From the NCBI RefSeq assembly GCF_012935715.1, contig NZ_CP052860.1:5518001-5582000 (forward strand): a stretch of DNA of 64,000 bases. Direction: 5' to 3'. Under the pieces are notes generated by a model, which was given only the letters and a program-made list of their open reading frames with translations, had not been told where the DNA came from and made no database searches. Each line of letters opens with the position of its first letter. The stretch's first letter is position 1. Origin of the DNA: Pseudomonas sp. ADAK13. GTDB lineage: Bacteria; Pseudomonadota; Gammaproteobacteria; Pseudomonadales; Pseudomonadaceae. The translations under genes and the position numbers were made by a program. Positions 1 to 64,000 of the stretch are shown here, one piece after another.

Positions 1-1226
1 AGTTGTTCCAGCAGTTGCGGGTTATTGCGCAGACTGGCCAGTGCATCGGCGAGGGTGCCGGGCAGGGCGCGGATGTTGCGTGCCTGGCGTTGTGCTTCGC
101 TCATGGACTCCGGGTCTTCATCGGAGGAACTGTCCAGCGTGAGCTTTTGCTGGATGCCGAGCCGGCCGGCGATCAGCACGGTGGCCATGCTCAGGTGCGG
201 CGAGGCGGTTGCATCCAGCGGACGGAATTCCAGGTTGTATTGCTTGGCCGGGGACTTGCCGCCGAGGGTGATCGTCGGGCAGATCCGCAGTGACGCTTCG
301 CGATTGCGCTGGCCGAGGTTGGCGTAGGACGCACTCCAGTGATGCGGCTTCAGACGCAGATAGGAAATCGGCGTGGGCGCGCTGAAGGCGCACAACGCCG
401 GCAGGAATTTCAACACGCCTGCGGCCCATTGCCGGCCTGTTTCGGACAGCCCGTTGCTGCTTTGCCCGTCGTACATCACCGCATTGCCGGCCGGGTCCTG
501 CAGGCTGATATGCAGGTGCACACCGTTGCTCACACCGTCGGCTTCCAGCTTGGGCGAGAAGCTGATATCCAGGCCCATCTGCCGGGCGATTTCCCGGGTG
601 ATCTCCCGCACATTCACCGCACGATCCGCAGCGGCCACGCCTTGAGTGGGGCGGCAGGTGACTTCGTATTGCGCCTTGCCGTATTCGGGCAAAAACATCT
701 CCGGTTCGACACCGGCAGCTTTCAACGCACTCAACAGCCAGCCACCAAATGACGCGGCGTGATGCTGGGCCGAGAGGGAAAAGGCATGGTGCGCGTTATT
801 CGGGTCTTTGTAGCCCAGGTTGAACTCGTGCTCGAACGCCGCCGTGACTTCAAGCCCCAGCTCGTCGCGATACCGCTGGATCTCGTTACGCAGCAGCGTG
901 CGTGGGCAGGCGGCCCAGGGCTGGCCATCGGTCTCACAAATGTCGGCGTGAATAAAGTCCAGCGCGGGTGCAGTGGCGTCCGGGCCGTTGGGCACCTGCA
1001 CGCGGGTAGTCATGTCGGGGATCAGGCGCAAATCGCCGCAGGAGCCCCACGGATTATTCTCGGCCACCCGGTCTTGCGGCGTCAGTGCGCTGTTGGCCGG
1101 TACCCAGCCCACACCGGCCTGCTGATAACTCTCAAGCTCGTCAGCGGGAAACGAGCGTCCGCGCGTCACGCCAATCAGGTCGGTGGTGACGATGGTGGTC
1201 ATGGGCGTTGGCTGGATCAAGCTCAC
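1..1226 (-). CDS. glutamine synthetase family protein (3' end outside window)
   Basis: A GS-fold ATP-dependent gamma-glutamyl ligase, related to the GlnT/PuuA-type enzymes that glutamylate amines rather than to housekeeping GlnA. About 408 codons are visible and the C-terminus lies beyond base 1. GS signatures can be read: an HxH motif (GVHLHISL), the glutamate-site region (YLRLKPHHWSAS) and the late EFRPLDATASPHLSMA block. The start is a GTG at 1226 that overlaps the TGA of the upstream hydrolase as GTGA, giving translational coupling; an ATG lies eight codons further in. It is the last visible gene of an rpiR-hydrolase-ligase operon. The substrate cannot be told from sequence. Confidence 0.85.
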   Translation of the reverse strand, partial: MSLIQPTPMTTIVTTDLIGVTRGRSFPADELESYQQAGVGWVPANSALTPQDRVAENNPWGSCGDLRLIPDMTTRVQVPNGPDATAPALDFIHADICETDGQPWAACPRTLLRNEIQRYRDELGLEVTAAFEHEFNLGYKDPNNAHHAFSLSAQHHAASFGGWLLSALKAAGVEPEMFLPEYGKAQYEVTCRPTQGVAAADRAVNVREITREIARQMGLDISFSPKLEADGVSNGVHLHISLQDPAGNAVMYDGQSSNGLSETGRQWAAGVLKFLPALCAFSAPTPISYLRLKPHHWSASYANLGQRNREASLRICPTITLGGKSPAKQYNLEFRPLDATASPHLSMATVLIAGRLGIQQKLTLDSSSDEDPESMSEAQRQARNIRALPGTLADALASLRNNPQLLEQ

Positions 1227-1867
1227 GGGCGCCACTCCTGCAAACGGTTGATCACGGTTTGAGTGTCGGTGATCCAGCAATAACCCTTGATCGCTTCCAG
1301 GCAGGCGTGATGACGCTCCGGGGTGTAGGTCGCGCAGGCGTCTTCAATCAACGTCACCAGATAGCCCCGGTCCGCCGCGTCACGCACCGCCATGTCCACG
1401 CATTGGTCGGTGACGATGCCGGCGATGATCAGGTGCCGGGTTTCCAGGTTGCGCAGCACGTAGTCGATGTTGGTGGAGTTGAAGACCCCGGACGACGTCT
1501 TGGGCAACACGATTTCATTCTCCACCGGCGTCAGCTCGTCAATCACGCCGGCCTGATAGCTGCCCTTGGGCAGATGCATGTCCGACAGCTTGTGATCCAG
1601 AGAACGATCACGGCCATCCGCCGTCAGGCTTTCGATGATGGTGTGCAGCACGTTCTGTTTGGCTTCACGCACCGCATTCAACAGCTTGACCTGATTGGGA
1701 ATTACCGTGTCCCGGGCGCGGTTCAGGAAGTACGCCGCCTGCGGTCCCTGCAAGTGCGGGTCGAGCGCCGGGTCGAGCCAGGCGCGTTGCATGTCCACCA
1801 GCAGCAAGGCGGTAGTGTCCCGCGTGAAGGGAATGTCGCGGGGCGAATGATGGGGGAGCGTGAACAT
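1223..1867 (-). CDS. isochorismatase-family cysteine hydrolase
   Basis: 214 residues, full length for this family of small Rossmann-like hydrolases acting on amides, carbamoyl compounds or isochorismate. The catalytic triad is visible: Asp25 in LLLVDMQ, Lys123 in VLPKTSSGVF and Cys156 in GIVTDQC, followed by the usual MAVRDAADRGY. The ATG at 1867 lies two bases after the regulator's stop, with GGAGG inside the regulator's last codons. It is co-transcribed between an RpiR regulator and a GS-like ligase, so it probably hydrolyses an amide or related intermediate in a nitrogen-compound pathway. The exact substrate is unknown. Confidence 0.88.
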   Translation of the reverse strand: MFTLPHHSPRDIPFTRDTTALLLVDMQRAWLDPALDPHLQGPQAAYFLNRARDTVIPNQVKLLNAVREAKQNVLHTIIESLTADGRDRSLDHKLSDMHLPKGSYQAGVIDELTPVENEIVLPKTSSGVFNSTNIDYVLRNLETRHLIIAGIVTDQCVDMAVRDAADRGYLVTLIEDACATYTPERHHACLEAIKGYCWITDTQTVINRLQEWRP

Positions 1868-1869
1868 GG

Positions 1870-2724
1870 TTATTTTTCCTCCAAAAGGTGAGCGGCGAAT
1901 TCCGTGCGAAGGGCGTCGATCCCTTCCAGGCGGGCATCCAGGCCATTGCTGTGTTGGGTGAGGGTGGCGATCAGGGCCTCCACCTGTGCGAGGGCGGGCA
2001 CCATGGTGTCGAAGGCCGACACCGACTCCACCGGGGAACTGATGATCAGGTCGGCCAATTCCCGCAGCGGCGAGGCGTAGATATCAGTGAACAACACCAC
2101 CCGCGCGCCCCGGGCCTTGGCGGCGGCGGCCACGCGCTTGGCCTGGGTTTGGTAGCGGCGATAGTCGAAGAGCAGCACCAGGTCCTGGCGCTGGATGTCA
2201 TGGATTCGGTCGGGCAACTGGGCGTTGTCTTCGAGGGCATGACAACCCGGGCGCAACAGGCGCAAGTGATTCACCAGATAGCCGGCGAGAAAACTGCTGA
2301 GCCGGCCGCCGAAGCCGAACACTTGATGTTTGGTATCCAGCACCCATTCGGTCAGCACCCGCACGTCTTCGGGTTGGGTCAGGGCCTGGGTGTCCTGAAG
2401 GGCGCGATTGCAGTCATCCAGGTAGGTGGTCCAGGCGTCATCCTGCGACGAGTGCGCCCGGGGTTGCAGCAGGGTGATCGGCGAGCGCAGGCGGTGGTCC
2501 ATTTCGCTGAGCAGCGCGTCCTGGAATTCGGCGTAGCCCCCGAAACCGAGCTTCTTCACCAGCCGCATGATGGTCGGGTCGCTGACCCCGGCGTGTTCCG
2601 CCAGGCGCGCCATGGAACCGAGGCCGCTGCGCGGATAATGATCGAGCAGGGCACGGATCACCTTGCGCTCGGAAGGCGTAGGGCTGAGTGCGGCGTCGGT
2701 GAGTTTGTCGCGTAGGTTGGTCAT
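1870..2724 (-). CDS. MurR/RpiR family transcriptional regulator
   Basis: 284 residues with an N-terminal RpiR-type winged helix-turn-helix (about 1-77; SMARLAEHAGVSDPTIMRLVKKLGF) and a SIS effector-binding domain (about 125-260; HQVFGFGGRLSSFLAGYL, LLFDYRRYQTQ). SIS domains sense phosphosugars or other small ligands. It is the first gene of the operon with the hydrolase and GS-like ligase. Upstream, two matching inverted repeats of the form GTAG-N6-CTAC (2773-2786 and 2812-2825) are likely its own operators, so autoregulation is inferred. Confidence 0.9.
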   Translation of the reverse strand: MTNLRDKLTDAALSPTPSERKVIRALLDHYPRSGLGSMARLAEHAGVSDPTIMRLVKKLGFGGYAEFQDALLSEMDHRLRSPITLLQPRAHSSQDDAWTTYLDDCNRALQDTQALTQPEDVRVLTEWVLDTKHQVFGFGGRLSSFLAGYLVNHLRLLRPGCHALEDNAQLPDRIHDIQRQDLVLLFDYRRYQTQAKRVAAAAKARGARVVLFTDIYASPLRELADLIISSPVESVSAFDTMVPALAQVEALIATLTQHSNGLDARLEGIDALRTEFAAHLLEEK

Positions 2725-2772
2725 ATCTCGCCTTGTTGTTTTTGCTACGGCTTGGCGAGAATGAGTGTATTG

Positions 2773-2825
2773 GTAGTAAATGCTACATGTAAAGGCAGAT
2801 TTCGGCTGTTTGTAGGAAACACTAC
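2773..2825. promoter_or_regulatory. paired RpiR operator candidates
   Basis: Two 14-bp inverted repeats with the same layout, GTAGTAAATGCTAC at 2773-2786 and GTAGGAAACACTAC at 2812-2825. They share GTAG-N-AAA-N2-CTAC and their centres are 39 bp apart. They lie 49-101 bp upstream of the rpiR-type ATG, between it and the end of the Lrp gene. Binding by the neighbouring regulator is inferred from position and symmetry. Confidence 0.6.
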
Positions 2826-2854
2826 AGAGGTATGGCTTTACCTGTGGCCAGGGA

Positions 2855-3355
2855 TCACTTCCCCACCCGCCCCGGAATCGCTACCCGACTCGTCGCCTTC
2901 ACCTCCCGCAACGCCAAACTCGACTGGATCGACGCAATCCCCAACTGCCGCCGCAACACGCTCTCCACAAAATCACTGTAAGCATCCAGATCCTCCGCCA
3001 GTACCTGCAGCAGATAATCCGCATCGCCGGTGATCTTGTGGCAGGACTGCACCTCGGGCAGTTCCTTGATCACCGCTTCAAAATCCTCCGGCGTATGGTC
3101 GGAATGCACCGCAAACCGCACATGCACAAACGCCATGATTTCCAGGCCTAGGATCTTGCGATCCAGGTTGGCCTGGTAGTCCTTGATCACGCCTTCTTCC
3201 TCCAGACGTTTACGCCGACGCCAGCATGGGGTGAGGCTGAGGGACAGCCGCTCACTGAGTTCGGCGTTGGAAATACTCGCGTCTTCCTGCAGCAACGCGA
3301 GGATGGCGAGGTCGGTGTCGTCAAGTGCGACCTGTTTGGTTTTATTTTTCTTCAT
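2855..3355 (-). CDS. Lrp/AsnC family transcriptional regulator
   Basis: 166 residues, the normal Lrp size: an N-terminal winged helix-turn-helix (LDDTDLAILALLQEDASISN, then LSERLSLSLTPCWRRRKRLEEEG) and a C-terminal RAM/ACT-like ligand-binding domain (about 75-155). It is transcribed away from the acetylpolyamine amidohydrolase and permease genes at 3474-5995 and probably controls them in response to an amino acid. The 118-bp divergent spacer holds a perfect 8-bp inverted repeat (CGTAAAAG at 3403-3410, CTTTTACG at 3452-3459) that may be its site. Confidence 0.92.
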   Translation of the reverse strand: MKKNKTKQVALDDTDLAILALLQEDASISNAELSERLSLSLTPCWRRRKRLEEEGVIKDYQANLDRKILGLEIMAFVHVRFAVHSDHTPEDFEAVIKELPEVQSCHKITGDADYLLQVLAEDLDAYSDFVESVLRRQLGIASIQSSLALREVKATSRVAIPGRVGK

Positions 3356-3402
3356 GGCAGCTCTTTGGGGTAAAAATGCCCGATTACGCTAGCATCGGCG
3401 CA

Positions 3403-3459
3403 CGTAAAAGCAAAGAAAGCCCACCGCAGCCAGAACAAAATAATCACCTGTCTTTTACG
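3403..3459. promoter_or_regulatory. inverted repeat in Lrp / amidohydrolase spacer
   Basis: CGTAAAAG at 3403-3410 and its exact complement CTTTTACG at 3452-3459 flank an AT-rich stretch between the divergent Lrp and amidohydrolase genes. The arm spacing (about five helical turns, centre to centre) would suit a multimeric Lrp-type protein. The function is inferred. Confidence 0.4.
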
Positions 3460-3473
3460 GGTGGATGTTTTTC

Positions 3474-4508
3474 ATGCTGACTGTTTTTAGCGACTCTCAT
3501 CGTTTGCACCATGGCACCGAACTCAAGGATGGCGTGCTCAAGCCGTCCTTTGAACAACCCAGCCGCGCCGACACGGTGCGTGACCGGGTCAAGCACGTGG
3601 GGCTGGGCGATATCATCGTGCCGCGCACGTTCGACCGGGCTTGTTACGTCAACGCCCACAGCGAACGCTACGTGTCCTTCCTCGAAACCGCCTGGGCCGA
3701 ATGGACCGCGATCGGCCGTGCCCATGATGCGTTGCCGCTGGTGTGGCCGGTGCGTGATTTGGCCAATGACCAGGTGCCGGCATTCATCGACGGCAAACTC
3801 GGCTTTTTCGCGATGGACGCCGGTTCGCCGATCACCCGCACCACTTGGGAAGCGGTGAAGACCAGCGCCGACATCGCGCTCACCGGCCTGGCGGTCATTG
3901 ACGAGGGCCACAGCAGTGCTTTCGCCCTGTGCCGGCCACCGGGCCACCATGCGGCGCGGGAATACATGGGCGGTTATTGCTACCTGAATAACGCGGCCAT
4001 CGCCGCGCAACAGGCGATCACCCAAGGGGCCAGGCGTGTCGCGGTGCTGGACGTGGACTTCCACCACGGCAATGGCACGCAGAACATTTTCTACGACCGC
4101 AGCGACGTGATGTTCGTCTCGCTGCATGGCGATCCGTCCGTGTCGTATCCCTACTATTCGGGCTTCAGGGACGAGCGTGGCGCCGGGGCAGGCGAGGGGT
4201 TCAACCTGAATTACCCGCTGGCGAAAAACACCGGTTGGGCCACCTATAAAGAAGCGTTGCTCGACGCCTGCAATCAACTCAGAAAGTTCTCGCCGCAAGT
4301 GCTGGTGATTTCCCTCGGCGTCGACACTTTCAAGGACGACCCCATCAGCCATTTCCTCCTCGAAAGCCGCGACTTCCTGGGCATCGGCGAGATCATCGCC
4401 AGCGTCGGCGTGCCCACGCTGTTTGTGATGGAGGGCGGCTACATGGTCGATGAAATCGGCATCAACGCCGTCAATGTGCTGCATGGTTTCGAGAACAAAC
4501 ACGCCTGA
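3474..4508 (+). CDS. acetylpolyamine amidohydrolase (histone deacetylase family)
   Basis: A zinc-dependent deacetylase of the arginase/HDAC fold, predicted to remove acetyl groups from acetylated polyamines or related amines. I chose the ATG at 3474 (MLTVFSD) over the one at 3465: with it, His158, His159, Asp195, His197, Asp284 and Tyr323 fall exactly at the numbers I recall for the Mycoplana ramosa enzyme, and GGGTGG precedes it. The HDAC motif RPPGHHA and the metal loop DVDFHHGNGTQ are intact. It is followed by a CycA-like permease in the same direction, and an Lrp regulator diverges upstream. The substrate is inferred from the family. Confidence 0.9.
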   Translation: MLTVFSDSHRLHHGTELKDGVLKPSFEQPSRADTVRDRVKHVGLGDIIVPRTFDRACYVNAHSERYVSFLETAWAEWTAIGRAHDALPLVWPVRDLANDQVPAFIDGKLGFFAMDAGSPITRTTWEAVKTSADIALTGLAVIDEGHSSAFALCRPPGHHAAREYMGGYCYLNNAAIAAQQAITQGARRVAVLDVDFHHGNGTQNIFYDRSDVMFVSLHGDPSVSYPYYSGFRDERGAGAGEGFNLNYPLAKNTGWATYKEALLDACNQLRKFSPQVLVISLGVDTFKDDPISHFLLESRDFLGIGEIIASVGVPTLFVMEGGYMVDEIGINAVNVLHGFENKHA

Positions 4509-4585
4509 TCCCGACGCCATTCCAACAATAAAAGCCGCCTGACTTTTTTCTGCCAAAACTCAAAAACATAACAAGAGGTTTTGTG

Positions 4586-5995
4586 ATGAAAACAACCGCG
4601 CCCGGGCTTATTGAAAAGCCCGCTTTGCAACGCACCCTCAACAACCGACACATTCAACTGATGGCCATGGGCGGTGCGATTGGCACCGGCCTGTTCATGG
4701 GCTCGGGCAAGATCATTGCGCTGTCCGGCACCTCGATCATCCTGATCTACATGATCATCGGGCTGTTTGTGTATTTCGTGATGCGCGCCATGGGCGAGCT
4801 GCTGTTATCCAACCTGAACTTCAAAAGCTTCGCCGACTTCGCCGGTGCGTACCTGGGGCCGCGTGCGGCGTTTTTTCTCGGCTGGTCGTATTGGCTGAGC
4901 TGGAGCGTTGCGGTGGTGGGGGATGCGGTGGTGGTCGGCGGTTTTTTCCAGTACTGGTTCCCGGACGTGCCGGCCTGGATCCCGGCGATTGCGATGCTGC
5001 TGACCCTGTTTGCCTTGAATGTGCTCACGGTGCGGCTGTTTGGTGAGGTGGAGTTCTGGTTTGCGATCATCAAGATCATCGCCGTGGTGACCTTGATCGG
5101 CGTGAGCGTGGTGCTGATTGCCAGTTCGTTTGTGTCACCCACCGGCGTCACGGCCTCCCTGAACCATTTGCTGGATAAACAGGCGGCGTTTCCCAATGGG
5201 TTGTTCGGCTTCTTTGCCGGGTTCCAGATGGCGATCTTCTCGTTCGCCGGTACGGAACTGATCGGCACGGCGGCAGCAGAAACCCGCTCGCCGGAGAAGA
5301 CGTTGCCCAAGGCGATCAACTCGATTCCGCTGCGGATCATCCTGTTTTACGTGCTGGCCCTGGCGTGCATCATCGCCGTGACGTCGTGGCAGCAGGTGTC
5401 GCCCAGCAAAAGTCCGTTTGTCGAGCTGTTCCTGGTGGCCGGGTTTCCCGCTGCCGCCGGGATCGTGAATTTCGTGGTGCTGACCTCGGCGGCCTCGTCG
5501 GCCAACAGCGGGGTGTTCTCGGCCAGCCGCATGTTGTTTGGCCTGGCGGACCTGGGAGATGCGCCGGGGATCTTTCGGCGACTGTCGAACAATAGCGTGC
5601 CGTTTATCAGCCTGGCGTTTACCACCTTCCTGATGCTGCTCGGCTTGTTGCTGCTGTTTATAGTCCCGGAAGTGATGACCGCCTTTACCATCGTCTCAAC
5701 CGTGTCGGCGATTTTGGTGATCTTTACCTGGTCGACGATCCTGGCGTCCTACATCGCCTATCGGAAAAAGTGCCCGCAGCTACATGAAAAATCGCTCTAC
5801 AAAATGCCCGGTGGTGTGCCGATGGCCTGGGTTTCACTTGGGTTCCTGGCGTTTGTACTTTGCCTACTGGCACTTCGCCCAGACACTCGCCTGGCACTCT
5901 GCGTGATGCCGGCCTGGTTTGTGTGGCTGGCAGTTGCCTACCATTTCTCGCATTTTCGCAGCCGACTCCAGCCTGATCAGCGCACGGCGACATAG
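4586..5995 (+). CDS. APC amino acid permease, CycA-like
   Basis: About 469 residues with twelve hydrophobic segments, closely resembling E. coli CycA (D-serine/D-alanine/glycine:H+ symporter): RHIQLMAMGGAIGTGLFMGSG at the N-terminus, then FSFAGTELIGTAAAE and SSANSGVFSASRMLFGLA. The ATG at 4586 has AGAGG seven bases upstream; a GTG at 4583 is adjacent. Located 77 bp after the amidohydrolase gene, it probably forms an operon with it and supplies or recovers an amino acid or small amine. The substrate is assigned from similarity only. Confidence 0.85.
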   Translation: MKTTAPGLIEKPALQRTLNNRHIQLMAMGGAIGTGLFMGSGKIIALSGTSIILIYMIIGLFVYFVMRAMGELLLSNLNFKSFADFAGAYLGPRAAFFLGWSYWLSWSVAVVGDAVVVGGFFQYWFPDVPAWIPAIAMLLTLFALNVLTVRLFGEVEFWFAIIKIIAVVTLIGVSVVLIASSFVSPTGVTASLNHLLDKQAAFPNGLFGFFAGFQMAIFSFAGTELIGTAAAETRSPEKTLPKAINSIPLRIILFYVLALACIIAVTSWQQVSPSKSPFVELFLVAGFPAAAGIVNFVVLTSAASSANSGVFSASRMLFGLADLGDAPGIFRRLSNNSVPFISLAFTTFLMLLGLLLLFIVPEVMTAFTIVSTVSAILVIFTWSTILASYIAYRKKCPQLHEKSLYKMPGGVPMAWVSLGFLAFVLCLLALRPDTRLALCVMPAWFVWLAVAYHFSHFRSRLQPDQRTAT

Positions 5996-6032
5996 CAGTC
6001 GTCATACAACTCAACGGCAATCAGCCCTCAAA

Positions 6033-6058
6033 AAAGGCCGGCTTGTACGGCCTTTATG
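6033..6058 (+). terminator. hairpin after CycA-like permease
   Basis: Eight-base-pair stem AAAGGCCG/CGGCCTTT (6033-6040, 6048-6055) with a 7-nt loop, 38 bp after the permease stop. The T-tract is short (TTTATG), so it is a weak or factor-assisted terminator. Confidence 0.55.
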
Positions 6059-6199
6059 TGACGGTTTTTTCATCGCTACATGACAAAAATTTCACATTCT
6101 GCGCCCTAGGCCCCATGCCACAATCCGCAGCGTTTGCAGGGCCGCAACGGTATTCGCTCGAAGGACAGTAAAAAAATAATGTTCATAGGGGCGCAGTAA

Positions 6200-7609
6200 A
6201 TGAAACTCTCTACATTAGCTTTGGCCATCACCGCGGCTGTCCTCGCACAACAAGCCTGCGCAGATGATTTTGGTCTTGGCTCACTCGGCACAGGTAACGG
6301 TCACAGTGGCTTTCTTGAAGACAGCCACTCATCGATCAGTTCGCGCACCATGTACTACAACGCCGACGTTCACTCCGGCACCGCGAATGACCTGCGCGAA
6401 GCGGCTCAAGTACTGCGTTTCGACTACAAATCCGGTTACACCCAAGGCACCGTAGGCATCGGGTTCGACGTGATGGCGTTCGGCGCCTTGCGCCTGGACG
6501 GTGGCGATGGCCACGCCGCGGGCAATGGCCTGTCGGGTAACGGCAACAGTTTCTTTCCGGTCAAGAACAACGGCACCGAGCCTGCTGACAGCTTCGGTCG
6601 CGCAGCCGGCAACGTTAAATTCCGTATTTCCCAGACTGAATTGCACGTAGGCGGTGGCCTGGCCCCGATCCTGCCGATCCTGGTGTCCAACGACAGCCGT
6701 GCCGCGCCGCAAACCTTTGACGGCGGCATCCTGACCTCCAAGGACATTCCCAACGTCACCTTCACCGGCGGCGAGTTGAACAAGGCTGAAGGTCGTGCAT
6801 CGAGTAACTCAACTGGCCTGAGCGTCGCCGGCGCCACGCGTGACAGCGACAGCTTCCGGTTCGGCGGCGTTGACTACCAGCCGTTTGGTTCTTCCGATAA
6901 CGCCATCGCTAAAAACCTGACGTTGCAGTACTACTACGCTGACCTGGAAGACTTCTACAAACAGAACTACTTCGGCCTGGTGCACGTACTGCCGTTGGGC
7001 AATGACCAATCGTTCAAGACCGACCTGCGCTATTTCGACAGCACCAGCGACGGCAAAAACGGTTCGGCCGGCTACGCCTTCAACAACAACGGCGGTTATG
7101 CCAAGCACGCCGGTGAAGTCGACAACAAAACCTACAGTGCTGCATTCACCTACCAGTTGGGCGGCAGCCAGTTGATGCTCGGCCACATTGGCGTGAGTGA
7201 CGACGGTGGCTTCGTGTGGGTCAACCAGGGCAGCATCGCCGACCCTACTGCACAAGGCGCGGCCGGCTCCGACTTCTACCTGTTCACGGATGCGGTGGTT
7301 GGCCAGTTCTCCCGTGCGGGCGAGCAAGTCAATTTCGGTCAGTACCTGTATGACTTCAGAACCCTGGTGCCAGGCCTGAAAGCCTCCGTTGCTTACCTCA
7401 ACGGCAGCGACATCAAGGCCAAGGTTGCTGGTGGCAGCGATCAGTCGGAACGCGAAACCGATTTCCGTCTTGATTACGTCGTGCAAGAGGGCCCGCTGAA
7501 AGGCTTCGGTACTACCTTCCGTACCGGTAGCTACCACGGCCACAACACCGGCACGGCCGACCAGGATCAAACCCGCCTGATCTTCAACTACACCTACGCG
7601 CTGTTTTAA
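6200..7609 (+). CDS. OprD family outer-membrane porin
   Basis: 469 residues with a Sec signal peptide (MKLSTLALAITAAVLAQQACA, cleaved near residue 21) and the OprD pattern: FLEDSHSSISSRTMYYN near the mature N-terminus, SGYTQGTVGIGFDVMAFGALRLDGG, and a C-terminal strand ending YTYALF with terminal Phe for BAM recognition. These 18-stranded monomeric barrels admit carboxylates and basic amino acids. It is monocistronic, with a strong terminator after it. The substrate is not readable from sequence. Confidence 0.93.
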   Translation: MKLSTLALAITAAVLAQQACADDFGLGSLGTGNGHSGFLEDSHSSISSRTMYYNADVHSGTANDLREAAQVLRFDYKSGYTQGTVGIGFDVMAFGALRLDGGDGHAAGNGLSGNGNSFFPVKNNGTEPADSFGRAAGNVKFRISQTELHVGGGLAPILPILVSNDSRAAPQTFDGGILTSKDIPNVTFTGGELNKAEGRASSNSTGLSVAGATRDSDSFRFGGVDYQPFGSSDNAIAKNLTLQYYYADLEDFYKQNYFGLVHVLPLGNDQSFKTDLRYFDSTSDGKNGSAGYAFNNNGGYAKHAGEVDNKTYSAAFTYQLGGSQLMLGHIGVSDDGGFVWVNQGSIADPTAQGAAGSDFYLFTDAVVGQFSRAGEQVNFGQYLYDFRTLVPGLKASVAYLNGSDIKAKVAGGSDQSERETDFRLDYVVQEGPLKGFGTTFRTGSYHGHNTGTADQDQTRLIFNYTYALF

Positions 7610-7635
7610 TCAGTCGCGGGTAAATGCTCCAAATG

Positions 7636-7663
7636 AAGGCCGCCTGTTAGGCGGCCTTTTTTT
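7636..7663 (+). terminator. rho-independent terminator after OprD porin gene
   Basis: Nine-base-pair GC-rich stem AAGGCCGCC/GGCGGCCTT (7636-7644, 7650-7658), five-base loop and a run of seven T residues, 27 bp downstream of the porin stop. Confidence 0.9.
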
Positions 7664-7783
7664 GGGCAGGACTTTTTCAGCGGCTTGCCGGCAGAGCAGG
7701 GCGCTATAGTTGTTTTTACACAACGCTGCGTTTAATCATGCCCGGCAATTCCTAACCTATAAGTCAAGAAAAGGACCGTTCCC

Positions 7784-8212
7784 ATGAAAGTCAGTGCACG
7801 CAACGTATTCAAAGGCCAGGTCAGCCAGGTCCAGGAAGGCGCGGTCAACGCTGAAGTCGTGTTGACCCTGCCAGGCGGCGAGCAGTTGGTAGCCGTGGTG
7901 ACCCTGGAAAGCATCCGCAACCTCGGCATCGCCGTGGGCAAGGAAGCGGTCGCGCTGATCAAGGCGCCGTGGGTGATGTTGATGACTGAGTCCAGCGACA
8001 TCCGCCTCTCGGCCCGCAACTGCCTGGAAGGCAAAGTGCTGAGCGTGAATGACGGCGCGGTAAATGCTGAGGTTGTGATCGAATTGGCGGGCGGCTCGAA
8101 GGTGTTTTCCATCGTGACCCGCGATGCGGTGGCCGAGTTGGGCCTGAAGCCGGGCGTGAGTGCCACGGCGGTGATCAAGGCGTCCCATATCATTTTGGGT
8201 GTGCCGGCCTGA
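7784..8212 (+). CDS. di-Mop molybdate-binding protein (molbindin-like)
   Basis: 142 residues made of two tandem TOBE/Mop domains, each starting SARN and containing GAVNAEVV (about 4-68 and 74-140). Mop domains bind molybdate or tungstate oxyanions at subunit interfaces. With no DNA-binding or ATPase domain, this is a stand-alone cytosolic molbindin probably serving molybdenum storage or homeostasis. AAGGA lies just upstream of the ATG. It is a single-gene unit. Confidence 0.88.
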   Translation: MKVSARNVFKGQVSQVQEGAVNAEVVLTLPGGEQLVAVVTLESIRNLGIAVGKEAVALIKAPWVMLMTESSDIRLSARNCLEGKVLSVNDGAVNAEVVIELAGGSKVFSIVTRDAVAELGLKPGVSATAVIKASHIILGVPA

Positions 8213-8231
8213 TAAGCCGCCGCGCCTGCGA

Positions 8232-8936
8232 CTACGAACGCATCGCCAGGCGTCTTTTTGCCTTGTAGCAGTCGTTGATCTCAATCGCCTTCTGGTAATA
8301 CTCCGTGCGCCTTGCGCGGTCGTAGTCTCCCAGCAGTCGATACGTTTCAGCCTGAAAATCGCGACTGCTGCCCCATTGCATCGCCATGCCTTGGGGCATT
8401 TCGTTTTTGCACTCGAGCTTCACAACCGGTTGTGGAAAGTACGCCTCATACAGGGGCGCGCTGGCTTCAATCGCCAGCAGCGCAGTTTTGTACTGGGGTG
8501 TATCGGTGAATTCCCAACAAAAGGAGGATATTCCCAGTGCCGGCGGTGCGAAGCCTTGAGCCAGGCTTCTTTCCATCAGCGGGCAAGCCTTTTCCTTGAT
8601 CACGTCGGTCGGCGAAAGCAAGAGGATGTAGATCATCGCGAGGCGATGCTGCGCCACCGGGTGATCAAGCGCTGCTGCTTGCTCAAGCAGGGCAACGGCT
8701 GGCTTGAGTAACTCGCCGGCTTCCTGCATCAGCACCATCGCCCGTTCTCTTTCCTGCGCACTTGCCGTGGGAAAGTTGGCGGGCACCGCTTCCATCTTGG
8801 CGTTCGCTTGTTGCAGGTACGGGAGGGCCTGTTGATACAGGCTCTCGCCGCGAGGGTCGATAGGCAGTGCGCTGGCAATGCACAGCTGCGACAGCAGGCA
8901 GCCGAGGAACAGGGCGCTCCAGCGATAAACAAACAT
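8232..8936 (-). CDS. exported protein with TPR/Sel1-like helices, unknown function
   Basis: The ATG at 8936 is preferred because it opens a clear signal peptide (FVYRWSALFLGCLLSQLCIASA) with GGAAG upstream; the frame stays open for 34 more codons. The 234-residue product is helical, with Sel1/TPR-like pairs (LLEQAAALDHPVAQHRLAMIY, then YYQKAIEINDCYKAKR). Such repeats usually mediate protein contacts in the periplasm. I do not recognise a specific family. Confidence 0.7.
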   Translation of the reverse strand: MFVYRWSALFLGCLLSQLCIASALPIDPRGESLYQQALPYLQQANAKMEAVPANFPTASAQERERAMVLMQEAGELLKPAVALLEQAAALDHPVAQHRLAMIYILLLSPTDVIKEKACPLMERSLAQGFAPPALGISSFCWEFTDTPQYKTALLAIEASAPLYEAYFPQPVVKLECKNEMPQGMAMQWGSSRDFQAETYRLLGDYDRARRTEYYQKAIEINDCYKAKRRLAMRS

Positions 8937-9047
8937 AGACGGGCTTCCATGCGGCGTAAGTATTGAGTGGCAAGTAGATCGCGCCGCAGAATGACAGGGA
9001 AACGGTAGGCAGATCAAACCGCGTTTCCCTCGCCGCAATGGATTGCT

Positions 9048-9560
9048 TCAAGGCGCCAGCCGCGTGAACACATAATCATGGTTCTTCACCAACGCCTGAT
9101 GGCAGGCAAAGCACGTCTCATGCTGCGCCTGGTCCGCCGGCTTGCCGTTGATGAACCGCCCAAACCCCCAGCCTCCCGTCGCTGCGTATTTCTTTGAGTC
9201 CTTGACCATGAACTGCACGGTGGTTGCCGCGCCGGGAATCGAGGCGGTCTTGGACTCGGGCGACTGCACATGTTTCCAGGCCAGTTTGGCCAGCACGGTG
9301 CCGTCAGGGAAGGGCAACGTGCCGTCGCGATAAGCCTTGAGCGCGACCTGGTTGCCCAGCACCACCCGCAGTTCATTCAGCGGGTCGGCTTCCTGGGCCG
9401 GGGCGATCAGCTCCCATTGGCGGTAGCCGTCGGGAATCGTCACGCCGTAGATCGGCGAAGGCTCGCTCGTGCCACCAGGGCCCCCAAAAGCGACCCCGGT
9501 AGCGGTGGCCACAACGGCGGCTGTCGCAGCGATGAGTGCAGCAAGGTGCAGGCGCTTCAT
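9048..9560 (-). CDS. cytochrome P460 family protein
   Basis: About 170 residues with a signal peptide (LHLAALIAATAAVVATATG) and one c-type haem site CFACH near the C-terminus, the arrangement of cytochrome P460 and cytochrome c'-beta. Characterised members handle hydroxylamine or NO. A lysine in the VKDSKKYAATGGWGFGRF stretch could be the haem cross-linking residue, but this is not certain. The ATG at 9560 overlaps the upstream hydrolase stop as TGATG, so the two are translationally coupled, an unusual pairing. Confidence 0.85.
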   Translation of the reverse strand: MKRLHLAALIAATAAVVATATGVAFGGPGGTSEPSPIYGVTIPDGYRQWELIAPAQEADPLNELRVVLGNQVALKAYRDGTLPFPDGTVLAKLAWKHVQSPESKTASIPGAATTVQFMVKDSKKYAATGGWGFGRFINGKPADQAQHETCFACHQALVKNHDYVFTRLAP

Positions 9561-10600
9561 CACAAGTGGTCCGCATCAATCACAGCCTTGGCAAAGGCTT
9601 GGGGCGCTTCCTGCGGCAGGTTGTGGCCAATGCCGCCGGTGATCAGCCGGTACTCGTACTTGCCGGTAAAGCGCTTGGCGTAGTCTTCCGCCGCCGGGTG
9701 CGGTGCGCCGTTGGCGTCGCCTTCCATCGTGATGGTGGGCACGCTGATGGACGGGGCGGTGGCGAGTTTCTGTTCCAGCGCAGCATATCTCTTCTCGCCC
9801 TGGACCAGGCCCAGGCGCCAGCGGTAGTTGAAGATCGACACAGCGACGTGGTCGGGGTTGTCCAGGCCTTTGGCGCTGCGGTCGAAGGTGGCGTCGTCAA
9901 ACGCCCATTTCGGCGAGGCGATCTGCCAGATCAGCTTGGCGAAGTCGTGGGTGTTTTTTGCATAACCGGCGGCGCCGCGATCGGTGGCGAAGTAGAACTG
10001 GTACCACCACTGCAACTCAGCCTTGGGCGGCAAGGGGTTCTTGCCGGCGGCCTGGTTGCCGATCAGGTAGCCGCTGACCGACACCAGCGCCTTGACCCGC
10101 TCAGGCCACAACGCCGAGACGATGTCGGCGGTGCGGGCGCCCCAGTCGTAGCCGCCGAGCACGGCCTGCTTGATGTTCAGTGCGTCCATGAAGTCGATCA
10201 GGTCGACCGCAAGTGCGGCCGGCTGGCCGTTGCGCAGGGTCTTTGCCGAGAGGAAACGGGTGTCGCCGTAGCCACGGGCGTAAGGCACCAGCACGCGGTA
10301 GCCCTGGGCGGCCAGCAGCGGCGCTACCTCGGAATAGCTGTCAATGTCGTAGGGCCAGCCGTGCAGCAGGATCACCACCGGGCCATCGGCCGGGCCGACC
10401 TCGGCGTAGGCCACCTCCAGCAAGCCGGCCTTCACATGCTTCAACGGGCCGAGCGCGGCGTGGGCACTGGCGCTGGCAACCGCAGGTGCTGGCGTGTCCT
10501 GTGCATGGGCTACGCCGAAGGCACCGAACTGCAACAGCGCAAAGGCCAGCAGCGACGCGCCCATCAGGCGGCGGGGTGGGGTGTTCAACTGTGTGTGCAT
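9560..10600 (-). CDS. exported alpha/beta hydrolase (epoxide-hydrolase-like)
   Basis: 346 residues with a signal peptide (LMGASLLAFALLQFGAFGVAHA) and an alpha/beta hydrolase core: oxyanion loop LLHGWPYD, nucleophile elbow GGYDWGA (Asp, as in epoxide hydrolases and haloalkane dehalogenases) and a late catalytic His in GGIGHNLPQEAPQAF. The Asp nucleophile argues for epoxide hydrolase or dehalogenase chemistry over esterase. It is transcribed with cytochrome P460. The substrate is unknown. Confidence 0.85.
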   Translation of the reverse strand: MHTQLNTPPRRLMGASLLAFALLQFGAFGVAHAQDTPAPAVASASAHAALGPLKHVKAGLLEVAYAEVGPADGPVVILLHGWPYDIDSYSEVAPLLAAQGYRVLVPYARGYGDTRFLSAKTLRNGQPAALAVDLIDFMDALNIKQAVLGGYDWGARTADIVSALWPERVKALVSVSGYLIGNQAAGKNPLPPKAELQWWYQFYFATDRGAAGYAKNTHDFAKLIWQIASPKWAFDDATFDRSAKGLDNPDHVAVSIFNYRWRLGLVQGEKRYAALEQKLATAPSISVPTITMEGDANGAPHPAAEDYAKRFTGKYEYRLITGGIGHNLPQEAPQAFAKAVIDADHL

Positions 10601-10733
10601 GGTGAGTCTCCGGCGGCGGGTTGTGTGCCTGGCTCACAGTTGAACGTAGTTGTGTATCCCGTCTGTTTCGAGAAAACGGTTGGGTTAAAGGTTTTGTATC
10701 GCAGGGGTGTTTGGACACACTGCGATACACGGC

Positions 10734-11261
10734 TCAGAGGGGCCGGGTGGCCACGTACACCAGGCTCGGCGCCTGCCCCGGCACATCATCCAGTTCGCCG
10801 ATGTGCTGCATGCCGATTTTCTCCAGCACCTTGATTGACGCTGTATGCGCCGGACGCACCACGCCGTACACCTGCGGCTGGTCCAGTTCGACAAAACCAA
10901 ATTGCAACGCAGCCCTGGCAAGCTCTGTTGCAAAGCCCTGGCCCCAGGCGCTGACGGCAAAGCGGTAGCCCAGGTTGATTCGCTCAACGTCGTTGTAGGG
11001 GTACAAGGTGATGCCCCCAAAGCCGATCACGCACTCCGGCGCCTCTTGTGTAGCAATCGCCCATTGGCCAAAGCCATGTTCTGCCCAGTGTTTCAGCCAG
11101 CGATCCAGGGCGGCCCTGGCTTGACCCGGGTCGGTCAAGGGGCCGGACGGGTTGTAGCGGTTGGTCTCGGGATCGCCATAGATGGCGAATACACTGGCCG
11201 CATCGTCGACCGTGACGGGCCTGAGCATCAGGCGTGGGGTGGTGATTGGGCAGGTATTCAT
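10734..11261 (-). CDS. GNAT acetyltransferase, RimJ/RimL type
   Basis: 175 residues matching the RimJ/RimL branch of GNAT enzymes: N-terminal ITTPRLMLRPVTVDDAASVF, the acetyl-CoA-binding segment LGYRFAVSAWGQGFATELA, and VYGVVRPAHTASIKVLEKIGM. Members acetylate protein N-termini or small amines. It is a single gene, oriented away from the diguanylate cyclase gene. Confidence 0.87.
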   Translation of the reverse strand: MNTCPITTPRLMLRPVTVDDAASVFAIYGDPETNRYNPSGPLTDPGQARAALDRWLKHWAEHGFGQWAIATQEAPECVIGFGGITLYPYNDVERINLGYRFAVSAWGQGFATELARAALQFGFVELDQPQVYGVVRPAHTASIKVLEKIGMQHIGELDDVPGQAPSLVYVATRPL

Positions 11262-11411
11262 GGATGGCGTTTGATCCTTGGGGCGAGACAGAAGGTGTTC
11301 ACCTATATTTATCCTGCTTTCGGCGCTCTAGCACGCTCGATTCAGTTGTTAGGGCTACTGGCAGGATGCCACAATGGCACTTTGTCGCAGCAGTATGATC
11401 AGGCGGACCAA

Positions 11412-12539
11412 ATGAATGGCCTTGGGCGTGGGCAGGACCAGGATTGCTTCATCGAGGAGCAGGTACGAACAGATCGATTGCATCAGCTGTTTCGCCAGTC
11501 ATTTTCGGCGGTTTTCGGCAGTTATATGGCGGCCGCCATGTTGTGCTGGCTGTGCTGGGAGCGTTTTGATCACCGGGTAATGCTGGTCTGGCTGGTGGTG
11601 CTGGCGGGGACCTCACTGCTGCGGGTCTGGATGTTCATGGCCTGGTTTCGCTGCCCCAACAGTGATCGCACCCCTGCGCGCTGGGAGCGGCGCTACTGGG
11701 TGACGCTGATGTTGTCTGCCGGCGTGTGGGGGCTTGGCGCACTGGCGCTGATGCCCACTGATGACCGACTCTCCCAGGCCTTGGTGATGTTGTTCACGGT
11801 GGGCATGTCGGTCAGCGCCGTCTCCTGTTATTCGGCCTATCGCTATATGACCCTGGTCTCCATGGGCCTGGTGTTGCTGCCGTGCACCGTGTGGCTGCTG
11901 TTTCAACCGTCGTCGATGCAAGTCGGCATGGCGCTGGCGGTGCTGGTGTTCTCCTCGTTTGTCGGTGGCGCCACGCGCAAGCTGTCCGACGCCCTGGAAA
12001 AGGCCTTTCGCCTGACCCGGCAAATGGAACGTGCCCACAATATTTCTACCCGCGCCGCACAAACCGACGAGCTCACCGGCCTGATGAACCGCCGGGCGTT
12101 CTTCGAGCATGCGCAGTTGCTCTACGAACAGTGCCGGCATAATCAGCAGCCGTTGTGCGCGCTGATGATGGACATGGACCACTTCAAGGACATCAATGAC
12201 ACCTACGGCCACCAGGCCGGGGACCAAGTGCTGCGGCAGATCGGCGGGGTGATCAGCGCGTCGTTTCGCCAGGCCGACGTGTACGGGCGGCTGGGCGGCG
12301 AGGAGTTTGCGGTGCTGTTGCCGGACACGTCCCTGGAGACCGGGCGGGACATCGCGGAGCAGTTGATCAAGGCGATTGCCGGGCTGGCCAGCGAGCCGGT
12401 TCATGGGCTCACTGCCAGCCTTGGCGTGGCCTGGGCCCGCGCGGTGGATCAAGACCTGCACGGGTTGATGAACACCGCCGACAAGGCCCTGTACCGCGCC
12501 AAAGCCCTCGGTCGCAATCAGGTGGCCGTGGCCGAGTAG
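11412..12539 (+). CDS. membrane-bound GGDEF diguanylate cyclase
   Basis: 375 residues: a hydrophobic N-terminal half with about six membrane segments (about 35-200), then a GGDEF domain (about 215-372). The active-site motif reads GGEEF, an accepted catalytic variant, and the inhibitory I-site RQAD sits five residues upstream, so it should make c-di-GMP under product inhibition. I start at ATG 11412 with AGGCGG upstream; the frame is open further 5' but that part overlaps the GNAT gene on the other strand. No EAL domain is present. Confidence 0.92.
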   Translation: MNGLGRGQDQDCFIEEQVRTDRLHQLFRQSFSAVFGSYMAAAMLCWLCWERFDHRVMLVWLVVLAGTSLLRVWMFMAWFRCPNSDRTPARWERRYWVTLMLSAGVWGLGALALMPTDDRLSQALVMLFTVGMSVSAVSCYSAYRYMTLVSMGLVLLPCTVWLLFQPSSMQVGMALAVLVFSSFVGGATRKLSDALEKAFRLTRQMERAHNISTRAAQTDELTGLMNRRAFFEHAQLLYEQCRHNQQPLCALMMDMDHFKDINDTYGHQAGDQVLRQIGGVISASFRQADVYGRLGGEEFAVLLPDTSLETGRDIAEQLIKAIAGLASEPVHGLTASLGVAWARAVDQDLHGLMNTADKALYRAKALGRNQVAVAE

Positions 12540-12542
12540 GGC

Positions 12543-14219
12543 TCAGCCCTTGAACAACGCCCTGGCCAGCACCTGTGAAACCTGGTCGGCCGAGTAGGGT
12601 TTGGGCAGGAACACCAGGCCTTCGTAGCCGCTTTCCGCCAGTTCCTCGCTGTAGCCGGAAGTCAGCACCACCGGCAGGCCGGGCCTGCGCCGGCGCAGTT
12701 CCCTGGCCAGTGCCACGCCAGTGATGCCGGGCATCACCACATCGGAAAACACCGCGTCGAACCCCATTGCATCCGCGCCGGCCAGCTCCAGCGCCTGTTC
12801 GGCGTTGGTCGCCCAGGTGGTCTGGTACCCCAGGTCCTGGAGAATCTGGTTGGCAAAGCGGCCCACTTCGAGGTTGTCTTCCACCACCAGAATGTGGCGC
12901 TGAGCGCTTTCTGCGACCAGCCCGCAAACCTCCTGCGCGGGGTTTTCAACGCCTTCTTCAGGCACCACCTGCGGCAGGTACAGGGTGAACACCGTGCCCT
13001 GGCCAACCTTGCTGGCCACATCGACGTTACCGCCCGATTGCTTGGCGAAGCCAAACACCTGGGACAGCCCGAGGCCCGTGCCCTTGCCGACTTCCTTGGT
13101 GGTGAAGAAGGGTTCGAAGATGCGCTCGAAAGTGTCGCCGGGAATCCCGCTGCCGGTGTCGGTAAGTGAAATCGCGATAAACGCCTGGCGCGAACCGGCG
13201 TCACCCCGGATGCTCGGCAGCGCTTGGTCGGCAACCACGCTCAGGGTCAGGGTGCCCTGGCCGTTCATGGCGTCCCGGGCGTTGAGGGCGATGTTGATCA
13301 ACGCGGTTTCAAACTGGCTGGAGTCGGCGCGGATGTAACACGGCAGCCCGGGCAACTCGACCCGCACCTTGATCCGCGCGCCAGTGACGGTTTCGAGCAT
13401 CTCGCCAATGTTGTTCACCCGCTGCCCGGCATCGAACACTTCCGGGTTCAGTGGCTGGCGGCGCGCAAACGCGAGCAACTGGCTGGTCAATTTGCCGGCC
13501 CGCTCCACCGTGTCGCTGACGGCGCTCATGTAGCGCTGGCGACGCTCTTCGGACAAGGCAGGCATGCGCAGGAAGTCGACGGAGGAGCGAATGATGGTCA
13601 GCAGGTTGTTGAAGTCGTGCGCCACGCCGCCGGTCAACTGGCCGATGGCTTCGAGTTTTTGCGATTGGCGCAAGGCGGCTTCGGTCTGGGTCAGCAGGGT
13701 GGTTCGTTCGTTGACGCGCTGCTCCAGGCTCGCATTCAACTCGGCCAGCCGACGGGACAGTACGACGGTGGCGGTGGTTTCGGTCACGGTGTCGAGCATG
13801 CCGACCACGTTGCCTTGCACGTCGCGAATCGGGCTGTAGCAAAAGGTGAAGTACGCCTGCTCCGGTGCGCCGCCGCGTTCGACCCGCAACGGGAAATTTT
13901 CGATAAAGGTGGCTTCACCCGCGAAGGCGGCGTTGGCGATCGGGCTGATCTCGGGCCACGCTTCCTGCCAGATCTCGCTGAAAGGTCGCCCGAGTGCGTC
14001 GGGTTTGTCGCCAAGAATCGGGATGAAGCCGTCGTTGTACAGTGTGATCAGCGAAGGTCCCCAGACGATCGCCTGGGGGAAACTGGAGGCAAGGCACAGG
14101 GCAACAGTGGTCTTCAACACGTCCGGCCATTGATCCAGCGGCCCCAGCGGCGTAGTGGCCCAGTCGTGATGCCGGACCCTTTCGCCCATTTCGCCGCCGC
14201 CTTGCAGCCAGTTTGTCAT
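12543..14219 (-). CDS. hybrid sensor histidine kinase / response regulator
   Basis: About 558 residues from the ATG at 14219, which has GAAGG upstream; an in-frame ATG at 14276 would add 19 residues. Domain order: PAS-like sensor (about 25-170; TLYNDGFIPILGDKPDALGRPFSEIW), short coiled coil (ELNASLEQRVNERTTLL), HisKA with H-box GGVAHDFNNLL, HATPase_c with N-box NIALNARDAM and G boxes DTGSGIP and GKGTGLGLSQ, then a C-terminal receiver (phospho-acceptor Asp in FSDVVMPG). There are no membrane helices, so it is a cytosolic sensor of the BphP/FixL-related class. It is convergent with the diguanylate cyclase. Confidence 0.92.
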   Translation of the reverse strand: MTNWLQGGGEMGERVRHHDWATTPLGPLDQWPDVLKTTVALCLASSFPQAIVWGPSLITLYNDGFIPILGDKPDALGRPFSEIWQEAWPEISPIANAAFAGEATFIENFPLRVERGGAPEQAYFTFCYSPIRDVQGNVVGMLDTVTETTATVVLSRRLAELNASLEQRVNERTTLLTQTEAALRQSQKLEAIGQLTGGVAHDFNNLLTIIRSSVDFLRMPALSEERRQRYMSAVSDTVERAGKLTSQLLAFARRQPLNPEVFDAGQRVNNIGEMLETVTGARIKVRVELPGLPCYIRADSSQFETALINIALNARDAMNGQGTLTLSVVADQALPSIRGDAGSRQAFIAISLTDTGSGIPGDTFERIFEPFFTTKEVGKGTGLGLSQVFGFAKQSGGNVDVASKVGQGTVFTLYLPQVVPEEGVENPAQEVCGLVAESAQRHILVVEDNLEVGRFANQILQDLGYQTTWATNAEQALELAGADAMGFDAVFSDVVMPGITGVALARELRRRRPGLPVVLTSGYSEELAESGYEGLVFLPKPYSADQVSQVLARALFKG

Positions 14220-14359
14220 TCGGTGAACGCCTTCTTTGCCACGGTTTGCTGAGTAGGGATGCCAAGCTACAGACATCCCAGGATTCAGCCAGTTCAGCGG
14301 GATTATCCACTAGATGGCAATCTAATGTCGCCGCCAAATAATCACCCGGCAAACCTCCT

Positions 14360-14779
14360 TCAGACCACGGTGATTTCCACCTCGATGTTGCCGCGGGTTG
14401 CCTTGGAATACGGGCACGTCTGGTGGGCACGTTCCACCAGCGCCAGGGCCGCCGAGTGTTCGATACCCGGCAGGCTGACCCGCAGGCGGGCTTGCAGGTA
14501 ATAGCCATTTTCGGGGCTGTTCACCAGGTCCACTTCGGCGCTCACGGCCGTGTCGGCTGGCAGGCGAATCTGCAGGCTTTGTGCGGCCTTGCCCATCGCG
14601 CCGATAAAGCAGGCGGACCAGCCGGCACCGAACAGTTGCTCGGGGTTGGTGCCGGGCGCCTTTGAGCCGGGTGGCGACAGCTTGATGTCCAGTTGCAGGT
14701 CATCGCTGTGGGACGCGCCTTCACGCCCGCCAGTGGTGTGGGTTTTGCCGGTGTAGAGCACGGTGCTGTTCTGGGACAT
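14360..14779 (-). CDS. Ohr-type organic hydroperoxide resistance protein
   Basis: 139 residues of the OsmC/Ohr family, thiol peroxidases that reduce organic hydroperoxides with lipoyl-protein reductants. The reactive cysteines are in FGAGWSACFIGAM and HQTCPYSKATRGN, and the Ohr start YTGKTHTTGGREG is clear. The ATG at 14779 gives the family length; the upstream in-frame GTG is an artefact of frame extension. No OhrR-type MarR regulator is adjacent. Confidence 0.9.
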   Translation of the reverse strand: MSQNSTVLYTGKTHTTGGREGASHSDDLQLDIKLSPPGSKAPGTNPEQLFGAGWSACFIGAMGKAAQSLQIRLPADTAVSAEVDLVNSPENGYYLQARLRVSLPGIEHSAALALVERAHQTCPYSKATRGNIEVEITVV

Positions 14780-14919
14780 GACGGTTTCCTTGCAGGTGGC
14801 CCGGGATGGGCCGGTGTGCACAGGAAACCGCGCCGGCGTATCCGCAATGTGTCATCGCCAGGGGGCGTGCACCTCGCAGTGTGTCGCCGCACCGGGAAGA
14901 TACGTTGGGATACAAACCG

Positions 14920-15777
14920 TTATTGCTGCTGCACGCCAAACAACCCCGTCCAGTAGATGCCCGCGTCACTCTTCGGGTCCATGGCGTAGGCGGCGCCCAT
15001 TTCGCGGAACTGCGGGTTCATCAGGTTGGCGCAGTGCCCGGGGCTGGCCAGCCAGCCGTCGACCACCTTGCGCGGGGTGTCCATGCCGGCGGCGATGTTC
15101 TCGCCGATCTGCTGGCCGATGTAGCCTGCCAGTTCAGCCCGGTCGCCCGGGGTGCGGCCATCGTGGTCCAGGTGATCGAAGAAGTTGCCGTTGGCCATGT
15201 TGCGCGCGTGGCCGGCGGCGGCGGTGGCGAGCGCTTCGTTCCAGCTCAGGGGCGTGGTGGCGGCAAACGCCTGCCCGCCGCACTGATGGGGTTGCTGGCG
15301 GGCGGCGTTGATCAGGTCGAGCACCTTCTTGCCTTCGGTCTGGGTCTCACCCAGGCCGCTGGTCAGCAGCGGGCGGGCGAGCACGATGCGCCAGTCCTGG
15401 CCGCTGTTGCTCACGCCGATATCAATGAATTGCGGGTCGAGCACCACTCGGCAAAAACTTTCGCGCACGGCTTTCATCGCCGCGTCGGCGTTTTTGGGCC
15501 CGGACAGGCTGATGGCCTGGACGTTGACCATCGGGTAGGCCGCCCGCGCCAGCGCCTGTTGCAAGTCGCCGACGCTGTTGACGGGCAATACCAGCCGGGT
15601 GTCGCTGGCCAGCGGTGGCAATTCCTGGGAACCCTGGTTGCCGCAGCGTTGAACCTGGCTGCGATATTGATTGATCGAGTCGACCAACAGGCTTTCTTCA
15701 CCCGCCTGCGCCTGGGCGCTGAACACCAGACTGGCGGCCAGCGTCGTAAGACCCATCATCAATGACAGAACGCGCAT
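14920..15777 (-). CDS. secreted CAP-domain (SCP-like) protein
   Basis: 285 residues from the ATG at 15777 (AAGGG upstream), with a signal peptide (RVLSLMMGLTTLAASLVFSAQAQA). The C-terminal part (about 160-285) is a CAP domain: LINAARQQPHQCGG, WNEALATAAAGHARNMANGNFFDH, GENIAAGMDT, and DGWLASPGHCANLMNPQFREMG. Bacterial CAP proteins are extracellular or periplasmic and mostly of unknown function. The N-terminal half is unassigned. Confidence 0.88.
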   Translation of the reverse strand: MRVLSLMMGLTTLAASLVFSAQAQAGEESLLVDSINQYRSQVQRCGNQGSQELPPLASDTRLVLPVNSVGDLQQALARAAYPMVNVQAISLSGPKNADAAMKAVRESFCRVVLDPQFIDIGVSNSGQDWRIVLARPLLTSGLGETQTEGKKVLDLINAARQQPHQCGGQAFAATTPLSWNEALATAAAGHARNMANGNFFDHLDHDGRTPGDRAELAGYIGQQIGENIAAGMDTPRKVVDGWLASPGHCANLMNPQFREMGAAYAMDPKSDAGIYWTGLFGVQQQ

Positions 15778-15858
15778 GGACGTTTCCCTTGAGCTTGAAA
15801 GTGCCCATGATGCGCGATGAAGGGGCATCCATGCACCCGTTGGTCCGAACTTTTTGCC

Positions 15859-17184
15859 TCAGTTCTTGAATGCCGAGTGTTTACGGCCCTGATCGCACAA
15901 GGCGAACACCACCACCAGCAGGGACGAGATCGCGAGGATTATCACAACGCCATCAGTGGAGTGGGTGGCCGACGCCGCCACCATCGACAACGCCCCTAAT
16001 GGCGCCAGGCCACCTGCGATGGCGGTGCCGATTTCCCGTCCGGTGCCAAAGCCTGAAGAGCGGGTTTGGGTCGGGAACTGGCGGCTCAGGAACGAGCCCT
16101 GGGGCGCAAACATCATCGGGGCGAGGATGCCGGTGCCCACGCCGATGGCGACGTAGATCATCAGGCTCTCGCCGGTATTCAACAGCGCAAGGAACGGGTA
16201 GGCGAACAGCAGCGAGAGCAGGCCGCCGAGCATCAGCACGGTCTTGCTGCTCCACTTGTCGCACAACCAGCCGAAGCACGGCACGGCGACGATGGCGATC
16301 AGGCTGGCGATGGTCACCGACAGCGAGGTGACGTGCACATCGACGCCCTTGAACTGGGTCAGGTACGCCAGGGAAAAGGTCTTGAAGATGTAGCTCAACG
16401 CGTTGTAGCCAATCGCCACGAAGAACACCACCGCCAACCCCTTGAGGTCGTTCTTGAACAGCGCCTTGAGCGGCGACGCCTTGGCTTTCGCGGTTTCCTT
16501 GCTCAGTTCCTTGAACTCCGGGGTTTCCGGAATGCTGTTGCGCACCCACAGGCCCACGCCCACCAGGGCGATGCTGCAAATGAACGGAATCCGCCAGCCG
16601 CCGGCCAGCAGGAACTCGTTGCCGTTGATGGTCAACAGGTACACGGTCAGCGACGACAGCAGCAACCCCAGGTTCAAGCCCAGCGCGGGCCATGCGCCCT
16701 GGCTGCCGCGCTTGCCTTCGCTGGCGTGCTCGTAGGAGGTGACCGCCGCACCGGATAATTCCGCTCCGGCACCCAGGCCCTGGATGATACGGATAAACAC
16801 CAGCACGATTGGCGCCCAGATGCCGATGGAGGCGTAGCTGGGGATCAGCCCGATCAGCGTGGTGCACACGCCCATCATGCAGAAGGTCAGCACCAGCACT
16901 TGCTTGCGCCCGAACTTGTCGCCCAGGTAGCCGAACAGAATGCCGCCAAACGGGCGTGCGATAAAGCCGATGGCAAAGGTGGAAAACGCCATCAGCGTGG
17001 CGGCTTTCGGGTCGCTGTTATCGAAGAAGATCTTCGAGAACACAATGGCCGCCATGGTGGCGTACAGGTAAAAGTCATACCACTCCAGCATCGAGCCGAA
17101 GATCGTCGCGGCCGCGACTTTGCGCAGGCGTTTCCTGGTTTGCTCGGGGGTTTCAGAGTCCGGGTTGCGGGCTGTTGCCGTCAT
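15859..17184 (-). CDS. MHS-family MFS transporter, probable dicarboxylate/2-hydroxyglutarate carrier
   Basis: 441 residues with twelve transmembrane segments and metabolite:H+ symporter marks: GSMLEWYDFYLYATMAA near the N-terminus, the first MFS motif GYLGDKFGRKQVL, and GLGAGAELSGAAV. KgtP, ShiA and ProP belong to this family. It follows lhgO by 57 bp in the same direction under the lhgR-type regulator, so import of L-2-hydroxyglutarate or a related dicarboxylate is inferred. Confidence 0.88.
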   Translation of the reverse strand: MTATARNPDSETPEQTRKRLRKVAAATIFGSMLEWYDFYLYATMAAIVFSKIFFDNSDPKAATLMAFSTFAIGFIARPFGGILFGYLGDKFGRKQVLVLTFCMMGVCTTLIGLIPSYASIGIWAPIVLVFIRIIQGLGAGAELSGAAVTSYEHASEGKRGSQGAWPALGLNLGLLLSSLTVYLLTINGNEFLLAGGWRIPFICSIALVGVGLWVRNSIPETPEFKELSKETAKAKASPLKALFKNDLKGLAVVFFVAIGYNALSYIFKTFSLAYLTQFKGVDVHVTSLSVTIASLIAIVAVPCFGWLCDKWSSKTVLMLGGLLSLLFAYPFLALLNTGESLMIYVAIGVGTGILAPMMFAPQGSFLSRQFPTQTRSSGFGTGREIGTAIAGGLAPLGALSMVAASATHSTDGVVIILAISSLLVVVFALCDQGRKHSAFKN

Positions 17185-17241
17185 GCTGTTGTTCCTTCCT
17201 GGTCATTATATTTATTGTCAAAGTGCGGCGTGTCGCGGGTA

Positions 17242-18435
17242 TCAGTGGGGCGTGAACATGCGGTCGGCGATCATCGCGCCGATGGGAATCGCGGAGGTGG
17301 CAGCGGGTGAGGGCGCATTGCACACGTGGAGCATTCGCGGGGTCTGGGCGAACAGGAAGTCGTGCACCAGGGTGCCGTCGCGCATCACGGCCTGGGCACG
17401 GATACCGGCCTCGTAGGGCAGCAGGTCTTCGATGTTCAGCGAGGGGCAGTACTTGCGGCACTGCTCCAGGTAGCCGGACTTGAACAGCGAGTTCTTCATC
17501 TCGACGCTGCCGGAACCGAGGTTCTGCCAGATGGTTTTCCAGAAGCCCGGGAAGCTCGCGTACTGCGCCACGTCGCGCCAGTTCACCGAGAATTTGCGGT
17601 AGTTTTCGCGGCCCAGGCCCAGTACGGCATTCGGGCCGACGGTGACGCTGCCGTCGATCATGCGGGTCAGGTGCACGCCGAGGAACGGCAGCTCCGGGTC
17701 GGGAATCGGGTAGATCAGGTGGTTGACGATGTTGTTTTTCGAGGCGGGCAGGCGGAAGTATTCGCCACGGAACGGGATGATCTGGTGGTCGATCTTGACC
17801 CCGGCCATCACCGCCAGGCGGTCCGATTGCAAGCCCGCGCACACCACCAGGTGTTTGGCCTGCCAGCTTTCGCCACGGGTGCTGACGGTGACCTTGTCGG
17901 TGTCCTCGACGATGGCGGTGACGGTGCGTTCCAGGCAGATTTCGCCGCCGGCGCGGCGGATCACCCGGGCCATGGTTTCGCAGACTTCGCGGTAATCGAC
18001 GATGCCGGTGGCGTCGAGAAACAGCCCGCCCAGCCCGACGATGTTCGGTTCGCGCTGGCGCAACTGGTCGGCGTCCAGGCGTTCGACCTTCATCCCGTTG
18101 AGCTGCGAGCGGGCGTAGAGCGCTTCCATCCGCTGCACTTCCAGCGGCGTGGAGGCCACCAGCAGCTTGCCGCACACCTCGAACTTGATCCCGTGCTCGG
18201 TGCAGAACTGCTTGGTGGCTTCGGCGCCACGCTTGCACAAATCGGCCTTGAGGCTGCCCGGCGCGTAGTAGATGCCGGCATGGATCACGCCGCTGTTGTG
18301 GCCGGTCTGGTGTTTGGCCAGCAGGCTTTCCTTTTCCAGGATCACCAGGGACGCGTCGGGCTGACGCTTGAGCAGCTCCATCGCGGTAGCCAGGCCGACG
18401 ATGCCGCCGCCGATGATGCAAAAGTCATAAATCAT
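17242..18435 (-). CDS. lhgO: L-2-hydroxyglutarate oxidase
   Basis: 397 residues, an FAD-dependent DAO-fold enzyme. It opens with the Rossmann dinucleotide motif DFCIIGGGIVGLATAMEL and has the LhgO signature LAKHQTGHNSGVIHAGIYY, with YFRLPASK and VTVGPNAVLGLGRENY further on. It oxidises L-2-hydroxyglutarate to 2-oxoglutarate and passes electrons to the quinone pool at the inner membrane. The neighbours (a FadR-type regulator upstream and an MHS carrier downstream) match the L-2-hydroxyglutarate catabolic arrangement of pseudomonads. A partial copy of the regulator's operator lies upstream at 18468-18488. Confidence 0.92.
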   Translation of the reverse strand: MIYDFCIIGGGIVGLATAMELLKRQPDASLVILEKESLLAKHQTGHNSGVIHAGIYYAPGSLKADLCKRGAEATKQFCTEHGIKFEVCGKLLVASTPLEVQRMEALYARSQLNGMKVERLDADQLRQREPNIVGLGGLFLDATGIVDYREVCETMARVIRRAGGEICLERTVTAIVEDTDKVTVSTRGESWQAKHLVVCAGLQSDRLAVMAGVKIDHQIIPFRGEYFRLPASKNNIVNHLIYPIPDPELPFLGVHLTRMIDGSVTVGPNAVLGLGRENYRKFSVNWRDVAQYASFPGFWKTIWQNLGSGSVEMKNSLFKSGYLEQCRKYCPSLNIEDLLPYEAGIRAQAVMRDGTLVHDFLFAQTPRMLHVCNAPSPAATSAIPIGAMIADRMFTPH

Positions 18436-18467
18436 TGTGTGGGTTACCTACGCATTTCGGTCTGCTT

Positions 18468-18488
18468 ATCAGGTTGTCAGACTAATGG
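18468..18488. promoter_or_regulatory. LhgR operator candidate upstream of lhgO
   Basis: Contains the 15-mer ATCAGGTTGTCAGAC (18468-18482) that recurs at 19268-19282 upstream of the regulator gene. The right arm (TAATGG) departs from perfect symmetry. It sits 33-53 bp upstream of the lhgO ATG. Binding is inferred. Confidence 0.6.
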
Positions 18489-18541
18489 TTTTATTAAAAA
18501 AACAGCGCGCCAGCGGCACGCTTCAAATGAGCCTGGATCCG

Positions 18542-19252
18542 TCAGTTGATGGCCGGCAGCTCCAGGTGCAGGCGCCTTGCTGCGGCACGCAAGTGGGCCT
18601 CGGCACAGGCGGCGGCGCCTTGGGCGTCACCGTCGACAATGGCCTGGTACAGAGCGGTGTGTTCCTGGGTGGCGTCGGCCGAGCCGCTGACGAAGCGGGT
18701 GGCAGAGTTTTCCCAGGCGGTCTTGCGGGCGCTGGCCAGTTGGCTTCTGAGGAAGTCATGGAAGGCCACGAAATAGTCGTTCTTGCTGGCCTCGGCGATG
18801 GCGCGATGGAATTCCACATCCGCCAGGGCGGCGGCTTCGAAGTCGGCGCGTTTGTCGTGCATTTCCTGCAGGGCGCTTTTCATGCGCTGCAGGTCTGCAG
18901 CGTCGCGGCGTTGGGCGGCAATCGAGGCGGCCTGGGTTTCGATCCACAGGCGCACTTCGAACATTTGCGCCAGGTCCGGGCGGCGGCCGTTTTTTTCCGG
19001 GAAGCGGAACACGGTGCCGGCGGGGGTCTGGGAGATAAATGAGCCCAGGCCACGGCGGGCGGTGAGTACGCCGTCCGCCTTGAGCTGGGCAATCGCTTCG
19101 CGCACCACCGAACGGCTGACGTTCAGCTGTTCAGCCAGTTGCTGTTCGGTGGGCAGGCGCGCTTCGGGCGCCAGGTGGCCGGAATCGATTTCTGCACGAA
19201 TGGCGCTGACAACGCGCATAACGAGCGAATCAGGGCGCTGGAGCTCAAGCAT
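18542..19252 (-). CDS. lhgR: FadR-subfamily GntR regulator, probable L-2-hydroxyglutarate repressor
   Basis: 236 residues: GntR winged helix (about 8-75; LPTEQQLAEQLNVSRSVVREA, then LKADGVLTARRGLGSFI) and a C-terminal FCD ligand domain (about 95-225), with acidic and His residues in ADVEFHRAIAEAS and QEHTALYQAIVDGD typical of metal-assisted carboxylate binding. It lies directly upstream of lhgO and the carrier. LhgR of P. putida, a GntR-type repressor relieved by L-2-hydroxyglutarate, is the expected counterpart. Its own start is preceded by the palindrome at 19274-19284, suggesting autorepression. Confidence 0.82.
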   Translation of the reverse strand: MLELQRPDSLVMRVVSAIRAEIDSGHLAPEARLPTEQQLAEQLNVSRSVVREAIAQLKADGVLTARRGLGSFISQTPAGTVFRFPEKNGRRPDLAQMFEVRLWIETQAASIAAQRRDAADLQRMKSALQEMHDKRADFEAAALADVEFHRAIAEASKNDYFVAFHDFLRSQLASARKTAWENSATRFVSGSADATQEHTALYQAIVDGDAQGAAACAEAHLRAAARRLHLELPAIN

Positions 19253-19267
19253 GGGACAACCTTGGTA

Positions 19268-19284
19268 ATCAGGTTGTCAGACAA
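19268..19284. promoter_or_regulatory. LhgR operator candidate upstream of lhgR
   Basis: Perfect 11-bp palindrome TTGTCAGACAA (19274-19284) inside a 15-mer identical to the one upstream of lhgO. It ends the 46-bp gap between the regulator's start and the MFS gene. Confidence 0.65.
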
Positions 19285-19298
19285 TAGTCGTTACGATT

Positions 19299-20528
19299 TT
19301 ACCTTGTCAAGATTCGTGTGGCGCCGAGCCGCGTGCGCAGTGCCAGGAAAAGGCCTACGCCAATCAGTGCCAATGCCACGCCGAACGTGGCTTGCATCCC
19401 ACATCCTACGTTGTAGGGACTGGCCGTGGCGAGGTCACCGGACACCTGCGCAAATACCGCGCCCAATGCCGAGGCGCCCGCGATCAGCCCCAGATTTCGT
19501 GAGAGGTTGAGCAGGCCGGCGACCACGCCGCGACGGTCCGCCAGCACATCGCTCATTACGGCGGTGTTGTTGGCAGCCTGAAACTGGGCGTAGCCGAGGG
19601 TGAGGATGATCAGCGGGGCGATGTACCCGGCAACCCCGAGGTTGAGCGGCGCCAGTGAGAGCAACAGGCAGCCGGTCACCATCGCCAGCAGCCCGGCGAC
19701 GGTCATCGGGCCGCTGCCGAAACGGTCGGTCAAGCGGCCCGCCGGTACGCCCATCACTGCCGAAACGCAGGGGCCGACGGCCATTGTCAGGCCCATCCAC
19801 GCGGGGTCGAGGCCGGCGCCGTGGGTCAGGTAGAACGGCCCGACCACCAACGTCGCCATCATCACCGCTGACACCAGTGCGCTCATGGCCAGGCCGGTGC
19901 TCAGGGATGAATCCCGCAGTGTCGACCAGAAACTGAACCCGGATGACGTGGGCTGCTGTTCGCGGCGGTCGATGCGCAGAGAGCGGCGGGCGAGGGCAAA
20001 GGTCAGCAACCCCAGCGGCACGGTGATGAAGAACAGCGCGCGCCAGCCAAACCCGGCGATCAATACGCCACCCATGCTTGGCCCCAGCGCGGTGCCCATG
20101 GCCGACATCGTGCCCAGCAAACCCATGGCGCGGCCGGTACGTTCCCTGGCGACGGTCTCGCCCACCAGCGCCATGGTCATCGCCATCATGATCGCGGCGC
20201 CCAGGCCTTGCAGGGCGCGGGCTGCAATCAACAGGCCGAGGGACGGGGCCATGCCGCACAAGGCGGAGGCAATCGTGAAGAGTAACAACCCCGCCAACAG
20301 CAGGCGGCTGCGGCCCATCAGGTCGCCCAGTCGCCCGACGCTGACGATCACGGCGGTGATCGCCAGCAAATACGCGAGCACCACCCACTGCACCGTCTGG
20401 AAGGAGGCATCAAACGCCTGCACCAGGCTCGGCAAGCCGACATTGGCGATGCTGGTGCCCAACGACGCCAGCAGCATGGACAGTGACAGGGCGACGAGGG
20501 CGCCACGGGGTGTAGGTGATTTCATCAA
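19299..20528 (-). CDS. MFS transporter, drug-efflux type
   Basis: 409 residues with about twelve hydrophobic segments. Marks include the motif GRLGDLMGRSRLLL after the second helix, ALQGLGAAIMMAMTMALVGE and the antiporter motif C-like stretch LGTMSAMGTALGPSMGG in helix five, which suggests H+-coupled export. The LysR gene at 20637 is divergent across 108 bp and probably controls it. The substrate is unknown. Confidence 0.87.
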   Translation of the reverse strand: MMKSPTPRGALVALSLSMLLASLGTSIANVGLPSLVQAFDASFQTVQWVVLAYLLAITAVIVSVGRLGDLMGRSRLLLAGLLLFTIASALCGMAPSLGLLIAARALQGLGAAIMMAMTMALVGETVARERTGRAMGLLGTMSAMGTALGPSMGGVLIAGFGWRALFFITVPLGLLTFALARRSLRIDRREQQPTSSGFSFWSTLRDSSLSTGLAMSALVSAVMMATLVVGPFYLTHGAGLDPAWMGLTMAVGPCVSAVMGVPAGRLTDRFGSGPMTVAGLLAMVTGCLLLSLAPLNLGVAGYIAPLIILTLGYAQFQAANNTAVMSDVLADRRGVVAGLLNLSRNLGLIAGASALGAVFAQVSGDLATASPYNVGCGMQATFGVALALIGVGLFLALRTRLGATRILTR

Positions 20529-20636
20529 CAGGCTCCTGAATTTGACCGCTGTCAGAAATCTACGCCGTCACCTAACATGGCGGAAGGCGCAGCATTTGCA
20601 CTGTATACGTGCGCCAAACGCCCTATGAGGTTTGCC

Positions 20637-21527
20637 GTGTCGACACCTGATCTGAATTTGCTGGTCACCCTGGATGTGTTGCTCGCTGAAGGCAGCGTCG
20701 CCCGCGCCGCCCAACGCCTGCGCCTGAGCCCTTCGGCAATGAGCCGGGCCCTGGCACGACTGCGGGCAACCACGGGGGATCCGTTATTGGTGCGCGCCGG
20801 CCGTGGCCTGGTGCCAACGCCGCGCGCCTTGGAGTTGCGTGAGCAGGTCAGCCAGTTGGTGCAGGACGCCGAAGCCGTGTTGCGCCCGGCGGCGAAGCTG
20901 GACCTGAGCCAACTGGTGCGCACCTTCACCTTGCGCACCAGCGACGGTTTTGTTGAAAACTTCGGCCCGGCGTTGCTCGCACGTATCGCCCGGGAAGCAC
21001 CGGGCGTGCGGTTGCGTTTCGTGCACAAACCGGACAAGGCCAGCACGCCGCTGCGCGATGGCAGCGTCGACCTGGAAACCGGCGTGGTCGACAGCAGCGC
21101 CAGCCCCGAAGTACTGACCCAGGCGCTGTTCCGTGACCGGTTTATTGGGGTAGTGCGCAAAGGGCATCCGCTTTGTGAAGGCGAAGTCACACCGCAGCGG
21201 TTTGCCGGCGGCCAGCATCTTTACGTGTCCCGGCGCGGCCATGACCAGGGCCAGATTCATCAAGCCCTGGAAGCGCTGGGGCTGACACGGGACGTGGTGA
21301 CCATCGTTGCCGGGTTCTCCACCGCCCTGGCGCTGGCCCGCAGCACGGACCTGATCGCCAGCGTACCCGAGCGCCATACCGCCAACCTGCACAGCGACCT
21401 TCACCGCTTTGCGCTGCCGTTCGCGTTCCCGGATTTCACCGTGTCGATGCTCTGGCACCCGCGCCTGGACGCCGACCTGGCCCATCGCTGGCTGCGCGGT
21501 TGCCTGCGGGAGGTGTGTGCGCAATGA
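20637..21527 (+). CDS. LysR family transcriptional regulator
   Basis: About 296 residues: LysR winged helix-turn-helix (TPDLNLLVTLDVLLAEGSVA, LRLSPSAMSRALARLRATTGD) and a periplasmic-binding-protein-like effector domain. I prefer the GTG at 20637, which has GAGG six bases upstream; that motif overlaps the alternative ATG at 20625. It is divergent from the MFS exporter gene, the usual LysR-target arrangement. Confidence 0.9.
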   Translation: MSTPDLNLLVTLDVLLAEGSVARAAQRLRLSPSAMSRALARLRATTGDPLLVRAGRGLVPTPRALELREQVSQLVQDAEAVLRPAAKLDLSQLVRTFTLRTSDGFVENFGPALLARIAREAPGVRLRFVHKPDKASTPLRDGSVDLETGVVDSSASPEVLTQALFRDRFIGVVRKGHPLCEGEVTPQRFAGGQHLYVSRRGHDQGQIHQALEALGLTRDVVTIVAGFSTALALARSTDLIASVPERHTANLHSDLHRFALPFAFPDFTVSMLWHPRLDADLAHRWLRGCLREVCAQ

Positions 21528-21569
21528 ACGGCGTTTGGAATGCCGGTCTTGAACGCGACGCTCTCCCTG

Positions 21570-21715
21570 TGGCGAGGGAGCTTGCTCCCGCTGGGCTGCG
21601 AAGCGGCCCCAAAACCTGCATCCTGTTTCTAGCTGAAAGAACGCGGTGTGTTTGATTGGGGCTGCTACGCAGCCCAGCGGGAGCAAGCTCCCTCGCCACA
21701 ACAGGCTCCCTCGCC
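21570..21715. repeat. REPIN (GTGGCGAGGGAGCTTGCTCCC class) plus an extra half-copy
   Basis: Two inverted REP sequences bracket a spacer: the left copy starts GTGGCGAGGGAGCTTGCTCC at 21570 and the right copy is its complement ending at 21699, with GGGCTGCGAAGC / GCTACGCAGCCC continuing the pairing inward. A third truncated copy (GGCTCCCTCGCCACAAT) follows at 21704-21720. It occupies most of the 280-bp gap between the LysR and GNAT genes; I see no gene there. Confidence 0.85.
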
Positions 21716-21807
21716 ACAATAGGACTGAAGCAAGTCGCTCCGGGCCCGCTGCGGCCCTTCAACAGGTACAATCCGCCCAGCCTTGACACGAAACACCAGG
21801 AATTCGA

Positions 21808-22482
21808 ATGTTCAGCCTTACCCGTTACGAAACCCCATGCCCCGAGCCGATCAACGCGCAGATCCTGCAGATGGTGGTCGACTACCTGACCGACATCAGC
21901 ATGGTCGCCATCCCCCCGAGCAACCTGCTGTACAACGTGTACCAGTATGCGATCGGCTATGAGGTGCACCTGTACCTGGAAGCGCTGGGCGGGTCGAAGG
22001 GCATTGCGGTTGAATTGATCGTCGCGCTGGATGCGCAGGAGCAGGTGATTGGCTTCCTGCTGTACCTGCCGGTGAAGGACGACCCCGAGGCGTGCGGCGT
22101 GGCCTACATGGCGGTTCACGCCAGCCATCGGCGCAAGGGCGTGGCGCGGGCGATGATGCAGGACATGCTGGCTCGCTACCCTCACGCAGAACTGACCTGC
22201 GCGGTGGAGAAGGTGCCGGCGTTCGAATCGATGGGCTTTCAACTGCGCGGTGTGCGTGGCACTCAGGTGTTGATGAACACCCGCGACTACAGCACGGACG
22301 GCTTGATGGGGTTGCTGGATGTGGCGTCGATCTACAGCTCGCTGGAGGTGCGGCAGATCCATACCTACCTGCTGCAAAAGCACGGCAAGCGGGCGATGAT
22401 CGATGCAGAGAAACAGCGTGATCGTCACTTCGACCAGATGACCCACAAAGCCCGGATGTTTGTGCACGCAAGGCTGGGATAA
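21808..22482 (+). CDS. GNAT-fold N-acetyltransferase, unknown substrate
   Basis: 224 residues. The central region reads as a GNAT core: QVIGFLLYLPVKDDPEACGVAY followed by the acetyl-CoA loop MAVHASHRRKGVARAMMQDML, then VPAFESMGF. The N-terminal 70 residues and the C-terminal 60 (YSTDGLMGLLDVASIYSSLE; DAEKQRDRHFDQMTHKAR) are extensions I do not recognise. It is a single gene flanked on both sides by REPINs. Confidence 0.75.
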   Translation: MFSLTRYETPCPEPINAQILQMVVDYLTDISMVAIPPSNLLYNVYQYAIGYEVHLYLEALGGSKGIAVELIVALDAQEQVIGFLLYLPVKDDPEACGVAYMAVHASHRRKGVARAMMQDMLARYPHAELTCAVEKVPAFESMGFQLRGVRGTQVLMNTRDYSTDGLMGLLDVASIYSSLEVRQIHTYLLQKHGKRAMIDAEKQRDRHFDQMTHKARMFVHARLG

Positions 22483-22490
22483 CGCAGAAC

Positions 22491-22622
22491 AATGTGGGTG
22501 CGAGCTGGCTGTGGTGAGGGGGCTTGTCCCCCGTCGGGCTCACCACAGTTTGATGGGGCTGCTTCGCAGCCCAACGCGGGGCAAGCCCGCTCGCCACAGC
22601 AAACCCGCTCCTACATTTTGAT
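22491..22622. repeat. degenerate nested REPIN cluster
   Basis: An inner inverted pair of the GTGGTGAGGGGGCTTGTCCCCC class (22511-22598) is flanked by AATGTGGGTGCGAGCTGGCT on the left and CCCGCTCCTACATTTTGATG on the right, which look like the split halves of an older REP of the GTGGGAGC class. It fills the gap between the GNAT gene and the gene at 22634. Confidence 0.65.
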
Positions 22623-22633
22623 GGGTATGTCTT

Positions 22634-23011
22634 TTATGGCTTGGCCAGGTTCCAGTTGCCGCCAACGCCGTCACCGGTGATGTCGCCCGGCTTGCTGTCC
22701 TTGACCCAGGTGTACAGCGGCTGGCCTTTGTAGGCCCATTGCTGGCTGCCGTCGTCACGGCTGATCACGGTGTAGCCGTCGGCATCCTTGGCACCTGCCG
22801 AGGCGGTCAGCGCCGGCCAGTTGGCCAGGCATTGGCCGTTGCAAGCGGATTTACCGGCGCTGTCCTTGGCGAAGGTGTACAGGGTCATGCCCTTGCCATC
22901 CACCAGGACTTTGCCCTTGGCACTGTCGGCGATGTGGGCAGGGGCGGCGAAGGCCATGGTCGAAGCACACGCAATCACGACAGCGGCAGCAAGGGAGAAT
23001 TTTTTCAGCAT
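22634..23011 (-). CDS. secreted lipoprotein_15-type repeat protein (COG4315-like)
   Basis: 125 residues with a signal peptide (LKKFSLAAAVVIACASTMAFA) and two copies of the PF03640-like secreted repeat: KVLVDGKGMTLYTFAKDSAGKSACNGQCLANWPAL and then WAYKGQPLYTWVKDSKPGDITGDG (described here in parts). This exported family is common in proteobacteria and has no firm function. The two cysteines in SACNGQC probably form a disulfide. Confidence 0.85.
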   Translation of the reverse strand: MLKKFSLAAAVVIACASTMAFAAPAHIADSAKGKVLVDGKGMTLYTFAKDSAGKSACNGQCLANWPALTASAGAKDADGYTVISRDDGSQQWAYKGQPLYTWVKDSKPGDITGDGVGGNWNLAKP

Positions 23012-23126
23012 GACGAACTCCTGGGGGTTTTTCTTGGTTTGAGTACTGGCCTTGTGCTGTATTCACAAGGCGTACTCAGGTAAACACCCGCCGCGCCGGT
23101 TTATTCCCCGCCCTTGTTCAATTCTT

Positions 23127-23729
23127 TTAAACGCGTGCGCGATTGACCATTGCCTTGATGCTCGCAAACAGCTCCTCCTGCGCCTCCAGCGGGCTGATTT
23201 CACCGCTGGCGGCGGCCTGGGACAGGGCATCTGCCGCGCCCAGCATGCCGCGTAAAGCGGCCTGGCCGATCACGCCGTCCAGCGCAAACGGGGCGAGGGC
23301 ATCCCGGCACTTGCCGAGGAAAATCACGTCGTACTCGCGCTTGATGGCTTCCAGCTCAGGGCTGCCGGCCAGCGCCGCAATCACCCCCGGAATTTCCCGC
23401 CCCTGCAGCAACACACAGTCGACATAACACGAGGCGATCACCCAGGCGCGGTCATCCAGGGTGGGTTCGCTGGTCTCGATGGCAGTCGCAAACACCTGAT
23501 TCTGACGCGCGTCGAAATCTTCATACAGCGCGGCCAACAGCCCCGCGCGATCGCCGAAATGGTCATACACCACCGGCTTGGTCACGCCGGCCAACTCAGC
23601 CAGATGCCCCAGTGTCAGGGCGTCGGTGCCTTCTTCGCGCACCAGTTGCCAGGCCACGTCGAGCAACTGGCGTAGCCGGTCATCCCGGGACAGGCGACGG
23701 CGAGGGGCAGGGGATTGATCGCTTGACAT
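23127..23729 (-). CDS. TetR family transcriptional regulator
   Basis: 200 residues from ATG 23729: a TetR helix-turn-helix (LTLGHLAELAGVTKPVVYDHF, about 45-65) and a helical ligand-binding domain. It is divergent from the quinone reductase gene at 23821. The 91-bp spacer holds a palindrome with flanking direct repeats (23745-23766). It probably represses the flavoprotein and itself until a toxic or redox-active ligand binds. Confidence 0.9.
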   Translation of the reverse strand: MSSDQSPAPRRRLSRDDRLRQLLDVAWQLVREEGTDALTLGHLAELAGVTKPVVYDHFGDRAGLLAALYEDFDARQNQVFATAIETSEPTLDDRAWVIASCYVDCVLLQGREIPGVIAALAGSPELEAIKREYDVIFLGKCRDALAPFALDGVIGQAALRGMLGAADALSQAAASGEISPLEAQEELFASIKAMVNRARV

Positions 23730-23744
23730 GCTTATATACCAAAA

Positions 23745-23766
23745 GTAACTTACCAACGGTAACTTA
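23745..23766. promoter_or_regulatory. TetR operator candidate
   Basis: TTACC-AAC-GGTAA (23750-23762) is a perfect 5-bp-arm palindrome, and GTAACTTA occurs twice in direct orientation (23745-23752, 23759-23766). It lies between the divergent TetR and quinone reductase genes, as expected for a repressor site. Confidence 0.6.
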
Positions 23767-23820
23767 GCTCAAGCCTACTCAATTTGCCGCCCCGTCGCCA
23801 CCCCCGAAGGAGTCACTGCC

Positions 23821-24426
23821 ATGCACGCCCTGATCGTTATTGCTCACCACGACCCGCAATCCCTGACCCACAGCCTCGCCAAACAGGCCGCCGCCGGCAT
23901 CACGGCCGCCGGCCACACCGTCGAAATCGCCGACCTCGCCGCCGAAGGTTTCGACCCGCGCTACAGCGCTGCCGACCATAAAGTGCACCGCACCCGCGCC
24001 ACGCCGCCGGCCGACGTACTGGCCGAGCAGGCCCGGCTCGACCGCGCCGACGCGTTGGTGCTGGTGTTCCCGATCTTCTGGTGGTCGATGCCGGCCTTGC
24101 TCAAGGGCTGGATCGACCGGGTGTTCGTCAACGGTTGGGCGATCGACTACAGCCTTGAAACCAAGGTGGTAAAAAAACTCGGCGATCTTCAGGTGCACTT
24201 GCTGGGCGTCGGCGGGGCGGACGAAGGTGTGTTTGAACGCCACGGCTATGCCGACGCGATGCGCACGCAAATCGACCATGGGATCTTCGATTACTGTGGC
24301 GCCAAGGTGCTGACCTCCGAGCTGTTGCTGGACTCGGAGAGCGGCGCCGCCGAGCAGCACCTGGAGACGGTGGCGAAGTTGGGGCGACAACTGTTCGTCA
24401 CCCTGGAACCTTGCGAAACCGCCTAA
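23821..24426 (+). CDS. NAD(P)H quinone oxidoreductase, flavodoxin-like fold
   Basis: 201 residues of the NQO/KefF/MdaB family: N-terminal ALIVIAHHDPQSLTHSLAK (FMN/FAD phosphate loop), ALVLVFPIFWWSMPALLKGWIDRVF and the late glycine-rich GVGGADEGVFERHGY. These flavoproteins reduce quinones by two electrons to avoid semiquinones. It is divergent from a TetR gene, the usual inducible detoxification pair. Confidence 0.88.
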   Translation: MHALIVIAHHDPQSLTHSLAKQAAAGITAAGHTVEIADLAAEGFDPRYSAADHKVHRTRATPPADVLAEQARLDRADALVLVFPIFWWSMPALLKGWIDRVFVNGWAIDYSLETKVVKKLGDLQVHLLGVGGADEGVFERHGYADAMRTQIDHGIFDYCGAKVLTSELLLDSESGAAEQHLETVAKLGRQLFVTLEPCETA

Positions 24427-25280
24427 ACCAGGCTGCCCTGTATGAGCGTTGCCAGCTGTGCTACCGCAGCGCCTGGCGCCGGATGGCTGCAATGCAGTTC
24501 ATAGCCCAGGGACGGCACCGGCGGCAGGCCGTCGAGCACACGCAGGTGCGTCGGCAAACCGATCCGGGTCCGCAAGGTCACCCCCAGCCCGGCATCGACC
24601 GCCGCCCAGATCCCGCCGACGCTGGGGCTGGTCAAGGCAATGCGCCAGGCAATGCCGGCGCGGTCCAGCGCCTCGGTGGCCGCGCTGCGCAATACGCAGG
24701 GCGCCTCGAACATCACCAGTGGCAGCGGCGCGTCCTCGGCGCGTGGCAGTTGCGGTTGGTCCCGGGGCCCAATCCAGTGCATCGGGGTTTGCCCCAGGCG
24801 TTTAGCGCCGGACGAGGTGTGGCCGGTTTCCCAGGTCAGCGCCAGGTCCAGGCTGGCGCTGTCGATCAGTGCCAGCAGTTCGGCGTTGCGGCCAATCCGC
24901 ACCTCAAGGCTGATCATCGGGTACAGCCTGGCGAAGCGCCGCAGGATGTCACTGAGCACATGCTCGCCAAAATCCTCCTGCAAGCCGAGGCGCAAGGTGC
25001 CTGCGGTCTGGGTTTCATGAAGGCTGCTGAAGACGGCGTCGTTGAGGTCCAGCAATCGTCTGGCGTGGCTGAGCAGCGTTTCGCCCACGGGTGTCAGCAC
25101 CAGGCCGCGGCCGGATTTGCTCAGCACGGGCGTGCCCACCTGTTCTTCGAGTTTCTTCAATTGTGCGCTGACGGCGGAGGTCGAGCGCCCCAGACGGTCC
25201 GCAGCTTTGGCGAAGCTGTTCAGCTCAACGCCGGTGACGAAGGTACGCAATACATCCAGGTCAAAGGTCGGGCGACGCAT
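24423..25280 (-). CDS. LysR family transcriptional regulator
   Basis: 285 residues: N-terminal HTH (FDLDVLRTFVTGVELNSFAK, LGRSTSAVSAQLKKLEEQVG) and a PBP-like co-inducer domain. Its 3' end overlaps the convergent quinone reductase gene by four bases. It is divergent from the carboxymuconolactone-decarboxylase-like and tautomerase genes, which are its probable targets. Confidence 0.9.
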   Translation of the reverse strand: MRRPTFDLDVLRTFVTGVELNSFAKAADRLGRSTSAVSAQLKKLEEQVGTPVLSKSGRGLVLTPVGETLLSHARRLLDLNDAVFSSLHETQTAGTLRLGLQEDFGEHVLSDILRRFARLYPMISLEVRIGRNAELLALIDSASLDLALTWETGHTSSGAKRLGQTPMHWIGPRDQPQLPRAEDAPLPLVMFEAPCVLRSAATEALDRAGIAWRIALTSPSVGGIWAAVDAGLGVTLRTRIGLPTHLRVLDGLPPVPSLGYELHCSHPAPGAAVAQLATLIQGSLV

Positions 25281-25387
25281 TTAATAGTCCATAAAAGCGG
25301 GATGGTTGTCGCTGTTAAATCTGATATTCGGAACGATCCTGGCTTGCTAGTTTTTGCCCGTCAACTGAATTGTCGGAGCAAGAGTCC

Positions 25388-25666
25388 ATGAACAACAAAT
25401 TTACCGAGCTGACCCGCGACGTGCTGTTCGCCGATATCTGGGAGCGTGATGGCCTGTCGCGCCGGGAGCGCAGCCTGATCACCGTGGCGGCATTGGTGGC
25501 GATGTATCGCCTGGAGCAATTGCCGTTTCATTTGCAGCGAGCGATGGGCAACGGTGTGAGCGTCGATGAGCTAGGCGAAGTCATCACCCACCTGGCGTTT
25601 TATTCCGGCTGGCCGACGGCGGCGTCGGCGTTGAACCTGTTGGCCGCCATCGTTCCTGCGGAGTAA
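25388..25666 (+). CDS. carboxymuconolactone decarboxylase family protein
   Basis: 92 residues from ATG 25388, the size of small AhpD/CMD proteins: RELTRDVLFADIWERDGLSR-type opening, SLITVAALVAMYRLEQLPFHL, and HLAFYSGWPTAASALN. It lacks the CxxC of AhpD peroxidases, so it resembles gamma-carboxymuconolactone-decarboxylase-like subunits whose reactions vary. It precedes the tautomerase by five bases in an operon divergent from a LysR gene. Confidence 0.85.
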   Translation: MNNKFTELTRDVLFADIWERDGLSRRERSLITVAALVAMYRLEQLPFHLQRAMGNGVSVDELGEVITHLAFYSGWPTAASALNLLAAIVPAE

Positions 25667-25671
25667 CCCCC

Positions 25672-26046
25672 ATGCCTTACGCCCGAATCTCCCTGCATCG
25701 CGGGAAATCCCCTGAATATCTGCAAGCCCTTTCCCAGGGACTGCATGACGCTCTGGTAGAAAGCTTCAAGATTCCTGTGGCCGACCGCTTTCATGTAGTC
25801 CACCAGCACGAAGTGGGCGAGATGATCATCGACCCCAACTACCTGGGCGGCCCGCGGAGCCACGACTATGTACTGATCGCGATCACCGGCGGCAAACCCC
25901 GGGATACCGAGACCAAACGACGGTTTTACCAGGTGTTGGTGGAGCGGCTGGAGGCCGCTATTGGGCTGAGCCCTGAGGACGTGATGGTGGTGATTACCAC
26001 GACGGCGGCGGATGAGTGGTCGTTTGCGGGTGGCAGAGGGAACTGA
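25672..26046 (+). CDS. tautomerase superfamily protein
   Basis: 124 residues beginning Met-Pro-Tyr; removal of the initiator exposes Pro1, the catalytic base of the 4-oxalocrotonate tautomerase superfamily. The length fits the double-module or MIF-like members, and AIGLSPEDVMVVITTT near the end is typical. Paired with the CMD-like gene, it probably acts on an aromatic or keto-enol intermediate. Confidence 0.82.
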   Translation: MPYARISLHRGKSPEYLQALSQGLHDALVESFKIPVADRFHVVHQHEVGEMIIDPNYLGGPRSHDYVLIAITGGKPRDTETKRRFYQVLVERLEAAIGLSPEDVMVVITTTAADEWSFAGGRGN

Positions 26047-26047
26047 C

Positions 26048-26437
26048 TCAACCCTCGCGAAACAAGTCATGGGCATCCAGCAACCGATACGCAATCTCCG
26101 GCCGCTTCTCCATGCCCTTGCGAATCGCTGCCGGAATCGACTGCCGGGTCTTGCGACACAACCCCGGCAAGTCATCGATAACGATCTGAATCCCGCGCAT
26201 GCTTTTGACTTCCGTATGACCGGGCGCGATATGCACGCGGATGCCCAGTTGCTGGTGCATCAGCTGTTGCATGCGCTCAAGGTCTGGCAGGCTTTGCAGG
26301 TTCTCCAGGCGTTCGAGCAGGCGTTTTTCTTCCTGGCGGGTCAGGTGCAGGATGCGTGCATCGGCGCCGGGAAGGTCGAGCAGTTGCTCACGCTTGCAGT
26401 CGCAGGCGCCGGGTGGGCAGGGTTGGCGAATCGTCAT
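26048..26437 (-). CDS. conserved protein with N-terminal Cys cluster, unknown function
   Basis: 129 residues, stop-to-stop convergent with the tautomerase gene and ending the aroA direction. The N-terminus has three clustered cysteines (CPPGACDC, residues 7-14), suggestive of metal or Fe-S binding, then a charged helical region (RQEEKRLLERLENLQSLPDLERM) and a compact alpha/beta C-terminal part (GIQIVIDDLPGLCRKTRQSIP). I do not recognise the family. Codon use resembles its neighbours. Confidence 0.7.
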   Translation of the reverse strand: MTIRQPCPPGACDCKREQLLDLPGADARILHLTRQEEKRLLERLENLQSLPDLERMQQLMHQQLGIRVHIAPGHTEVKSMRGIQIVIDDLPGLCRKTRQSIPAAIRKGMEKRPEIAYRLLDAHDLFREG

Positions 26438-26469
26438 GAAGTCTCCCTCCCGTTACCGGCGCCGTTGGC

Positions 26470-27726
26470 TTACCAGGTCAGATGAACCCCAAGGCTTTCC
26501 AGCGCGTTCCAGTACTCAGGATAGGTCTTGCCGACGCAATCCGGGTCCTGAATCCTGATCCCCGACACCTTCAGGCCTGCCAGGGCAAAGCACATGGCGA
26601 TGCGGTGGTCGGCGTGGGTGTCGATCAGCGCGTTGCACGAGGTGCCCGCCAGGGCCGGATCGCTGGCCACCAGCAGATCATCACCTTCAATGGTCGCCAA
26701 ACCCGCACGGATTTCATTCAGGCCGTCATGCAGGGCCTGCACCCGGTCACATTCCTTGACCCGCAGGTTGGCCAATTCCGTGAAGCGTACTGGCGTGTTG
26801 TTGAACGCGGCCAGTACGGCGAGGGTCGGAATCGCATCCTGCATTTGCGAGCCAATGACCACCGGCTGCATCTGCGGGAATTGTGCGATCACTGCCTGGG
26901 CTTTTGCGTCGGGCTGGGTGAAATCCTGCGGGGCGACACCGAGGTCGATACGGCCACCGGTCAGCACTTCGGCGGCCCACAAATAGGTGGCGGCGGAAGC
27001 GTCGGGCTCGATCAGGTAGTCATGGGCGGTATAGCCGGTGGGGGCCACGCGCCAGGTGCTTTCGTCGACGATGTCCACCTGGGCACCGAAGGCGCGCATG
27101 CAGTCCAGAGTCAGGTCGACATAGCCACGGGCGCCGATGTCCTTGCCGGTCAGGGCCACTTCAATCGGGGCTTCGCCGCATGCTGCCAGCATCAACAGTG
27201 CCGACACGTACTGGCTCGACAGGCCGCCGTCGATCTCGAAACGCTTGGCCTGCACACGGCCTGTGCCGTGCACGGTCACCGGCGGGCAACCGGTTGGGCT
27301 GTCGACCTTGATGCCATTCTGGCCGAGGGTCGCGAGCAGCGGTCCGATCGGGCGTTTTTGCATGTAGGCGTCGCCGTCCAGCACCACGGTGCCTTGAACG
27401 GTGGCCACGGCGGCGGTGAGGAAGCGCATAGCGGTGCCGGCGTTGCCGAGGAACAGCGGTTGCGCCGGCAGTTGCAGTTTGCCAACGCTGGTGACGACGA
27501 ACGTGGTGTCGTCCGGTTCATCAATTTCCACGCCCATCTGCCGCAGGGCCACCGACATGTGGCGGGTGTCATCGCTTTTCAACGCGCCGCTCAAACGGCT
27601 GGTGCCCTTGGCCAGGGCAGCCAGCAGCAGGGCACGGTTGGTAATGGATTTGGAGCCGGGGGGCGCTACCTTGCCGTTCAGTGGAAAGTTGGGCGGTGTA
27701 ACGGTCACGGTTTTCTGCGAACTCAA
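26470..27726 (-). CDS. aroA: stand-alone EPSP synthase
   Basis: 418 residues, class I 3-phosphoshikimate 1-carboxyvinyltransferase of the shikimate pathway, joining PEP to shikimate-3-phosphate. Substrate residues are visible: Lys26/Ser27 and Arg31 in PGSKSITNR, LGNAGTAMR (residues 93-101), the DAIPTLAVLAA catalytic Asp and the KECDR Glu. The residue after Arg101 is Phe102 where E. coli AroA has Pro101, a position known to affect glyphosate binding. In pseudomonads the housekeeping AroA is usually the C-terminal half of a TyrA-AroA fusion, so this free-standing copy is probably a second EPSP synthase. Confidence 0.92.
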   Translation of the reverse strand: MSSQKTVTVTPPNFPLNGKVAPPGSKSITNRALLLAALAKGTSRLSGALKSDDTRHMSVALRQMGVEIDEPDDTTFVVTSVGKLQLPAQPLFLGNAGTAMRFLTAAVATVQGTVVLDGDAYMQKRPIGPLLATLGQNGIKVDSPTGCPPVTVHGTGRVQAKRFEIDGGLSSQYVSALLMLAACGEAPIEVALTGKDIGARGYVDLTLDCMRAFGAQVDIVDESTWRVAPTGYTAHDYLIEPDASAATYLWAAEVLTGGRIDLGVAPQDFTQPDAKAQAVIAQFPQMQPVVIGSQMQDAIPTLAVLAAFNNTPVRFTELANLRVKECDRVQALHDGLNEIRAGLATIEGDDLLVASDPALAGTSCNALIDTHADHRIAMCFALAGLKVSGIRIQDPDCVGKTYPEYWNALESLGVHLTW

Positions 27727-27831
27727 GGTACAAGGCTCCTGCTTCAGGGCGGGTGGCGTTTGGCGGACACGAATAATCGGCCAAACACGCTACCGTTGTC
27801 GAGCGGGGATCGCAGCCGGCGTGACGCGGGC

Positions 27832-28473
27832 TCAGGTCAGCAGCATCACTTCGATGCGCTCCTTGCCCTTGCCAGTGTTTTTACGCTTGAGCGCCAGCGG
27901 CCCGATTTCACCGGTTGAGCGCGGGTGCGTGCCACCGCAGGCCATTTGCGCAAAACCGTCCACCCGCCAGAATCTGCGCTCGGCGGCGACATCGCTGAAC
28001 TCGGTATGGATCGGCAAGTCGCTGTTGATCAGGGCCAGGGCCTGCGCTTCGATCGGCGCAAACAACGGCGCCAGGCTGGTATCACTGGCGAAGTCGACGC
28101 GCGCCTTGTCGGCCGAGATATGCGCACCGATCCGCAGGATGCCCGGTTTGAGTTGATACACCAGTTGCAGCACCATCTCGGCGGCAAAGTGCAGGCGCAT
28201 CAGCCGATAGCGGCGGGCGCCGTCGATGCGGATTTGCACGGGCATGCCGGGCGTCAGATGGTGCTCGGCGGGCAGGGTATAAACGATCCGCACTCCCTGT
28301 TTTTGCGCCTCTAGCACCGGGTAGCCGCCGATGCTGCCTGAATCGCTTTCCTGGCCGCCGGAGAAGGCAAAGAAAATGGTTTCGCGCACTTCTACCTCAG
28401 CACCGGCAACGTGGGTGACTTCGGTCTCGAGGGTAGTTTGGTAAGGGTCGTTCCAGAAAAGTTTGTGAGTCAT
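27832..28473 (-). CDS. alanyl-tRNA editing protein, AlaX-like
   Basis: 213 residues from ATG 28473: homologous to the editing domain of AlaRS (FFAFSGGQESDSGSIGGYPVL, then MACGGTHPRSTGEIG). Free-standing AlaX proteins hydrolyse Ser- or Gly-tRNA(Ala). The C-terminal CGGTH zinc motif is present, but the first zinc motif normally written HxxxH reads HFAAE, so one ligand is replaced by Glu. It lies 105 bp from the aroA start in the same direction. Confidence 0.85.
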   Translation of the reverse strand: MTHKLFWNDPYQTTLETEVTHVAGAEVEVRETIFFAFSGGQESDSGSIGGYPVLEAQKQGVRIVYTLPAEHHLTPGMPVQIRIDGARRYRLMRLHFAAEMVLQLVYQLKPGILRIGAHISADKARVDFASDTSLAPLFAPIEAQALALINSDLPIHTEFSDVAAERRFWRVDGFAQMACGGTHPRSTGEIGPLALKRKNTGKGKERIEVMLLT

Positions 28474-28563
28474 GGTCCTGTCCCTGGAAAATGGCGTGCG
28501 CCTGATCATAGCGTCACGCCATTTTTCCTGGCTAGCGGATTCTTCGCCGTGGACAGCACGTAG

Positions 28564-28650
28564 TCATAGCGGTATCTCACGGCCGATCCAGTCCAGGATC
28601 GAACTGTGGCGCGGCGTCCAGCTCAGCTCCGCGCGAGCACGCTTGGCCTT
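28564..28650 (-). pseudogene. C-terminal remnant of an NAD-dependent sugar epimerase / SDR
   Basis: On the minus strand, directly after the stop of the PEP-mutase-like gene, 28 codons read AKRARAELSWTPRHSSILDW followed by IGREIPL and a TGA. This resembles the C-terminal end of NAD-dependent epimerases (xLGWxPRxxxxxxW). No start or Rossmann domain is present, so it is a leftover of a deletion that fused the lyase gene's end onto an epimerase tail. The identification rests on a short motif. Confidence 0.5.
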
Positions 28651-29449
28651 AATCCGCCATGCGACCATTCAAGTCGCCATAGGTGAACGCCTTGAGTTCG
28701 TGGGTATCCAGTTGCCCGGTACGCAGGAAGCCTTCGGCCAGGCTGTGCATCGCACCGTACAGGAACTCGGCGATGCTCGAGCCCGCCGTCAGCCGGCGCA
28801 CGCCCAGGGCTTGCAGCGTCTCGGGCGCGGGCAGGCCGGCCCAGGCCAGGACGTTGACGGGCAGGGTGGTTGCCTGGCAAAGCTGCCGTATCTCCTGCTC
28901 CAGGTGGATACCGGCGGCGAACAGGCCGTCGGCACCGGCACCTTGATACAGCGCCGCACGCTTGAGCAGTTCCTCAAGGCGCTGCGGCTCGGGAGCCAGG
29001 CCTTTCAGGTACACGTCGCAGCGGGCGTTGATAAACAACTTCACGCCACAGCTGTCCGCCACACGGCGGGCGACCTCGATCTTGCGCGCCAGCAGGTCAG
29101 GCGTGCCGGCGCCGTCCTCAAGGTTGATGCCGACGGCGCCTGCGTCGATCACGGCCTTGATCACCCGGCCGACCTGCTCCGGGTCGTCGGAGTAACCCGC
29201 CTCGATGTCCACGCTCAGCGGTACGTCAATGACGCGGGCGATGGAATGCACGGTGCTCACCAGCAAGGGCAGCGGCAGTTGATTGCCGTCCTTGTAACCG
29301 TGGGTCCAGGCAACGGCCGCGCTGCTGGTGGCGACGGCCTGGCTGCCCAGTTGCGCCACCAGGCGTGCACCGCCTGCATCGGCGACGTTGGGCAGGATCA
29401 ACAAGTGGGCGTGGTGCAGGGCATGGAAGGCGGTGGCGTGAGTGGTCAT
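28649..29449 (-). CDS. isocitrate lyase / PEP mutase family protein
   Basis: 266 residues of the PEP mutase/isocitrate lyase superfamily: LLILPNVADAGGARLVAQLG, metal-site region PLSVDIEAGYSDDPEQ, VGINLEDG, INARCDVYLKG and RLTAGSSIAEFLYGAM. The family cleaves or rearranges C-C or P-C bonds next to a carboxylate with Mg2+. The KKCGH catalytic loop of true isocitrate or methylisocitrate lyases is absent, so the reaction is unknown. It is single and possibly truncated downstream by a deletion (see the adjacent epimerase remnant). Confidence 0.85.
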   Translation of the reverse strand: MTTHATAFHALHHAHLLILPNVADAGGARLVAQLGSQAVATSSAAVAWTHGYKDGNQLPLPLLVSTVHSIARVIDVPLSVDIEAGYSDDPEQVGRVIKAVIDAGAVGINLEDGAGTPDLLARKIEVARRVADSCGVKLFINARCDVYLKGLAPEPQRLEELLKRAALYQGAGADGLFAAGIHLEQEIRQLCQATTLPVNVLAWAGLPAPETLQALGVRRLTAGSSIAEFLYGAMHSLAEGFLRTGQLDTHELKAFTYGDLNGRMAD

Positions 29450-29623
29450 GGCGGGTCAGTCCTTTGAGCGGGTTTTATTATGGAAGGCGCCTGTCATATC
29501 AAGAATCGTCCCGGCCTCGCAATGGTTAAACCACCACTGGTCGACATTTCCCACGTCGATGTCGATTGAGCGCCTGATTGATCGACTACAGGCACAACAA
29601 CCCGTCGCATCAGGAGAGTGACC

Positions 29624-29977
29624 ATGTCTTACGTAGATGGCTGTGTGATCGCGGTACCCACCGCAAACCGCGAACAATTCATCAAGCACGCCAAGGTCGC
29701 CGCCGTGGTGTTCAAGGAACATGGCGCGCTGAATATCGTTGAGTGCTGGGGCGACGATGTGCCCCAGGGGAAGGTGACGTCGCTGCCCATGGCGGTGAAG
29801 CTCAAGGACGATGAAACCGTGGTGTTTTCCTGGATCGTGTGGCCGTCACGGCAGGTGCGTGATGCCGGGATGCGCAAGGTGATGGAGGACCCGCGCCTGA
29901 AGGCGGACGCCAACCCGATGCCGTTTGATGGGCAACGCATGATTTATGGCGGCTTTGAGATGATCCTCAACACCTGA
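29624..29977 (+). CDS. DUF1428 family protein
   Basis: 117 residues starting MSYVDGCVIAVPTANREQF, from ATG 29624 with AGGAGAG seven bases upstream (a GTG lies two codons earlier). It has the ferredoxin-like dimeric alpha/beta pattern of the DUF1428/YbaA group, including WGDDVP and VVFSWIVWPSRQVRDAGMRK. No biochemical function is established for this family. Confidence 0.85.
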   Translation: MSYVDGCVIAVPTANREQFIKHAKVAAVVFKEHGALNIVECWGDDVPQGKVTSLPMAVKLKDDETVVFSWIVWPSRQVRDAGMRKVMEDPRLKADANPMPFDGQRMIYGGFEMILNT

Positions 29978-30149
29978 AGCAGGGTGTTCACGGACGGCAG
30001 CTGTAGTCCGATCGCCTGTTACAGGGTAGGACCAACGACAAGTCCGGCGCAGGACTGCTGCGAAAACCCCGCAAAACAAGGACATGGCGCGATTTGTCTG
30101 ACAGAACCGTCGGGTAGACAACCCGGCGGGGTGGGCTAAGTTCAAGGCG

Positions 30150-30166
30150 CTTCCCATGACGGGAAG
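30150..30166. other. short hairpin upstream of the AA10-like gene
   Basis: CTTCCC/GGGAAG arms around ATGAC, 24 bp upstream of the ATG at 30190 and just before its Shine-Dalgarno AAGGA. It could affect translation or be chance. The rest of the 212-bp gap shows nothing I can name. Confidence 0.3.
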
Positions 30167-30189
30167 TCTTCAATCAAGGAGTGACTGAA

Positions 30190-30819
30190 ATGAACAAACC
30201 CCAGACTCAACTCAGGCATGGTCGCGTCGTGACCCCGGCGAGCCGTGGCTCGGTGGCGGTAGAACGCGGCCTGCTGGAGAACTGGCAAGTCAACGAAATG
30301 GAAGGCGGCAAGAACTTCCCGGCCCTCAGCGCCGGGCCGTTTCCGGCGCCTTATGAAACCGATGATCAAAGTGTCACGCCGCCCGGCGACGGGCACATCC
30401 TCAGCGGCGGCAAGACCGATGCCCGGGACTGCGTGAACTTCACCGACGAGGAAATGAGCAAGAAGCTCAACACCCCGTTTAACTGGCCATTGCTGAATGT
30501 TGAAGCCGGCCAGGTGTTCAAGGTGCAGTGGGACTACACCGCTGCGCACGTGACCCGTGGTTATCGCTGGTTGATTACCCGGGACGGCTGGGACCCCAAG
30601 CAGCGCATCAGCCGTGCTCAACTGGAGCCCAAGCCGTTCTTCGAGGACTTCTACACCCAGGTGCCGTACTACCAGCACTCGGCTGAACTGAAGGCCAAGG
30701 TAGAGCATCAAGTGACATTGCCCAAGGGCAAGAAGGGCCGGCATGTGCTGGTGTTGATGTGGATCGTGGCCAACACCGGCAATGCGTTCTATCAGGCGTT
30801 TGACGTCGATTTCAAATAG
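30190..30819 (+). CDS. AA10 lytic polysaccharide monooxygenase-like protein lacking a signal peptide
   Basis: 209 residues that align with AA10 chitin/cellulose monooxygenases along the whole domain: HGRVVTPASRG at the N-terminus, the second copper ligand in WDYTAAHVTRGYRW (His120), FYITKDGW-like LITRDGWDPKQ, and the C-terminal AFYQAFDVDF with the axial Phe200. In active enzymes the first histidine is the mature N-terminus after signal cleavage. Here it is His10, preceded by only MNKPQTQLR, with an in-frame stop at 30157 upstream and no hydrophobic leader. AAGGA sits nine bases before the ATG. Confidence 0.85.
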   Translation: MNKPQTQLRHGRVVTPASRGSVAVERGLLENWQVNEMEGGKNFPALSAGPFPAPYETDDQSVTPPGDGHILSGGKTDARDCVNFTDEEMSKKLNTPFNWPLLNVEAGQVFKVQWDYTAAHVTRGYRWLITRDGWDPKQRISRAQLEPKPFFEDFYTQVPYYQHSAELKAKVEHQVTLPKGKKGRHVLVLMWIVANTGNAFYQAFDVDFK

Positions 30820-30849
30820 CGGCAACTGAACCTGGAGGCAACACATAAT

Positions 30850-30877
30850 GTGGTGAGGGAGCAAGCTCCCTCACCAC
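30850..30877. repeat. minimal REP palindrome
   Basis: Perfect inverted repeat with 13-bp arms (GTGGTGAGGGAGC and its complement) around AA, between the convergent AA10-like and YecA-like genes. It belongs to the GTGGTGAGGG REP class seen at 22511 and 42808 and may work as a bidirectional mRNA 3'-end hairpin. Confidence 0.8.
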
Positions 30878-30892
30878 AGGTGTTGCGTTTAA

Positions 30893-31447
30893 TCAGCGCT
30901 GGGCCAACCAGTAATCGTGCAACGCACGGGCCGCCGGTTCAATCGCGGCGACCCGTTGCTGATGGGCATTTACATCCAGGTCTGCCGGCAGTTCAAAGTT
31001 GTCCTGCTCGGCACACCAGGAAATTTTCTCAAACTGCCCGGCCTGTTCGGCAGGCAGCTCTGGCCAGTTGCCAATAGCGGCGCCACGGATATAACCAAAG
31101 CACCATTCTTCCGCCAGGGTCAGTGGCTGGTCCTGATGCTCGGTTTCTTCGAAACGTGCCTTGAAACCCTGGGCGTCGGTCGCCAGTTGCGTGGCGATAG
31201 CGTTCATATGGCGCACGCACAGTTCAAGAAACCGCTTGGCTTCTTCCGGGCTTTCCCAATCCGGGTTCTGCCCACCAAAGATGCCGGGGAACCATTCGGC
31301 CACATCCACCTGCGCGGGGCTGGAAACCAGGGCGGTGAAGTAGCCGTCGAGCTCGGCCAGGTTCAGCACCGAATGGTCGTCGCCGTACTTGAGCAGGGTT
31401 TCGTCGATGAACTCGAAATCGGCGGGAGCGAGGGGTTGGTCGTGCAT
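30893..31447 (-). CDS. YecA/UPF0149 family protein
   Basis: 184 residues from ATG 31447 (AAGGA seven bases upstream). UPF0149 features: DFEFIDETLLKYGDDHSVLNLAELDGYFTAL (split here as a single helical region), MNAIATQLATD and EEWCFGYIRGA. The SEC-C zinc motif found at the end of some YecA proteins is absent. The function is not established. Confidence 0.82.
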   Translation of the reverse strand: MHDQPLAPADFEFIDETLLKYGDDHSVLNLAELDGYFTALVSSPAQVDVAEWFPGIFGGQNPDWESPEEAKRFLELCVRHMNAIATQLATDAQGFKARFEETEHQDQPLTLAEEWCFGYIRGAAIGNWPELPAEQAGQFEKISWCAEQDNFELPADLDVNAHQQRVAAIEPAARALHDYWLAQR

Positions 31448-31534
31448 GGGCATATCCTTTGTGCGTGGAACGCCGCTGATGGGGCGGCTTAAAGCGCGGA
31501 GGATGGCGCGTGTCGGGGTTTTAATCCAGCTTCT

Positions 31535-32788
31535 TCAACGCTTTTCCCACATGACGCACAGCTTGCTCATGCACATCGAACCCGCGACCGCGAGGATGAT
31601 CGGCACCAGGAAGTCATGGTCGATGCGGGTGAATTCCGCCACCAGCACGATCGCCGTCAACGGCATGCTCATGCTCGATGCCAGGAACGCCGCCGCGCCA
31701 ATGATCGCGAACGCCCCCAGCGGCACGCCGGGCCACAGCAGGCTCCAGGCGCCGCCGAGGATGATCGCCAGCAAGGCGCCGTTGGCCAGCGCCGGGGTCA
31801 GCAAACCGCCTTCGGCACCGGCCCGCAGGCTGCTGGCGGTGATCAGCACCTTGACCACCAGCAGCACGGCGGCGAGGCCGATGGTCAGCTCATTGTCGAA
31901 GCCCAACTGCGCCGGGCCCTTGCCGTTGCCGAGGATTTGCGGCAGGAAAATCGCCAGGCCACCGATGATGGTGAAGTTGATCAGCGACAGCACTGGCAGG
32001 TGCCAGCCCCGGGCAGCATGGTTGCGGGCAGTGCCGGTCAGGCGGGTGAAGCCGTAGGCGGCCAGCCCAAACACCGGCCCGCAGGCCAGCGCCCAGGCGA
32101 TCAAGCCAGGGCTGAGCACGAAGTGCGGCACCACGTATTGCGACTCCGCCCCCAGGCCGATCCAGGCTACCGAGGCGCCGATGGCCGAGGTGGCCAACGC
32201 AATTACCGCCGCCGGCCAACTGAACACACCCACCAGCACTTCGAGCACAAACACCGCGCCCCCCAGCGGCACGTTGTACACCGCCGCCAACCCGGCGCCC
32301 GCGCCGCAGGCAACGATCAACCGGTGCATGTCGGGCGCCAGGCGTGCCCGCTGTGATAACCAGGTGGCCGCCAGCGCGCCGACTTCCCGGGGCGCCACTT
32401 CACGGCCCAGGGGCGAGCCGAGGGCCACGGTGATGATTTGCAGCACGGCGTGGGCGAGGGTGGTCTTGGGTGGCATGATCGGCGCGTCCGCCGAGACCGC
32501 TTGCTTGATGCTCACCAACGGGCGGCCATAGCGGTAGATCAGCCACCAGCCCACGCCCGCCACCAGGCCGCAGGTGATCAGCACCCACACCCGGCGCTCA
32601 GGCGAGGCGGCGGTGACGCCGAGCAAAAAGGTTTCATGGCTGATCAGGCTGTCGAGGCTGTAACCGTACGCCAGGTGCTGGATGCCATGCAGCAGCAACG
32701 CCAGGAGCATGCCGCCCAGGCCGGCACCGATGCCGGTGAAGATGACAACGAGGGCGAGAATCAGCAGCGAACGGGTCTTTGAGGGCAT
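31535..32788 (-). CDS. ClC-family chloride channel/antiporter, divergent filter
   Basis: 417 residues with about ten membrane segments and the ClC core (GAGAGLAAVYNVPLGGAVF; AGAEGGLLTPALANGALL, equivalent to GIFAP). The other two anion-coordinating motifs are changed: no GSGIP is visible, and GREGP is replaced by GREVAPREVG. The canonical gating Glu of that motif may be retained as Glu in REVA but its surroundings differ. No cytosolic CBS domains. It may carry another anion or have altered gating. Confidence 0.85.
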   Translation of the reverse strand: MPSKTRSLLILALVVIFTGIGAGLGGMLLALLLHGIQHLAYGYSLDSLISHETFLLGVTAASPERRVWVLITCGLVAGVGWWLIYRYGRPLVSIKQAVSADAPIMPPKTTLAHAVLQIITVALGSPLGREVAPREVGALAATWLSQRARLAPDMHRLIVACGAGAGLAAVYNVPLGGAVFVLEVLVGVFSWPAAVIALATSAIGASVAWIGLGAESQYVVPHFVLSPGLIAWALACGPVFGLAAYGFTRLTGTARNHAARGWHLPVLSLINFTIIGGLAIFLPQILGNGKGPAQLGFDNELTIGLAAVLLVVKVLITASSLRAGAEGGLLTPALANGALLAIILGGAWSLLWPGVPLGAFAIIGAAAFLASSMSMPLTAIVLVAEFTRIDHDFLVPIILAVAGSMCMSKLCVMWEKR

Positions 32789-32902
32789 GGAGGGTCCAGT
32801 GAGCCGGGTTTTCGACGCCGATTCTATAGCGCAATGATGACGTTATAGCCCCGAGGTGTAATGCAAATACGCGAACGGGCGTTCCACAACATTGCATTAC
32901 GT

Positions 32903-33586
32903 TCAGATTACTTTAACGGCCCGGCCGATTGCCTGAATCGGACCTGTCGGCTTGCCGGTTTTTGATCCGCCGGGGTTTTCCAGGGTCAGCTCAAACAACT
33001 GGTTGGGGGCCAGCGGCGGCAGTTTGTCGAGGGGCACCGACAGCGATTGTCCCGGCTTGACCAACCCCAGCGACACCGGGCCTTGCCAGTCTTCGCCCTT
33101 GGTCCAGAACTGCAAGGTCTTGTCTGCCGGTACTTCCATGATGCCCAGGGGAATCAGCTGGATTGCCTGATCATGACTCGCCTGAATCACCCAGCCCGGT
33201 GCCTGGTTTTGCGGGGCGACCAGTACCACCACATAGGCGGTCGGGTTGATGGCCGCCGTACGGGTCAGCAGCAGCGTCGCCAGAACAAGGCTCGCCGCGA
33301 TGCCTGCCCCCGCCAGCCCACGCCACAGGGCCAGCCTGTTCCACCACGAGACCGTCGAGTTCTGAAGGGCTGAATGCCCCAGGCTGCGCTCGATGCGTCG
33401 CCATAAATACACCGAAGGTGTCTCGGGCTCGACCTGTTCGGTCAACGGCAGCAAACGCTGTTCCCAGGCGTCCACCGCGCTACGCAACGCGGCGTCGGTT
33501 GCCAGACGTTCTTCTACCTCGGCGCGTTGCTCGGCGGGCAGGGTGCCCAGCACGTATTCGCTGGCCAGTTCGTCGATGCTGTTCAT
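32903..33586 (-). CDS. anti-sigma factor, RskA/zinc-finger-less type
   Basis: 227 residues from ATG 33586: an N-terminal cytosolic anti-sigma domain (SIDELASEYVLGTLPAEQRAE), one transmembrane helix (LAGAGIAASLVLATLLLT, about 92-110) and an RskA-type periplasmic C-terminus (VVLVAPQNQAPGWVIQASHD; LGIMEVPADKTLQFW). Its start overlaps the sigma factor's stop by four bases, so the pair is translationally coupled. Signal-dependent proteolysis is the family's usual release route. Confidence 0.88.
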   Translation of the reverse strand: MNSIDELASEYVLGTLPAEQRAEVEERLATDAALRSAVDAWEQRLLPLTEQVEPETPSVYLWRRIERSLGHSALQNSTVSWWNRLALWRGLAGAGIAASLVLATLLLTRTAAINPTAYVVVLVAPQNQAPGWVIQASHDQAIQLIPLGIMEVPADKTLQFWTKGEDWQGPVSLGLVKPGQSLSVPLDKLPPLAPNQLFELTLENPGGSKTGKPTGPIQAIGRAVKVI

Positions 33587-34110
33587 GCCATGCACTCACG
33601 CAATGCCGCGAGGCTGCGTTTGATCCACGCTTTCACGGTGCCCAGCGGGGTGCCGAGTCTGTGCGCGATTTCGCTGTGGGAATAACCGTCTACATACGCA
33701 TGCAGGATGCAGTTGCGGCGGGCCGGGTCCAGTTGTTCGAGGCAGCTGTAGATTCGCCCCGAGCGTGCCTGATACTCGAAGGTGTCGGTGTGCTCGCCCG
33801 TTTCATGTTCTTCGCCAAGGGGCACTTCGCGGCCAGTACTGCGCACGGCGTTAAGCGCCAGGTGCCGGGTCACGCTGTACACCCAGCCACGGGCCGAGCC
33901 TTTTTGCGGGTCGAAACCGGCAGCACCGTTCCAGATCTTGATAAAGGCGTCATGCACGATGTCTTCGGCCACGGCCTTGTCGCGCACGATGCGCAACGCG
34001 ACCCCGAGCAGCCGGCTGCTTTCCTGCTGATACAGGCGGCGCAAGGCCGGTTGTTCGCCCCGGGCGCAGGCCAGCAGGCAGGTTTCATAGTCAAAAACGG
34101 CGTCAGGCAA
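33583..34110 (-). CDS. ECF RNA polymerase sigma factor
   Basis: A sigma-70 family ECF factor with region 2 (YQQESSRLLGVALRIVRDKA; AEDIVHDAFIKIWNGAAGFD) and region 4 (LDPARRNCILHAYVDGYSHS; LGTPLGTVKAWIKRSLAALR). The reading frame is open to 34257, but the family start lies near PDAVFDYETC. I choose TTG 34110 with GGAAG eight bases upstream; TTG 34116 is the alternative. It is sandwiched between a DUF3455 gene and its anti-sigma gene, a common envelope-stress type cassette. Confidence 0.85.
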   Translation of the reverse strand: MPDAVFDYETCLLACARGEQPALRRLYQQESSRLLGVALRIVRDKAVAEDIVHDAFIKIWNGAAGFDPQKGSARGWVYSVTRHLALNAVRSTGREVPLGEEHETGEHTDTFEYQARSGRIYSCLEQLDPARRNCILHAYVDGYSHSEIAHRLGTPLGTVKAWIKRSLAALRECMA

Positions 34111-34181
34111 GGACAAGGCTTCCAGGTGGATGCCCCGGTGGTGAGCCCGGGGCGCTTTCGCAGCAGCGTAGACGACTTTGG

Positions 34182-34703
34182 TCAGTTGGCCGCCCAGAAG
34201 ATGTAGTCGGCCTGGTACTTCACCACTTCCTGCTTGCCCTTGTTGGCCGTCGTGCATTCGGTGCTCGGCGCCACGCCGCCCTTGAGGGCTACCCGTTGAA
34301 TGTACGCGACACCACTCATCGCGCCCTTGCCTTCGGCGGGGTTGGCCTTGACCAGTTGATAGGGCAGGTTGCCGGGGCTGGACGGCGCAACGGCCAACTG
34401 CGTACCAGTGACTTTCGAACCGTCCTTGGCCTGCCAGGTGGCGGGCGGGCCGAAGTAGCTGCCGACCTGCTGGCCGCTCCGGTCATTGAGCACGGCCTTG
34501 GGCCCGACAAAGAACCATTCGGTCTGGCCGGCTGCGTTGGCCTTGTCTCGGCATTCATAGGTGATTTCGCCGACCCCGGTGGTTTCCATTGCCACCTTGT
34601 GACCGTCCGGCACTTTGATGCTGTCGGGTAAACCGGTCTGGGCAAAGGCGCCCGGTGCAGCGGCGAGCAGGCAAGTCAGGCAGAACAAGGCTTTGGCGTT
34701 CAT
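34182..34703 (-). CDS. DUF3455 domain-containing exported protein
   Basis: 173 residues from ATG 34703 with a signal peptide (KALFCLTCLLAAAPGAFA). DUF3455 marks: ITYECRDKANAAGQTEWFFVGP, GSYFGPPATWQAKDGSKVTG and VAYIQRV. Such proteins often sit in ECF/anti-sigma operons and are probable targets or sensors of them; the function is not established. Two cysteines (YEC, TEC) likely form a periplasmic disulfide. Confidence 0.87.
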   Translation of the reverse strand: MNAKALFCLTCLLAAAPGAFAQTGLPDSIKVPDGHKVAMETTGVGEITYECRDKANAAGQTEWFFVGPKAVLNDRSGQQVGSYFGPPATWQAKDGSKVTGTQLAVAPSSPGNLPYQLVKANPAEGKGAMSGVAYIQRVALKGGVAPSTECTTANKGKQEVVKYQADYIFWAAN

Positions 34704-34744
34704 GGGTGTCTCTCCATAAGGGCAGCAAGGCGCTGCTACCGGTA

Positions 34745-34775
34745 CTACCCGCGACACGCGCAAACGGATGCAGCG
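34745..34775 (-). promoter_or_regulatory. possible ECF-type promoter upstream of DUF3455 gene
   Basis: On the minus strand GCATCC (34766-34771) and GGTAGTA lie 16 bases apart, about 45-70 bases upstream of the DUF3455 start. Sequence and spacing resemble ECF promoters and would allow autoregulation of the cassette. Low confidence. Confidence 0.3.
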
Positions 34776-34839
34776 ATTAGAAAATAAATCGGCAAGGGCG
34801 CACACTGTGGCCCCCGCACTACCAGAGGAGAGATTGACG

Positions 34840-35619
34840 ATGACCGGTGTTCACAAGTCTGCTCAACAGGGATTCTCTACCCAGGCCGTCACGTACGCCC
34901 AAGGCCGGCCGGACTACCCACGACAACTCACGGGCTGGCTCACCGACGCCCTGCAGATCAACCCGCACTCCACGGTCATCGACCTGGGCGCCGGCACCGG
35001 CAAGTTCACTCGGCTGCTCAGCAGCGTGGCGCCGACGTTGATCGCGGTCGAGCCGGTAGAGGCGATGGGCGCGCAGTTGAAGAAACAGCTGCCCGATGTG
35101 CGCCTGCTGTCAGGCACCGCCGAGGCCATTCCTCTTGAAGCGGCCACTGCCGATGCGCTGGTGTGCGCCCAGGCGTTTCACTGGTTCTCCACGCCCGCCG
35201 CGCTGGCGGAAATTCACCGGGTGCTGAAGCCGGAAGGCCGGCTGGGTTTGATCTGGAACGTGCGGGACGAATCCGTGGACTGGGTCGCGGCGATCACCGA
35301 AATCATCACGCCCTACGAGGGCGACACCCCGCGTTTTCACACCGGGCGTTGGCGCGAGGCGTTCACCGGCGAGTATTTTTCCGCCCCCGAAATGACCTGC
35401 TTCCCTTACAGCCATGTCGGCAGCCCCCAGGAAGTGATCATGGATCGCTTCCTTTCGGTGAGCTTTATCGCCGCATTGCCGCCGGCGGAAAAGGCGCTTG
35501 TCACTGAGCAGTTGCAGTCGCTGATCAACACGCATCCAGCGTTGCGCGGCCGTGAGACGGTGGCATTCCCGTACCAGACTCAGGCCTATCGCAGCCAGCG
35601 ACTGGCAAAAAATGCATAA
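34840..35619 (+). CDS. class I SAM-dependent methyltransferase
   Basis: 259 residues from ATG 34840 (AGAGGAGAG upstream). SAM-binding motif I VIDLGAGTGKFTRLL, motif II region LIAVEPVEAM and the UbiE/COQ5-like LSGTAEAIPLEAATADALVCAQAFHWF. It resembles the UbiE/Tam-like methyltransferase_11 family acting on small molecules. It is divergent from the DUF3455-sigma operon; the substrate is unknown. Confidence 0.88.
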   Translation: MTGVHKSAQQGFSTQAVTYAQGRPDYPRQLTGWLTDALQINPHSTVIDLGAGTGKFTRLLSSVAPTLIAVEPVEAMGAQLKKQLPDVRLLSGTAEAIPLEAATADALVCAQAFHWFSTPAALAEIHRVLKPEGRLGLIWNVRDESVDWVAAITEIITPYEGDTPRFHTGRWREAFTGEYFSAPEMTCFPYSHVGSPQEVIMDRFLSVSFIAALPPAEKALVTEQLQSLINTHPALRGRETVAFPYQTQAYRSQRLAKNA

Positions 35620-35701
35620 AGTCAGATCGTTTTGATATAAGTAGTTATAAGAAAAATCGCTATGCTGCGGCCAGAATTTTATAAGGCCGCAGGTAGTGGT
35701 A

Positions 35702-36487
35702 ATGGATGTAGGTAATTTTGGTTTCTCGATTGCTGGCCTGATTGTTGGATTTATCGTGGGAATGACCGGTGTAGGCGGTGGTTCGTTGATGACGCCGATC
35801 CTGCTGTGGTTCGGCATCAACCCGGCCACCGCCGTGGGCACCGACCTGTTGTACGCCGCCATCACCAAGTCCGGTGGGGTGCTGGTTCACAGCAAGAATC
35901 GCAACATCGACTGGACCATCACCGGCTGGCTGACCCTGGGCAGTGTGCCTGCCGTGTTGCTGACCTTGTGGTTCCTCAAGAGCCTGGACACTGATCCCGC
36001 CGCCCTGAACGCGGTGATCAAGCAGTCCCTGGGCGTGGTGTTGCTGCTGACGGCCACGGCAATCCTGTTCAAGAGCAAGCTGTTGGCCTTCGCCCAGCGG
36101 CATGCCGGCGACGACTACAAGATGGCGCCGCGCAACCTCAATGCACTGACCATCATCACCGGCGCGATCCTCGGCACCATGGTGGCCCTGACCTCCATCG
36201 GCGCCGGCGCCCTGGGCACCGTGGCGCTGTTTATCCTGTACCCGTTCCTGGCCACCAAGCGCCTGGTGGGCACGGAGATCGCCCACGCCGTGCCGCTGAC
36301 CCTGGTCGCGGGCCTCGGCCACGCGAGCATGGGCAACATGGACTGGACGCTGCTGGGCTTCCTGTTGCTGGGATCGCTGCCGGGGATTTACGTCGGCAGC
36401 CACATGGCCGGCAAGGTTCCGGACGGGATACTGCGTCCTTGCCTGGCGTTCATGCTGGTGATGATTGGCTTCAAGCTGGCGTTTTAA
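35702..36487 (+). CDS. TauE/SafE family sulfite exporter
   Basis: 261 residues with about eight membrane helices and the family pattern: N-terminal half FIVGMTGVGGGSLMTPILLW, repeated in the second half as TSIGAGALGTVALFILYP. TauE/SafE proteins export sulfite or sulfonates. It is convergent with the flavoprotein at 36484 (overlap of four bases) and near sfnG, which suggests disposal of sulfite released from organosulfur compounds. Confidence 0.87.
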   Translation: MDVGNFGFSIAGLIVGFIVGMTGVGGGSLMTPILLWFGINPATAVGTDLLYAAITKSGGVLVHSKNRNIDWTITGWLTLGSVPAVLLTLWFLKSLDTDPAALNAVIKQSLGVVLLLTATAILFKSKLLAFAQRHAGDDYKMAPRNLNALTIITGAILGTMVALTSIGAGALGTVALFILYPFLATKRLVGTEIAHAVPLTLVAGLGHASMGNMDWTLLGFLLLGSLPGIYVGSHMAGKVPDGILRPCLAFMLVMIGFKLAF

Positions 36488-37719
36488 CGCGCCGGGCCAT
36501 TGCCGATCTGCCACACAAACGGCGGCTCGGTGCCGTTGATCACCCAGTCGCCAACGATTCGCGCCTTGTAGATCACCGGGTTGTGGGACGACACCGTGCG
36601 GGCGTTGCGCCAGTGCCGGTCGAGGGCTTTGCCCTGGCGCACATCTGAGGCGCCCAGCGCGTTGAACAGTTCAGTGGTGGCGCGCTGGATCAGTTCCGAG
36701 ACCACCACCTGCGCCGTGGCTGATTCGATTTCAGCGGCCACATTGGCTTCGCGCTCCACCGCGTCATCCCCGCCGAACCTTGCCACGTAAGCCTGTTGCG
36801 CCGGGAGGGTAGCCTTCAGTGCACTGGCTTCGGCGGCATACACCAGCGCCGCGACTTCACCCACCACCTGCTGAATCTGCGCATCCTGGCTCACATGGGC
36901 CGCGTTGCCGTGGCTGTAGATACGCTTGCGGCTGCGTACCTGATGCGCCACATCCTTGAGGGCCGCGCGGCCGATGCCGGCCAGGGTGGCGAGCAGCACC
37001 AGTTGGTAGAACGCGGTCTGGTATTTGAAGCGGGTGGCAAAGTCGATGACGTTTTCAGCCTCCACGACCGCATCGGTAAAGCGTGAGGTGCCGCTGCCGG
37101 TGGTGCGTTGGCCAAAGCCGTCCCAGTCATCACTTTGCACCACGCCAGGCTGACGGGTGCGGGTGGCAGCAATCACGTCGCCACCGGTGTCGCTGCGTTG
37201 GGCGTACACGTCGATCCAGTCGGAAAACAGGCTGCCGGTGCTGTAGAACTTTTCACCGTTGAGTTTCCATTTATCGCCGTCCGGACTGACCTTGGTGACG
37301 ACGTCGCCGATGGCCACGCTGCCGATTTCGGTCCAGGCACAGCCGACGATGTCGCCGTCGACAAAGCGCTTGAACCAGATGTCCCGCGCTGCGCCGGGGG
37401 CGGCGTTCAGGCGGTCTTCGGCAAACGCGAAATGCCCGCGCAGGGCCTGGGGCACGTTGGAGTCGGCTTCGGCCAGCTCGATCAGCAGTTCAAACAACTG
37501 CGGCAGCGAGGCGCCGCCGCCACCGTATTCCACCGGCACACGCACGGCACCGAAGCCTGCTTGCTTGAGCCACTGGATGGGCTCATGGGGCAGGGCGCGG
37601 GTGTGTTCGCGCTCTACGGCACCCTCGGCGATGCGCTGGAAAATCGGCCGGAAGCGCTCGGCCAAGGCTTGATAATCGACGCCGGTGGACAGCGGATTGA
37701 TCACGTGATGTTCGGTCAT
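36484..37719 (-). CDS. acyl-CoA-dehydrogenase-fold flavoprotein, SfnB/DszC-like
   Basis: 411 residues from ATG 37719 with the acyl-CoA dehydrogenase fold: N-terminal helices (EREHTRALPHEPIQWLKQAG), middle beta domain (GCAWTEIGS; KWKLNGEKFYSTGSLFSDW) and C-terminal helical domain (FNALGASDVRQGKALDRHWR). The monooxygenase branch (DszC, SfnB) uses FMNH2 for organosulfur oxidation. It is divergent from sfnG across a 263-bp spacer, supporting a role in sulfur acquisition. The exact substrate is uncertain. Confidence 0.82.
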   Translation of the reverse strand: MTEHHVINPLSTGVDYQALAERFRPIFQRIAEGAVEREHTRALPHEPIQWLKQAGFGAVRVPVEYGGGGASLPQLFELLIELAEADSNVPQALRGHFAFAEDRLNAAPGAARDIWFKRFVDGDIVGCAWTEIGSVAIGDVVTKVSPDGDKWKLNGEKFYSTGSLFSDWIDVYAQRSDTGGDVIAATRTRQPGVVQSDDWDGFGQRTTGSGTSRFTDAVVEAENVIDFATRFKYQTAFYQLVLLATLAGIGRAALKDVAHQVRSRKRIYSHGNAAHVSQDAQIQQVVGEVAALVYAAEASALKATLPAQQAYVARFGGDDAVEREANVAAEIESATAQVVVSELIQRATTELFNALGASDVRQGKALDRHWRNARTVSSHNPVIYKARIVGDWVINGTEPPFVWQIGNGPAR

Positions 37720-37928
37720 GGGGACGGTTCCTGGGCAGTGAGATAGGTGAGCTATTGCACGGTCCATGCCGGGCGCGAAGGCGCGTATTTACGGGGTGGG
37801 TGCCGATTCAACTGTTGGCCCTGCAACAGCAAATCGACAAACCGCTGCAATCGGTGACAGCTCGGAGCAGGCTGCTTTTCGTCTGTTTCCGGGCTCGGAG
37901 GCCTGTCGCGCGGGCCTCTCACGGTCAC

Positions 37929-37944
37929 TGGCACACTTGCTGCT
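37929..37944 (+). promoter_or_regulatory. sigma-54 promoter candidate for sfnG
   Basis: TGGCAC at 37929-37934 and TGCT at 37941-37944 give the required GG-N10-GC spacing of -24/-12 elements. Start of transcription is expected near 37955, leaving a 5' leader of about 28 bases before the sfnG ATG. Known sfn genes of pseudomonads depend on sigma-54 and the activator SfnR, which fits. I did not identify the activator site. Confidence 0.65.
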
Positions 37945-37982
37945 CCACACCTCGTACATGCCAATCCGCGAGGTACAGTCCA

Positions 37983-39074
37983 ATGAGTCAGCAAGCCGTC
38001 AAATTTGCCTACTGGGTGCCCAACGTCAGCGGAGGGCTGGTGGTCAGCAAGATCGAACAGCGCACCCATTGGGGCATCGACTACAACCGCAAGCTGGCGC
38101 AACTGGCCGAAGAAGCCGGCTTTGAATACGCCCTCACGCAGATTCGTTTCACTGCCGGTTACGGCGCCGAATACCAGCATGAGTCCGTCGCGTTCAGCCA
38201 TGCGTTGCTGGCGGCCACCACCAAACTCAAGGTGATTGCGGCGATCCTGCCTGGGCCATGGCAACCGGCCCTGGCGGCCAAGCAATTGGCAACCATCGAC
38301 CAACTCACCAATGGCCGCGTTGCGGTGAATATCGTCAGCGGCTGGTTCAAGGGCGAGTTCCAGGCCATCGGCGAACACTGGCTGGAGCACGACGAGCGTT
38401 ATCGGCGTTCTGAGGAATTCATCCGCGCCCTGAAAGGCATCTGGACCCAGGACAATTTCACCTTCAAGGGCGACTTCTACCGCTTCAACAACTACAGCCT
38501 CAAACCGAAACCTCTGGGCGAACCGCACCCGGAAATCTTCCAGGGCGGCAGTTCGCGGGCGGCGCGGGACATGGCGGCGCGGGTATCGGATTGGTACTTC
38601 ACCAATGGCAACACCCCGGAAGGCATCAAGGCCCAGGTCGATGATATTCGTGCCAAGGCGGCGGCCAACAATCACTCGGTGAAAGTCGGCGTCAATGCGT
38701 TTGTGATCGCCCGCGACACCGAGGAAGAAGCCCGCGCCGTGCTCGCGCAAATCATCGAGCAGGCCGACCCGGAAGCCGTGAATGCGTTTGGCGACGCGGC
38801 GAAACAGGCAGGCAAGGCTTCACCGGAAGGCGAGGGCAACTGGGCCAAGTCCACCTTTGAAGACCTGGTGCAATACAACGACGGCTTCAAGACCAACCTG
38901 ATCGGCACCCCGCAACAGATCGCCGAGCGCATCGTCGCCTTGAAGGCCGTGGGCGTGGACCTGGTACTGGCCGGCTTCCTGCACTTCCAGGAAGAAGTCG
39001 AGTACTTCGGCCAGCGCGTGCTGCCGCTGGTGCGCGAACTGGAAGCCAAGGCCGGGATCAGGCAAGTCGCCTGA
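37983..39074 (+). CDS. sfnG: FMNH2-dependent dimethyl sulfone monooxygenase
   Basis: 363 residues, the SfnG length, of the bacterial luciferase-like family. Marks: KFAYWVPNVSGGLVVSKIEQ, GFEYALTQIRF, IAAILPGPWQPALAAKQLATI, VNIVSGWFKGEFQAIGEHWLEHDERYRRSEEFI (in pieces) and QGGSSRAARDMAA. It converts dimethyl sulfone to methanesulfinate for sulfur supply under sulfate limitation. GAGG lies nine bases upstream of the ATG. A sigma-54 promoter candidate and the divergent SfnB/DszC-like gene support the assignment; the sulfite exporter lies nearby. Confidence 0.88.
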   Translation: MSQQAVKFAYWVPNVSGGLVVSKIEQRTHWGIDYNRKLAQLAEEAGFEYALTQIRFTAGYGAEYQHESVAFSHALLAATTKLKVIAAILPGPWQPALAAKQLATIDQLTNGRVAVNIVSGWFKGEFQAIGEHWLEHDERYRRSEEFIRALKGIWTQDNFTFKGDFYRFNNYSLKPKPLGEPHPEIFQGGSSRAARDMAARVSDWYFTNGNTPEGIKAQVDDIRAKAAANNHSVKVGVNAFVIARDTEEEARAVLAQIIEQADPEAVNAFGDAAKQAGKASPEGEGNWAKSTFEDLVQYNDGFKTNLIGTPQQIAERIVALKAVGVDLVLAGFLHFQEEVEYFGQRVLPLVRELEAKAGIRQVA

Positions 39075-40158
39075 ACACCACCACCGCCGCGCGCAATTTG
39101 CTGTTGCCGAAACGGCACATTCGCTCGAACTCCCCATGGCTGACCGGCAAATGCTGGCAGTCCATGGGGTGGCGATGCTGGCTGTGGTCGACGTCCGGGT
39201 CGTGCAGGTACACAAAGTCTTCGTCGCAGTCGGTGACGATCACCCAGTGGGGCGACTTGGAGCGGGTCAGTCGGTAGCTGCTGATCAGCACCAGCGGCTG
39301 CCCGCCGTCGCGCAGCACCTGGGGCAAATCCAGCGGGCCGCCGAGCACTTGCTCAACATCACTCAATGCCAACTCTTCCTCGAAGGCCTCATGCACCAGG
39401 CGCATGACGTCTTTTTTATGCTGGTCGCGAACACCATCGAGAAATAACGGCCCGCGCACATTCACCTGCATGCGCACCCGAAAGCCCCGGCGCCAGGCGG
39501 CCAGTGCCAGGCCTTGCGGGCTGCAACCGCCATGGCCAGCAGTCATGAATACGGTGGTTGCCTCGCGCCAGATCTGCAGTTCTTCGCGGCGCTGGGCCAC
39601 ACACGCAGGTTCCAGGGCGCCCATAGCCATCAGCAGGCTCGCGGCGCCACAGGTGAAGTCGGTGGTCTGCTGGTAATAGGGCACGCTCAAGGCCCGCGCG
39701 TCCTGGTGCTGGAGGATGCGTTTTTCCAGGCGCAGGGCAGGGGCGTGGTCTTCGTAATAGTCGTTGATCAAGGCAAAGCGCCGGTAGCCATTGCGCTCGT
39801 ACAGGGCAATGGCGCCGGGGTTGTCGGTGCGCACCTCCAGGCGCAGGTAGGCGCAGTCATGTTCCACGGCGCATGCTTCAATGCGCGTCAGCAATTGCTT
39901 GCCCAACCCCAGGCCGCGTGAGGACTCGGCGATGGCGATGGAATACAGGCGCGCCAGGGAGGTGCCCCGGTGGAACAGCACCAGGGCGTAGCCGAGCAAA
40001 TCGCCGCCGTTTTCTGCCACCAACAGGTGCCCGTGGGCGCGGCTGACCATCCACTGGAAGCTGCGGGTGGAGAGCCGGTCCGTGGTGAAACAGTGCTGTT
40101 CCAATGCCACCAATGCAGGCACGTCATCGGGTGTTGCAACGCGAAAGGAAAGAGCCAT
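39058..40158 (-). CDS. GNAT acetyltransferase fused to C39-like peptidase
   Basis: 366 residues in two modules. Residues 1-150 are a RimI-like GNAT domain (LYSIAIAESSRGLGLGKQLL; RLEVRTDNPGAIALYERNGY). Residues 155-366 are a papain-like C39 peptidase: nucleophile Cys170 in TDFTCGAASLLMAM, His304 in KSPHWVIVTD and Asp320 in VYLHDPD. Its 3' end overlaps sfnG's end by 17 bases (convergent). It is divergent, 94 bp apart, from a RimK-like ligase gene. This combination points to a peptide or protein-tail modification system; the substrate is unknown. Confidence 0.85.
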   Translation of the reverse strand: MALSFRVATPDDVPALVALEQHCFTTDRLSTRSFQWMVSRAHGHLLVAENGGDLLGYALVLFHRGTSLARLYSIAIAESSRGLGLGKQLLTRIEACAVEHDCAYLRLEVRTDNPGAIALYERNGYRRFALINDYYEDHAPALRLEKRILQHQDARALSVPYYQQTTDFTCGAASLLMAMGALEPACVAQRREELQIWREATTVFMTAGHGGCSPQGLALAAWRRGFRVRMQVNVRGPLFLDGVRDQHKKDVMRLVHEAFEEELALSDVEQVLGGPLDLPQVLRDGGQPLVLISSYRLTRSKSPHWVIVTDCDEDFVYLHDPDVDHSQHRHPMDCQHLPVSHGEFERMCRFGNSKLRAAVVVFRRLA

Positions 40159-40252
40159 GTGACCGCCGTAAAAGTTGCGTAACGAAACGGGACTTCTCTA
40201 AAAGATCGTGCTTAATAGAAAAGGTCTAGTTCTCTAAAGCGGATCAATCAAT

Positions 40253-41839
40253 ATGTCAGCGGTACAAGGTCATTGGCGTGAAGTATCCGAGCAAACAGTG
40301 GCGGCGACAATAACTTCCAGCGGTTATTTTTCCAGCCCTCCCAAGAGTGCAAGTCAAGTCGTGATCATTGTCGAACGCAAGGAAGACTGGGCGTCGTACT
40401 TCCCCAGCGAAGACATCGTCACCGCCCAGGAATACCTTGAGCAAACCCGGGAAAACGAGACGGGCAAGCGGGTGCAGGTGATCAACCTGTGCCGCAGCTA
40501 CAAGTACCTGGGCCACGGCTACTACTGCTCGCTGCTGGCCGAGGCGCGGGGGCACAAGGTGATTCCGTCGGTGCGCACCATCAGCGAACTGACCAGGAAA
40601 TCCCTCTACGGCCTGGCCCTGGATGACCTGGATAAAACCCTCGATAAAGCCTTGAGTCATCATCTCTACAGCAACACCGAAGGCTTTACCCTGACACTTT
40701 ATTTTGGCCGAACCAATATTGAACCCTTGCAGGATTTGGCCCGCCAGTTGTTTGAAGCGTTTCCCTGTCCGATCCTGTTAGTTGAGTTCCGCAAGAATAA
40801 CGGCTGGCACATCGAAGGCATCAAGTCGGGCGTATTGCACAAGTTACGCGATGACCAGGAAGATCAATTTGCAAATGCGCTGGATAACTTCAGCCGCAAG
40901 ATCTGGCGTCAACCGCGCTCCCGACGGTTGGCCCGCTATGACCTGGCAATCCTGCACGATCCGCAGGAACAATTGCCGCCGTCCAACGCCCGCGCCCTGG
41001 AAAATTTCGTACGGGTCGGCAAGGGGCTGGGCATCGATGTGGAACTGATCGAGCGCAAGGACTACGCCCGCCTGGCCGAATACGACGCCTTGCTGATCCG
41101 CGAGACCACCAGCGTTGACAACCACACCTACCGCTTCGCCAAAAAGGCCGAGAGCGAAGGGCTGGTAGTGATGGACGACCCGGCGTCGATCCTGCGCTGC
41201 ACCAACAAGGTCTACCTCACCGACCTGCTTAAAAGCCACCAACTGGGCATGCCCGCCACGGAAATTCTCTACAAGGAGCGACCCGAAGATTTCGAACGGG
41301 TGGGCGAACGCCTTGGCTTCCCGCTGGTATTGAAGATCCCCGACGGGTGTTTCTCCCGCGGCGTAATCAAGGTCGAAAGCCAGCAAGCGCTGCTGACGGC
41401 CACCGCCGAACTGTTCGAGCATTCTGTGTTGTTGCTGGCCCAGGAATTTTTCTACACCGAGTACGACTGGCGCATCGGCGTTCTCAACCGCAAACCGATC
41501 TTTGCCTGCCAGTACTTCATGTCCAAGGGCCATTGGCAGATCTACAACCACAAGGCCATCGGCCAGGACATCAACGGCGAGTGCCGCACGCTGGCGGTCC
41601 ACGAGGCGCCCAAGGCCGTGGTGGAACTGGCGGTCAAAACCGCCAACCTGATCGGCGACGGCCTGTACGGCGTGGACCTCAAGCAGTCCGGCGACAAAGT
41701 GGTGGTGATCGAGGTCAACGACAACCCCAACATGGACGCCGGCATCGAAGACGCCTACCTGCAAGACGATTTGTATTCCCTGGTACTGGAGGAGTTTGTG
41801 CGACGCCTGGAGCTGAAGCGTCAAGGCCAGGTGTGGTGA
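40253..41839 (+). CDS. RimK-like ATP-grasp ligase with N-terminal RLAN domain
   Basis: 528 residues. The N-terminal 190 residues match the RimK-like ATP-grasp N-terminal (RLAN) domain (DWASYFPSEDIVTAQEYLEQ; INLCRSYKYLGHGYYCSLLAEARGH, in pieces). From about 290 to 515 is an ATP-grasp core: LGFPLVLKIPDGCFSRGV, LLLAQEFFYTEYDWRIGVLN, and the metal-binding VVVIEVNDNPNMDAGIED. RimK relatives add glutamate to peptide C-termini. Co-oriented with a CorA-like gene six bases downstream and divergent from the GNAT-C39 gene. Confidence 0.85.
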   Translation: MSAVQGHWREVSEQTVAATITSSGYFSSPPKSASQVVIIVERKEDWASYFPSEDIVTAQEYLEQTRENETGKRVQVINLCRSYKYLGHGYYCSLLAEARGHKVIPSVRTISELTRKSLYGLALDDLDKTLDKALSHHLYSNTEGFTLTLYFGRTNIEPLQDLARQLFEAFPCPILLVEFRKNNGWHIEGIKSGVLHKLRDDQEDQFANALDNFSRKIWRQPRSRRLARYDLAILHDPQEQLPPSNARALENFVRVGKGLGIDVELIERKDYARLAEYDALLIRETTSVDNHTYRFAKKAESEGLVVMDDPASILRCTNKVYLTDLLKSHQLGMPATEILYKERPEDFERVGERLGFPLVLKIPDGCFSRGVIKVESQQALLTATAELFEHSVLLLAQEFFYTEYDWRIGVLNRKPIFACQYFMSKGHWQIYNHKAIGQDINGECRTLAVHEAPKAVVELAVKTANLIGDGLYGVDLKQSGDKVVVIEVNDNPNMDAGIEDAYLQDDLYSLVLEEFVRRLELKRQGQVW

Positions 41840-41845
41840 CGCGCG

Positions 41846-42787
41846 ATGATGCAGCGCTTTGAATTAGCCGATGGCAAGTTGTACAACAGCCTGGGGGATG
41901 ACGCGAATGTACTGCTGTTCAGCAATCCGGACCCCCACGAGCGCAAGTACCTGCGCGACTGCTACAAGCTCGATGAACATGCCCTGGCCTCGGCGCTGGA
42001 CCCGGACGAAGTGTCCCGCATCGAGTTCCACCCCGATAACCTGTTCCTGATCTGGAAGCGCCCGGAGAACTACTCCGGCGGCGGCAACCTGGTGTTTGAA
42101 GTGTCGTCCTGCGGCTTGCTGTTTTCCGGGGACCAACTGCTGGTGATCGCCACCGACGACAGCCAGCTTTCCGGGCTGGGGGCGCGCCGGCCATTGCGCA
42201 CGCCGCTGGATGTGTTGCTGGACCTGCTGCTCAACAACATCCATCACTACCTGGGCCACCTCAAGGTGATCAAGATGGTCGCCAGGGAATTGCAGCAGCA
42301 GTTCAACGCGTCGATGAGCAACCGCCACCTGATGCAGATGTTCAACCTCAGCGAAAGCCTGATCTATTACATCAACGCCCTGCACAGCAACGGCGCGGTG
42401 CTGACGCGCCTGCGCAACCATGGGGAGAAGGAACATTTCAGCGCTGAAACACTGGGCCTGATCGATGACCTGATCATCGAGAACAACCAGTGCTACAAGC
42501 AGGCGGAGATTTACTCCAACGTGTTCTCCGGGCTGATCGATGCCCGGGGCAACCTGATGAACAACAGCATGAATAACCTGCTGCGCAAGCTGACGTTGAT
42601 CAACGTGGTGTTCCTGCCGTTGAACCTGATCGCCAGCGTGGGCGGGATGTCGGAGTTCAGCATGATGACGGCGGGCACGCCGTGGTGGATTTCCTATCCG
42701 TTGTTTATGGCGGCGATGGGCTTGGGGGCGGGGCTGATGGTGTTGGGGTTGAAGCGGATTGCGGGGAATGGCGACAAGGCGGTGTGA
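41846..42787 (+). CDS. CorA/ZntB-like divalent cation transporter
   Basis: 313 residues: a cytosolic N-terminal alpha/beta domain, long helix (about 120-240) and two C-terminal membrane helices (LTLINVVFLPLNLIASVGG; YPLFMAAMGLGAGLMVLGL). The conserved GMN loop reads GMS, followed by EF rather than MPE, a change shared with few characterised members. It is the downstream partner of the RimK-like gene and could supply its metal cofactor or act independently. An adjacent second ATG at 41849 is possible. Confidence 0.82.
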   Translation: MMQRFELADGKLYNSLGDDANVLLFSNPDPHERKYLRDCYKLDEHALASALDPDEVSRIEFHPDNLFLIWKRPENYSGGGNLVFEVSSCGLLFSGDQLLVIATDDSQLSGLGARRPLRTPLDVLLDLLLNNIHHYLGHLKVIKMVARELQQQFNASMSNRHLMQMFNLSESLIYYINALHSNGAVLTRLRNHGEKEHFSAETLGLIDDLIIENNQCYKQAEIYSNVFSGLIDARGNLMNNSMNNLLRKLTLINVVFLPLNLIASVGGMSEFSMMTAGTPWWISYPLFMAAMGLGAGLMVLGLKRIAGNGDKAV

Positions 42788-42807
42788 CTCTATTCGGGAA
42801 GTTATTT

Positions 42808-42900
42808 GTGGTGAGGGGGCTTGTCCCCCGTTGGGCTGCGCAGCAGCCCCGTAAATCGGGAGCGCTGCGCACTCCAACGGGGGACAAGCCCCCTCACCAC
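42808..42900. repeat. REPIN (GTGGTGAGGGGGCTTGTCCCCC class)
   Basis: Two REP copies in inverted orientation: GTGGTGAGGGGGCTTGTCCC at 42808 onward and its complement ending at 42900, with GTTGGGCTGCG / CGCACTCCAAC continuing inward and a GC-rich spacer. It separates the convergent CorA-like and map genes. It is the most complete copy of this class in the window. Confidence 0.88.
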
Positions 42901-42920
42901 AACGGCCCATCTGCCCAAGG

Positions 42921-43682
42921 TCAGGTGTCAGCCGAATTTTGCAACGTCAACACCTCAAACCCGTCCCGCGTCACCGCCACGGTATGTTCCCACTGCGCCG
43001 ACAGACTGTTATCCCGCGTCACCACCGTCCAGCCATCCTTCAGGCTGCGCACCTTGGCGCTGCCCTGGTTGAGCATCGGCTCAATGGTAAACACCATGCC
43101 TTCGCGCAGTTCCATCCCGGTACCGGGGCGGCCGAAGTGCAGGATCTGCGGGTCTTCGTGCATCTCGCGGCCAATGCCGTGCCCGCAGTATTCGCGCACC
43201 ACGCTGAAGCCGTTGCTCTGGGCATGGCTCTGGATGGCGTAGCCGATATCCCCCAGGCGTGCGCCGGGCTTGACCTGGCGGATGCCGGCCCACATGGCTT
43301 CAAAGGTCATTTCCACCAGGCGCCGGGCCTTGGGCGCGACGTTGCCAATCATGTACATCTTGCTGGAGTCGGCGATATAGCCGCCTTTCTCCAGGGTGAT
43401 GTCGATGTTGACGATATCGCCGTCCTTGAGCACGTCCTTGGCACTCGGCATGCCGTGGCACACCACCTCGTTGATCGAGGTGTTGATGCAGAAGGGGTAG
43501 TCGTACTGGCCCAGACTCGCCGGCCGTGACTGCAGGTCGTTACGAATGAACGCTTCCACGGCGCTGTCGATCTCAAGCGTCGACTGGCCAGCGGCGACAT
43601 AGCCATCGAGCAGGGTGAATACCTTGGCCAACAGGCGGCCGGCTTCGCGCATGAGCACGAGTTGGTCAGCGGTCTTGATCAT
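42921..43682 (-). CDS. map: type I methionine aminopeptidase
   Basis: 253 residues, full length. The five metal ligands are present: Asp94, Asp105, His168, Glu201 and Glu232; the substrate His76 and His175 are also conserved (VVCHG, GHGIGREMHEDP). It removes N-terminal Met from proteins cotranslationally. In pseudomonads a separate housekeeping map lies in the rpsB-tsf region, so this is probably a paralogue. It starts inside the stop of the ParD-like gene (43679-43682 overlap), a coupled operon. Confidence 0.92.
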   Translation of the reverse strand: MIKTADQLVLMREAGRLLAKVFTLLDGYVAAGQSTLEIDSAVEAFIRNDLQSRPASLGQYDYPFCINTSINEVVCHGMPSAKDVLKDGDIVNIDITLEKGGYIADSSKMYMIGNVAPKARRLVEMTFEAMWAGIRQVKPGARLGDIGYAIQSHAQSNGFSVVREYCGHGIGREMHEDPQILHFGRPGTGMELREGMVFTIEPMLNQGSAKVRSLKDGWTVVTRDNSLSAQWEHTVAVTRDGFEVLTLQNSADT

Positions 43683-43882
43683 TGGCTGCGCCCCCGGATG
43701 AGGTCTGGCTTGTCCAGCAGCAGTTTGTTGATCAGGTCGTTATAGGCCAGGTGCGGATTGAGTTCCGCAAGCAGGCCGATCTTGATCCAGAACTCGGCCT
43801 GGGCGTTGATGGAACGGTCCATGGTGGCGCTGGCCAGGCGGAGTTGTTCGTGCAATTGGTCGGTGATCTTGACGATGCCCAT
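43679..43882 (-). CDS. ParD-like antitoxin-type protein
   Basis: 67 residues from ATG 43882 (MGIVKITDQLHEQLRLASAT), matching the ParD_like family: a short beta strand and helices of a ribbon-helix-helix followed by an extended tail (AELNPHLAYNDLINKLLLDK). It is the first gene of an operon with the methionine aminopeptidase, with a four-base overlap. No RelE/ParE-type toxin accompanies it. An inverted repeat operator-like element lies 33-49 bp upstream (43915-43931). Confidence 0.78.
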   Translation of the reverse strand: MGIVKITDQLHEQLRLASATMDRSINAQAEFWIKIGLLAELNPHLAYNDLINKLLLDKPDLIRGRSQ

Positions 43883-43904
43883 GAGCTTCACTGTGCAGAG
43901 TGGA

Positions 43905-43931
43905 TATACAAAGCGTATACGTTTCGTATGC
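43905..43931. promoter_or_regulatory. operator-like repeats upstream of the ParD-like gene
   Basis: GTATACG (43915-43921) and CGTATGC (43925-43931) form an inverted repeat with one mismatch around TTT; a third TATAC half-site sits at 43905-43909. The layout is typical for autoregulating antitoxins. It also lies 27 bp from the -35 of the divergent ilvA-type promoter, so one protein could affect both. Confidence 0.55.
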
Positions 43932-43957
43932 TTAGAGTAAAGCCTGACGTTTCGCCA

Positions 43958-43986
43958 TTGACTTGCCCGGTGGCCCCGGTTAATTT
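43958..43986 (+). promoter_or_regulatory. sigma-70 promoter for the attenuator-controlled ilvA-like gene
   Basis: TTGACT (43958-43963), 17-bp spacer, TAATTT (43981-43986). The expected start site is about seven bases on, at 43993, which is the A of the leader peptide ATG. A leaderless transcript is therefore predicted. Confidence 0.6.
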
Positions 43987-43992
43987 TGATTC

Positions 43993-44058
43993 ATGACATT
44001 TCAAACCTTTCGTTGCCAGCCAAGCATTATTACCGCCATTCCTCATTTGGCGGGATAG
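43993..44058 (+). CDS. leader peptide of the attenuator, 21 codons
   Basis: MTFQTFRCQPSIITAIPHLA plus Gly, then TAG. It contains Ile-Ile-Thr-Ala-Ile (codons 12-16: ATT ATT ACC GCC ATT), the kind of regulated-residue cluster seen in ilv leader peptides. No Shine-Dalgarno is visible, but the predicted transcription start coincides with the ATG, which suggests leaderless initiation. An in-frame stop at 43987 rules out earlier starts. Codons 14-16 overlap one arm of the first hairpin of the attenuator. Too short for normal gene calling. Confidence 0.55.
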   Translation: MTFQTFRCQPSIITAIPHLAG

Positions 44059-44103
44059 CGCACGGCTGTACCCAAACCCGCCCTAGAGGCGGGTTTTGTT
44101 TTT
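44033..44103 (+). promoter_or_regulatory. transcription attenuator upstream of the ilvA-like gene
   Basis: Four ordered segments can be read. 1: CCGCCA at 44033-44038, within the Ile codons. 2: TGGCGGG at 44048-44054. 3: CCCGCC at 44077-44082. 4: GGCGGG at 44088-44093. Pairing 1:2 is a short hairpin, 2:3 a possible antiterminator, and 3:4 (extended AAACCCGCC/GGCGGGTTT, 44074-44096) a terminator followed by TTTTGTTTTT. Stalling at the Ile codons would free segment 2 and allow read-through. Confidence 0.65.
44074..44103 (+). terminator. attenuator terminator hairpin
   Basis: Nine-base-pair stem AAACCCGCC/GGCGGGTTT with loop CTAGA and a T-rich tail. It is upstream of the ATG at 44141 and not after a gene in this orientation, which is why it is read as an attenuator. 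Confidence 0.85.
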
Positions 44104-44140
44104 CCGTCTCCAGGGCCCTGTAAACACCCAGGAGACATCC

Positions 44141-45160
44141 ATGAGTACCCGCCCGGCGCGCCACACCCACGATTCGGGGCTGCTTGAGCACTACGTGAAG
44201 AAGATCCTCGCTGCCCCGGTCTACGACCTGGCGGTGCGCACGCCGTTGCAGGCGGCGCCAGCGCTGTCGGCGCTGCTGGGCAATCAGATCCTGCTCAAGC
44301 GTGAGGACCTGCAACCGACCTTTTCCTTCAAGATTCGCGGCGCCTACAACAAGCTGGTGCAGCTCAGCGCCGAGCAGAAAGCCCGGGGCGTGGTCACCGC
44401 CTCGGCAGGCAATCATGCCCAGGGCGTCGCGCTGGCCGCTCGGGAACTGGGGATCAAGGCGACCATCGTCATGCCGTGCAGCACCCCGGAGCTGAAAGTA
44501 CTGGGTGTGCGTTCCCGAGGCGGCGAGGCGGTGTTGCACGGGGAAAGTTTTCCCTTTGCATTGGCCCATGCGTTGCAGTTGGCTGAGGCCACGGGCAGCA
44601 CCTTTGTCTCGCCATTTGACGACCCGGAGGTGATTGCCGGGCAGGGCACCGTGGCCATGGAAATATTGCGCCAGCAGCAGGGCGCGCTGGACGCGATCTT
44701 TGTTCCGGTGGGCGGTGGCGGCCTGATCGCGGGCATCGCCGCCTACGTCAAATACCTGCGCCCGGAAGTGCGCATCATCGGTGTCGAGCCCGAAGGCTCC
44801 AGTTGCCTGCTGGCGGCCTTGCGTGCCGGCGAGCGTGTGGTGTTGCCGAGTGTCGACAGCTTTGCCGATGGCACCGCCGTCGCCCAGATCGGCGCCTACG
44901 GTTTTGAAATCTGTCGGCACCACGTTGATGAGGTGATCACCGTCAGCAATGACGAACTGTGCAGCGCCATCAAGCTGATCTACGACGATACCCGCTCGAT
45001 CACCGAGCCTTCCGGCGCGCTGGCCGTGGCCGGTATCTGCAAGCATGTCGCGAAGACCGGTATCCAGGGCCAAACATGGGTGGCGATCAATTCGGGAGCC
45101 AATATCAACTTCGATAGTTTGCGACATGTTGCAGAACGAGTGGCGGCGCAGGAGGGTTAA
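44141..45160 (+). CDS. threonine dehydratase, catalytic domain only (IlvA-like)
   Basis: 339 residues from ATG 44141 with CAGGAG upstream. A PLP fold-type II enzyme: Lys64 in FSFKIRGAYNK, phosphate loop VPVGGGGLIAG and SAGNHAQGVALAA. It deaminates threonine (or serine) to 2-oxobutyrate, the first step of isoleucine synthesis. It ends after SGANINFDSLRHVAERVAAQ, exactly where full-length biosynthetic IlvA would continue into two ACT-like domains, so Ile feedback inhibition should be absent. Expression is apparently governed by the attenuator directly upstream. Confidence 0.88.
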   Translation: MSTRPARHTHDSGLLEHYVKKILAAPVYDLAVRTPLQAAPALSALLGNQILLKREDLQPTFSFKIRGAYNKLVQLSAEQKARGVVTASAGNHAQGVALAARELGIKATIVMPCSTPELKVLGVRSRGGEAVLHGESFPFALAHALQLAEATGSTFVSPFDDPEVIAGQGTVAMEILRQQQGALDAIFVPVGGGGLIAGIAAYVKYLRPEVRIIGVEPEGSSCLLAALRAGERVVLPSVDSFADGTAVAQIGAYGFEICRHHVDEVITVSNDELCSAIKLIYDDTRSITEPSGALAVAGICKHVAKTGIQGQTWVAINSGANINFDSLRHVAERVAAQEG

Positions 45161-45170
45161 ACGTTTAACC
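45155..45170. repeat. perfect palindrome at end of the ilvA-like gene
   Basis: GGTTAAACGTTTAACC, 16 bp with no spacer, overlapping the stop codon at 45158-45160. AT-rich arms make a poor terminator and suggest a protein site. GTTTAATTG-like repeats follow at 45178. Confidence 0.5.
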
Positions 45171-45676
45171 TAACGAATGTTTAATTGAGTGCTGGTCACT
45201 CGTTTGGATAGCCCTTTAAAAGGCGGGCAAAAGTGCGGTGCAGGCACTTATAAATCGCAGCCTTTCAATTTGCATGAAGCCCAATGGAGCTTCTTGCAGG
45301 ATGCATGAAACCGCGGGATGTTTTTTATCCGCAAGCCTTGATTTTGCTGGGACGCCACCGGGTGCGCCCGGCGGCATGTTTAATGCTTAATTTAATGCTT
45401 AATAAGATCTTGTTACAACTCTAAATGAGCAACAAGCACGGCCGCCAACACCTCGAACGAATGGGTTAATGGCGGTCTGCCACGTAACTTATATAAGTAA
45501 CGCTGTCGCTTATGAGGAAAGGATCCAACGCGTTTCGAACGAGCCTAGTAGGCTGGGTAAGTGAAGCCGCCTTCCAGGGCTGGTAAGGCGCAAAAGGCGA
45601 ACGTGTCACCGCGGACGCCGGCAGTAGGAATATTGATAACAATCGATTGGCAATCTCATAAAAGGAGAGGTCGGCC
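45171..45676. other. 506-bp intergenic stretch, structured leader of DUF1652 gene
   Basis: No credible gene. It holds a direct repeat of TTTAATGCTTAA (about 45380-45405), a perfect 12-bp palindrome ACTTATATAAGT (45487-45498), hairpin-forming arms CCGCCA/TGGCGG (45441-45476) and CGCCTT/AAGGCG (about 45568-45591), then AAGGAGAGG just before the ATG at 45677. This is unusually long for an 89-residue protein and may contain a small RNA or a long regulated 5' leader. Confidence 0.45.
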
Positions 45677-45946
45677 ATGCTTTCGGATCTGGAACTACGC
45701 GGCATTATTGAAGGAAGTTTCCTGCCTAAACGTTGTGAAGTCACCAAGGCCTCAGACGCCTCGCTGACGGTCAAGGTTTATCACGAGATCGACCATGACC
45801 GGGTAGACCTGGTGGTCACCGGCATTTGCGCCAACAAGCTCGACAGCAGTCGGGCGATCTGCAACTTGATTACCGAGTTGCGCGAAGACCTCAAGCACAC
45901 CCATACCCCGGCACTCAAGAGAGCCGGAGCGCGTCCCTTCTATTAA
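45677..45946 (+). CDS. DUF1652 family protein
   Basis: 89 residues: LSDLELRGIIEGSFLPKRCE, then VDLVVTGICANKLDSSRAIC and NLITELREDL. DUF1652 is a small family found almost only in pseudomonads, of unknown function, often transcribed alone with a long 5' leader as here. A strong Shine-Dalgarno (AAGGAGAGG) precedes the ATG. Confidence 0.87.
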   Translation: MLSDLELRGIIEGSFLPKRCEVTKASDASLTVKVYHEIDHDRVDLVVTGICANKLDSSRAICNLITELREDLKHTHTPALKRAGARPFY

Positions 45947-46026
45947 ATAAACGCAAGGCCGAGTTTCAGTCAGTGAAGACTTGCGGGCCTGGATAAACGC
46001 CAGGCCCACTATTGGCTGCCTCTGGA

Positions 46027-46287
46027 TCAGTTCTGGAAGTCACAGGCTTCCGACATTTTGCGATAGCTCACGTCCTGGACTTTCCCGGCACTGTCCAGGT
46101 ACTTGATATCAGCGTTGATCACTTTGCAGACATTGGTATCGGTTTCGTGCATGGCAAGTACCTTCTGCACATCCATCTTCTCGCCGTAGTGATAGGGCGT
46201 GATGACAGGGGCTGTATCAGCCTGCGCCATCCCTGTTACAGCTGTCAGGGCAAAGGCGCCACCGAGCATTAACGTACGCAGTTTCAT
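46027..46287 (-). CDS. DUF2790 family exported protein
   Basis: 86 residues from ATG 46287 with a signal peptide (LRTLMLGGAFALTAVTGMAQA). The mature part has the DUF2790 pattern: YHYGEKMDVQKVLAMHE, CKVINADIKYLDSAGKVQDV, YRKMSEACDFQN, with two conserved cysteines. Pseudomonas-specific periplasmic family; some members respond to metals or stress. No function is established. Confidence 0.85.
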   Translation of the reverse strand: MKLRTLMLGGAFALTAVTGMAQADTAPVITPYHYGEKMDVQKVLAMHETDTNVCKVINADIKYLDSAGKVQDVSYRKMSEACDFQN

Positions 46288-46466
46288 GGTGTTTCTCCGC
46301 AAGTCGTTCGCGGGCCTATCAACGTGATAAGCCGCGGCCGCCCTGGGCAACGGCCGGAGCCGTGCGAGTGCGGTCGATTCAACTCTCGTCCCGGCGGATT
46401 AACCATGGATTAATTGAGGCTTTACTGACAAAAGCTTCATCTTCTATGCGTTAGCCATGTCGCTCC

Positions 46467-46500
46467 ATTAACCGGAAAAGTCTGATACGAGCCGGTTAAT
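46467..46500. promoter_or_regulatory. inverted repeat upstream of aqpZ
   Basis: ATTAACCGG (46467-46475) and CCGGTTAAT (46492-46500), perfect 9-bp arms with a 16-bp spacer, 66-99 bp upstream of the aquaporin start. Further ATTAACC/GGATTAA elements lie at about 46397. It could be an operator or a transcript hairpin. The rest of the 277-bp gap shows no gene. Confidence 0.4.
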
Positions 46501-46565
46501 CCCTCTTGCTACCGTCGCCACCGGGTCCATCAATCGGATGGCGTTGGCATCAGGTGGAGTAGGGT

Positions 46566-47270
46566 TTGCAAAAGAAAATCGCAGCAGAGTTTTTGGGTAC
46601 GTTCTGGCTGACGTTCGGTGGCTGTGGCAGCGCGATACTCGCCGCGGCGTTTCCGGAGTTGGGTATTGGTTTTGCCGGTGTGGCCCTGGCCTTTGGCCTT
46701 ACGGTGCTGACCATGGCATACGCGGTGGGCGGCATTTCGGGCGCGCACTTCAACCCGGCGGTGACCATCGGCCTGTGGGTCGGCCGCCGCGTGCCGGGCG
46801 TCGATGTGGTGCCGTACATCATTGCCCAGGTCGCGGGCGCAATTGTCGCTGCCGCCGTGTTGGCGCTGATTGCCAGCGGTCGGCCAGGCTTCGAAATGGG
46901 CGCTTTCGCCGCCAACGGTTATGGCCAGTTGAGCCCGGGGCAATACAGCTTGCTGGCTGCGCTGGTGGTTGAGGCAGTGGCGACGTTCTTTTTTGTGTTC
47001 ATCATCATGCGCGTCACCGGTCCCGGTTCGGCTGCGGGGTTTGCGCCGATTGCGATTGGCCTGACCCTGACCCTGATCCACCTGGTGGCCATTCCTGTGA
47101 CCAACACCTCGGTCAACCCGGCACGCAGCACCGGGCCGGCGTTGTTTGCCGGGGGCGAGTACGTCATGCAGTTGTGGATGTTCTGGGTCGCTCCTATCGT
47201 CGGGGCTGTGGTGGGTGCCATCGTCGCCCGGGCAGTGACCTGCCCGAAAGAGTCCGCCCCTACCAACTGA
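46566..47270 (+). CDS. aqpZ: aquaporin Z
   Basis: 234 residues from TTG 46566, which gives the normal N-terminus ([20 protein letters not shown]). Both NPA motifs are present (Asn63 in HFNPAVTIG and Asn184 in [10 protein letters not shown]). The selectivity filter residues Phe43, His172, Thr181 and Arg187 match strict water channels, arguing against glycerol transport. Six membrane helices. The 3' end overlaps the convergent autotransporter gene by 11 bases. Confidence 0.93.
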
Positions 47271-49863
47271 CCCGCACCCCGGCATTGCCGCTGACGCCTT
47301 CAAACGCATTGCTGTCCAGTTGGGTGTTGTAGTCCGCCGCCAGGTACACGCTGACGGTGGACGACAACTTGGCGACAACCCCTACGCCCAGGTCGGCAGT
47401 GGATGACTTGTGATCGGTTTTAATCCGATCGACATCGTCGTAGGTCACCGTGTCGCTGCCGCCAAAGGTGCGCCAGGCGTTGACTCGCACATACGGCTCG
47501 ATGGGAGTGTTCTGCACCAGGTAACGCCCCTTCAGGCGTGCACCCAGGCGGCCGGTCCAGTAGTCCTGGGAGTCGAATGAGACCTTGGAAATGCCGTCGT
47601 GCTGGCTGTCCATATCTATGTGTTGGTTGATCACCTGCACCTGCGGTTCCACCACCCAGTGATCGGACACGGCAATGGGATAACCGGCCTCGGCCGACAA
47701 CGCCAGTGCATGGCCCTTGTTGTCGATCTTCACGTCACGCTCGGATTTGCTGTCACCGTCAAAGCGCGTGCCCATGGCGACCAGATCCACGTACCAGCCT
47801 TTGGGGTCTGTCAGAGTCCAGTAGGCACCGAAGTTATCGCCATCCAGCTTCACTCGTCCGGAGCGGGTGTCTTCAAACCCCATCGCGAAGCCTTTGATGT
47901 CACCTTGCAGGCGGCTTTGGCCGATGAACAGGCCGAAGCGTTGAGTCTGGCCGCCGCTGGTCTCGGAGCCGTAGAGGTCATGGCCCACCTGATAGCCTTT
48001 GATGGAACCGTCGAAACTCGGCGACACCGTGCCGGTCCAGCTTTTGTTGAAGTCACTGCCATAGGCGCGGCCCCAGCCTGCGGGTACGGCTCCGGTCTCG
48101 CCGAGCAGGCTCTGTTCGCCCTGGCGGTCATGGAAGGTGCCCAGGGCTTGCAGCGTCATTAATTGAGCGGCCGGGACGACGACCGAGTACACCGGCACTT
48201 CGAGGCGATACAGCGGGATCGCCTCGGCGCCAGCGATGGCGGTTGGCAACACCGGATTGCTCGCCGCCGACTCGGGCGAGTTGGCCGCCGCGACCTGGCT
48301 GGGCGGCGGAGCAGGGGGCTCGACCGGTGCGACGGGCTGTGATGTCGGCGGTTCGACTGGTGGTTCATCCGGGGTAACCACCGGCGGCACGGGCGGGATG
48401 GGAGGCACCGGCACCACCACCGGAGGCGTCGGCGGTACCGGGGGAACCGCTGGTGGTTGCACGGCGACCACTGACGAGCGCAGGTACCAGTTGTTTTCCG
48501 TGCCTGCGGTGACGCCACCCTTGAACAGCAGGTATTCATAGGCCCCGGCCGACACCGAGCCTTTCAGGGCAAAGGCGTCGGTGCTGCTGGTGGCGCCGTT
48601 GAGGGCCTGCACCACCTCGATCCCGTTGTTTTGCGTGAGGCCGCCCAGGCCTCCCAGGTTGCTCACGGTCATTTGCGTATGGCCGCTGATGGTCCCGTCA
48701 GACACCACCAGCTTGTCGCTGGCGGAGCTGTCGTCACCGAGCACCGACTGCAGCCACAGCTGGCCATTGTTGCCGACGTAATTGCCATACACCGTCAACG
48801 TATCCGTGGCGCTGTTGCTGCGGCTGGTCATGTCGAGGGTGCCAGCGTTATTGAGGGTCGCCAGCGCGCCTGCGGTGTAGGGGCGGATACTGCCTTGGGT
48901 CACGCCCAGCGTGCTGCTGCCGTCAATATTGAACGTGCCGGTATTGCTGGCACTGTCGCCGAGGAAAAAGTCCCCGGCGAGGTCAAACCGCGAGTTGTTG
49001 TTGAGGTTCACCGTCTCCCAACCGATATAACGCGCGGCGGTGCTGGACGTGGTGTTGTCGAAGGTCAACTGGTCGTTGCCCAGGCCGCCGTCAATCGAGG
49101 GCGTGGTGCCGAGCAGGGTTTCGTTGAGCCCACTGAGCAGGGCGGTGTCGTTGCCATCGCCCATCAACACGGCCGATTTGATCTGGCCGCCATTGACCCA
49201 ATTGAAGGTGTCATTGCCGACACTGGCGCGGATCTCGCCATTGATCACGCCGCCACTCACGCTAATGCTGTCATCACCGCCGCTGGTGCTGATATTGCCG
49301 CCAATGGAACCGCCGGAAACGATGATGGTGTCGGTGCCGAAACCGGTCACCAGGTTGCCGAGGATCGCCCCGCCGGACATGTCATAAATGTTGTTGTCCA
49401 GCTTCATGTCGACCCGGCCGATGGTGCCACCGGTCTGTTGCGCGACGTCGCCGTCTTCAAACGCGCCGACGATGGTGCCGCCGCTCATGAAAAAGGTGTC
49501 ACGGCCATCGCCCTGGGCAAGGGACTGGATCTGCCCGCCACTCATCACGAAATCGTCGATGCCGGCGCCTTGCTGGACCGCGCCGGTAATCAGCCCCGAG
49601 CGGATTTGCACCGCGTCCCGGCCTGCGCCAAAGGTGACGCCGCCATTGATGGTGCCGGAGCCGCCTGCCGGAAGAATCAGGGTGTTGTTGCCCAGCAGGT
49701 CGGTGAGGCCGGCGCTGCTGCCGCTGTCGCAGGTATAGGTGTCGTTGCCCGGGCCCGGGGTGAGCACGCAAGCCGCGTGGGATTGTTGGGGCGTGATGTA
49801 ATGCAGTGAGAGGATGCCGACAGTCAAAACGGCGCGATTGCGAAAGGTCCGTCTATTGCCCAT
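47260..49863 (-). CDS. autotransporter with repeated passenger and C-terminal beta-barrel
   Basis: 867 residues. Signal peptide to about residue 30 (QQSHA). The passenger start (about 80-230) has eight near-regular repeats of D-x-aromatic-x-M/V-SGG-x-I with a 19-20-residue period, a beta-helix rung pattern. A Pro-rich linker (about 467-530) follows, then the autotransporter barrel (about 590-867: [39 protein letters not shown]) ending in Trp. Type Va secretion of an adhesin-like surface protein is inferred. No protease catalytic residues seen. Confidence 0.88.
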
Positions 49864-49960
49864 GGATCTGTCCTGCTTTTGTTATAAAAACTGCACGTGC
49901 CTTTCGGTCTAGTACAGTTTTTGACACAGTGCAGGTTTTTTGGACCGGTGGCAGCAGGGC

Positions 49961-49987
49961 TGAAAGCCACGTAATACGTGGCTTTCA
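49961..49987. repeat. perfect 27-bp palindrome between mtlZ and the autotransporter gene
   Basis: Two 13-bp arms (TGAAAGCCACGTA and complement) around a single A, 98-124 bp upstream of the autotransporter ATG and 32-58 bp after the mtlZ stop. No T-tract follows on the minus strand, so it may be a 3'-end hairpin of the mtl message or an operator for the autotransporter. Confidence 0.7.
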
Positions 49988-50018
49988 TGATGGCACATTG
50001 GTTTTTGCGGGACGCTTT

Positions 50019-50957
50019 TCAGTCCAGCTGATGACGGTAGGGCAAGTCCGGGCCGGTCTTGCTGCAGGTCAGCGCCGCCGCGCGGATGGCAAAGGTGAGC
50101 ATGCCGCTGATCTGCTCGCGGGACAGCTGTTGCAGGCCCTCGACGGAGTCCAGTTGGTGTTCCGTGAGCCAGGCAATCAAGGCGGCCTGGAAAGTGTCCC
50201 CGGCCCCTACGGTATCGGCCATCACCACCTTGACGGCGGGCGCGGACCAACTGCCATGCTGACGGCTGAACACGGTTGCGCCGTCGCCGCCACGGGTCAG
50301 GAAGACCAACTGGCAACGGTGCTGCAACCAGCCTTGCAGAATGCTTTCCGGTGCCTGGCCAGGGTAGAGCAGGTGCAGGTCTTCGTCGCTGACCTTGATC
50401 AGGTCGGCGTGCTTGACCAACTCGGCCACCCGCTCGCGCCACAGCTCAATGTTCGGCTGCGGGTTAAGGCGCACGTTGGGGTCGAGGCTGATCAGGCGCT
50501 TGCCACTTTCCCGGCGGACCAGGGCCAGCAAGGTGTCGCCAATCGGCTGCACCACCAGTGAGAACGATCCGATGTGCACGCCACGCACCTCGTCGCCCAG
50601 AACCGGCAGGTGTTCAAGTTGCAGCTGGCGGTCGGCGCAATCCTCACCGCGAAAGCTGTACTGGGGTGAGCCATTGGCCCCCACGGCGACCATTGCCAGG
50701 GTGGTGGGTGCGGCGAACTCCAGCAGGAAATCCTCGCGCACGCCTTCGTCCTTGAGCACCTGCAACAGGCGTCGGCCCAGGTAGTCGTCGGAGATACCGG
50801 CGAAAAAGCCCGCATCGATGCCCAGGCGACGCAAACCGACGGCAACGTTGAACGGCGAGCCGCCAGCGATTGCCTTGTAATTGACCCTCGACGCCTTGCC
50901 GCTGGCATCGTCCTCGCTGAAAAAATCAAACAGCGCTTCGCCACATACCAAATACAT
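50019..50957 (-). CDS. mtlZ: fructokinase of the mannitol operon
   Basis: 312 residues, PfkB-family sugar kinase: GGSPFNVAVGLRRLG near the N-terminus, the ATP/anion-hole motif DTVGAGDTFQAALIAWL with catalytic Asp. It phosphorylates the fructose produced by mannitol dehydrogenase to fructose-6-phosphate. Last gene of the mtlEFGKDYZ order, 12 bases after the xylulokinase gene, with a palindrome downstream. Confidence 0.9.
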   Translation of the reverse strand: MYLVCGEALFDFFSEDDASGKASRVNYKAIAGGSPFNVAVGLRRLGIDAGFFAGISDDYLGRRLLQVLKDEGVREDFLLEFAAPTTLAMVAVGANGSPQYSFRGEDCADRQLQLEHLPVLGDEVRGVHIGSFSLVVQPIGDTLLALVRRESGKRLISLDPNVRLNPQPNIELWRERVAELVKHADLIKVSDEDLHLLYPGQAPESILQGWLQHRCQLVFLTRGGDGATVFSRQHGSWSAPAVKVVMADTVGAGDTFQAALIAWLTEHQLDSVEGLQQLSREQISGMLTFAIRAAALTCSKTGPDLPYRHQLD

Positions 50958-50969
50958 ATTCGTTCGCTC

Positions 50970-52451
50970 TTAAAGGGATGCCACGTGCTGTTGATAACGC
51001 TCATAAGCTTGCTGGTAGGCGCTGACGCTGCCGGCATCCGGCAGCGTACGGCTGGCCGCGTCGACGCTGACGCAGCGCTCGCACAATTGCGCCAGGCCCT
51101 CACCCGACTGGCACCACGCCGCCTGGATCGCCGCGCCCAGGGCAGCGGCTTCGCTCTGTTCGGTGCAGATGACTTCGGTGTTCATGATATCGGCAACCAT
51201 CTGGCGCCACACCGGGCTTTTCGAGCCGCCGCCGATCAGCCGGATGCTCTGGCTTTGCAGGCCGGTCTGGCGCAGCAGGTCCAGGCCGTAGCGCAGGCCG
51301 AAGGTGGTGCCTTCGACCACCGCGCGGCACAGGTTGGCGCGGGTCAGGTTGGTCATGGTCAGACCGTGCAGGCTGCCGGTGGCGTGGGGCAGGGCGGGCA
51401 CCCGTTCGCCGTTGAGGAACGGCAGCATGCTCACGCCGTCGGCGCCAATCGGGGCCTCGGCCACCAGGGCGTTGAAAGCCGCCAGGTCGAGGTCGAACAG
51501 TTCGCGGATGACCCCGGTGGCATTGGTCAGGTTCATGGTGCAGATCAATGGCAGCCAGCCGCCGCTGGACGAGCAGAACGTCGCCACCGACGCCTGGGGG
51601 CTTACGTTGGCCCGATCGGCAAAGGCATACACGGTGCCGGATGAACCCAGGCTCATGGTGATCACGCCGGGGGCGATATTGCCGGTGCCGATAGCGCCCA
51701 TCATGTTGTCGCCGCCACCACTGGACACCTGCGCATTCGGGTTGATGCCCAGGCGCTCGGCGATGGCTGGCAGGATGATGCCCACTGGCTGGTTGGCCTC
51801 GACCAACTCGGGCAGCGCGGCTTCAAGGCGCCCTTCGGGGTCGATGTGGTGCAACAGCGCCAGGTCCCATTCCCGGGTGCGCACGTTGAAATAACCGGTG
51901 CCCGAGGCATCGCCGTACTCGGCGCAGGCGCGGCCGGTGAGCCAGTAGTTGAGGTAATCGTGGGGCAGCAGGACATGGGCGATGCGCGCGAAAATCTCCG
52001 GGTGCTGTTCGCGGGTCCACAACAGCTTGGACACGGTATAGCCGGGTGCGATGGCCACGCCGAGGCGCTCCAGGGAGCCGCTTTCGCCGCCCAGATGCTG
52101 CAGCAGGCGATCGTTTTCCGGCGCGGTTTCGGTGTCGCACCACAGCTTGGCCGGGCGCAGTACCTGGCCCTGGTCATCCAGCAGCACCAGGCCGTGTTGC
52201 TGGCCGGAGACGCCGATGGCGAGGATGTCCTGGCCGTCCACACCGGCCTGTTGCAAGGCGCGGTGGGTGGCTTCGGTGAACGCGTCCAACCATTCCTGGG
52301 TGTGCTGTTCGCGGCGCCCGTTGGCGCCGCTGATCAGGGTGTGGCTGGCAGCGCCCAGGCCCAGGACTTTGCCGCTGGCGGCGTCGAGGACGATCGCCTT
52401 GGTGCCCTGGGTGCCGCAGTCGATGCCGAGGTAGAGGTTTTGCTGGGTCAT
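50970..52451 (-). CDS. mtlY: xylulokinase of the mannitol/arabitol operon
   Basis: 493 residues, FGGY kinase: LGIDCGTQGTKAIVLD N-terminal phosphate motif, GVSGQQHGLVLLD, SSGGGDNMMGAIGTG, and adenosine motif RLIGGGSKSPVWRQMVADI. It phosphorylates D-xylulose, formed from D-arabitol by the polyol dehydrogenase, to D-xylulose-5-phosphate. Co-transcribed with mtlD and mtlZ. A REPIN separates it from mtlD (52498-52584). Confidence 0.9.
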   Translation of the reverse strand: MTQQNLYLGIDCGTQGTKAIVLDAASGKVLGLGAASHTLISGANGRREQHTQEWLDAFTEATHRALQQAGVDGQDILAIGVSGQQHGLVLLDDQGQVLRPAKLWCDTETAPENDRLLQHLGGESGSLERLGVAIAPGYTVSKLLWTREQHPEIFARIAHVLLPHDYLNYWLTGRACAEYGDASGTGYFNVRTREWDLALLHHIDPEGRLEAALPELVEANQPVGIILPAIAERLGINPNAQVSSGGGDNMMGAIGTGNIAPGVITMSLGSSGTVYAFADRANVSPQASVATFCSSSGGWLPLICTMNLTNATGVIRELFDLDLAAFNALVAEAPIGADGVSMLPFLNGERVPALPHATGSLHGLTMTNLTRANLCRAVVEGTTFGLRYGLDLLRQTGLQSQSIRLIGGGSKSPVWRQMVADIMNTEVICTEQSEAAALGAAIQAAWCQSGEGLAQLCERCVSVDAASRTLPDAGSVSAYQQAYERYQQHVASL

Positions 52452-52497
52452 GATCGTCGCTCAGCAGTGTTGTTTTTGGAGTGAGAATGCGATCAAC

Positions 52498-52584
52498 GTG
52501 GGAGCTGGCTTGCCTGCGATGGCGGTCCTTCAGCCAGCAACCATGTAGCTGATACACCGTTATCGCAGGCAAGCCAGCTCCCAC
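52498..52584. repeat. REPIN (GTGGGAGCTGGCTTGCC class) between mtlD and mtlY
   Basis: GTGGGAGCTGGCTTGCCTGC at 52498 onward and its complement ending at 52584, with ATGGCGGTC / GCAGGC context and a spacer of about 40 bp. It lies within the mtl transcript, 17 bp before the mtlD stop in map order, so it would form a hairpin in the mRNA between the two cistrons. Confidence 0.88.
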
Positions 52585-52601
52585 ATTTTGATTCGGTTCC
52601 G

Positions 52602-54083
52602 TCAGTGGATATTGGCGAGCAGCCGCTCCAGCGTTTTGCTCACACCCACATCCTGCAGGCTCTCGAAACACCGCTCAAACGCTGCCACAAACGCAGGTGA
52701 GTTGGGAATAGTCGTACCAAAAATCTCTTCCACCCCCAGCAGTCGCTGGCTGATCAGCGCATCATCCGTCACCAGCCCCTGGCAAAAGTCGGCACGGGGA
52801 TCCGGAATCCGGTAGATCACGCCATTCTCATCCACGCCTTTCAAGTACAACGCCCACGCCGCCACCACCAGCGCGGCGCGCTCGGTCTCGCGGCCATCGG
52901 CAATCAGGCGGTTGATGGTGGGTACGGTGAACTTGGGAAACTTCGAGGACCCATCGGAACACACGCGCTCCAGCTGGTCTGCAATCGCCTGGTTGGAGAA
53001 GCGGTCCACCAGAGTCTGCTTGTACTCGGTCAGGTCGATGCCCGGCACCGGCGCCAGGTTCGGCGTGACGTCCAGGTCCATGTAGGCGCGCATATACGCC
53101 ACGAACAGCGGATCGTTCATGGTCTCGTGGACGAAGCGATAGCCCTTCAGAAAGCCCAGGTACGTCAGCGCCAGGTGGCTGCCGTTGAGCAGGCCGATCT
53201 TCATTTCTTCGTACGGTGTGACGTCATCGGTGAATTGCACGCCCACCGTCTCCCACGCCGGGCGACCGTTGACGAACTTGTCTTCCAGCACCCATTGCAC
53301 GAACGGTTCGCAGACCACCGGCCAGGCGTCGTCGATGCCGTGCTCATCGTGCAGTTGCAGGCGGTGCGCGGTGCTGGTCATCGGCGTGATGCGGTCGACC
53401 ATGGCATTCGGGAAGCTCACGTTGGCCTTGATCCACTCATGCAGGTCAGGGTTATGCAGCGCGGCAAAGGCCAGCAAGGCTTTGCGGGTGACGGCGCCGT
53501 TGTGGGGCAGGTTATCGCAGGACATTACGGTAAAGGCCGCAACCCCGGCGGCACGGCGCTGGGTCAACGCGGCGCAGATAAACCCGAACACGGTTTTCGG
53601 CGAGCCCGGGTTGGCCAGGTCGTGCTGGATCTGCGGCAGGTTGGCCATGAACTCGCCGTTGCTGTCGTCGATGCAGTAGCCGCCTTCGGTGATGGTCAGC
53701 GAGACGATGCGGATTTCCGGGCTGGCCAGTTTGTCGATCAGCGCCTGGGCACCGTCTTCGGCCAGCAGCATGTCGCTGATGGAGCCGATAACCCGCACTT
53801 CGGTGTCGTCGGTGTCGCCCAGTTCATACAGGGTGAACAGATAGTCCTGGCCGGCCAGGTCATCCCGGGCCTTGCGGTCTTCGGCACGCAGGCCGACCCC
53901 GCAAATGCTCCAGTCCAGGCCGGTGCCGGTGTTCATCAGTGCATCGGTGTAATACGCCTGGTGGGCGCGGTGGAACCCACCCACGCCAATGTGCGCGATG
54001 CCCTGGCGGGTATCGGCGATCGCATAGGTTGGCAACTGCACTTCAGGGGCCAGTTGCGTGAGGTTTTGCTTGTTCAGTTTCAT
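52602..54083 (-). CDS. mtlD: mannitol 2-dehydrogenase
   Basis: 493 residues, polyol-specific long-chain dehydrogenase. NAD+ binding in HIGVGGFHRAHQAYY; catalytic Lys295 in EEMKIGLLNGSHLALTYLG with Asn300 and His303, the numbers of the crystallised P. fluorescens enzyme, whose sequence it follows closely. It oxidises D-mannitol to D-fructose (and D-arabitol to D-xylulose) with NAD+. No metal is needed. Cytosolic. Sits between mtlK and mtlY; 17 bases separate it from mtlK. Confidence 0.95.
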   Translation of the reverse strand: MKLNKQNLTQLAPEVQLPTYAIADTRQGIAHIGVGGFHRAHQAYYTDALMNTGTGLDWSICGVGLRAEDRKARDDLAGQDYLFTLYELGDTDDTEVRVIGSISDMLLAEDGAQALIDKLASPEIRIVSLTITEGGYCIDDSNGEFMANLPQIQHDLANPGSPKTVFGFICAALTQRRAAGVAAFTVMSCDNLPHNGAVTRKALLAFAALHNPDLHEWIKANVSFPNAMVDRITPMTSTAHRLQLHDEHGIDDAWPVVCEPFVQWVLEDKFVNGRPAWETVGVQFTDDVTPYEEMKIGLLNGSHLALTYLGFLKGYRFVHETMNDPLFVAYMRAYMDLDVTPNLAPVPGIDLTEYKQTLVDRFSNQAIADQLERVCSDGSSKFPKFTVPTINRLIADGRETERAALVVAAWALYLKGVDENGVIYRIPDPRADFCQGLVTDDALISQRLLGVEEIFGTTIPNSPAFVAAFERCFESLQDVGVSKTLERLLANIH

Positions 54084-54100
54084 GGGTAAGTCTCGCGAAA

Positions 54101-55204
54101 TCAGGCGGCGGCGCGCAGGGGGCGGGCCACGGCAACGCCGTCAGCGTCGAACAGATGGCATTGGGTCGGGTCCAGGTACAGCTGCAGGGTTTCGCCGTAT
54201 TGGCTGGCCATGTCGCCCCGGATACGCAGGGTCAGCGGCTCTTTGCTGGCGGTGATGACGTGGCAGAAGGTGTCGCTGCCCAGGCGCTCGCCGACGTCGG
54301 CGGTGACGGTCAGGGTGGCTTGCCCCGGCGAGGCGATTTCCAGGTGCTCCGGGCGAATGCCCAGGGTCACCGCACTGCCGACACTCAAGGTCGCGCTGCT
54401 CAGGGGCAGGCTGATGCGCCCACCGGCATCCAGTTCGACTTCGCAACCCTGCGCGTCAACGCGGGTGACCTTGCCTTTGAGGAAACCCATTTTCGGTGTA
54501 CCCAGAAAGCCTGCGACAAACAGGTTGGCCGGCTGGTGATACAGCTCCAGCGGCGAGCCCACCTGTTCCACGCGGCCGCTGTTCAGCACGACCACCTTGT
54601 CGGCCAGGGTCATGGCTTCGACCTGGTCGTGGGTCACGTAGATCATGGTGGCTTGCAGCTCTTTGTGCAGGCGCGACAGCTCCAGGCGCATTTGCACGCG
54701 CAGGGCGGCATCGAGGTTGGACAGCGGCTCGTCGAAAAGGAAGATCTTCGGGTTGCGCACAATCGCGCGGCCAATGGCGACACGCTGGCGCTGGCCGCCG
54801 GACAACTGCTTGGGCTTGCGCTCCAGCAACGGGCCCAGCTCCAGGATGCGCGCCGCTTCGTTGACCTTGCTCTCGACAATCTTCTTGTCGACGCCTGCCA
54901 GGTCCAGGGCAAACGACATGTTCTTGCGCACGCTCATATGCGGGTACAGGGCGTAGGTCTGGAACACCATCGCCAGGTCGCGCTTGGCCGGGGTGACTTC
55001 GGTGATGTCGCGGCCATCCAGCTCGATGGTGCCTTCGGTGACTTCTTCCAGGCCCGCAATCAAGCGCAGCAGGGTCGATTTGCCGCAGCCCGACGGGCCG
55101 ACGAACACCACGAATTCCTTGTCGTTCACCTCAAGGTCGATGCCCTTGATGATGGAGAAACCTTCGAAGCCTTTTTGCAGATTCTTGATTTTCAGGTTGG
55201 CCAT
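54101..55204 (-). CDS. mtlK: mannitol/sorbitol ABC transporter ATPase
   Basis: 367 residues, MalK-like: Walker A GPSGCGKSTLLRLIAG, signature LSGGQRQRVAIGRAI, Walker B IFLFDEPLSNLD, switch His in THDQVEAM, then a C-terminal TOBE/regulatory domain (about 240-360; GIRPEHLEIA). Energises import through MtlF and MtlG. Positioned after mtlG in the conserved order. Confidence 0.93.
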   Translation of the reverse strand: MANLKIKNLQKGFEGFSIIKGIDLEVNDKEFVVFVGPSGCGKSTLLRLIAGLEEVTEGTIELDGRDITEVTPAKRDLAMVFQTYALYPHMSVRKNMSFALDLAGVDKKIVESKVNEAARILELGPLLERKPKQLSGGQRQRVAIGRAIVRNPKIFLFDEPLSNLDAALRVQMRLELSRLHKELQATMIYVTHDQVEAMTLADKVVVLNSGRVEQVGSPLELYHQPANLFVAGFLGTPKMGFLKGKVTRVDAQGCEVELDAGGRISLPLSSATLSVGSAVTLGIRPEHLEIASPGQATLTVTADVGERLGSDTFCHVITASKEPLTLRIRGDMASQYGETLQLYLDPTQCHLFDADGVAVARPLRAAA

Positions 55205-55247
55205 GATGGGCCTCCGCTTCTAAATTCGTTGTTGTTTGAAGGTGCCG

Positions 55248-56078
55248 TTATTTCACGGCGCCGAAGGACAAACCGCGGACCAGCTGTTTCTGGCTGATCC
55301 AGCCAAAGATCAGGATCGGCGCACAGGCCAGGGTCGACACGGCAGACAATTTGGCCCAGAACAAGCCTTCGGGGCTGGAGTACGAGGCGATCAATGCGGT
55401 CAGCGGCGCGGCGTTGGACGAGGTCAGGTTCAGTGACCAGAACGCTTCGTTCCAGCACAGGATCAGCGACAGCAACACCGTGGACGCCAGGCCGCCCTTG
55501 GCGATCGGCAGCAGTACCCGGACCATTTCCTGCCACAGGGTGGCGCCGTCCAGGCGGGCGGCTTCGAGGATGTCTTTCGGGATGTCCTTGAAGTAGGTGT
55601 AAACCATCCAGACCACGATCGGCAGGTTGATCAGGGTGTAGATGATGATCAGCGCAATGCGCGTGTCCAGCAGGCCGAAGCTCTTGGCCAGCAGGTAGAT
55701 CGGCATCAGCACGCCCACCGGCGGCAGCATCTTGGTGGAGAGCATCCACAGCAGCGTGCCCTTGGTGCGCTTGGTCTCGTAGAAGGCCATGGAGTAGGCG
55801 GCCGGCACCGAGATCAGCAGGCACAGGGCGGTGGCGCTGAAGGAAATCAGCACCGAGTTCCAGGCGTAGCTGAAGTAGTTGCTGCGCTCGTTGATGTGCA
55901 GGTAGTTCTCCAGCGTCGGCGTGAAGATGAACTGCGGCGGGGTGGCGAACGCATCGATTTCGGTCTTGAAGCTGGTCAGCACCATCCAGAAGATCGGGAA
56001 GAAAATCAGGATCGCGATGGCCCAGGCCAGGGTGCCGAGCAACACGCTTTGCAGGCGGCGGGATTGTTGGAGCGTCAT
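55248..56078 (-). CDS. mtlG: mannitol ABC transporter permease
   Basis: 276 residues, six membrane helices, MalG-type permease with the EAA loop (EAARLDGATLWQEMVRVLLPIAKGG, in pieces) that docks the ATPase. Forms the channel with MtlF. Its start is ten bases after the mtlF stop. Confidence 0.92.
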   Translation of the reverse strand: MTLQQSRRLQSVLLGTLAWAIAILIFFPIFWMVLTSFKTEIDAFATPPQFIFTPTLENYLHINERSNYFSYAWNSVLISFSATALCLLISVPAAYSMAFYETKRTKGTLLWMLSTKMLPPVGVLMPIYLLAKSFGLLDTRIALIIIYTLINLPIVVWMVYTYFKDIPKDILEAARLDGATLWQEMVRVLLPIAKGGLASTVLLSLILCWNEAFWSLNLTSSNAAPLTALIASYSSPEGLFWAKLSAVSTLACAPILIFGWISQKQLVRGLSFGAVK

Positions 56079-56088
56079 GGCGCGGCCC

Positions 56089-57015
56089 TCAAGGCTTGTC
56101 AGTCAGGTTTTTGCCGATCATCCGCACCAGGATGATCGCCGCGATATTGGCGATGACCACGGCAATCAAGCCGCCGGCCGAGGCCATGCCCACATCGAAC
56201 TGCACCAGCGCCTGGTTATAGATCAGGTAGGCGAGGTTGGTCGACGCGTAGCCGGGGCCACCGTTGGTGGTGGTGAAGATTTCCGCGAACACCGAGAGCA
56301 GGAAGATGGTTTCGATCATCACCACCACGGCAATCGGGCGTGCCAGGTGCGGCAGGGTCAGGTGCCAGAAGATCGCGATGGCGCCGGCACCGTCCAGGCG
56401 GGCGGCTTCCTTTTGTTCCTGGTCGAGGGACTGCATGGCGGTCATCAGCAGCAGGATCGCGAAGGGCAGCCACTGCCAGGACACGATGATGATGATCGAC
56501 AGCAACGGGTAATGGGCCAACCAGTCAACGGGCTGGGCGCCGAACAGCTTCCACACGTAGGCGAGAATCCCCGACACAGGGTGGAAAATCAGGTTTTTCC
56601 AGATCAGCGCACCGACGGTGGGCATGATGAAGAACGGTGAAATCAGCAACACCCGCACCAGGCCGCGACCGAAAAACTCGCTGGCCTCCAGCAGGGCGCT
56701 GATCAGTACACCCAACACCACGCTGATCAGCAGCACGCTGCCCACCAGCAACAAGGTATTGGTGGCACCGGGCAGGAAGCCCGAGTCGGTGATGAAGTAG
56801 GTGAAGTTTTCCAGGCCCACGAATTGGTTTTCGCCGGGGTAGAGCAGGTTGTAGCGAATCAGCGAGAAGTACAGGGTCATGCCCAGCGGCACGATCATCC
56901 ACAGCAGCAACAGGGCCACCGAGGGGCTGACGAGGAACCAGCCGGGGTTGATCAAGCGGCTTTTGCGCGGCTTGTCCGGCGTAGCGGTTTGCACTTGGGC
57001 AGTGGTGGTATTCAT
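56089..57015 (-). CDS. mtlF: mannitol ABC transporter permease
   Basis: 308 residues, six to seven membrane helices, MalF-type with EAA loop (EAARLDGAGAIAIFWHLTLP). The N-terminal 25 residues are cytosolic (TTTAQVQTATPDKPRKSR). It pairs with MtlG. A REPIN lies between it and mtlE (57086-57170). Confidence 0.92.
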   Translation of the reverse strand: MNTTTAQVQTATPDKPRKSRLINPGWFLVSPSVALLLLWMIVPLGMTLYFSLIRYNLLYPGENQFVGLENFTYFITDSGFLPGATNTLLLVGSVLLISVVLGVLISALLEASEFFGRGLVRVLLISPFFIMPTVGALIWKNLIFHPVSGILAYVWKLFGAQPVDWLAHYPLLSIIIIVSWQWLPFAILLLMTAMQSLDQEQKEAARLDGAGAIAIFWHLTLPHLARPIAVVVMIETIFLLSVFAEIFTTTNGGPGYASTNLAYLIYNQALVQFDVGMASAGGLIAVVIANIAAIILVRMIGKNLTDKP

Positions 57016-57085
57016 GGTGATCAGGACCAGTCAGGTACATGCGGAATGCGGGTCGGAGTGCGGTTAAAGGTGAGAGCTGGCTTGT

Positions 57086-57170
57086 GTGGGAGCTGGCTTG
57101 CCTGCGATGGCATCCCCCCGGTTTAACTGACAGACCGAGGTGTCTGTATCGCAGGCAAGCCAGCTCCCAC
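57086..57170. repeat. REPIN (GTGGGAGCTGGCTTGCC class) between mtlE and mtlF
   Basis: GTGGGAGCTGGCTTGCCTGC at 57086 onward and the complementary copy ending at 57170, with a spacer that itself pairs partly (ACCGAGGTGTCTGT). A short extra piece (GAGAGCTGGCTTGT) precedes it. In the mtl transcript it lies just after the binding-protein cistron. Confidence 0.88.
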
Positions 57171-57223
57171 CAAGAGCCTCTCACACAAAAGCGGGTTCCC
57201 ACATTCAGTGTGGTGAGACCGCT

Positions 57224-58534
57224 TTACTTGGGATAACCGGCCCGCTTCATTTCGCGTTCGGTGAAGGTCTGTGCATCCGCCAGGGCTTTTTCGGCGGTCG
57301 AGCCACCGGTCAGTGCACTGGAGAAGAACTTGCCGACCTGGGTACCAATCGCCTGGAATTCAGGAATGGTCACCAGCTGGATGCCCACATACGGCACCGG
57401 CTTGGCCGACGGGTCTTTCGGGTCGGCGACTTTCAGCGATTCCAGCGTTACCTTGGCAAACGGCGCCGCCTTCATGTATTCGTCGCTGTAGGTCGACTTG
57501 CGGGTACCTGGCGGTACGTTGGCAATCCCGTCGGTCTTGGCGACCAACTGGCTGTATTCCTTGGAAGTGGCCCAGGTGGTGAAGACCTTGGCGGCGTCCT
57601 TGGCTTTGGAGCTGGTCGGAATCCCCAGGGACCATGAGTACAGCCACGACGTACCTTTGTCGGTTTTCTCATGGGGTGCAAAGGTAAAGCCGACGTGGTC
57701 AGCCACTTTGCTTTGGGTCTTGTCGGTCACGAACGAGCCGGCGACGCTGGCGTCGACCCAGATCGCGCACTTGCCGCTGTTGAACAGCGCCAGGTTTTCG
57801 TTGAAGCCGTTGCTGGAGGCGCCCGGCGGGCCGGATTTTTTCATGTTGTCGACGTAGAAACTCAACGCGTCTTTCCACTCGGGACCGTTGAATTCCGGTT
57901 GCCACTTCTCATCGAACCAGCGTGCACCGTAGCCGTTGGCCAGGGTGGTGATCAGCGCCATGTTCTCGCCCCAACCGGCTTTGCCGCGCAGGCACAGGCC
58001 GTACTGTTCCTTGTCCTTGTTGGTGAGCTTGGCGGCGAATTCGCCGATCTGCGTCCAGGTCGGGTGCTCGGGCATGGTCAGCCCGGCGTCCTTGAACAGG
58101 TCGGTGCGGTAATAGGTGATGGAGCTTTCGGCGTAGAACGGCAGGGCGTACAGCGAGCCCTTGACGGAAAGGCCGTCACGCACGGAAGGGAAAACGTCGT
58201 CCAGGTCGTAGGAAGCAGGCAGGTCCTTCATCGGTTCCAGCCAGCCCTTGGCGCCCCAGAGTGCAGCTTCGTACATGCCGATGGTCAACACGTCGAACTG
58301 TCCGCCCTGGGTGGCGATGTCGGTGGTGAGGCGTTGGCGCAGGACGTTTTCTTCCAGTACCACCCAGTTCAACTTGATCTCCGGATGCTCGGTCTCGAAG
58401 GTTTTCGAGAGCTTTTGCATGCGAATCATGTCGCTGTTGTTGACGGTGGCAATGGTCAGGGTTTGCGCGCCAAGACTGACGGCGCTCAGGGTCATGCAGG
58501 TGCAGGCAAGCAGAGCTTTAGCTGTGAACTTCAT
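57224..58534 (-). CDS. mtlE: mannitol/sorbitol ABC transporter substrate-binding protein
   Basis: 436 residues from ATG 58534 (GGAG upstream), an extracellular solute-binding protein family 1 with a signal peptide (MKFTAKALLACTCMTLSAVS, cleaved near residue 24). Binds mannitol, sorbitol or arabitol in the periplasm for MtlFGK. First gene of the mtl operon. Its 5' leader contains a palindrome and an AACAACAA motif (58579-58610). Confidence 0.93.
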   Translation of the reverse strand: MKFTAKALLACTCMTLSAVSLGAQTLTIATVNNSDMIRMQKLSKTFETEHPEIKLNWVVLEENVLRQRLTTDIATQGGQFDVLTIGMYEAALWGAKGWLEPMKDLPASYDLDDVFPSVRDGLSVKGSLYALPFYAESSITYYRTDLFKDAGLTMPEHPTWTQIGEFAAKLTNKDKEQYGLCLRGKAGWGENMALITTLANGYGARWFDEKWQPEFNGPEWKDALSFYVDNMKKSGPPGASSNGFNENLALFNSGKCAIWVDASVAGSFVTDKTQSKVADHVGFTFAPHEKTDKGTSWLYSWSLGIPTSSKAKDAAKVFTTWATSKEYSQLVAKTDGIANVPPGTRKSTYSDEYMKAAPFAKVTLESLKVADPKDPSAKPVPYVGIQLVTIPEFQAIGTQVGKFFSSALTGGSTAEKALADAQTFTEREMKRAGYPK

Positions 58535-58578
58535 CGCGCACTCCATTTCTGCGCCCAGGGGCTACAGAAGGACAGTTA

Positions 58579-58610
58579 TTGTTGTTGTGTCTTCCACGAC
58601 AGCTGGAAGA
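58579..58610 (-). promoter_or_regulatory. mtlE leader: AACAACAA motif and palindrome
   Basis: On the mtlE mRNA strand, AACAACAA (58579-58586) matches the AAnAAnAA site used by Hfq/Crc in pseudomonads, 45-52 bases before the start codon. Directly upstream, TCTTCCA/TGGAAGA (58590-58596, 58604-58610) forms an inverted repeat with a 7-bp spacer. Both are predictions. Confidence 0.45.
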
Positions 58611-58718
58611 GTGTGCGTTGATTACAGCCTTCAATTGGCGTGGTGACAAATCCTTGGGAGCACTTCTACTGATACTTTTTTGCACTCGGCGGATTTTCGG
58701 TGGGAACACGGTGCAAAT

Positions 58719-58787
58719 GTGGGAGCTGGCTTGCCTGCGATGGCTGTGTGTCAGTCACGGCGCTATCGCAGGCAAGCCAGCTCCCAC
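58719..58787. repeat. REPIN (GTGGGAGCTGGCTTGCC class) between mtlR and mtlE
   Basis: GTGGGAGCTGGCTTGCCTGC at 58719 onward, complement ending at 58787, spacer about 22 bp (GTGTGTCAGTCAC). It lies between the mtlR stop and the mtlE promoter region. Confidence 0.88.
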
Positions 58788-58812
58788 AGAAAAGCGGGCC
58801 CGCGGTTGTTCT

Positions 58813-59718
58813 TCAAGCGAGGTTTTGTTCGGTCAGGCGCTGTACCGCCAGGCGCCGGTAGTGGGATGGGGTCATGCCCTTGAGCTGTTGGAAGCGGCGG
58901 TTGAAGTTGGAAATATTGTTGAAGCCTGACTCGAAGCACACATCGGTCACGGCTTTGTCACCATCGGCCAGCAGCTCGCAGGATTTGCTGATGCGCAGGC
59001 GATTGACGAATTCGATGAAGGTGCGCCCGGTAGCCTGCTTAAACACACGGGAGAAGTAAGTGGGCTTCATGCCGAGGTATTCGGCGACTTCTTCCAGGGA
59101 CAATTCCCGCGCGTAGTGGGCAAAAATGTAGTCCACCGCCCGGTTGGTGCGGTCGATGCTGTGTTCGTCCGCCAGTTGCGGGGTGGTCACGCCGGACAGC
59201 AGTTGGTAGTCCTCGCAGGCACTGAGCACCTCCATCAGGATGAAGAAGTGCCCCAGGCGCGCCATGCCCTGGGCGTCCTCGATGCGTTGCATCAGGGTCA
59301 TCGCCTGGGCGATGGTCTTCTTGCAGCGAAATTCGATGCCGTATTGCGCCCGTTCCAGCAACGGCGCAAGGGTCTTGAGCTCGGCGAACACATGACTGCC
59401 GCCCTCGAACAGCTCATCGGTGAAGTTCACCAGCATGTCGCGCTTGGGCACCACTTCGTCCTCGGCCACCTGGCTGATCCAGTTGTGGGGCAGGTTGGGG
59501 CCGGTGAGGAACAGGCTTTCCGGGTAGAAGTTGCCAATGTAGTCGCCGATGAACACCTTGCCGGAGCTGGCGACGATCAGGTGCAGCTCGTATTCCTTGT
59601 GGAAATGCCAGCGCACCAAGGGGCACGGGAAGCCGTGTTGGCGATAGATGATGGACAGACCGTTGTGATCGTCCATCAGCTCGTAGGAAGGGTCGGTGAT
59701 TCTCGCTGCTCGGGTCAT
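58813..59718 (-). CDS. mtlR: AraC family activator of the mannitol operon
   Basis: 301 residues: N-terminal cupin-like sugar-sensing domain (PLVRWHFHKEYELHLIVASSGKVFIGDYIGNF, in pieces) and C-terminal double AraC helix-turn-helix (LSLEEVAEYLGMKPTYFSRV; VCFESGFNNISNFNRRFQQLKGMTPSHYRR). Activates mtlEFGKDYZ on mannitol, sorbitol or arabitol in P. fluorescens. It lies upstream of mtlE in the same direction. Confidence 0.92.
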   Translation of the reverse strand: MTRAARITDPSYELMDDHNGLSIIYRQHGFPCPLVRWHFHKEYELHLIVASSGKVFIGDYIGNFYPESLFLTGPNLPHNWISQVAEDEVVPKRDMLVNFTDELFEGGSHVFAELKTLAPLLERAQYGIEFRCKKTIAQAMTLMQRIEDAQGMARLGHFFILMEVLSACEDYQLLSGVTTPQLADEHSIDRTNRAVDYIFAHYARELSLEEVAEYLGMKPTYFSRVFKQATGRTFIEFVNRLRISKSCELLADGDKAVTDVCFESGFNNISNFNRRFQQLKGMTPSHYRRLAVQRLTEQNLA

Positions 59719-59789
59719 GCTGCAGTCGCTTTATTGTGGTTGCGAAAAGGATAATGCCCCCTTGCGCGCCACCTCGCCAGCGCCGCTGT

Positions 59790-61073
59790 TTAAAGCTTGC
59801 GGTTTTTCGCCTCGATCCACTGCGCCATGTACTGGGTACTTTTGTGCAGGTGATGGCGCAGCATGCTGCCGGTGAAATTGTTGCGCCGGTGCGCGGCCAG
59901 CTCGCTGCGGCATTGTTCCAGGCGCGCCACCAGGGCCGGGCCGTGGAGGTCCTGGGCGTAACGGCGGGCCAGTAATTGCCGGCCGTCTTCCTGGGCCTGG
60001 GTCCAGCGTTCCTGGTCTTGATACAACGCAACCGCCTCGGCCGCGAGGGCCGTGGCGCTGTGCTCGACCACGCCGGGCCACGGTTCGCCCATGGCTTCGG
60101 CGCCAATCGGTGTGGTGACGCTCGGTGTGCCACAGAGCATCGCGTCGGCCAGTTTGCCCTTGATGCCGGCACCAAAGCGCAGCGGGGCCAGGCAGATACG
60201 CGCGGCGGTCATTACCTGCAGGGCGTCTTCAGCCCAGTTCATCACGTGAAAGCCTTGGGCCGGGTTGTGCAGGGCGGTGGCCTTGGGCGGTGTGTAGGCG
60301 CCATACACGTGCAGTTGAGCGCCGGGCAGTTGCTGGCGGATCAGCGGCCACACGCTGTTTTTCATCCACAACACCGCATCCCAGTTGGGTGCATGGCGGA
60401 AGTTGCCGATGCTCAGGAAGTGCGCGCGGTCTTCAAACGGCGCAAACGCTTCGGTGGGCGGCGTCAGCATCAATGGACACCAATGGAGCAGGGCGGCGGG
60501 CACCTTGAAATGCTCGGTCAGCAAGCGGCTTTCCACGTCGGAGATCATCAAGCTGATGTCACAGCGATAAATCGCCGCGATCTCGCGTTTGGCCAGGTCG
60601 GTGTCGGCCATGTAATCGAATTCGGCGGCAAGGTCCGGGCTGAACAACGGGGTGAAGTCATCAGCGTCGGGTTGAGCCTTCAGGAACTCCTTGAAGCGCT
60701 GGTGGCGGGCCTCCCGCAGGCTTTGCAAGTCCGAGCTTTCCAGCACGCGAAGGGCATTCGGGCAGCATTTTTCCACCCGCCAGCCGAACTGCTCTTCCAT
60801 CATGAAACGGTCGAACAGCACGATATCCGGGGCCAGTTCGGTGATGAAATCATCGAAACTGCTGTTATTCAGCTCAATTGCACATTCGCGAATGCCCAGG
60901 GCGGGCAAGTCGGCCTTGTGTTCGCCGGTGACGGCCGGGCTGCTGAAGGTGATGTCCCAGCCCTGGGCCAGGAAGCTCTCCAGAATCTGCATCATGTGCC
61001 CGCCGGCCGCCGAAGAGCGGGGCTCGGGCCAGACGTAACCAATGACCAGGACTTTGGTGGCGGACGGGTTCAT
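59790..61073 (-). CDS. glycosyltransferase (GT4-like)
   Basis: 427 residues of GT-B type: N-terminal VLVIGYVWPEPRSSAAGGHMM and a C-terminal donor domain (FLSIGNFRHAPNWDAVLWMK; ICLAPLRFGAGIKGKLADAMLCGTPSVTT in pieces; GAEAMG). The E-x7-E type GT4 motif is represented by GIKGKLADAM. It may be a surface glycan enzyme. It is 72 bp downstream of mtlR in map order but no functional link to mannitol is evident; 90 bp separate it from the toxin-like gene. Confidence 0.82.
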   Translation of the reverse strand: MNPSATKVLVIGYVWPEPRSSAAGGHMMQILESFLAQGWDITFSSPAVTGEHKADLPALGIRECAIELNNSSFDDFITELAPDIVLFDRFMMEEQFGWRVEKCCPNALRVLESSDLQSLREARHQRFKEFLKAQPDADDFTPLFSPDLAAEFDYMADTDLAKREIAAIYRCDISLMISDVESRLLTEHFKVPAALLHWCPLMLTPPTEAFAPFEDRAHFLSIGNFRHAPNWDAVLWMKNSVWPLIRQQLPGAQLHVYGAYTPPKATALHNPAQGFHVMNWAEDALQVMTAARICLAPLRFGAGIKGKLADAMLCGTPSVTTPIGAEAMGEPWPGVVEHSATALAAEAVALYQDQERWTQAQEDGRQLLARRYAQDLHGPALVARLEQCRSELAAHRRNNFTGSMLRHHLHKSTQYMAQWIEAKNRKL

Positions 61074-61162
61074 GAGCAGGGCGTTCCTGTGGGCAAAAAA
61101 ACGGCGCGATTAAACCACAATTGGCCTGGTGTCGCGCCGCCTTGTGATGGCGTATCGGCGGA

Positions 61163-64000
61163 TCAGGCGCTCAAGGCCTGCTCGACGTACCCATAGCCAT
61201 CCGGGCTTTTCGGTAAATTGAACAGGGTATTCGTCCAGTTGTTATCGAGGGGGCTCATGTTGGGGTTCCTGCCCTCCCTGATCTTCCATCCCAAGGCATC
61301 CCAGCGTTTCATGGTCGTCTCCAGCTCGGCAGTGTATTGCCGGGCGGGACAGGCTATTTCGGCCCATGGGTCAACGATCCAGGCATCGGCCCATTCGGCT
61401 TGCGAGAAGTCGACGGTATCGCCAGGCAATATCGACGGCCCGCCAACGACGGTGAACGCGTGAGCGTCGCCCGCGCCCCAGGTATAGGCCGTGCCCCCGC
61501 TTTTCGTGATGATATCCCTGGCGAGCAGGCTCATTTCGCCACAATTTCCGGCGCCGCTTTTCAGGGCCTGAGCCCCAAGGTCTTGGGTCATTGGATTTGC
61601 GGTGTTGCGCAACCATCCAATGGTTTGGCTGGCGGCATCGGCTCGTTTTATATCGGCGATTGAATGTACCTGGTTGCTGGGGCCCAGCCCGGTGGCCTTC
61701 ATCGCACGGTCCACCGACTCCTTTGCCTTCTGCGCATAAAACTGGTTTTTTTGTGCCTCGGTCAGCCCGGCGAAGTTATCGGGTTTTGCCAGGGCCGATA
61801 ACTTGTTTGGCATCAAGGAAATATTGGCGCTGCCAAGCGCGCCTCGTGATTGTAGCTGGAACACCACCTCACGCTGCTGCTCGACAGTCATCGTGGCGAC
61901 CTTGTTTTTGAGTTCAGCGATGTCCGCTTTTGAGTAGCCATTCCTCTCCAGTGACTTGTAAGCGTCCTTCAATTTAGGCAATGCAATGAAGTTGGCGTCA
62001 TTCGGATGGCCCGAATTGCCCTGGCGTATATAAAATTTTGATCGATATTTTTTTGCCAGCGCCAATTCAAAGTCTGTCGCGCCGCATTTGCTGAATGTCA
62101 CCTCTGTTGCCGGCGGCGTGCTGAGCTTCACGTAATAAAATTCAGCGGTATCCGCCTCAACCACCAGGTATTGGGAGGGGTCGCCTGCTTTTGGGCTGGA
62201 CACCACAATGCCGCGCATCTCACGTTGATCGTTGACGCCAGGGCTGATGCTGCCGAGCCTCACCACGCGGGTTTCTGCCTCAAGGAACTTGTTGGTGGTT
62301 CCAGAGGGGAGGCCGAAGTGCGGATCGTCGATTATTTTTCCGTCGATAAGTGTTTTGTATTCGATAGGCTTTTGGGTGGGAAGCGGTACGAGCTTGGCGC
62401 CCATTTCAGTATCGACCATCTTATGCAGGCGTCTTTCCCGAACCACGAACCGGTCACTGTTGAACAGTTTGCGCGGGGAGGGAAACAGACGTTCGTGTTC
62501 CAGCGCCTGTAACTCCAACTGCAGCTCGTTGCCAGTGCTGACGATGATCCTGGAGAAACACTCATCGTTGGCGCCGCGTTTCGCTCTCCCGACAGGCGCT
62601 GCAGGCACCGGGCAAATGGCTTCGTAGTTTTCCAACTCTGCCTCGCGCCCGGCAGACTCCAGGTCCGTCAGTTGGCCGGGTTGTCTGGCGTTGTAGCGAT
62701 AGACCTTCTCGCCATCCACTACATCAAAGCCGTCGGAGCGTGAGATGACATAGGCATCTTCTGCCAATGATTGTTCGGTGACCAACGCCTGGGTGCCGTC
62801 AAAGAAGGTTTCACTTCGCAGTGGGAGCGTTGATGGGGTTGGGGCGGCTGGCAGGATGAAGGGATCTTCAGGAACGCTGCTCGCACCCACGGAAAACAGG
62901 GCGTTCATCGCGCCATCCGCAGCTTTGAGTGCGCCATCACGGCGCTCGGCCAAGGTGTCACCCGAAACCGATTTTTCTACGCCAAGGGCTGTTTCAGCGA
63001 TCGCGGCGGCGGTAGCCACCCCGGTGGTGATGATGCCTGTGGGAGCCAACTTTGCCAGCAATCCTGTCCCAACCGTGATGTCGTTGAGCCAAGCGTCGCG
63101 AATGACCTCGCTGTTTGATTTGATCGCCAAGTCCGCATCACTGCTCGCGCGTTTTTCGGTTATCTCGGTGATGTGCTGGAAGACATCGCCGTGAATACTG
63201 ATGTTGGCACGGTCGATGGTGATGCCTTCCTCCAGATCCCACTGGTTTGTCCCGAGCATGGCCAGCGAGGTGTCGACGCCGTTATAGCTGATACCGTCCT
63301 GCCGGTCGTACACGGAGAAGTGCGACGCCAGGTCCTTGCGCTTCTTCGGATCCCTGGCCTGGTCGACGATCCATTGGTCCATTTTTTCCAGAGAGTCGAA
63401 GCGAACAAAGTCCGGGTCGCCTCCAGGTATGTAAAGCACCTGCGTGCCATCACGCCGGCCATTGGAGTAGAGGTATTGCCCATCGTCCTGGGCGGTGAAA
63501 CGCACGATATCGGAACCGTAGCCATTGATATCCAGGGGATGGGCCCGGACAAAGCCGCGTGTCGATGTCGATGCCTGCAACTGCGCTACGGTGATCGGGG
63601 CACGCTCATTCACCGAAACATTTGACGCCGCCCCCATGACCAGCAGGTAGTCCTCGCGCGTGAATTTGTGCTCATCGGCAAGCTTTGCCTGCTCTGCCGG
63701 GGAAAGCGCTTCGTAGGCCCGCAATTGCTGGCGGGCCTGGGCAATAAACCGGCCTTTGAGGATCGAGCGAAAGTCGTTGCGGTGCTGATCCCAGAAGTTA
63801 TCCAGCTTGGTAGTCATGATCGTCTGGAGATCCGTTTTCCAGCTTTCGTTCATCACTTCTGAGGGGGCAAGTGCAAACTTGTGGTGTTCTCCATAACCCT
63901 CAGGGTCGGTGTACAGGCCCGAGGTGGCGTCGAGCATGCCAGGAACCCAGTCGGCCTCACTGAAATTTTTCAATAAGGCGTCCGGCAAGCGCAGTGAGCT
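61163..64000 (-). CDS. dermonecrotic-toxin-like (DUF6543-type) protein with C-terminal Cys-His-Asp domain, 5' end outside window
   Basis: At least 945 residues: the frame is open to the window edge (SSLRLPDALLKN), so the start lies beyond 64000. The N-terminal part has the dermonecrotic-toxin pattern (SWKTDLQTIMTTKLDNFWDQ; KFTREDYLLVMGAASN) and a hydrophobic hairpin (LAKLAPTGIITTGVATAAAI) before ERRDGALKAADGAMNALF. The C-terminal domain shows a papain-like triad, Cys816 (AGNCGEMSLLA), His843 (GDAHAFTVVGG) and Asp873 (AWIVDPWAE), numbered from the TTG at 63988. That motif set is shared with deamidase and transglutaminase effectors. An effector role is inferred. Confidence 0.8.
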   Translation of the reverse strand, partial: SSLRLPDALLKNFSEADWVPGMLDATSGLYTDPEGYGEHHKFALAPSEVMNESWKTDLQTIMTTKLDNFWDQHRNDFRSILKGRFIAQARQQLRAYEALSPAEQAKLADEHKFTREDYLLVMGAASNVSVNERAPITVAQLQASTSTRGFVRAHPLDINGYGSDIVRFTAQDDGQYLYSNGRRDGTQVLYIPGGDPDFVRFDSLEKMDQWIVDQARDPKKRKDLASHFSVYDRQDGISYNGVDTSLAMLGTNQWDLEEGITIDRANISIHGDVFQHITEITEKRASSDADLAIKSNSEVIRDAWLNDITVGTGLLAKLAPTGIITTGVATAAAIAETALGVEKSVSGDTLAERRDGALKAADGAMNALFSVGASSVPEDPFILPAAPTPSTLPLRSETFFDGTQALVTEQSLAEDAYVISRSDGFDVVDGEKVYRYNARQPGQLTDLESAGREAELENYEAICPVPAAPVGRAKRGANDECFSRIIVSTGNELQLELQALEHERLFPSPRKLFNSDRFVVRERRLHKMVDTEMGAKLVPLPTQKPIEYKTLIDGKIIDDPHFGLPSGTTNKFLEAETRVVRLGSISPGVNDQREMRGIVVSSPKAGDPSQYLVVEADTAEFYYVKLSTPPATEVTFSKCGATDFELALAKKYRSKFYIRQGNSGHPNDANFIALPKLKDAYKSLERNGYSKADIAELKNKVATMTVEQQREVVFQLQSRGALGSANISLMPNKLSALAKPDNFAGLTEAQKNQFYAQKAKESVDRAMKATGLGPSNQVHSIADIKRADAASQTIGWLRNTANPMTQDLGAQALKSGAGNCGEMSLLARDIITKSGGTAYTWGAGDAHAFTVVGGPSILPGDTVDFSQAEWADAWIVDPWAEIACPARQYTAELETTMKRWDALGWKIREGRNPNMSPLDNNWTNTLFNLPKSPDGYGYVEQALSA

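Follow-up and report, generated by a model that had tools for sequence, protein, structure and literature searches.

P9, a conserved RNA upstream of a threonine dehydratase gene in Pseudomonas, as a probable leaderless isoleucine attenuator

The leader of the threonine dehydratase gene

The DNA analyzed here, called the window throughout, is a stretch of 64,000 nucleotides from Pseudomonas sp. ADAK13 (contig NZ_CP052860.1, positions 5,518,001 to 5,582,000). Its forward strand carries a gene for a threonine dehydratase of the IlvA type (339 aa; 44141-45160), preceded by the Shine-Dalgarno (SD) sequence AGGAG at 44130-44134. The encoded protein consists of the catalytic PALP domain alone: NCBI models of the long form (499-521 positions) match it to about position 339, and it has no counterpart to their C-terminal part. 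A DUF1652 gene (45677-45946) lies 3′ of ilvA. On the minus strand, divergent from the ilvA leader, a ParD-like antitoxin gene (PF11903) overlaps the start of an M24 metallopeptidase gene (42921-43891), and between the ParD-like gene and the leader there is, by eye, an inverted-repeat-like sequence, AGCGTATACGTTTCGTATGCTT (43906-43940), which is a possible operator.

The leader lies on the same strand as ilvA and is headed by a −35 element, TTGACT (43958-43963), followed after 17 nt by a −10 element, TAATTT (43981-43986), and 6 nt further on by an ATG whose A (43993) is the putative transcription start, as promoter spacing and the C at −1 suggest. This ATG opens an upstream open reading frame (uORF) of 21 codons, MTFQTFRCQPSIITAIPHLAG* (43993-44058, stop codon at 44056), which holds Ile-Ile-Thr-Ala-Ile and in which the two adjacent isoleucine codons, ATT ATT, occupy 44026-44031. 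Four short segments follow: segment 1, CCGCCA (44033-44038), can pair with segment 2, TGGCGGG (44048-44054), the last base of which lies 2 nt before the stop; segment 3, CCCGCC (44077-44082), can pair either with segment 2, forming an antiterminator, or with segment 4, GGCGGG (44088-44093), forming a terminator; and the T tract TTTTGTTTTT (44094-44103) stands directly 3′ of segment 4. A terminator scanner reports a rho-independent terminator at 44074-44103 (stem 44074-44082/44088-44096, 9 pairs, loop of 5, plus the T tract), where 0.8 such sites are expected by chance in the region. Promoter, start codon, isoleucine frame and all four segments had been proposed from the letters alone, and every coordinate of this original prediction proved right on reading the sequence. 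A promoter scanner finds no consensus sigma-70 promoter upstream of the uORF, TAATTT agreeing with the consensus at 3 of 6 positions, so the promoter call rests on conservation.

Folding bears out the overlapping stems and the terminator that had been claimed. The leader (43993-44104, 112 nt) folds at −39.6 kcal/mol (z = −4.2), as low as none of 200 shuffled sequences, with pairings 1:2 and 3:4 in its minimum-energy structure, and the piece 44042-44085 folded alone adopts 2:3 (−16.0). A composite search for the promoter spacing, ATG, Ile-Ile frame, stop and terminator, its criteria set after the site was known, had a single hit in the 64 kb, the site itself, and no hit in 100 Markov-resampled windows.

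The leader belongs to Rfam family RF00624, Pseudomonas sRNA P9, whose covariance model matches 44023-44097 at 86.4 bits over model positions 1-74 of 74, above the gathering score of 43. The match starts inside the uORF and omits the promoter, the ATG and the first ten codons. At gathering score Rfam has no second match in the window, and in particular no riboswitch or T-box; a riboswitch or T-box identity was rejected on this ground. P9 reportedly came from a 2006 prediction of P. aeruginosa small RNAs accompanied by a Northern blot, and we take the P. aeruginosa P9 to be located at PA1326. The Rfam entry files P9 as an sRNA gene (‘Gene’), whereas we read the window element as an attenuator.

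The original prediction knew of no described attenuator of this kind in Pseudomonas; no description came to light, but the RNA itself was already catalogued as P9. Among the literature matches listed, from a search that scarcely covered subscription papers (attenuator surveys included), none concerns an attenuator before Pseudomonas ilvA or P9 as an attenuator, and the same search did not return the accession RF00624. The main text of a P. aeruginosa Term-seq paper (PMC8297930) mentions no ilvA, PA1326 or leader peptide, that of a Genome Biology attenuator survey (PMC2965389) mentions no ilv or threonine, and neither a Pseudomonas ilvA attenuator nor P9 as an attenuator was found in passages of three further papers (PMC3349714, PMC8395346, PMC5542712). 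What is new here is the reading of P9 as a leaderless isoleucine attenuator, together with the set of genes headed by P9 leaders; the P9 RNA as an Rfam entry is already known, and it is its filing as an sRNA gene that we dispute.

Distribution and conservation of the leader

RF00624 has one place in the window’s genome and matches in 224 of 298 genomes of the genus (217 over the cut-off), in 71 of 148 genomes and 8 of 19 genera of a family sample (67 over the cut-off), and in 15 of 274 genomes of a class sample (3 over the cut-off, the window’s genome among them). R1, a covariance model made from 46 leaders, matches 7 of 369 class genomes, where by eye five places (including that of the window’s genome) have leader anatomy and two are terminators. 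In the window’s genome R1 has one strong place only; the next matches score at most 27.6 bits, and these were rejected as leaders, being by eye ordinary terminators. Among 20 further loci, 11 were parsed as leaders, three more (L121, L122 and L133) appear to be leaders by eye, and six hold terminators only.

From 105 fetched loci we took 87 as leaders, 86 of them distinct. Left out were 16 matches below 35 bits without leader anatomy (L054-L056, L093-L105) and also L035 and L076, both of which fit that anatomy. A uORF ATG 20-42 nt before the Ile codons is in frame in 86/86 distinct leaders and occurs in the other two frames in 1/86 and 4/86; the in-frame ATG was part of the leader definition, and none of the 87 leaders failed on it. 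The promoter placement is conserved too: in the 73 distinct leaders of the ilvA class, TTGAC lies 35-38 nt 5′ of the uORF ATG in 71 and TAnnnT starts at −14 to −12 in 72, with C at −1 in 95%. An SD-like 4-mer precedes the uORF ATG in 1 of the 86 leaders (1/73 of the ilvA class, 0/13 of the others) and in none of 31 further leaders, as expected of a leaderless start, and an SD is present, by a looser test, at 84/86 downstream gene starts. Taken together, the in-frame ATG, the promoter spacing, the C at −1 and the absence of an SD form a leaderless signature, and the uORF is apparently a conserved leaderless reading frame. The distance from ATG to Ile pair is 24, 27, 30 or 33 nt (33 in L069).

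Because the 87 leaders had been recognized partly by their Ile codons, we tallied these codons in each of the 67 family-sample places over the cut-off, parsing from the terminator backwards and without reference to Ile. An ATG frame ending at segment 2 is present in 67/67, which agrees with the expectation that relatives keep the ATG. The companion expectation, that they keep the Ile codons, held in part: the Ile pair is found in 62/67, and the remaining five (L133, L212, L218, L221 and L223) have Met-Ile-Met-Thr-Ala-Ile, in which two Ile codons are kept but are not adjacent, Met having replaced one Ile. This Met-Ile-Met group is the chief result against a strict Ile-pair rule and lowers our confidence in the isoleucine reading. 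Among weaker matches, L121 and L118 have single, separated Ile codons and L115 has three in a row.

The remainder of the peptide drifts. In 156 close pairs of leaders the codons before the Ile pair differ 195, 170 and 225 times at first, second and third positions, with 150 synonymous and 331 non-synonymous codon changes, and in L038, L039, L040, L042 and L071 the peptide ends in WRAC* owing to a gap of one base in the loop, while the Ile pair, the stems and a near stop are kept. From the codon drift and these frameshifted loci, selection seems to act on the Ile codons and the RNA rather than on the peptide. The two codons of the pair are spelled ATT in 102 and 101 of 104 leaders, some of which were selected by ATTATT; Ile codon use in six genes of the window is ATC 77, ATT 25 and ATA 3.

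Stem 1:2 covaries. In alignment A1 (46 leaders) the structure of 1:2 with 3:4 has 91.5% of its cells paired, against 37-54% in slid versions, and 32 two-sided changes against 6.7 in shuffles; one 1:2 pair is G-C in 34 leaders, A-U in 10, G-U in 1 and unpaired in 1. We take pair counts from A1 and from direct parsing, since alignment A2 misplaces segment 3 in many rows, and prefer A1 for this pair, as the 65/35 division of G-C and A-U among parsed leaders is inflated by a search pattern that fixed A and U in some of them. Pairing 2:3, which relatives had been expected to keep, is complementary in 46/46 leaders and paired in 276/276 cells of A1 (slid versions 35-76%), with alternation between C-G and U-G and no two-sided covariation; shuffles score equally because the 2:3 columns hardly vary. 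Given such invariant columns and the lack of two-sided change, conservation of 2:3 could stem from 1:2 and 3:4 alone.

Among 109 distinct leaders the stop begins 2 nt past the end of segment 2 in 92 and lies inside the 1:2 loop in 9. When the ribosome is stalled at Ile and the transcript extends as far as segment 3, 2:3 is predicted in 109/109 of these leaders, and with a ribosome at the stop codon 3:4 is predicted in 109/109; since the parser required segments 2, 3 and 4 and some leaders came from an exact-pattern search, these folds speak for the sufficiency of the model, not for selection. Once segment 4 is present beside a stalled ribosome, the minimum free energy favors 3:4 over 2:3 in 104/109. 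Because equilibrium prefers 3:4 when the terminator is present, 2:3 would have to form first, and the attenuator model depends, in these predicted folds, on the order of RNA synthesis.

Genes behind P9-type leaders

An IlvA match is present at 73 loci: 30 encode the short form (336-359 aa), 42 run past the fetched stretch and one (L026) meets a stop at 233 codons. P. aeruginosa is described as having two IlvA paralogs, PA0331 and PA1326 (PMC9239102). In the window’s genome a second IlvA is encoded by a 507-codon frame (G000:C1:2634681-2635661, L169) without an R1 match. Of the 74 P9-negative genomes of the genus, 20 were examined, and each of these has a single IlvA match at E <= 1e-60, in a frame of at least 507 codons; in one genome, G085, the sole IlvA match at that threshold is the leader-linked one. 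In a tree of 101 IlvA rows, 3 changes of the leader label are required, and well supported branches force at least 2 of them; the leader stands mostly on a second IlvA copy and, in one clade (L002-L010, L019, L021 and others), on the main type. As the controlled IlvA of the window’s clade is without the C-terminal region found in the long form, attenuation may be the main isoleucine feedback on that enzyme.

Weaker matches and second copies in the genus are followed by genes for an NTF2-like protein (SnoaL_3/DUF4440) or an AAA_33 P-loop protein (116.9 bits). An exact pattern containing no ATG or promoter, ATTATTACCACC-N3-14-GGTGGG-N15-44-CCCGCC, was run on the GTDB genome set and occurs there in 36 places, in Pseudomonas, Achromobacter, Massilia, Methylomonas, another Methylococcales record, Microbulbifer, Stenotrophomonas, Sideroxydans, Sulfuriferula, Propionivibrio, Desulfuromonadaceae and an alphaproteobacterial record; beta-proteobacterial records are also among the taxa with the leader before NTF2-like or AAA_33 genes. 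An in-frame ATG lies closely 5′ of the Ile pair in 36/36 places, and the next gene is NTF2-like or AAA_33 in 35/36, the remaining place (L176) having another P-loop gene that resembles the one at L092. The 31 distinct pattern leaders include 25 with TTG[AC] 33-38 nt 5′ of the ATG and none with an SD-like 4-mer. When 15 loci of this wider set were tested, 12 reached the Rfam P9 gathering score.

The genes occur as leader-ilvA, leader-NTF2-ilvA, leader-NTF2-kinase, leader-kinase and leader-NTF2, and as a fusion of NTF2-like protein and kinase. Across the loci collected, NTF2-like and AAA_33 genes are combined at 18 and NTF2-like and IlvA genes at 9, counts in which L062 and L164 are the same place and records may overlap; at L187, L189 and L199 (the first and last of which are close relatives) the P9-type leader is followed by a single gene whose product, about 290 aa long, joins an NTF2-like and an AAA_33 domain. 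Similarity to YybH (2gxf, E 3e-42) is seen in the NTF2-like domain. The AAA_33 protein was considered as a homoserine kinase and rejected, model NF040667 matching four proteins at 17-27 bits with a cut-off of 197. A distant P9-like leader at L118 (genome G487, 1501-1618) stands before a gene named by eye as a GNAT-like acetyltransferase.

The leader had been described as an attenuator for an IlvA-type enzyme. It does precede ilvA, but homologous leaders also precede NTF2-like and AAA_33 genes, so it is not peculiar to that enzyme. A broader reading, to which we give even odds, is that the P9 leaders form a single ancient family of leaderless isoleucine attenuators, spread across the proteobacteria, and mark an undescribed metabolic module of threonine dehydratase, YybH-kind NTF2-like protein and AAA_33 kinase. 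If it were true, the NTF2-like and AAA_33 proteins would act on a metabolite of the threonine/isoleucine branch, and the leader would have moved between genes, including onto the main ilvA type in one clade of the genus.

Proposed mechanism, alternatives and known attenuators

We read the window element as a ribosome-controlled transcription attenuator for isoleucine, with a probability of about 0.78. A short conserved uORF with codons for the end product and a rho-independent terminator precede the gene; pairings 1:2, 2:3 and 3:4 are mutually exclusive, segment 1 adjoining the control codons and segment 2 the stop. The original prediction had called this a classic attenuation design, and the conservation of ATG, Ile codons and 2:3 complementarity in relatives supports that interpretation. 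In the proposed mechanism RNA polymerase would start on or beside the A at 43993, the first letter of the uORF ATG, and the 5′-terminal AUG would be loaded by a ribosome without an SD. With plentiful Ile-tRNA the ribosome would reach the stop, 2 nt past segment 2, and mask segment 2, leaving the 3:4 terminator to form and only the short P9 RNA to be made; what is catalogued as an ‘sRNA’ would on this view be the leader in its terminated form. With scarce Ile-tRNA the ribosome would stall at ATT ATT, directly 5′ of segment 1, and mask segment 1, upon which segment 2 would pair with nascent segment 3, the terminator would be pre-empted and ilvA would be transcribed. An untranslated uORF would allow both 1:2 and 3:4 to form, and transcription would terminate. 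From this arrangement we infer Ile as the signal and the direction of regulation, with read-through rising on isoleucine starvation.

The same promoter spacing, ATG, Ile codons 5′ of segment 1 and three stems are common to all gene classes, while the peptides otherwise differ (variants include IITAIPHLAG, IITTFT, IIPTLDTRVG, IITTISPMVG and IIIIP). An arrest-peptide model was dropped because the residues other than those of the Ile codons vary between gene classes. The shared elements behind differing peptides point to codon counting by a ribosome, which suits these sequences more than arrest by the peptide, an sRNA acting in trans or ligand binding by the RNA would. Counting against the attenuator reading, some of the homologous leaders precede genes with no known isoleucine link (NTF2-like, AAA_33).

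The best surviving alternative, though an improbable one, is that the uORF senses something other than Ile-tRNA: threonine, a general slow-down of translation, or an antibiotic, as leader peptides of resistance genes do. Threonine is encoded within segment 1, Met-Ile-Met replaces the Ile pair in the five family-sample places, the downstream AAA_33 kinases show weak Zeta_toxin similarity and, in one of two scanned, sub-cut-off similarity to chloramphenicol phosphotransferases, and the gene at L118 is GNAT-like. Yet the threonine is swapped for Pro or Ile in L051, L060, L061 and L092, the Ile codons 5′ of segment 1 are the codon feature most shared by ilvA, NTF2-like and AAA_33 leaders, the leader within the genus mostly precedes the enzyme that makes the isoleucine precursor, and the peptide varies across gene classes in a way unlike that expected of an arrest peptide.

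We consider it somewhat more improbable that P9 is a small RNA that acts in trans and has a terminator of its own, its proximity to ilvA being incidental or secondary. The Rfam filing as ‘Gene’ would suit such an RNA, and S. meliloti rnTrpL, as described in PMC7298713, shows that terminated leaders can act in trans; but a trans-acting RNA would need neither the ATG, Ile codons and stop frame kept in all 86 distinct leaders nor the placement, in distant taxa, directly 5′ of a gene from a small set of families. P9 may nevertheless have a trans role in addition to cis attenuation. Least credible, indeed very improbable, is a conserved terminator and hairpin regulated by a protein or metabolite that binds the RNA, with an open frame by chance: the near invariance of 2:3 would suit it, but the intervening codons drift and the frame, the position of the start codon and the promoter spacing do not, and at gathering score Rfam reports P9 and no riboswitch or T-box in the window.

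The isoleucine attenuator reading supplies a function that can be tested for an Rfam ‘sRNA’ found in about three quarters of the sampled genomes of the genus (224/298) and suggests that P9 is better filed as a cis-regulatory leader. The leaders would also form a large natural set of apparently leaderless sensor uORFs, useful for studying ribosome loading on 5′-terminal AUGs, and the shared leader is a functional lead for two uncharacterized protein families, NTF2-like and AAA_33.

Attenuators with leader peptides are textbook regulation. The leader of E. coli thrABC has mixed Thr and Ile codons before genes of the threonine pathway, whereas in P9 the Thr codons fall within segment 1 and only some of them are conserved. 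The ilv genes of E. coli have a leader-peptide attenuator, and the trpL leader peptide of S. meliloti has Trp codons. Leader-peptide attenuators have also been described before ilvBNC in Corynebacterium (PMC11857589) and before ilvB1NC in Mycobacterium, with a leader of 166 nt in M. tuberculosis (PMC13236596). The P9 leader resembles these ilv attenuators, that of E. coli included, in having branched-chain codons, alternative hairpins and a terminator before genes of branched-chain biosynthesis; it differs in that they precede acetohydroxyacid synthase operons, whereas the Ile pair of P9 precedes threonine dehydratase or NTF2-like/AAA_33 genes, and in that its uORF is apparently leaderless. 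In this last respect it is like the leaderless trpL attenuator of S. meliloti, whose rnTrpL transcript has the ATG of a 14-aa leader peptide at its 5′ end (PMC7298713), as the window transcript would begin on the uORF ATG; the likeness is one of description, and unlike the window leader rnTrpL precedes trpE(G).
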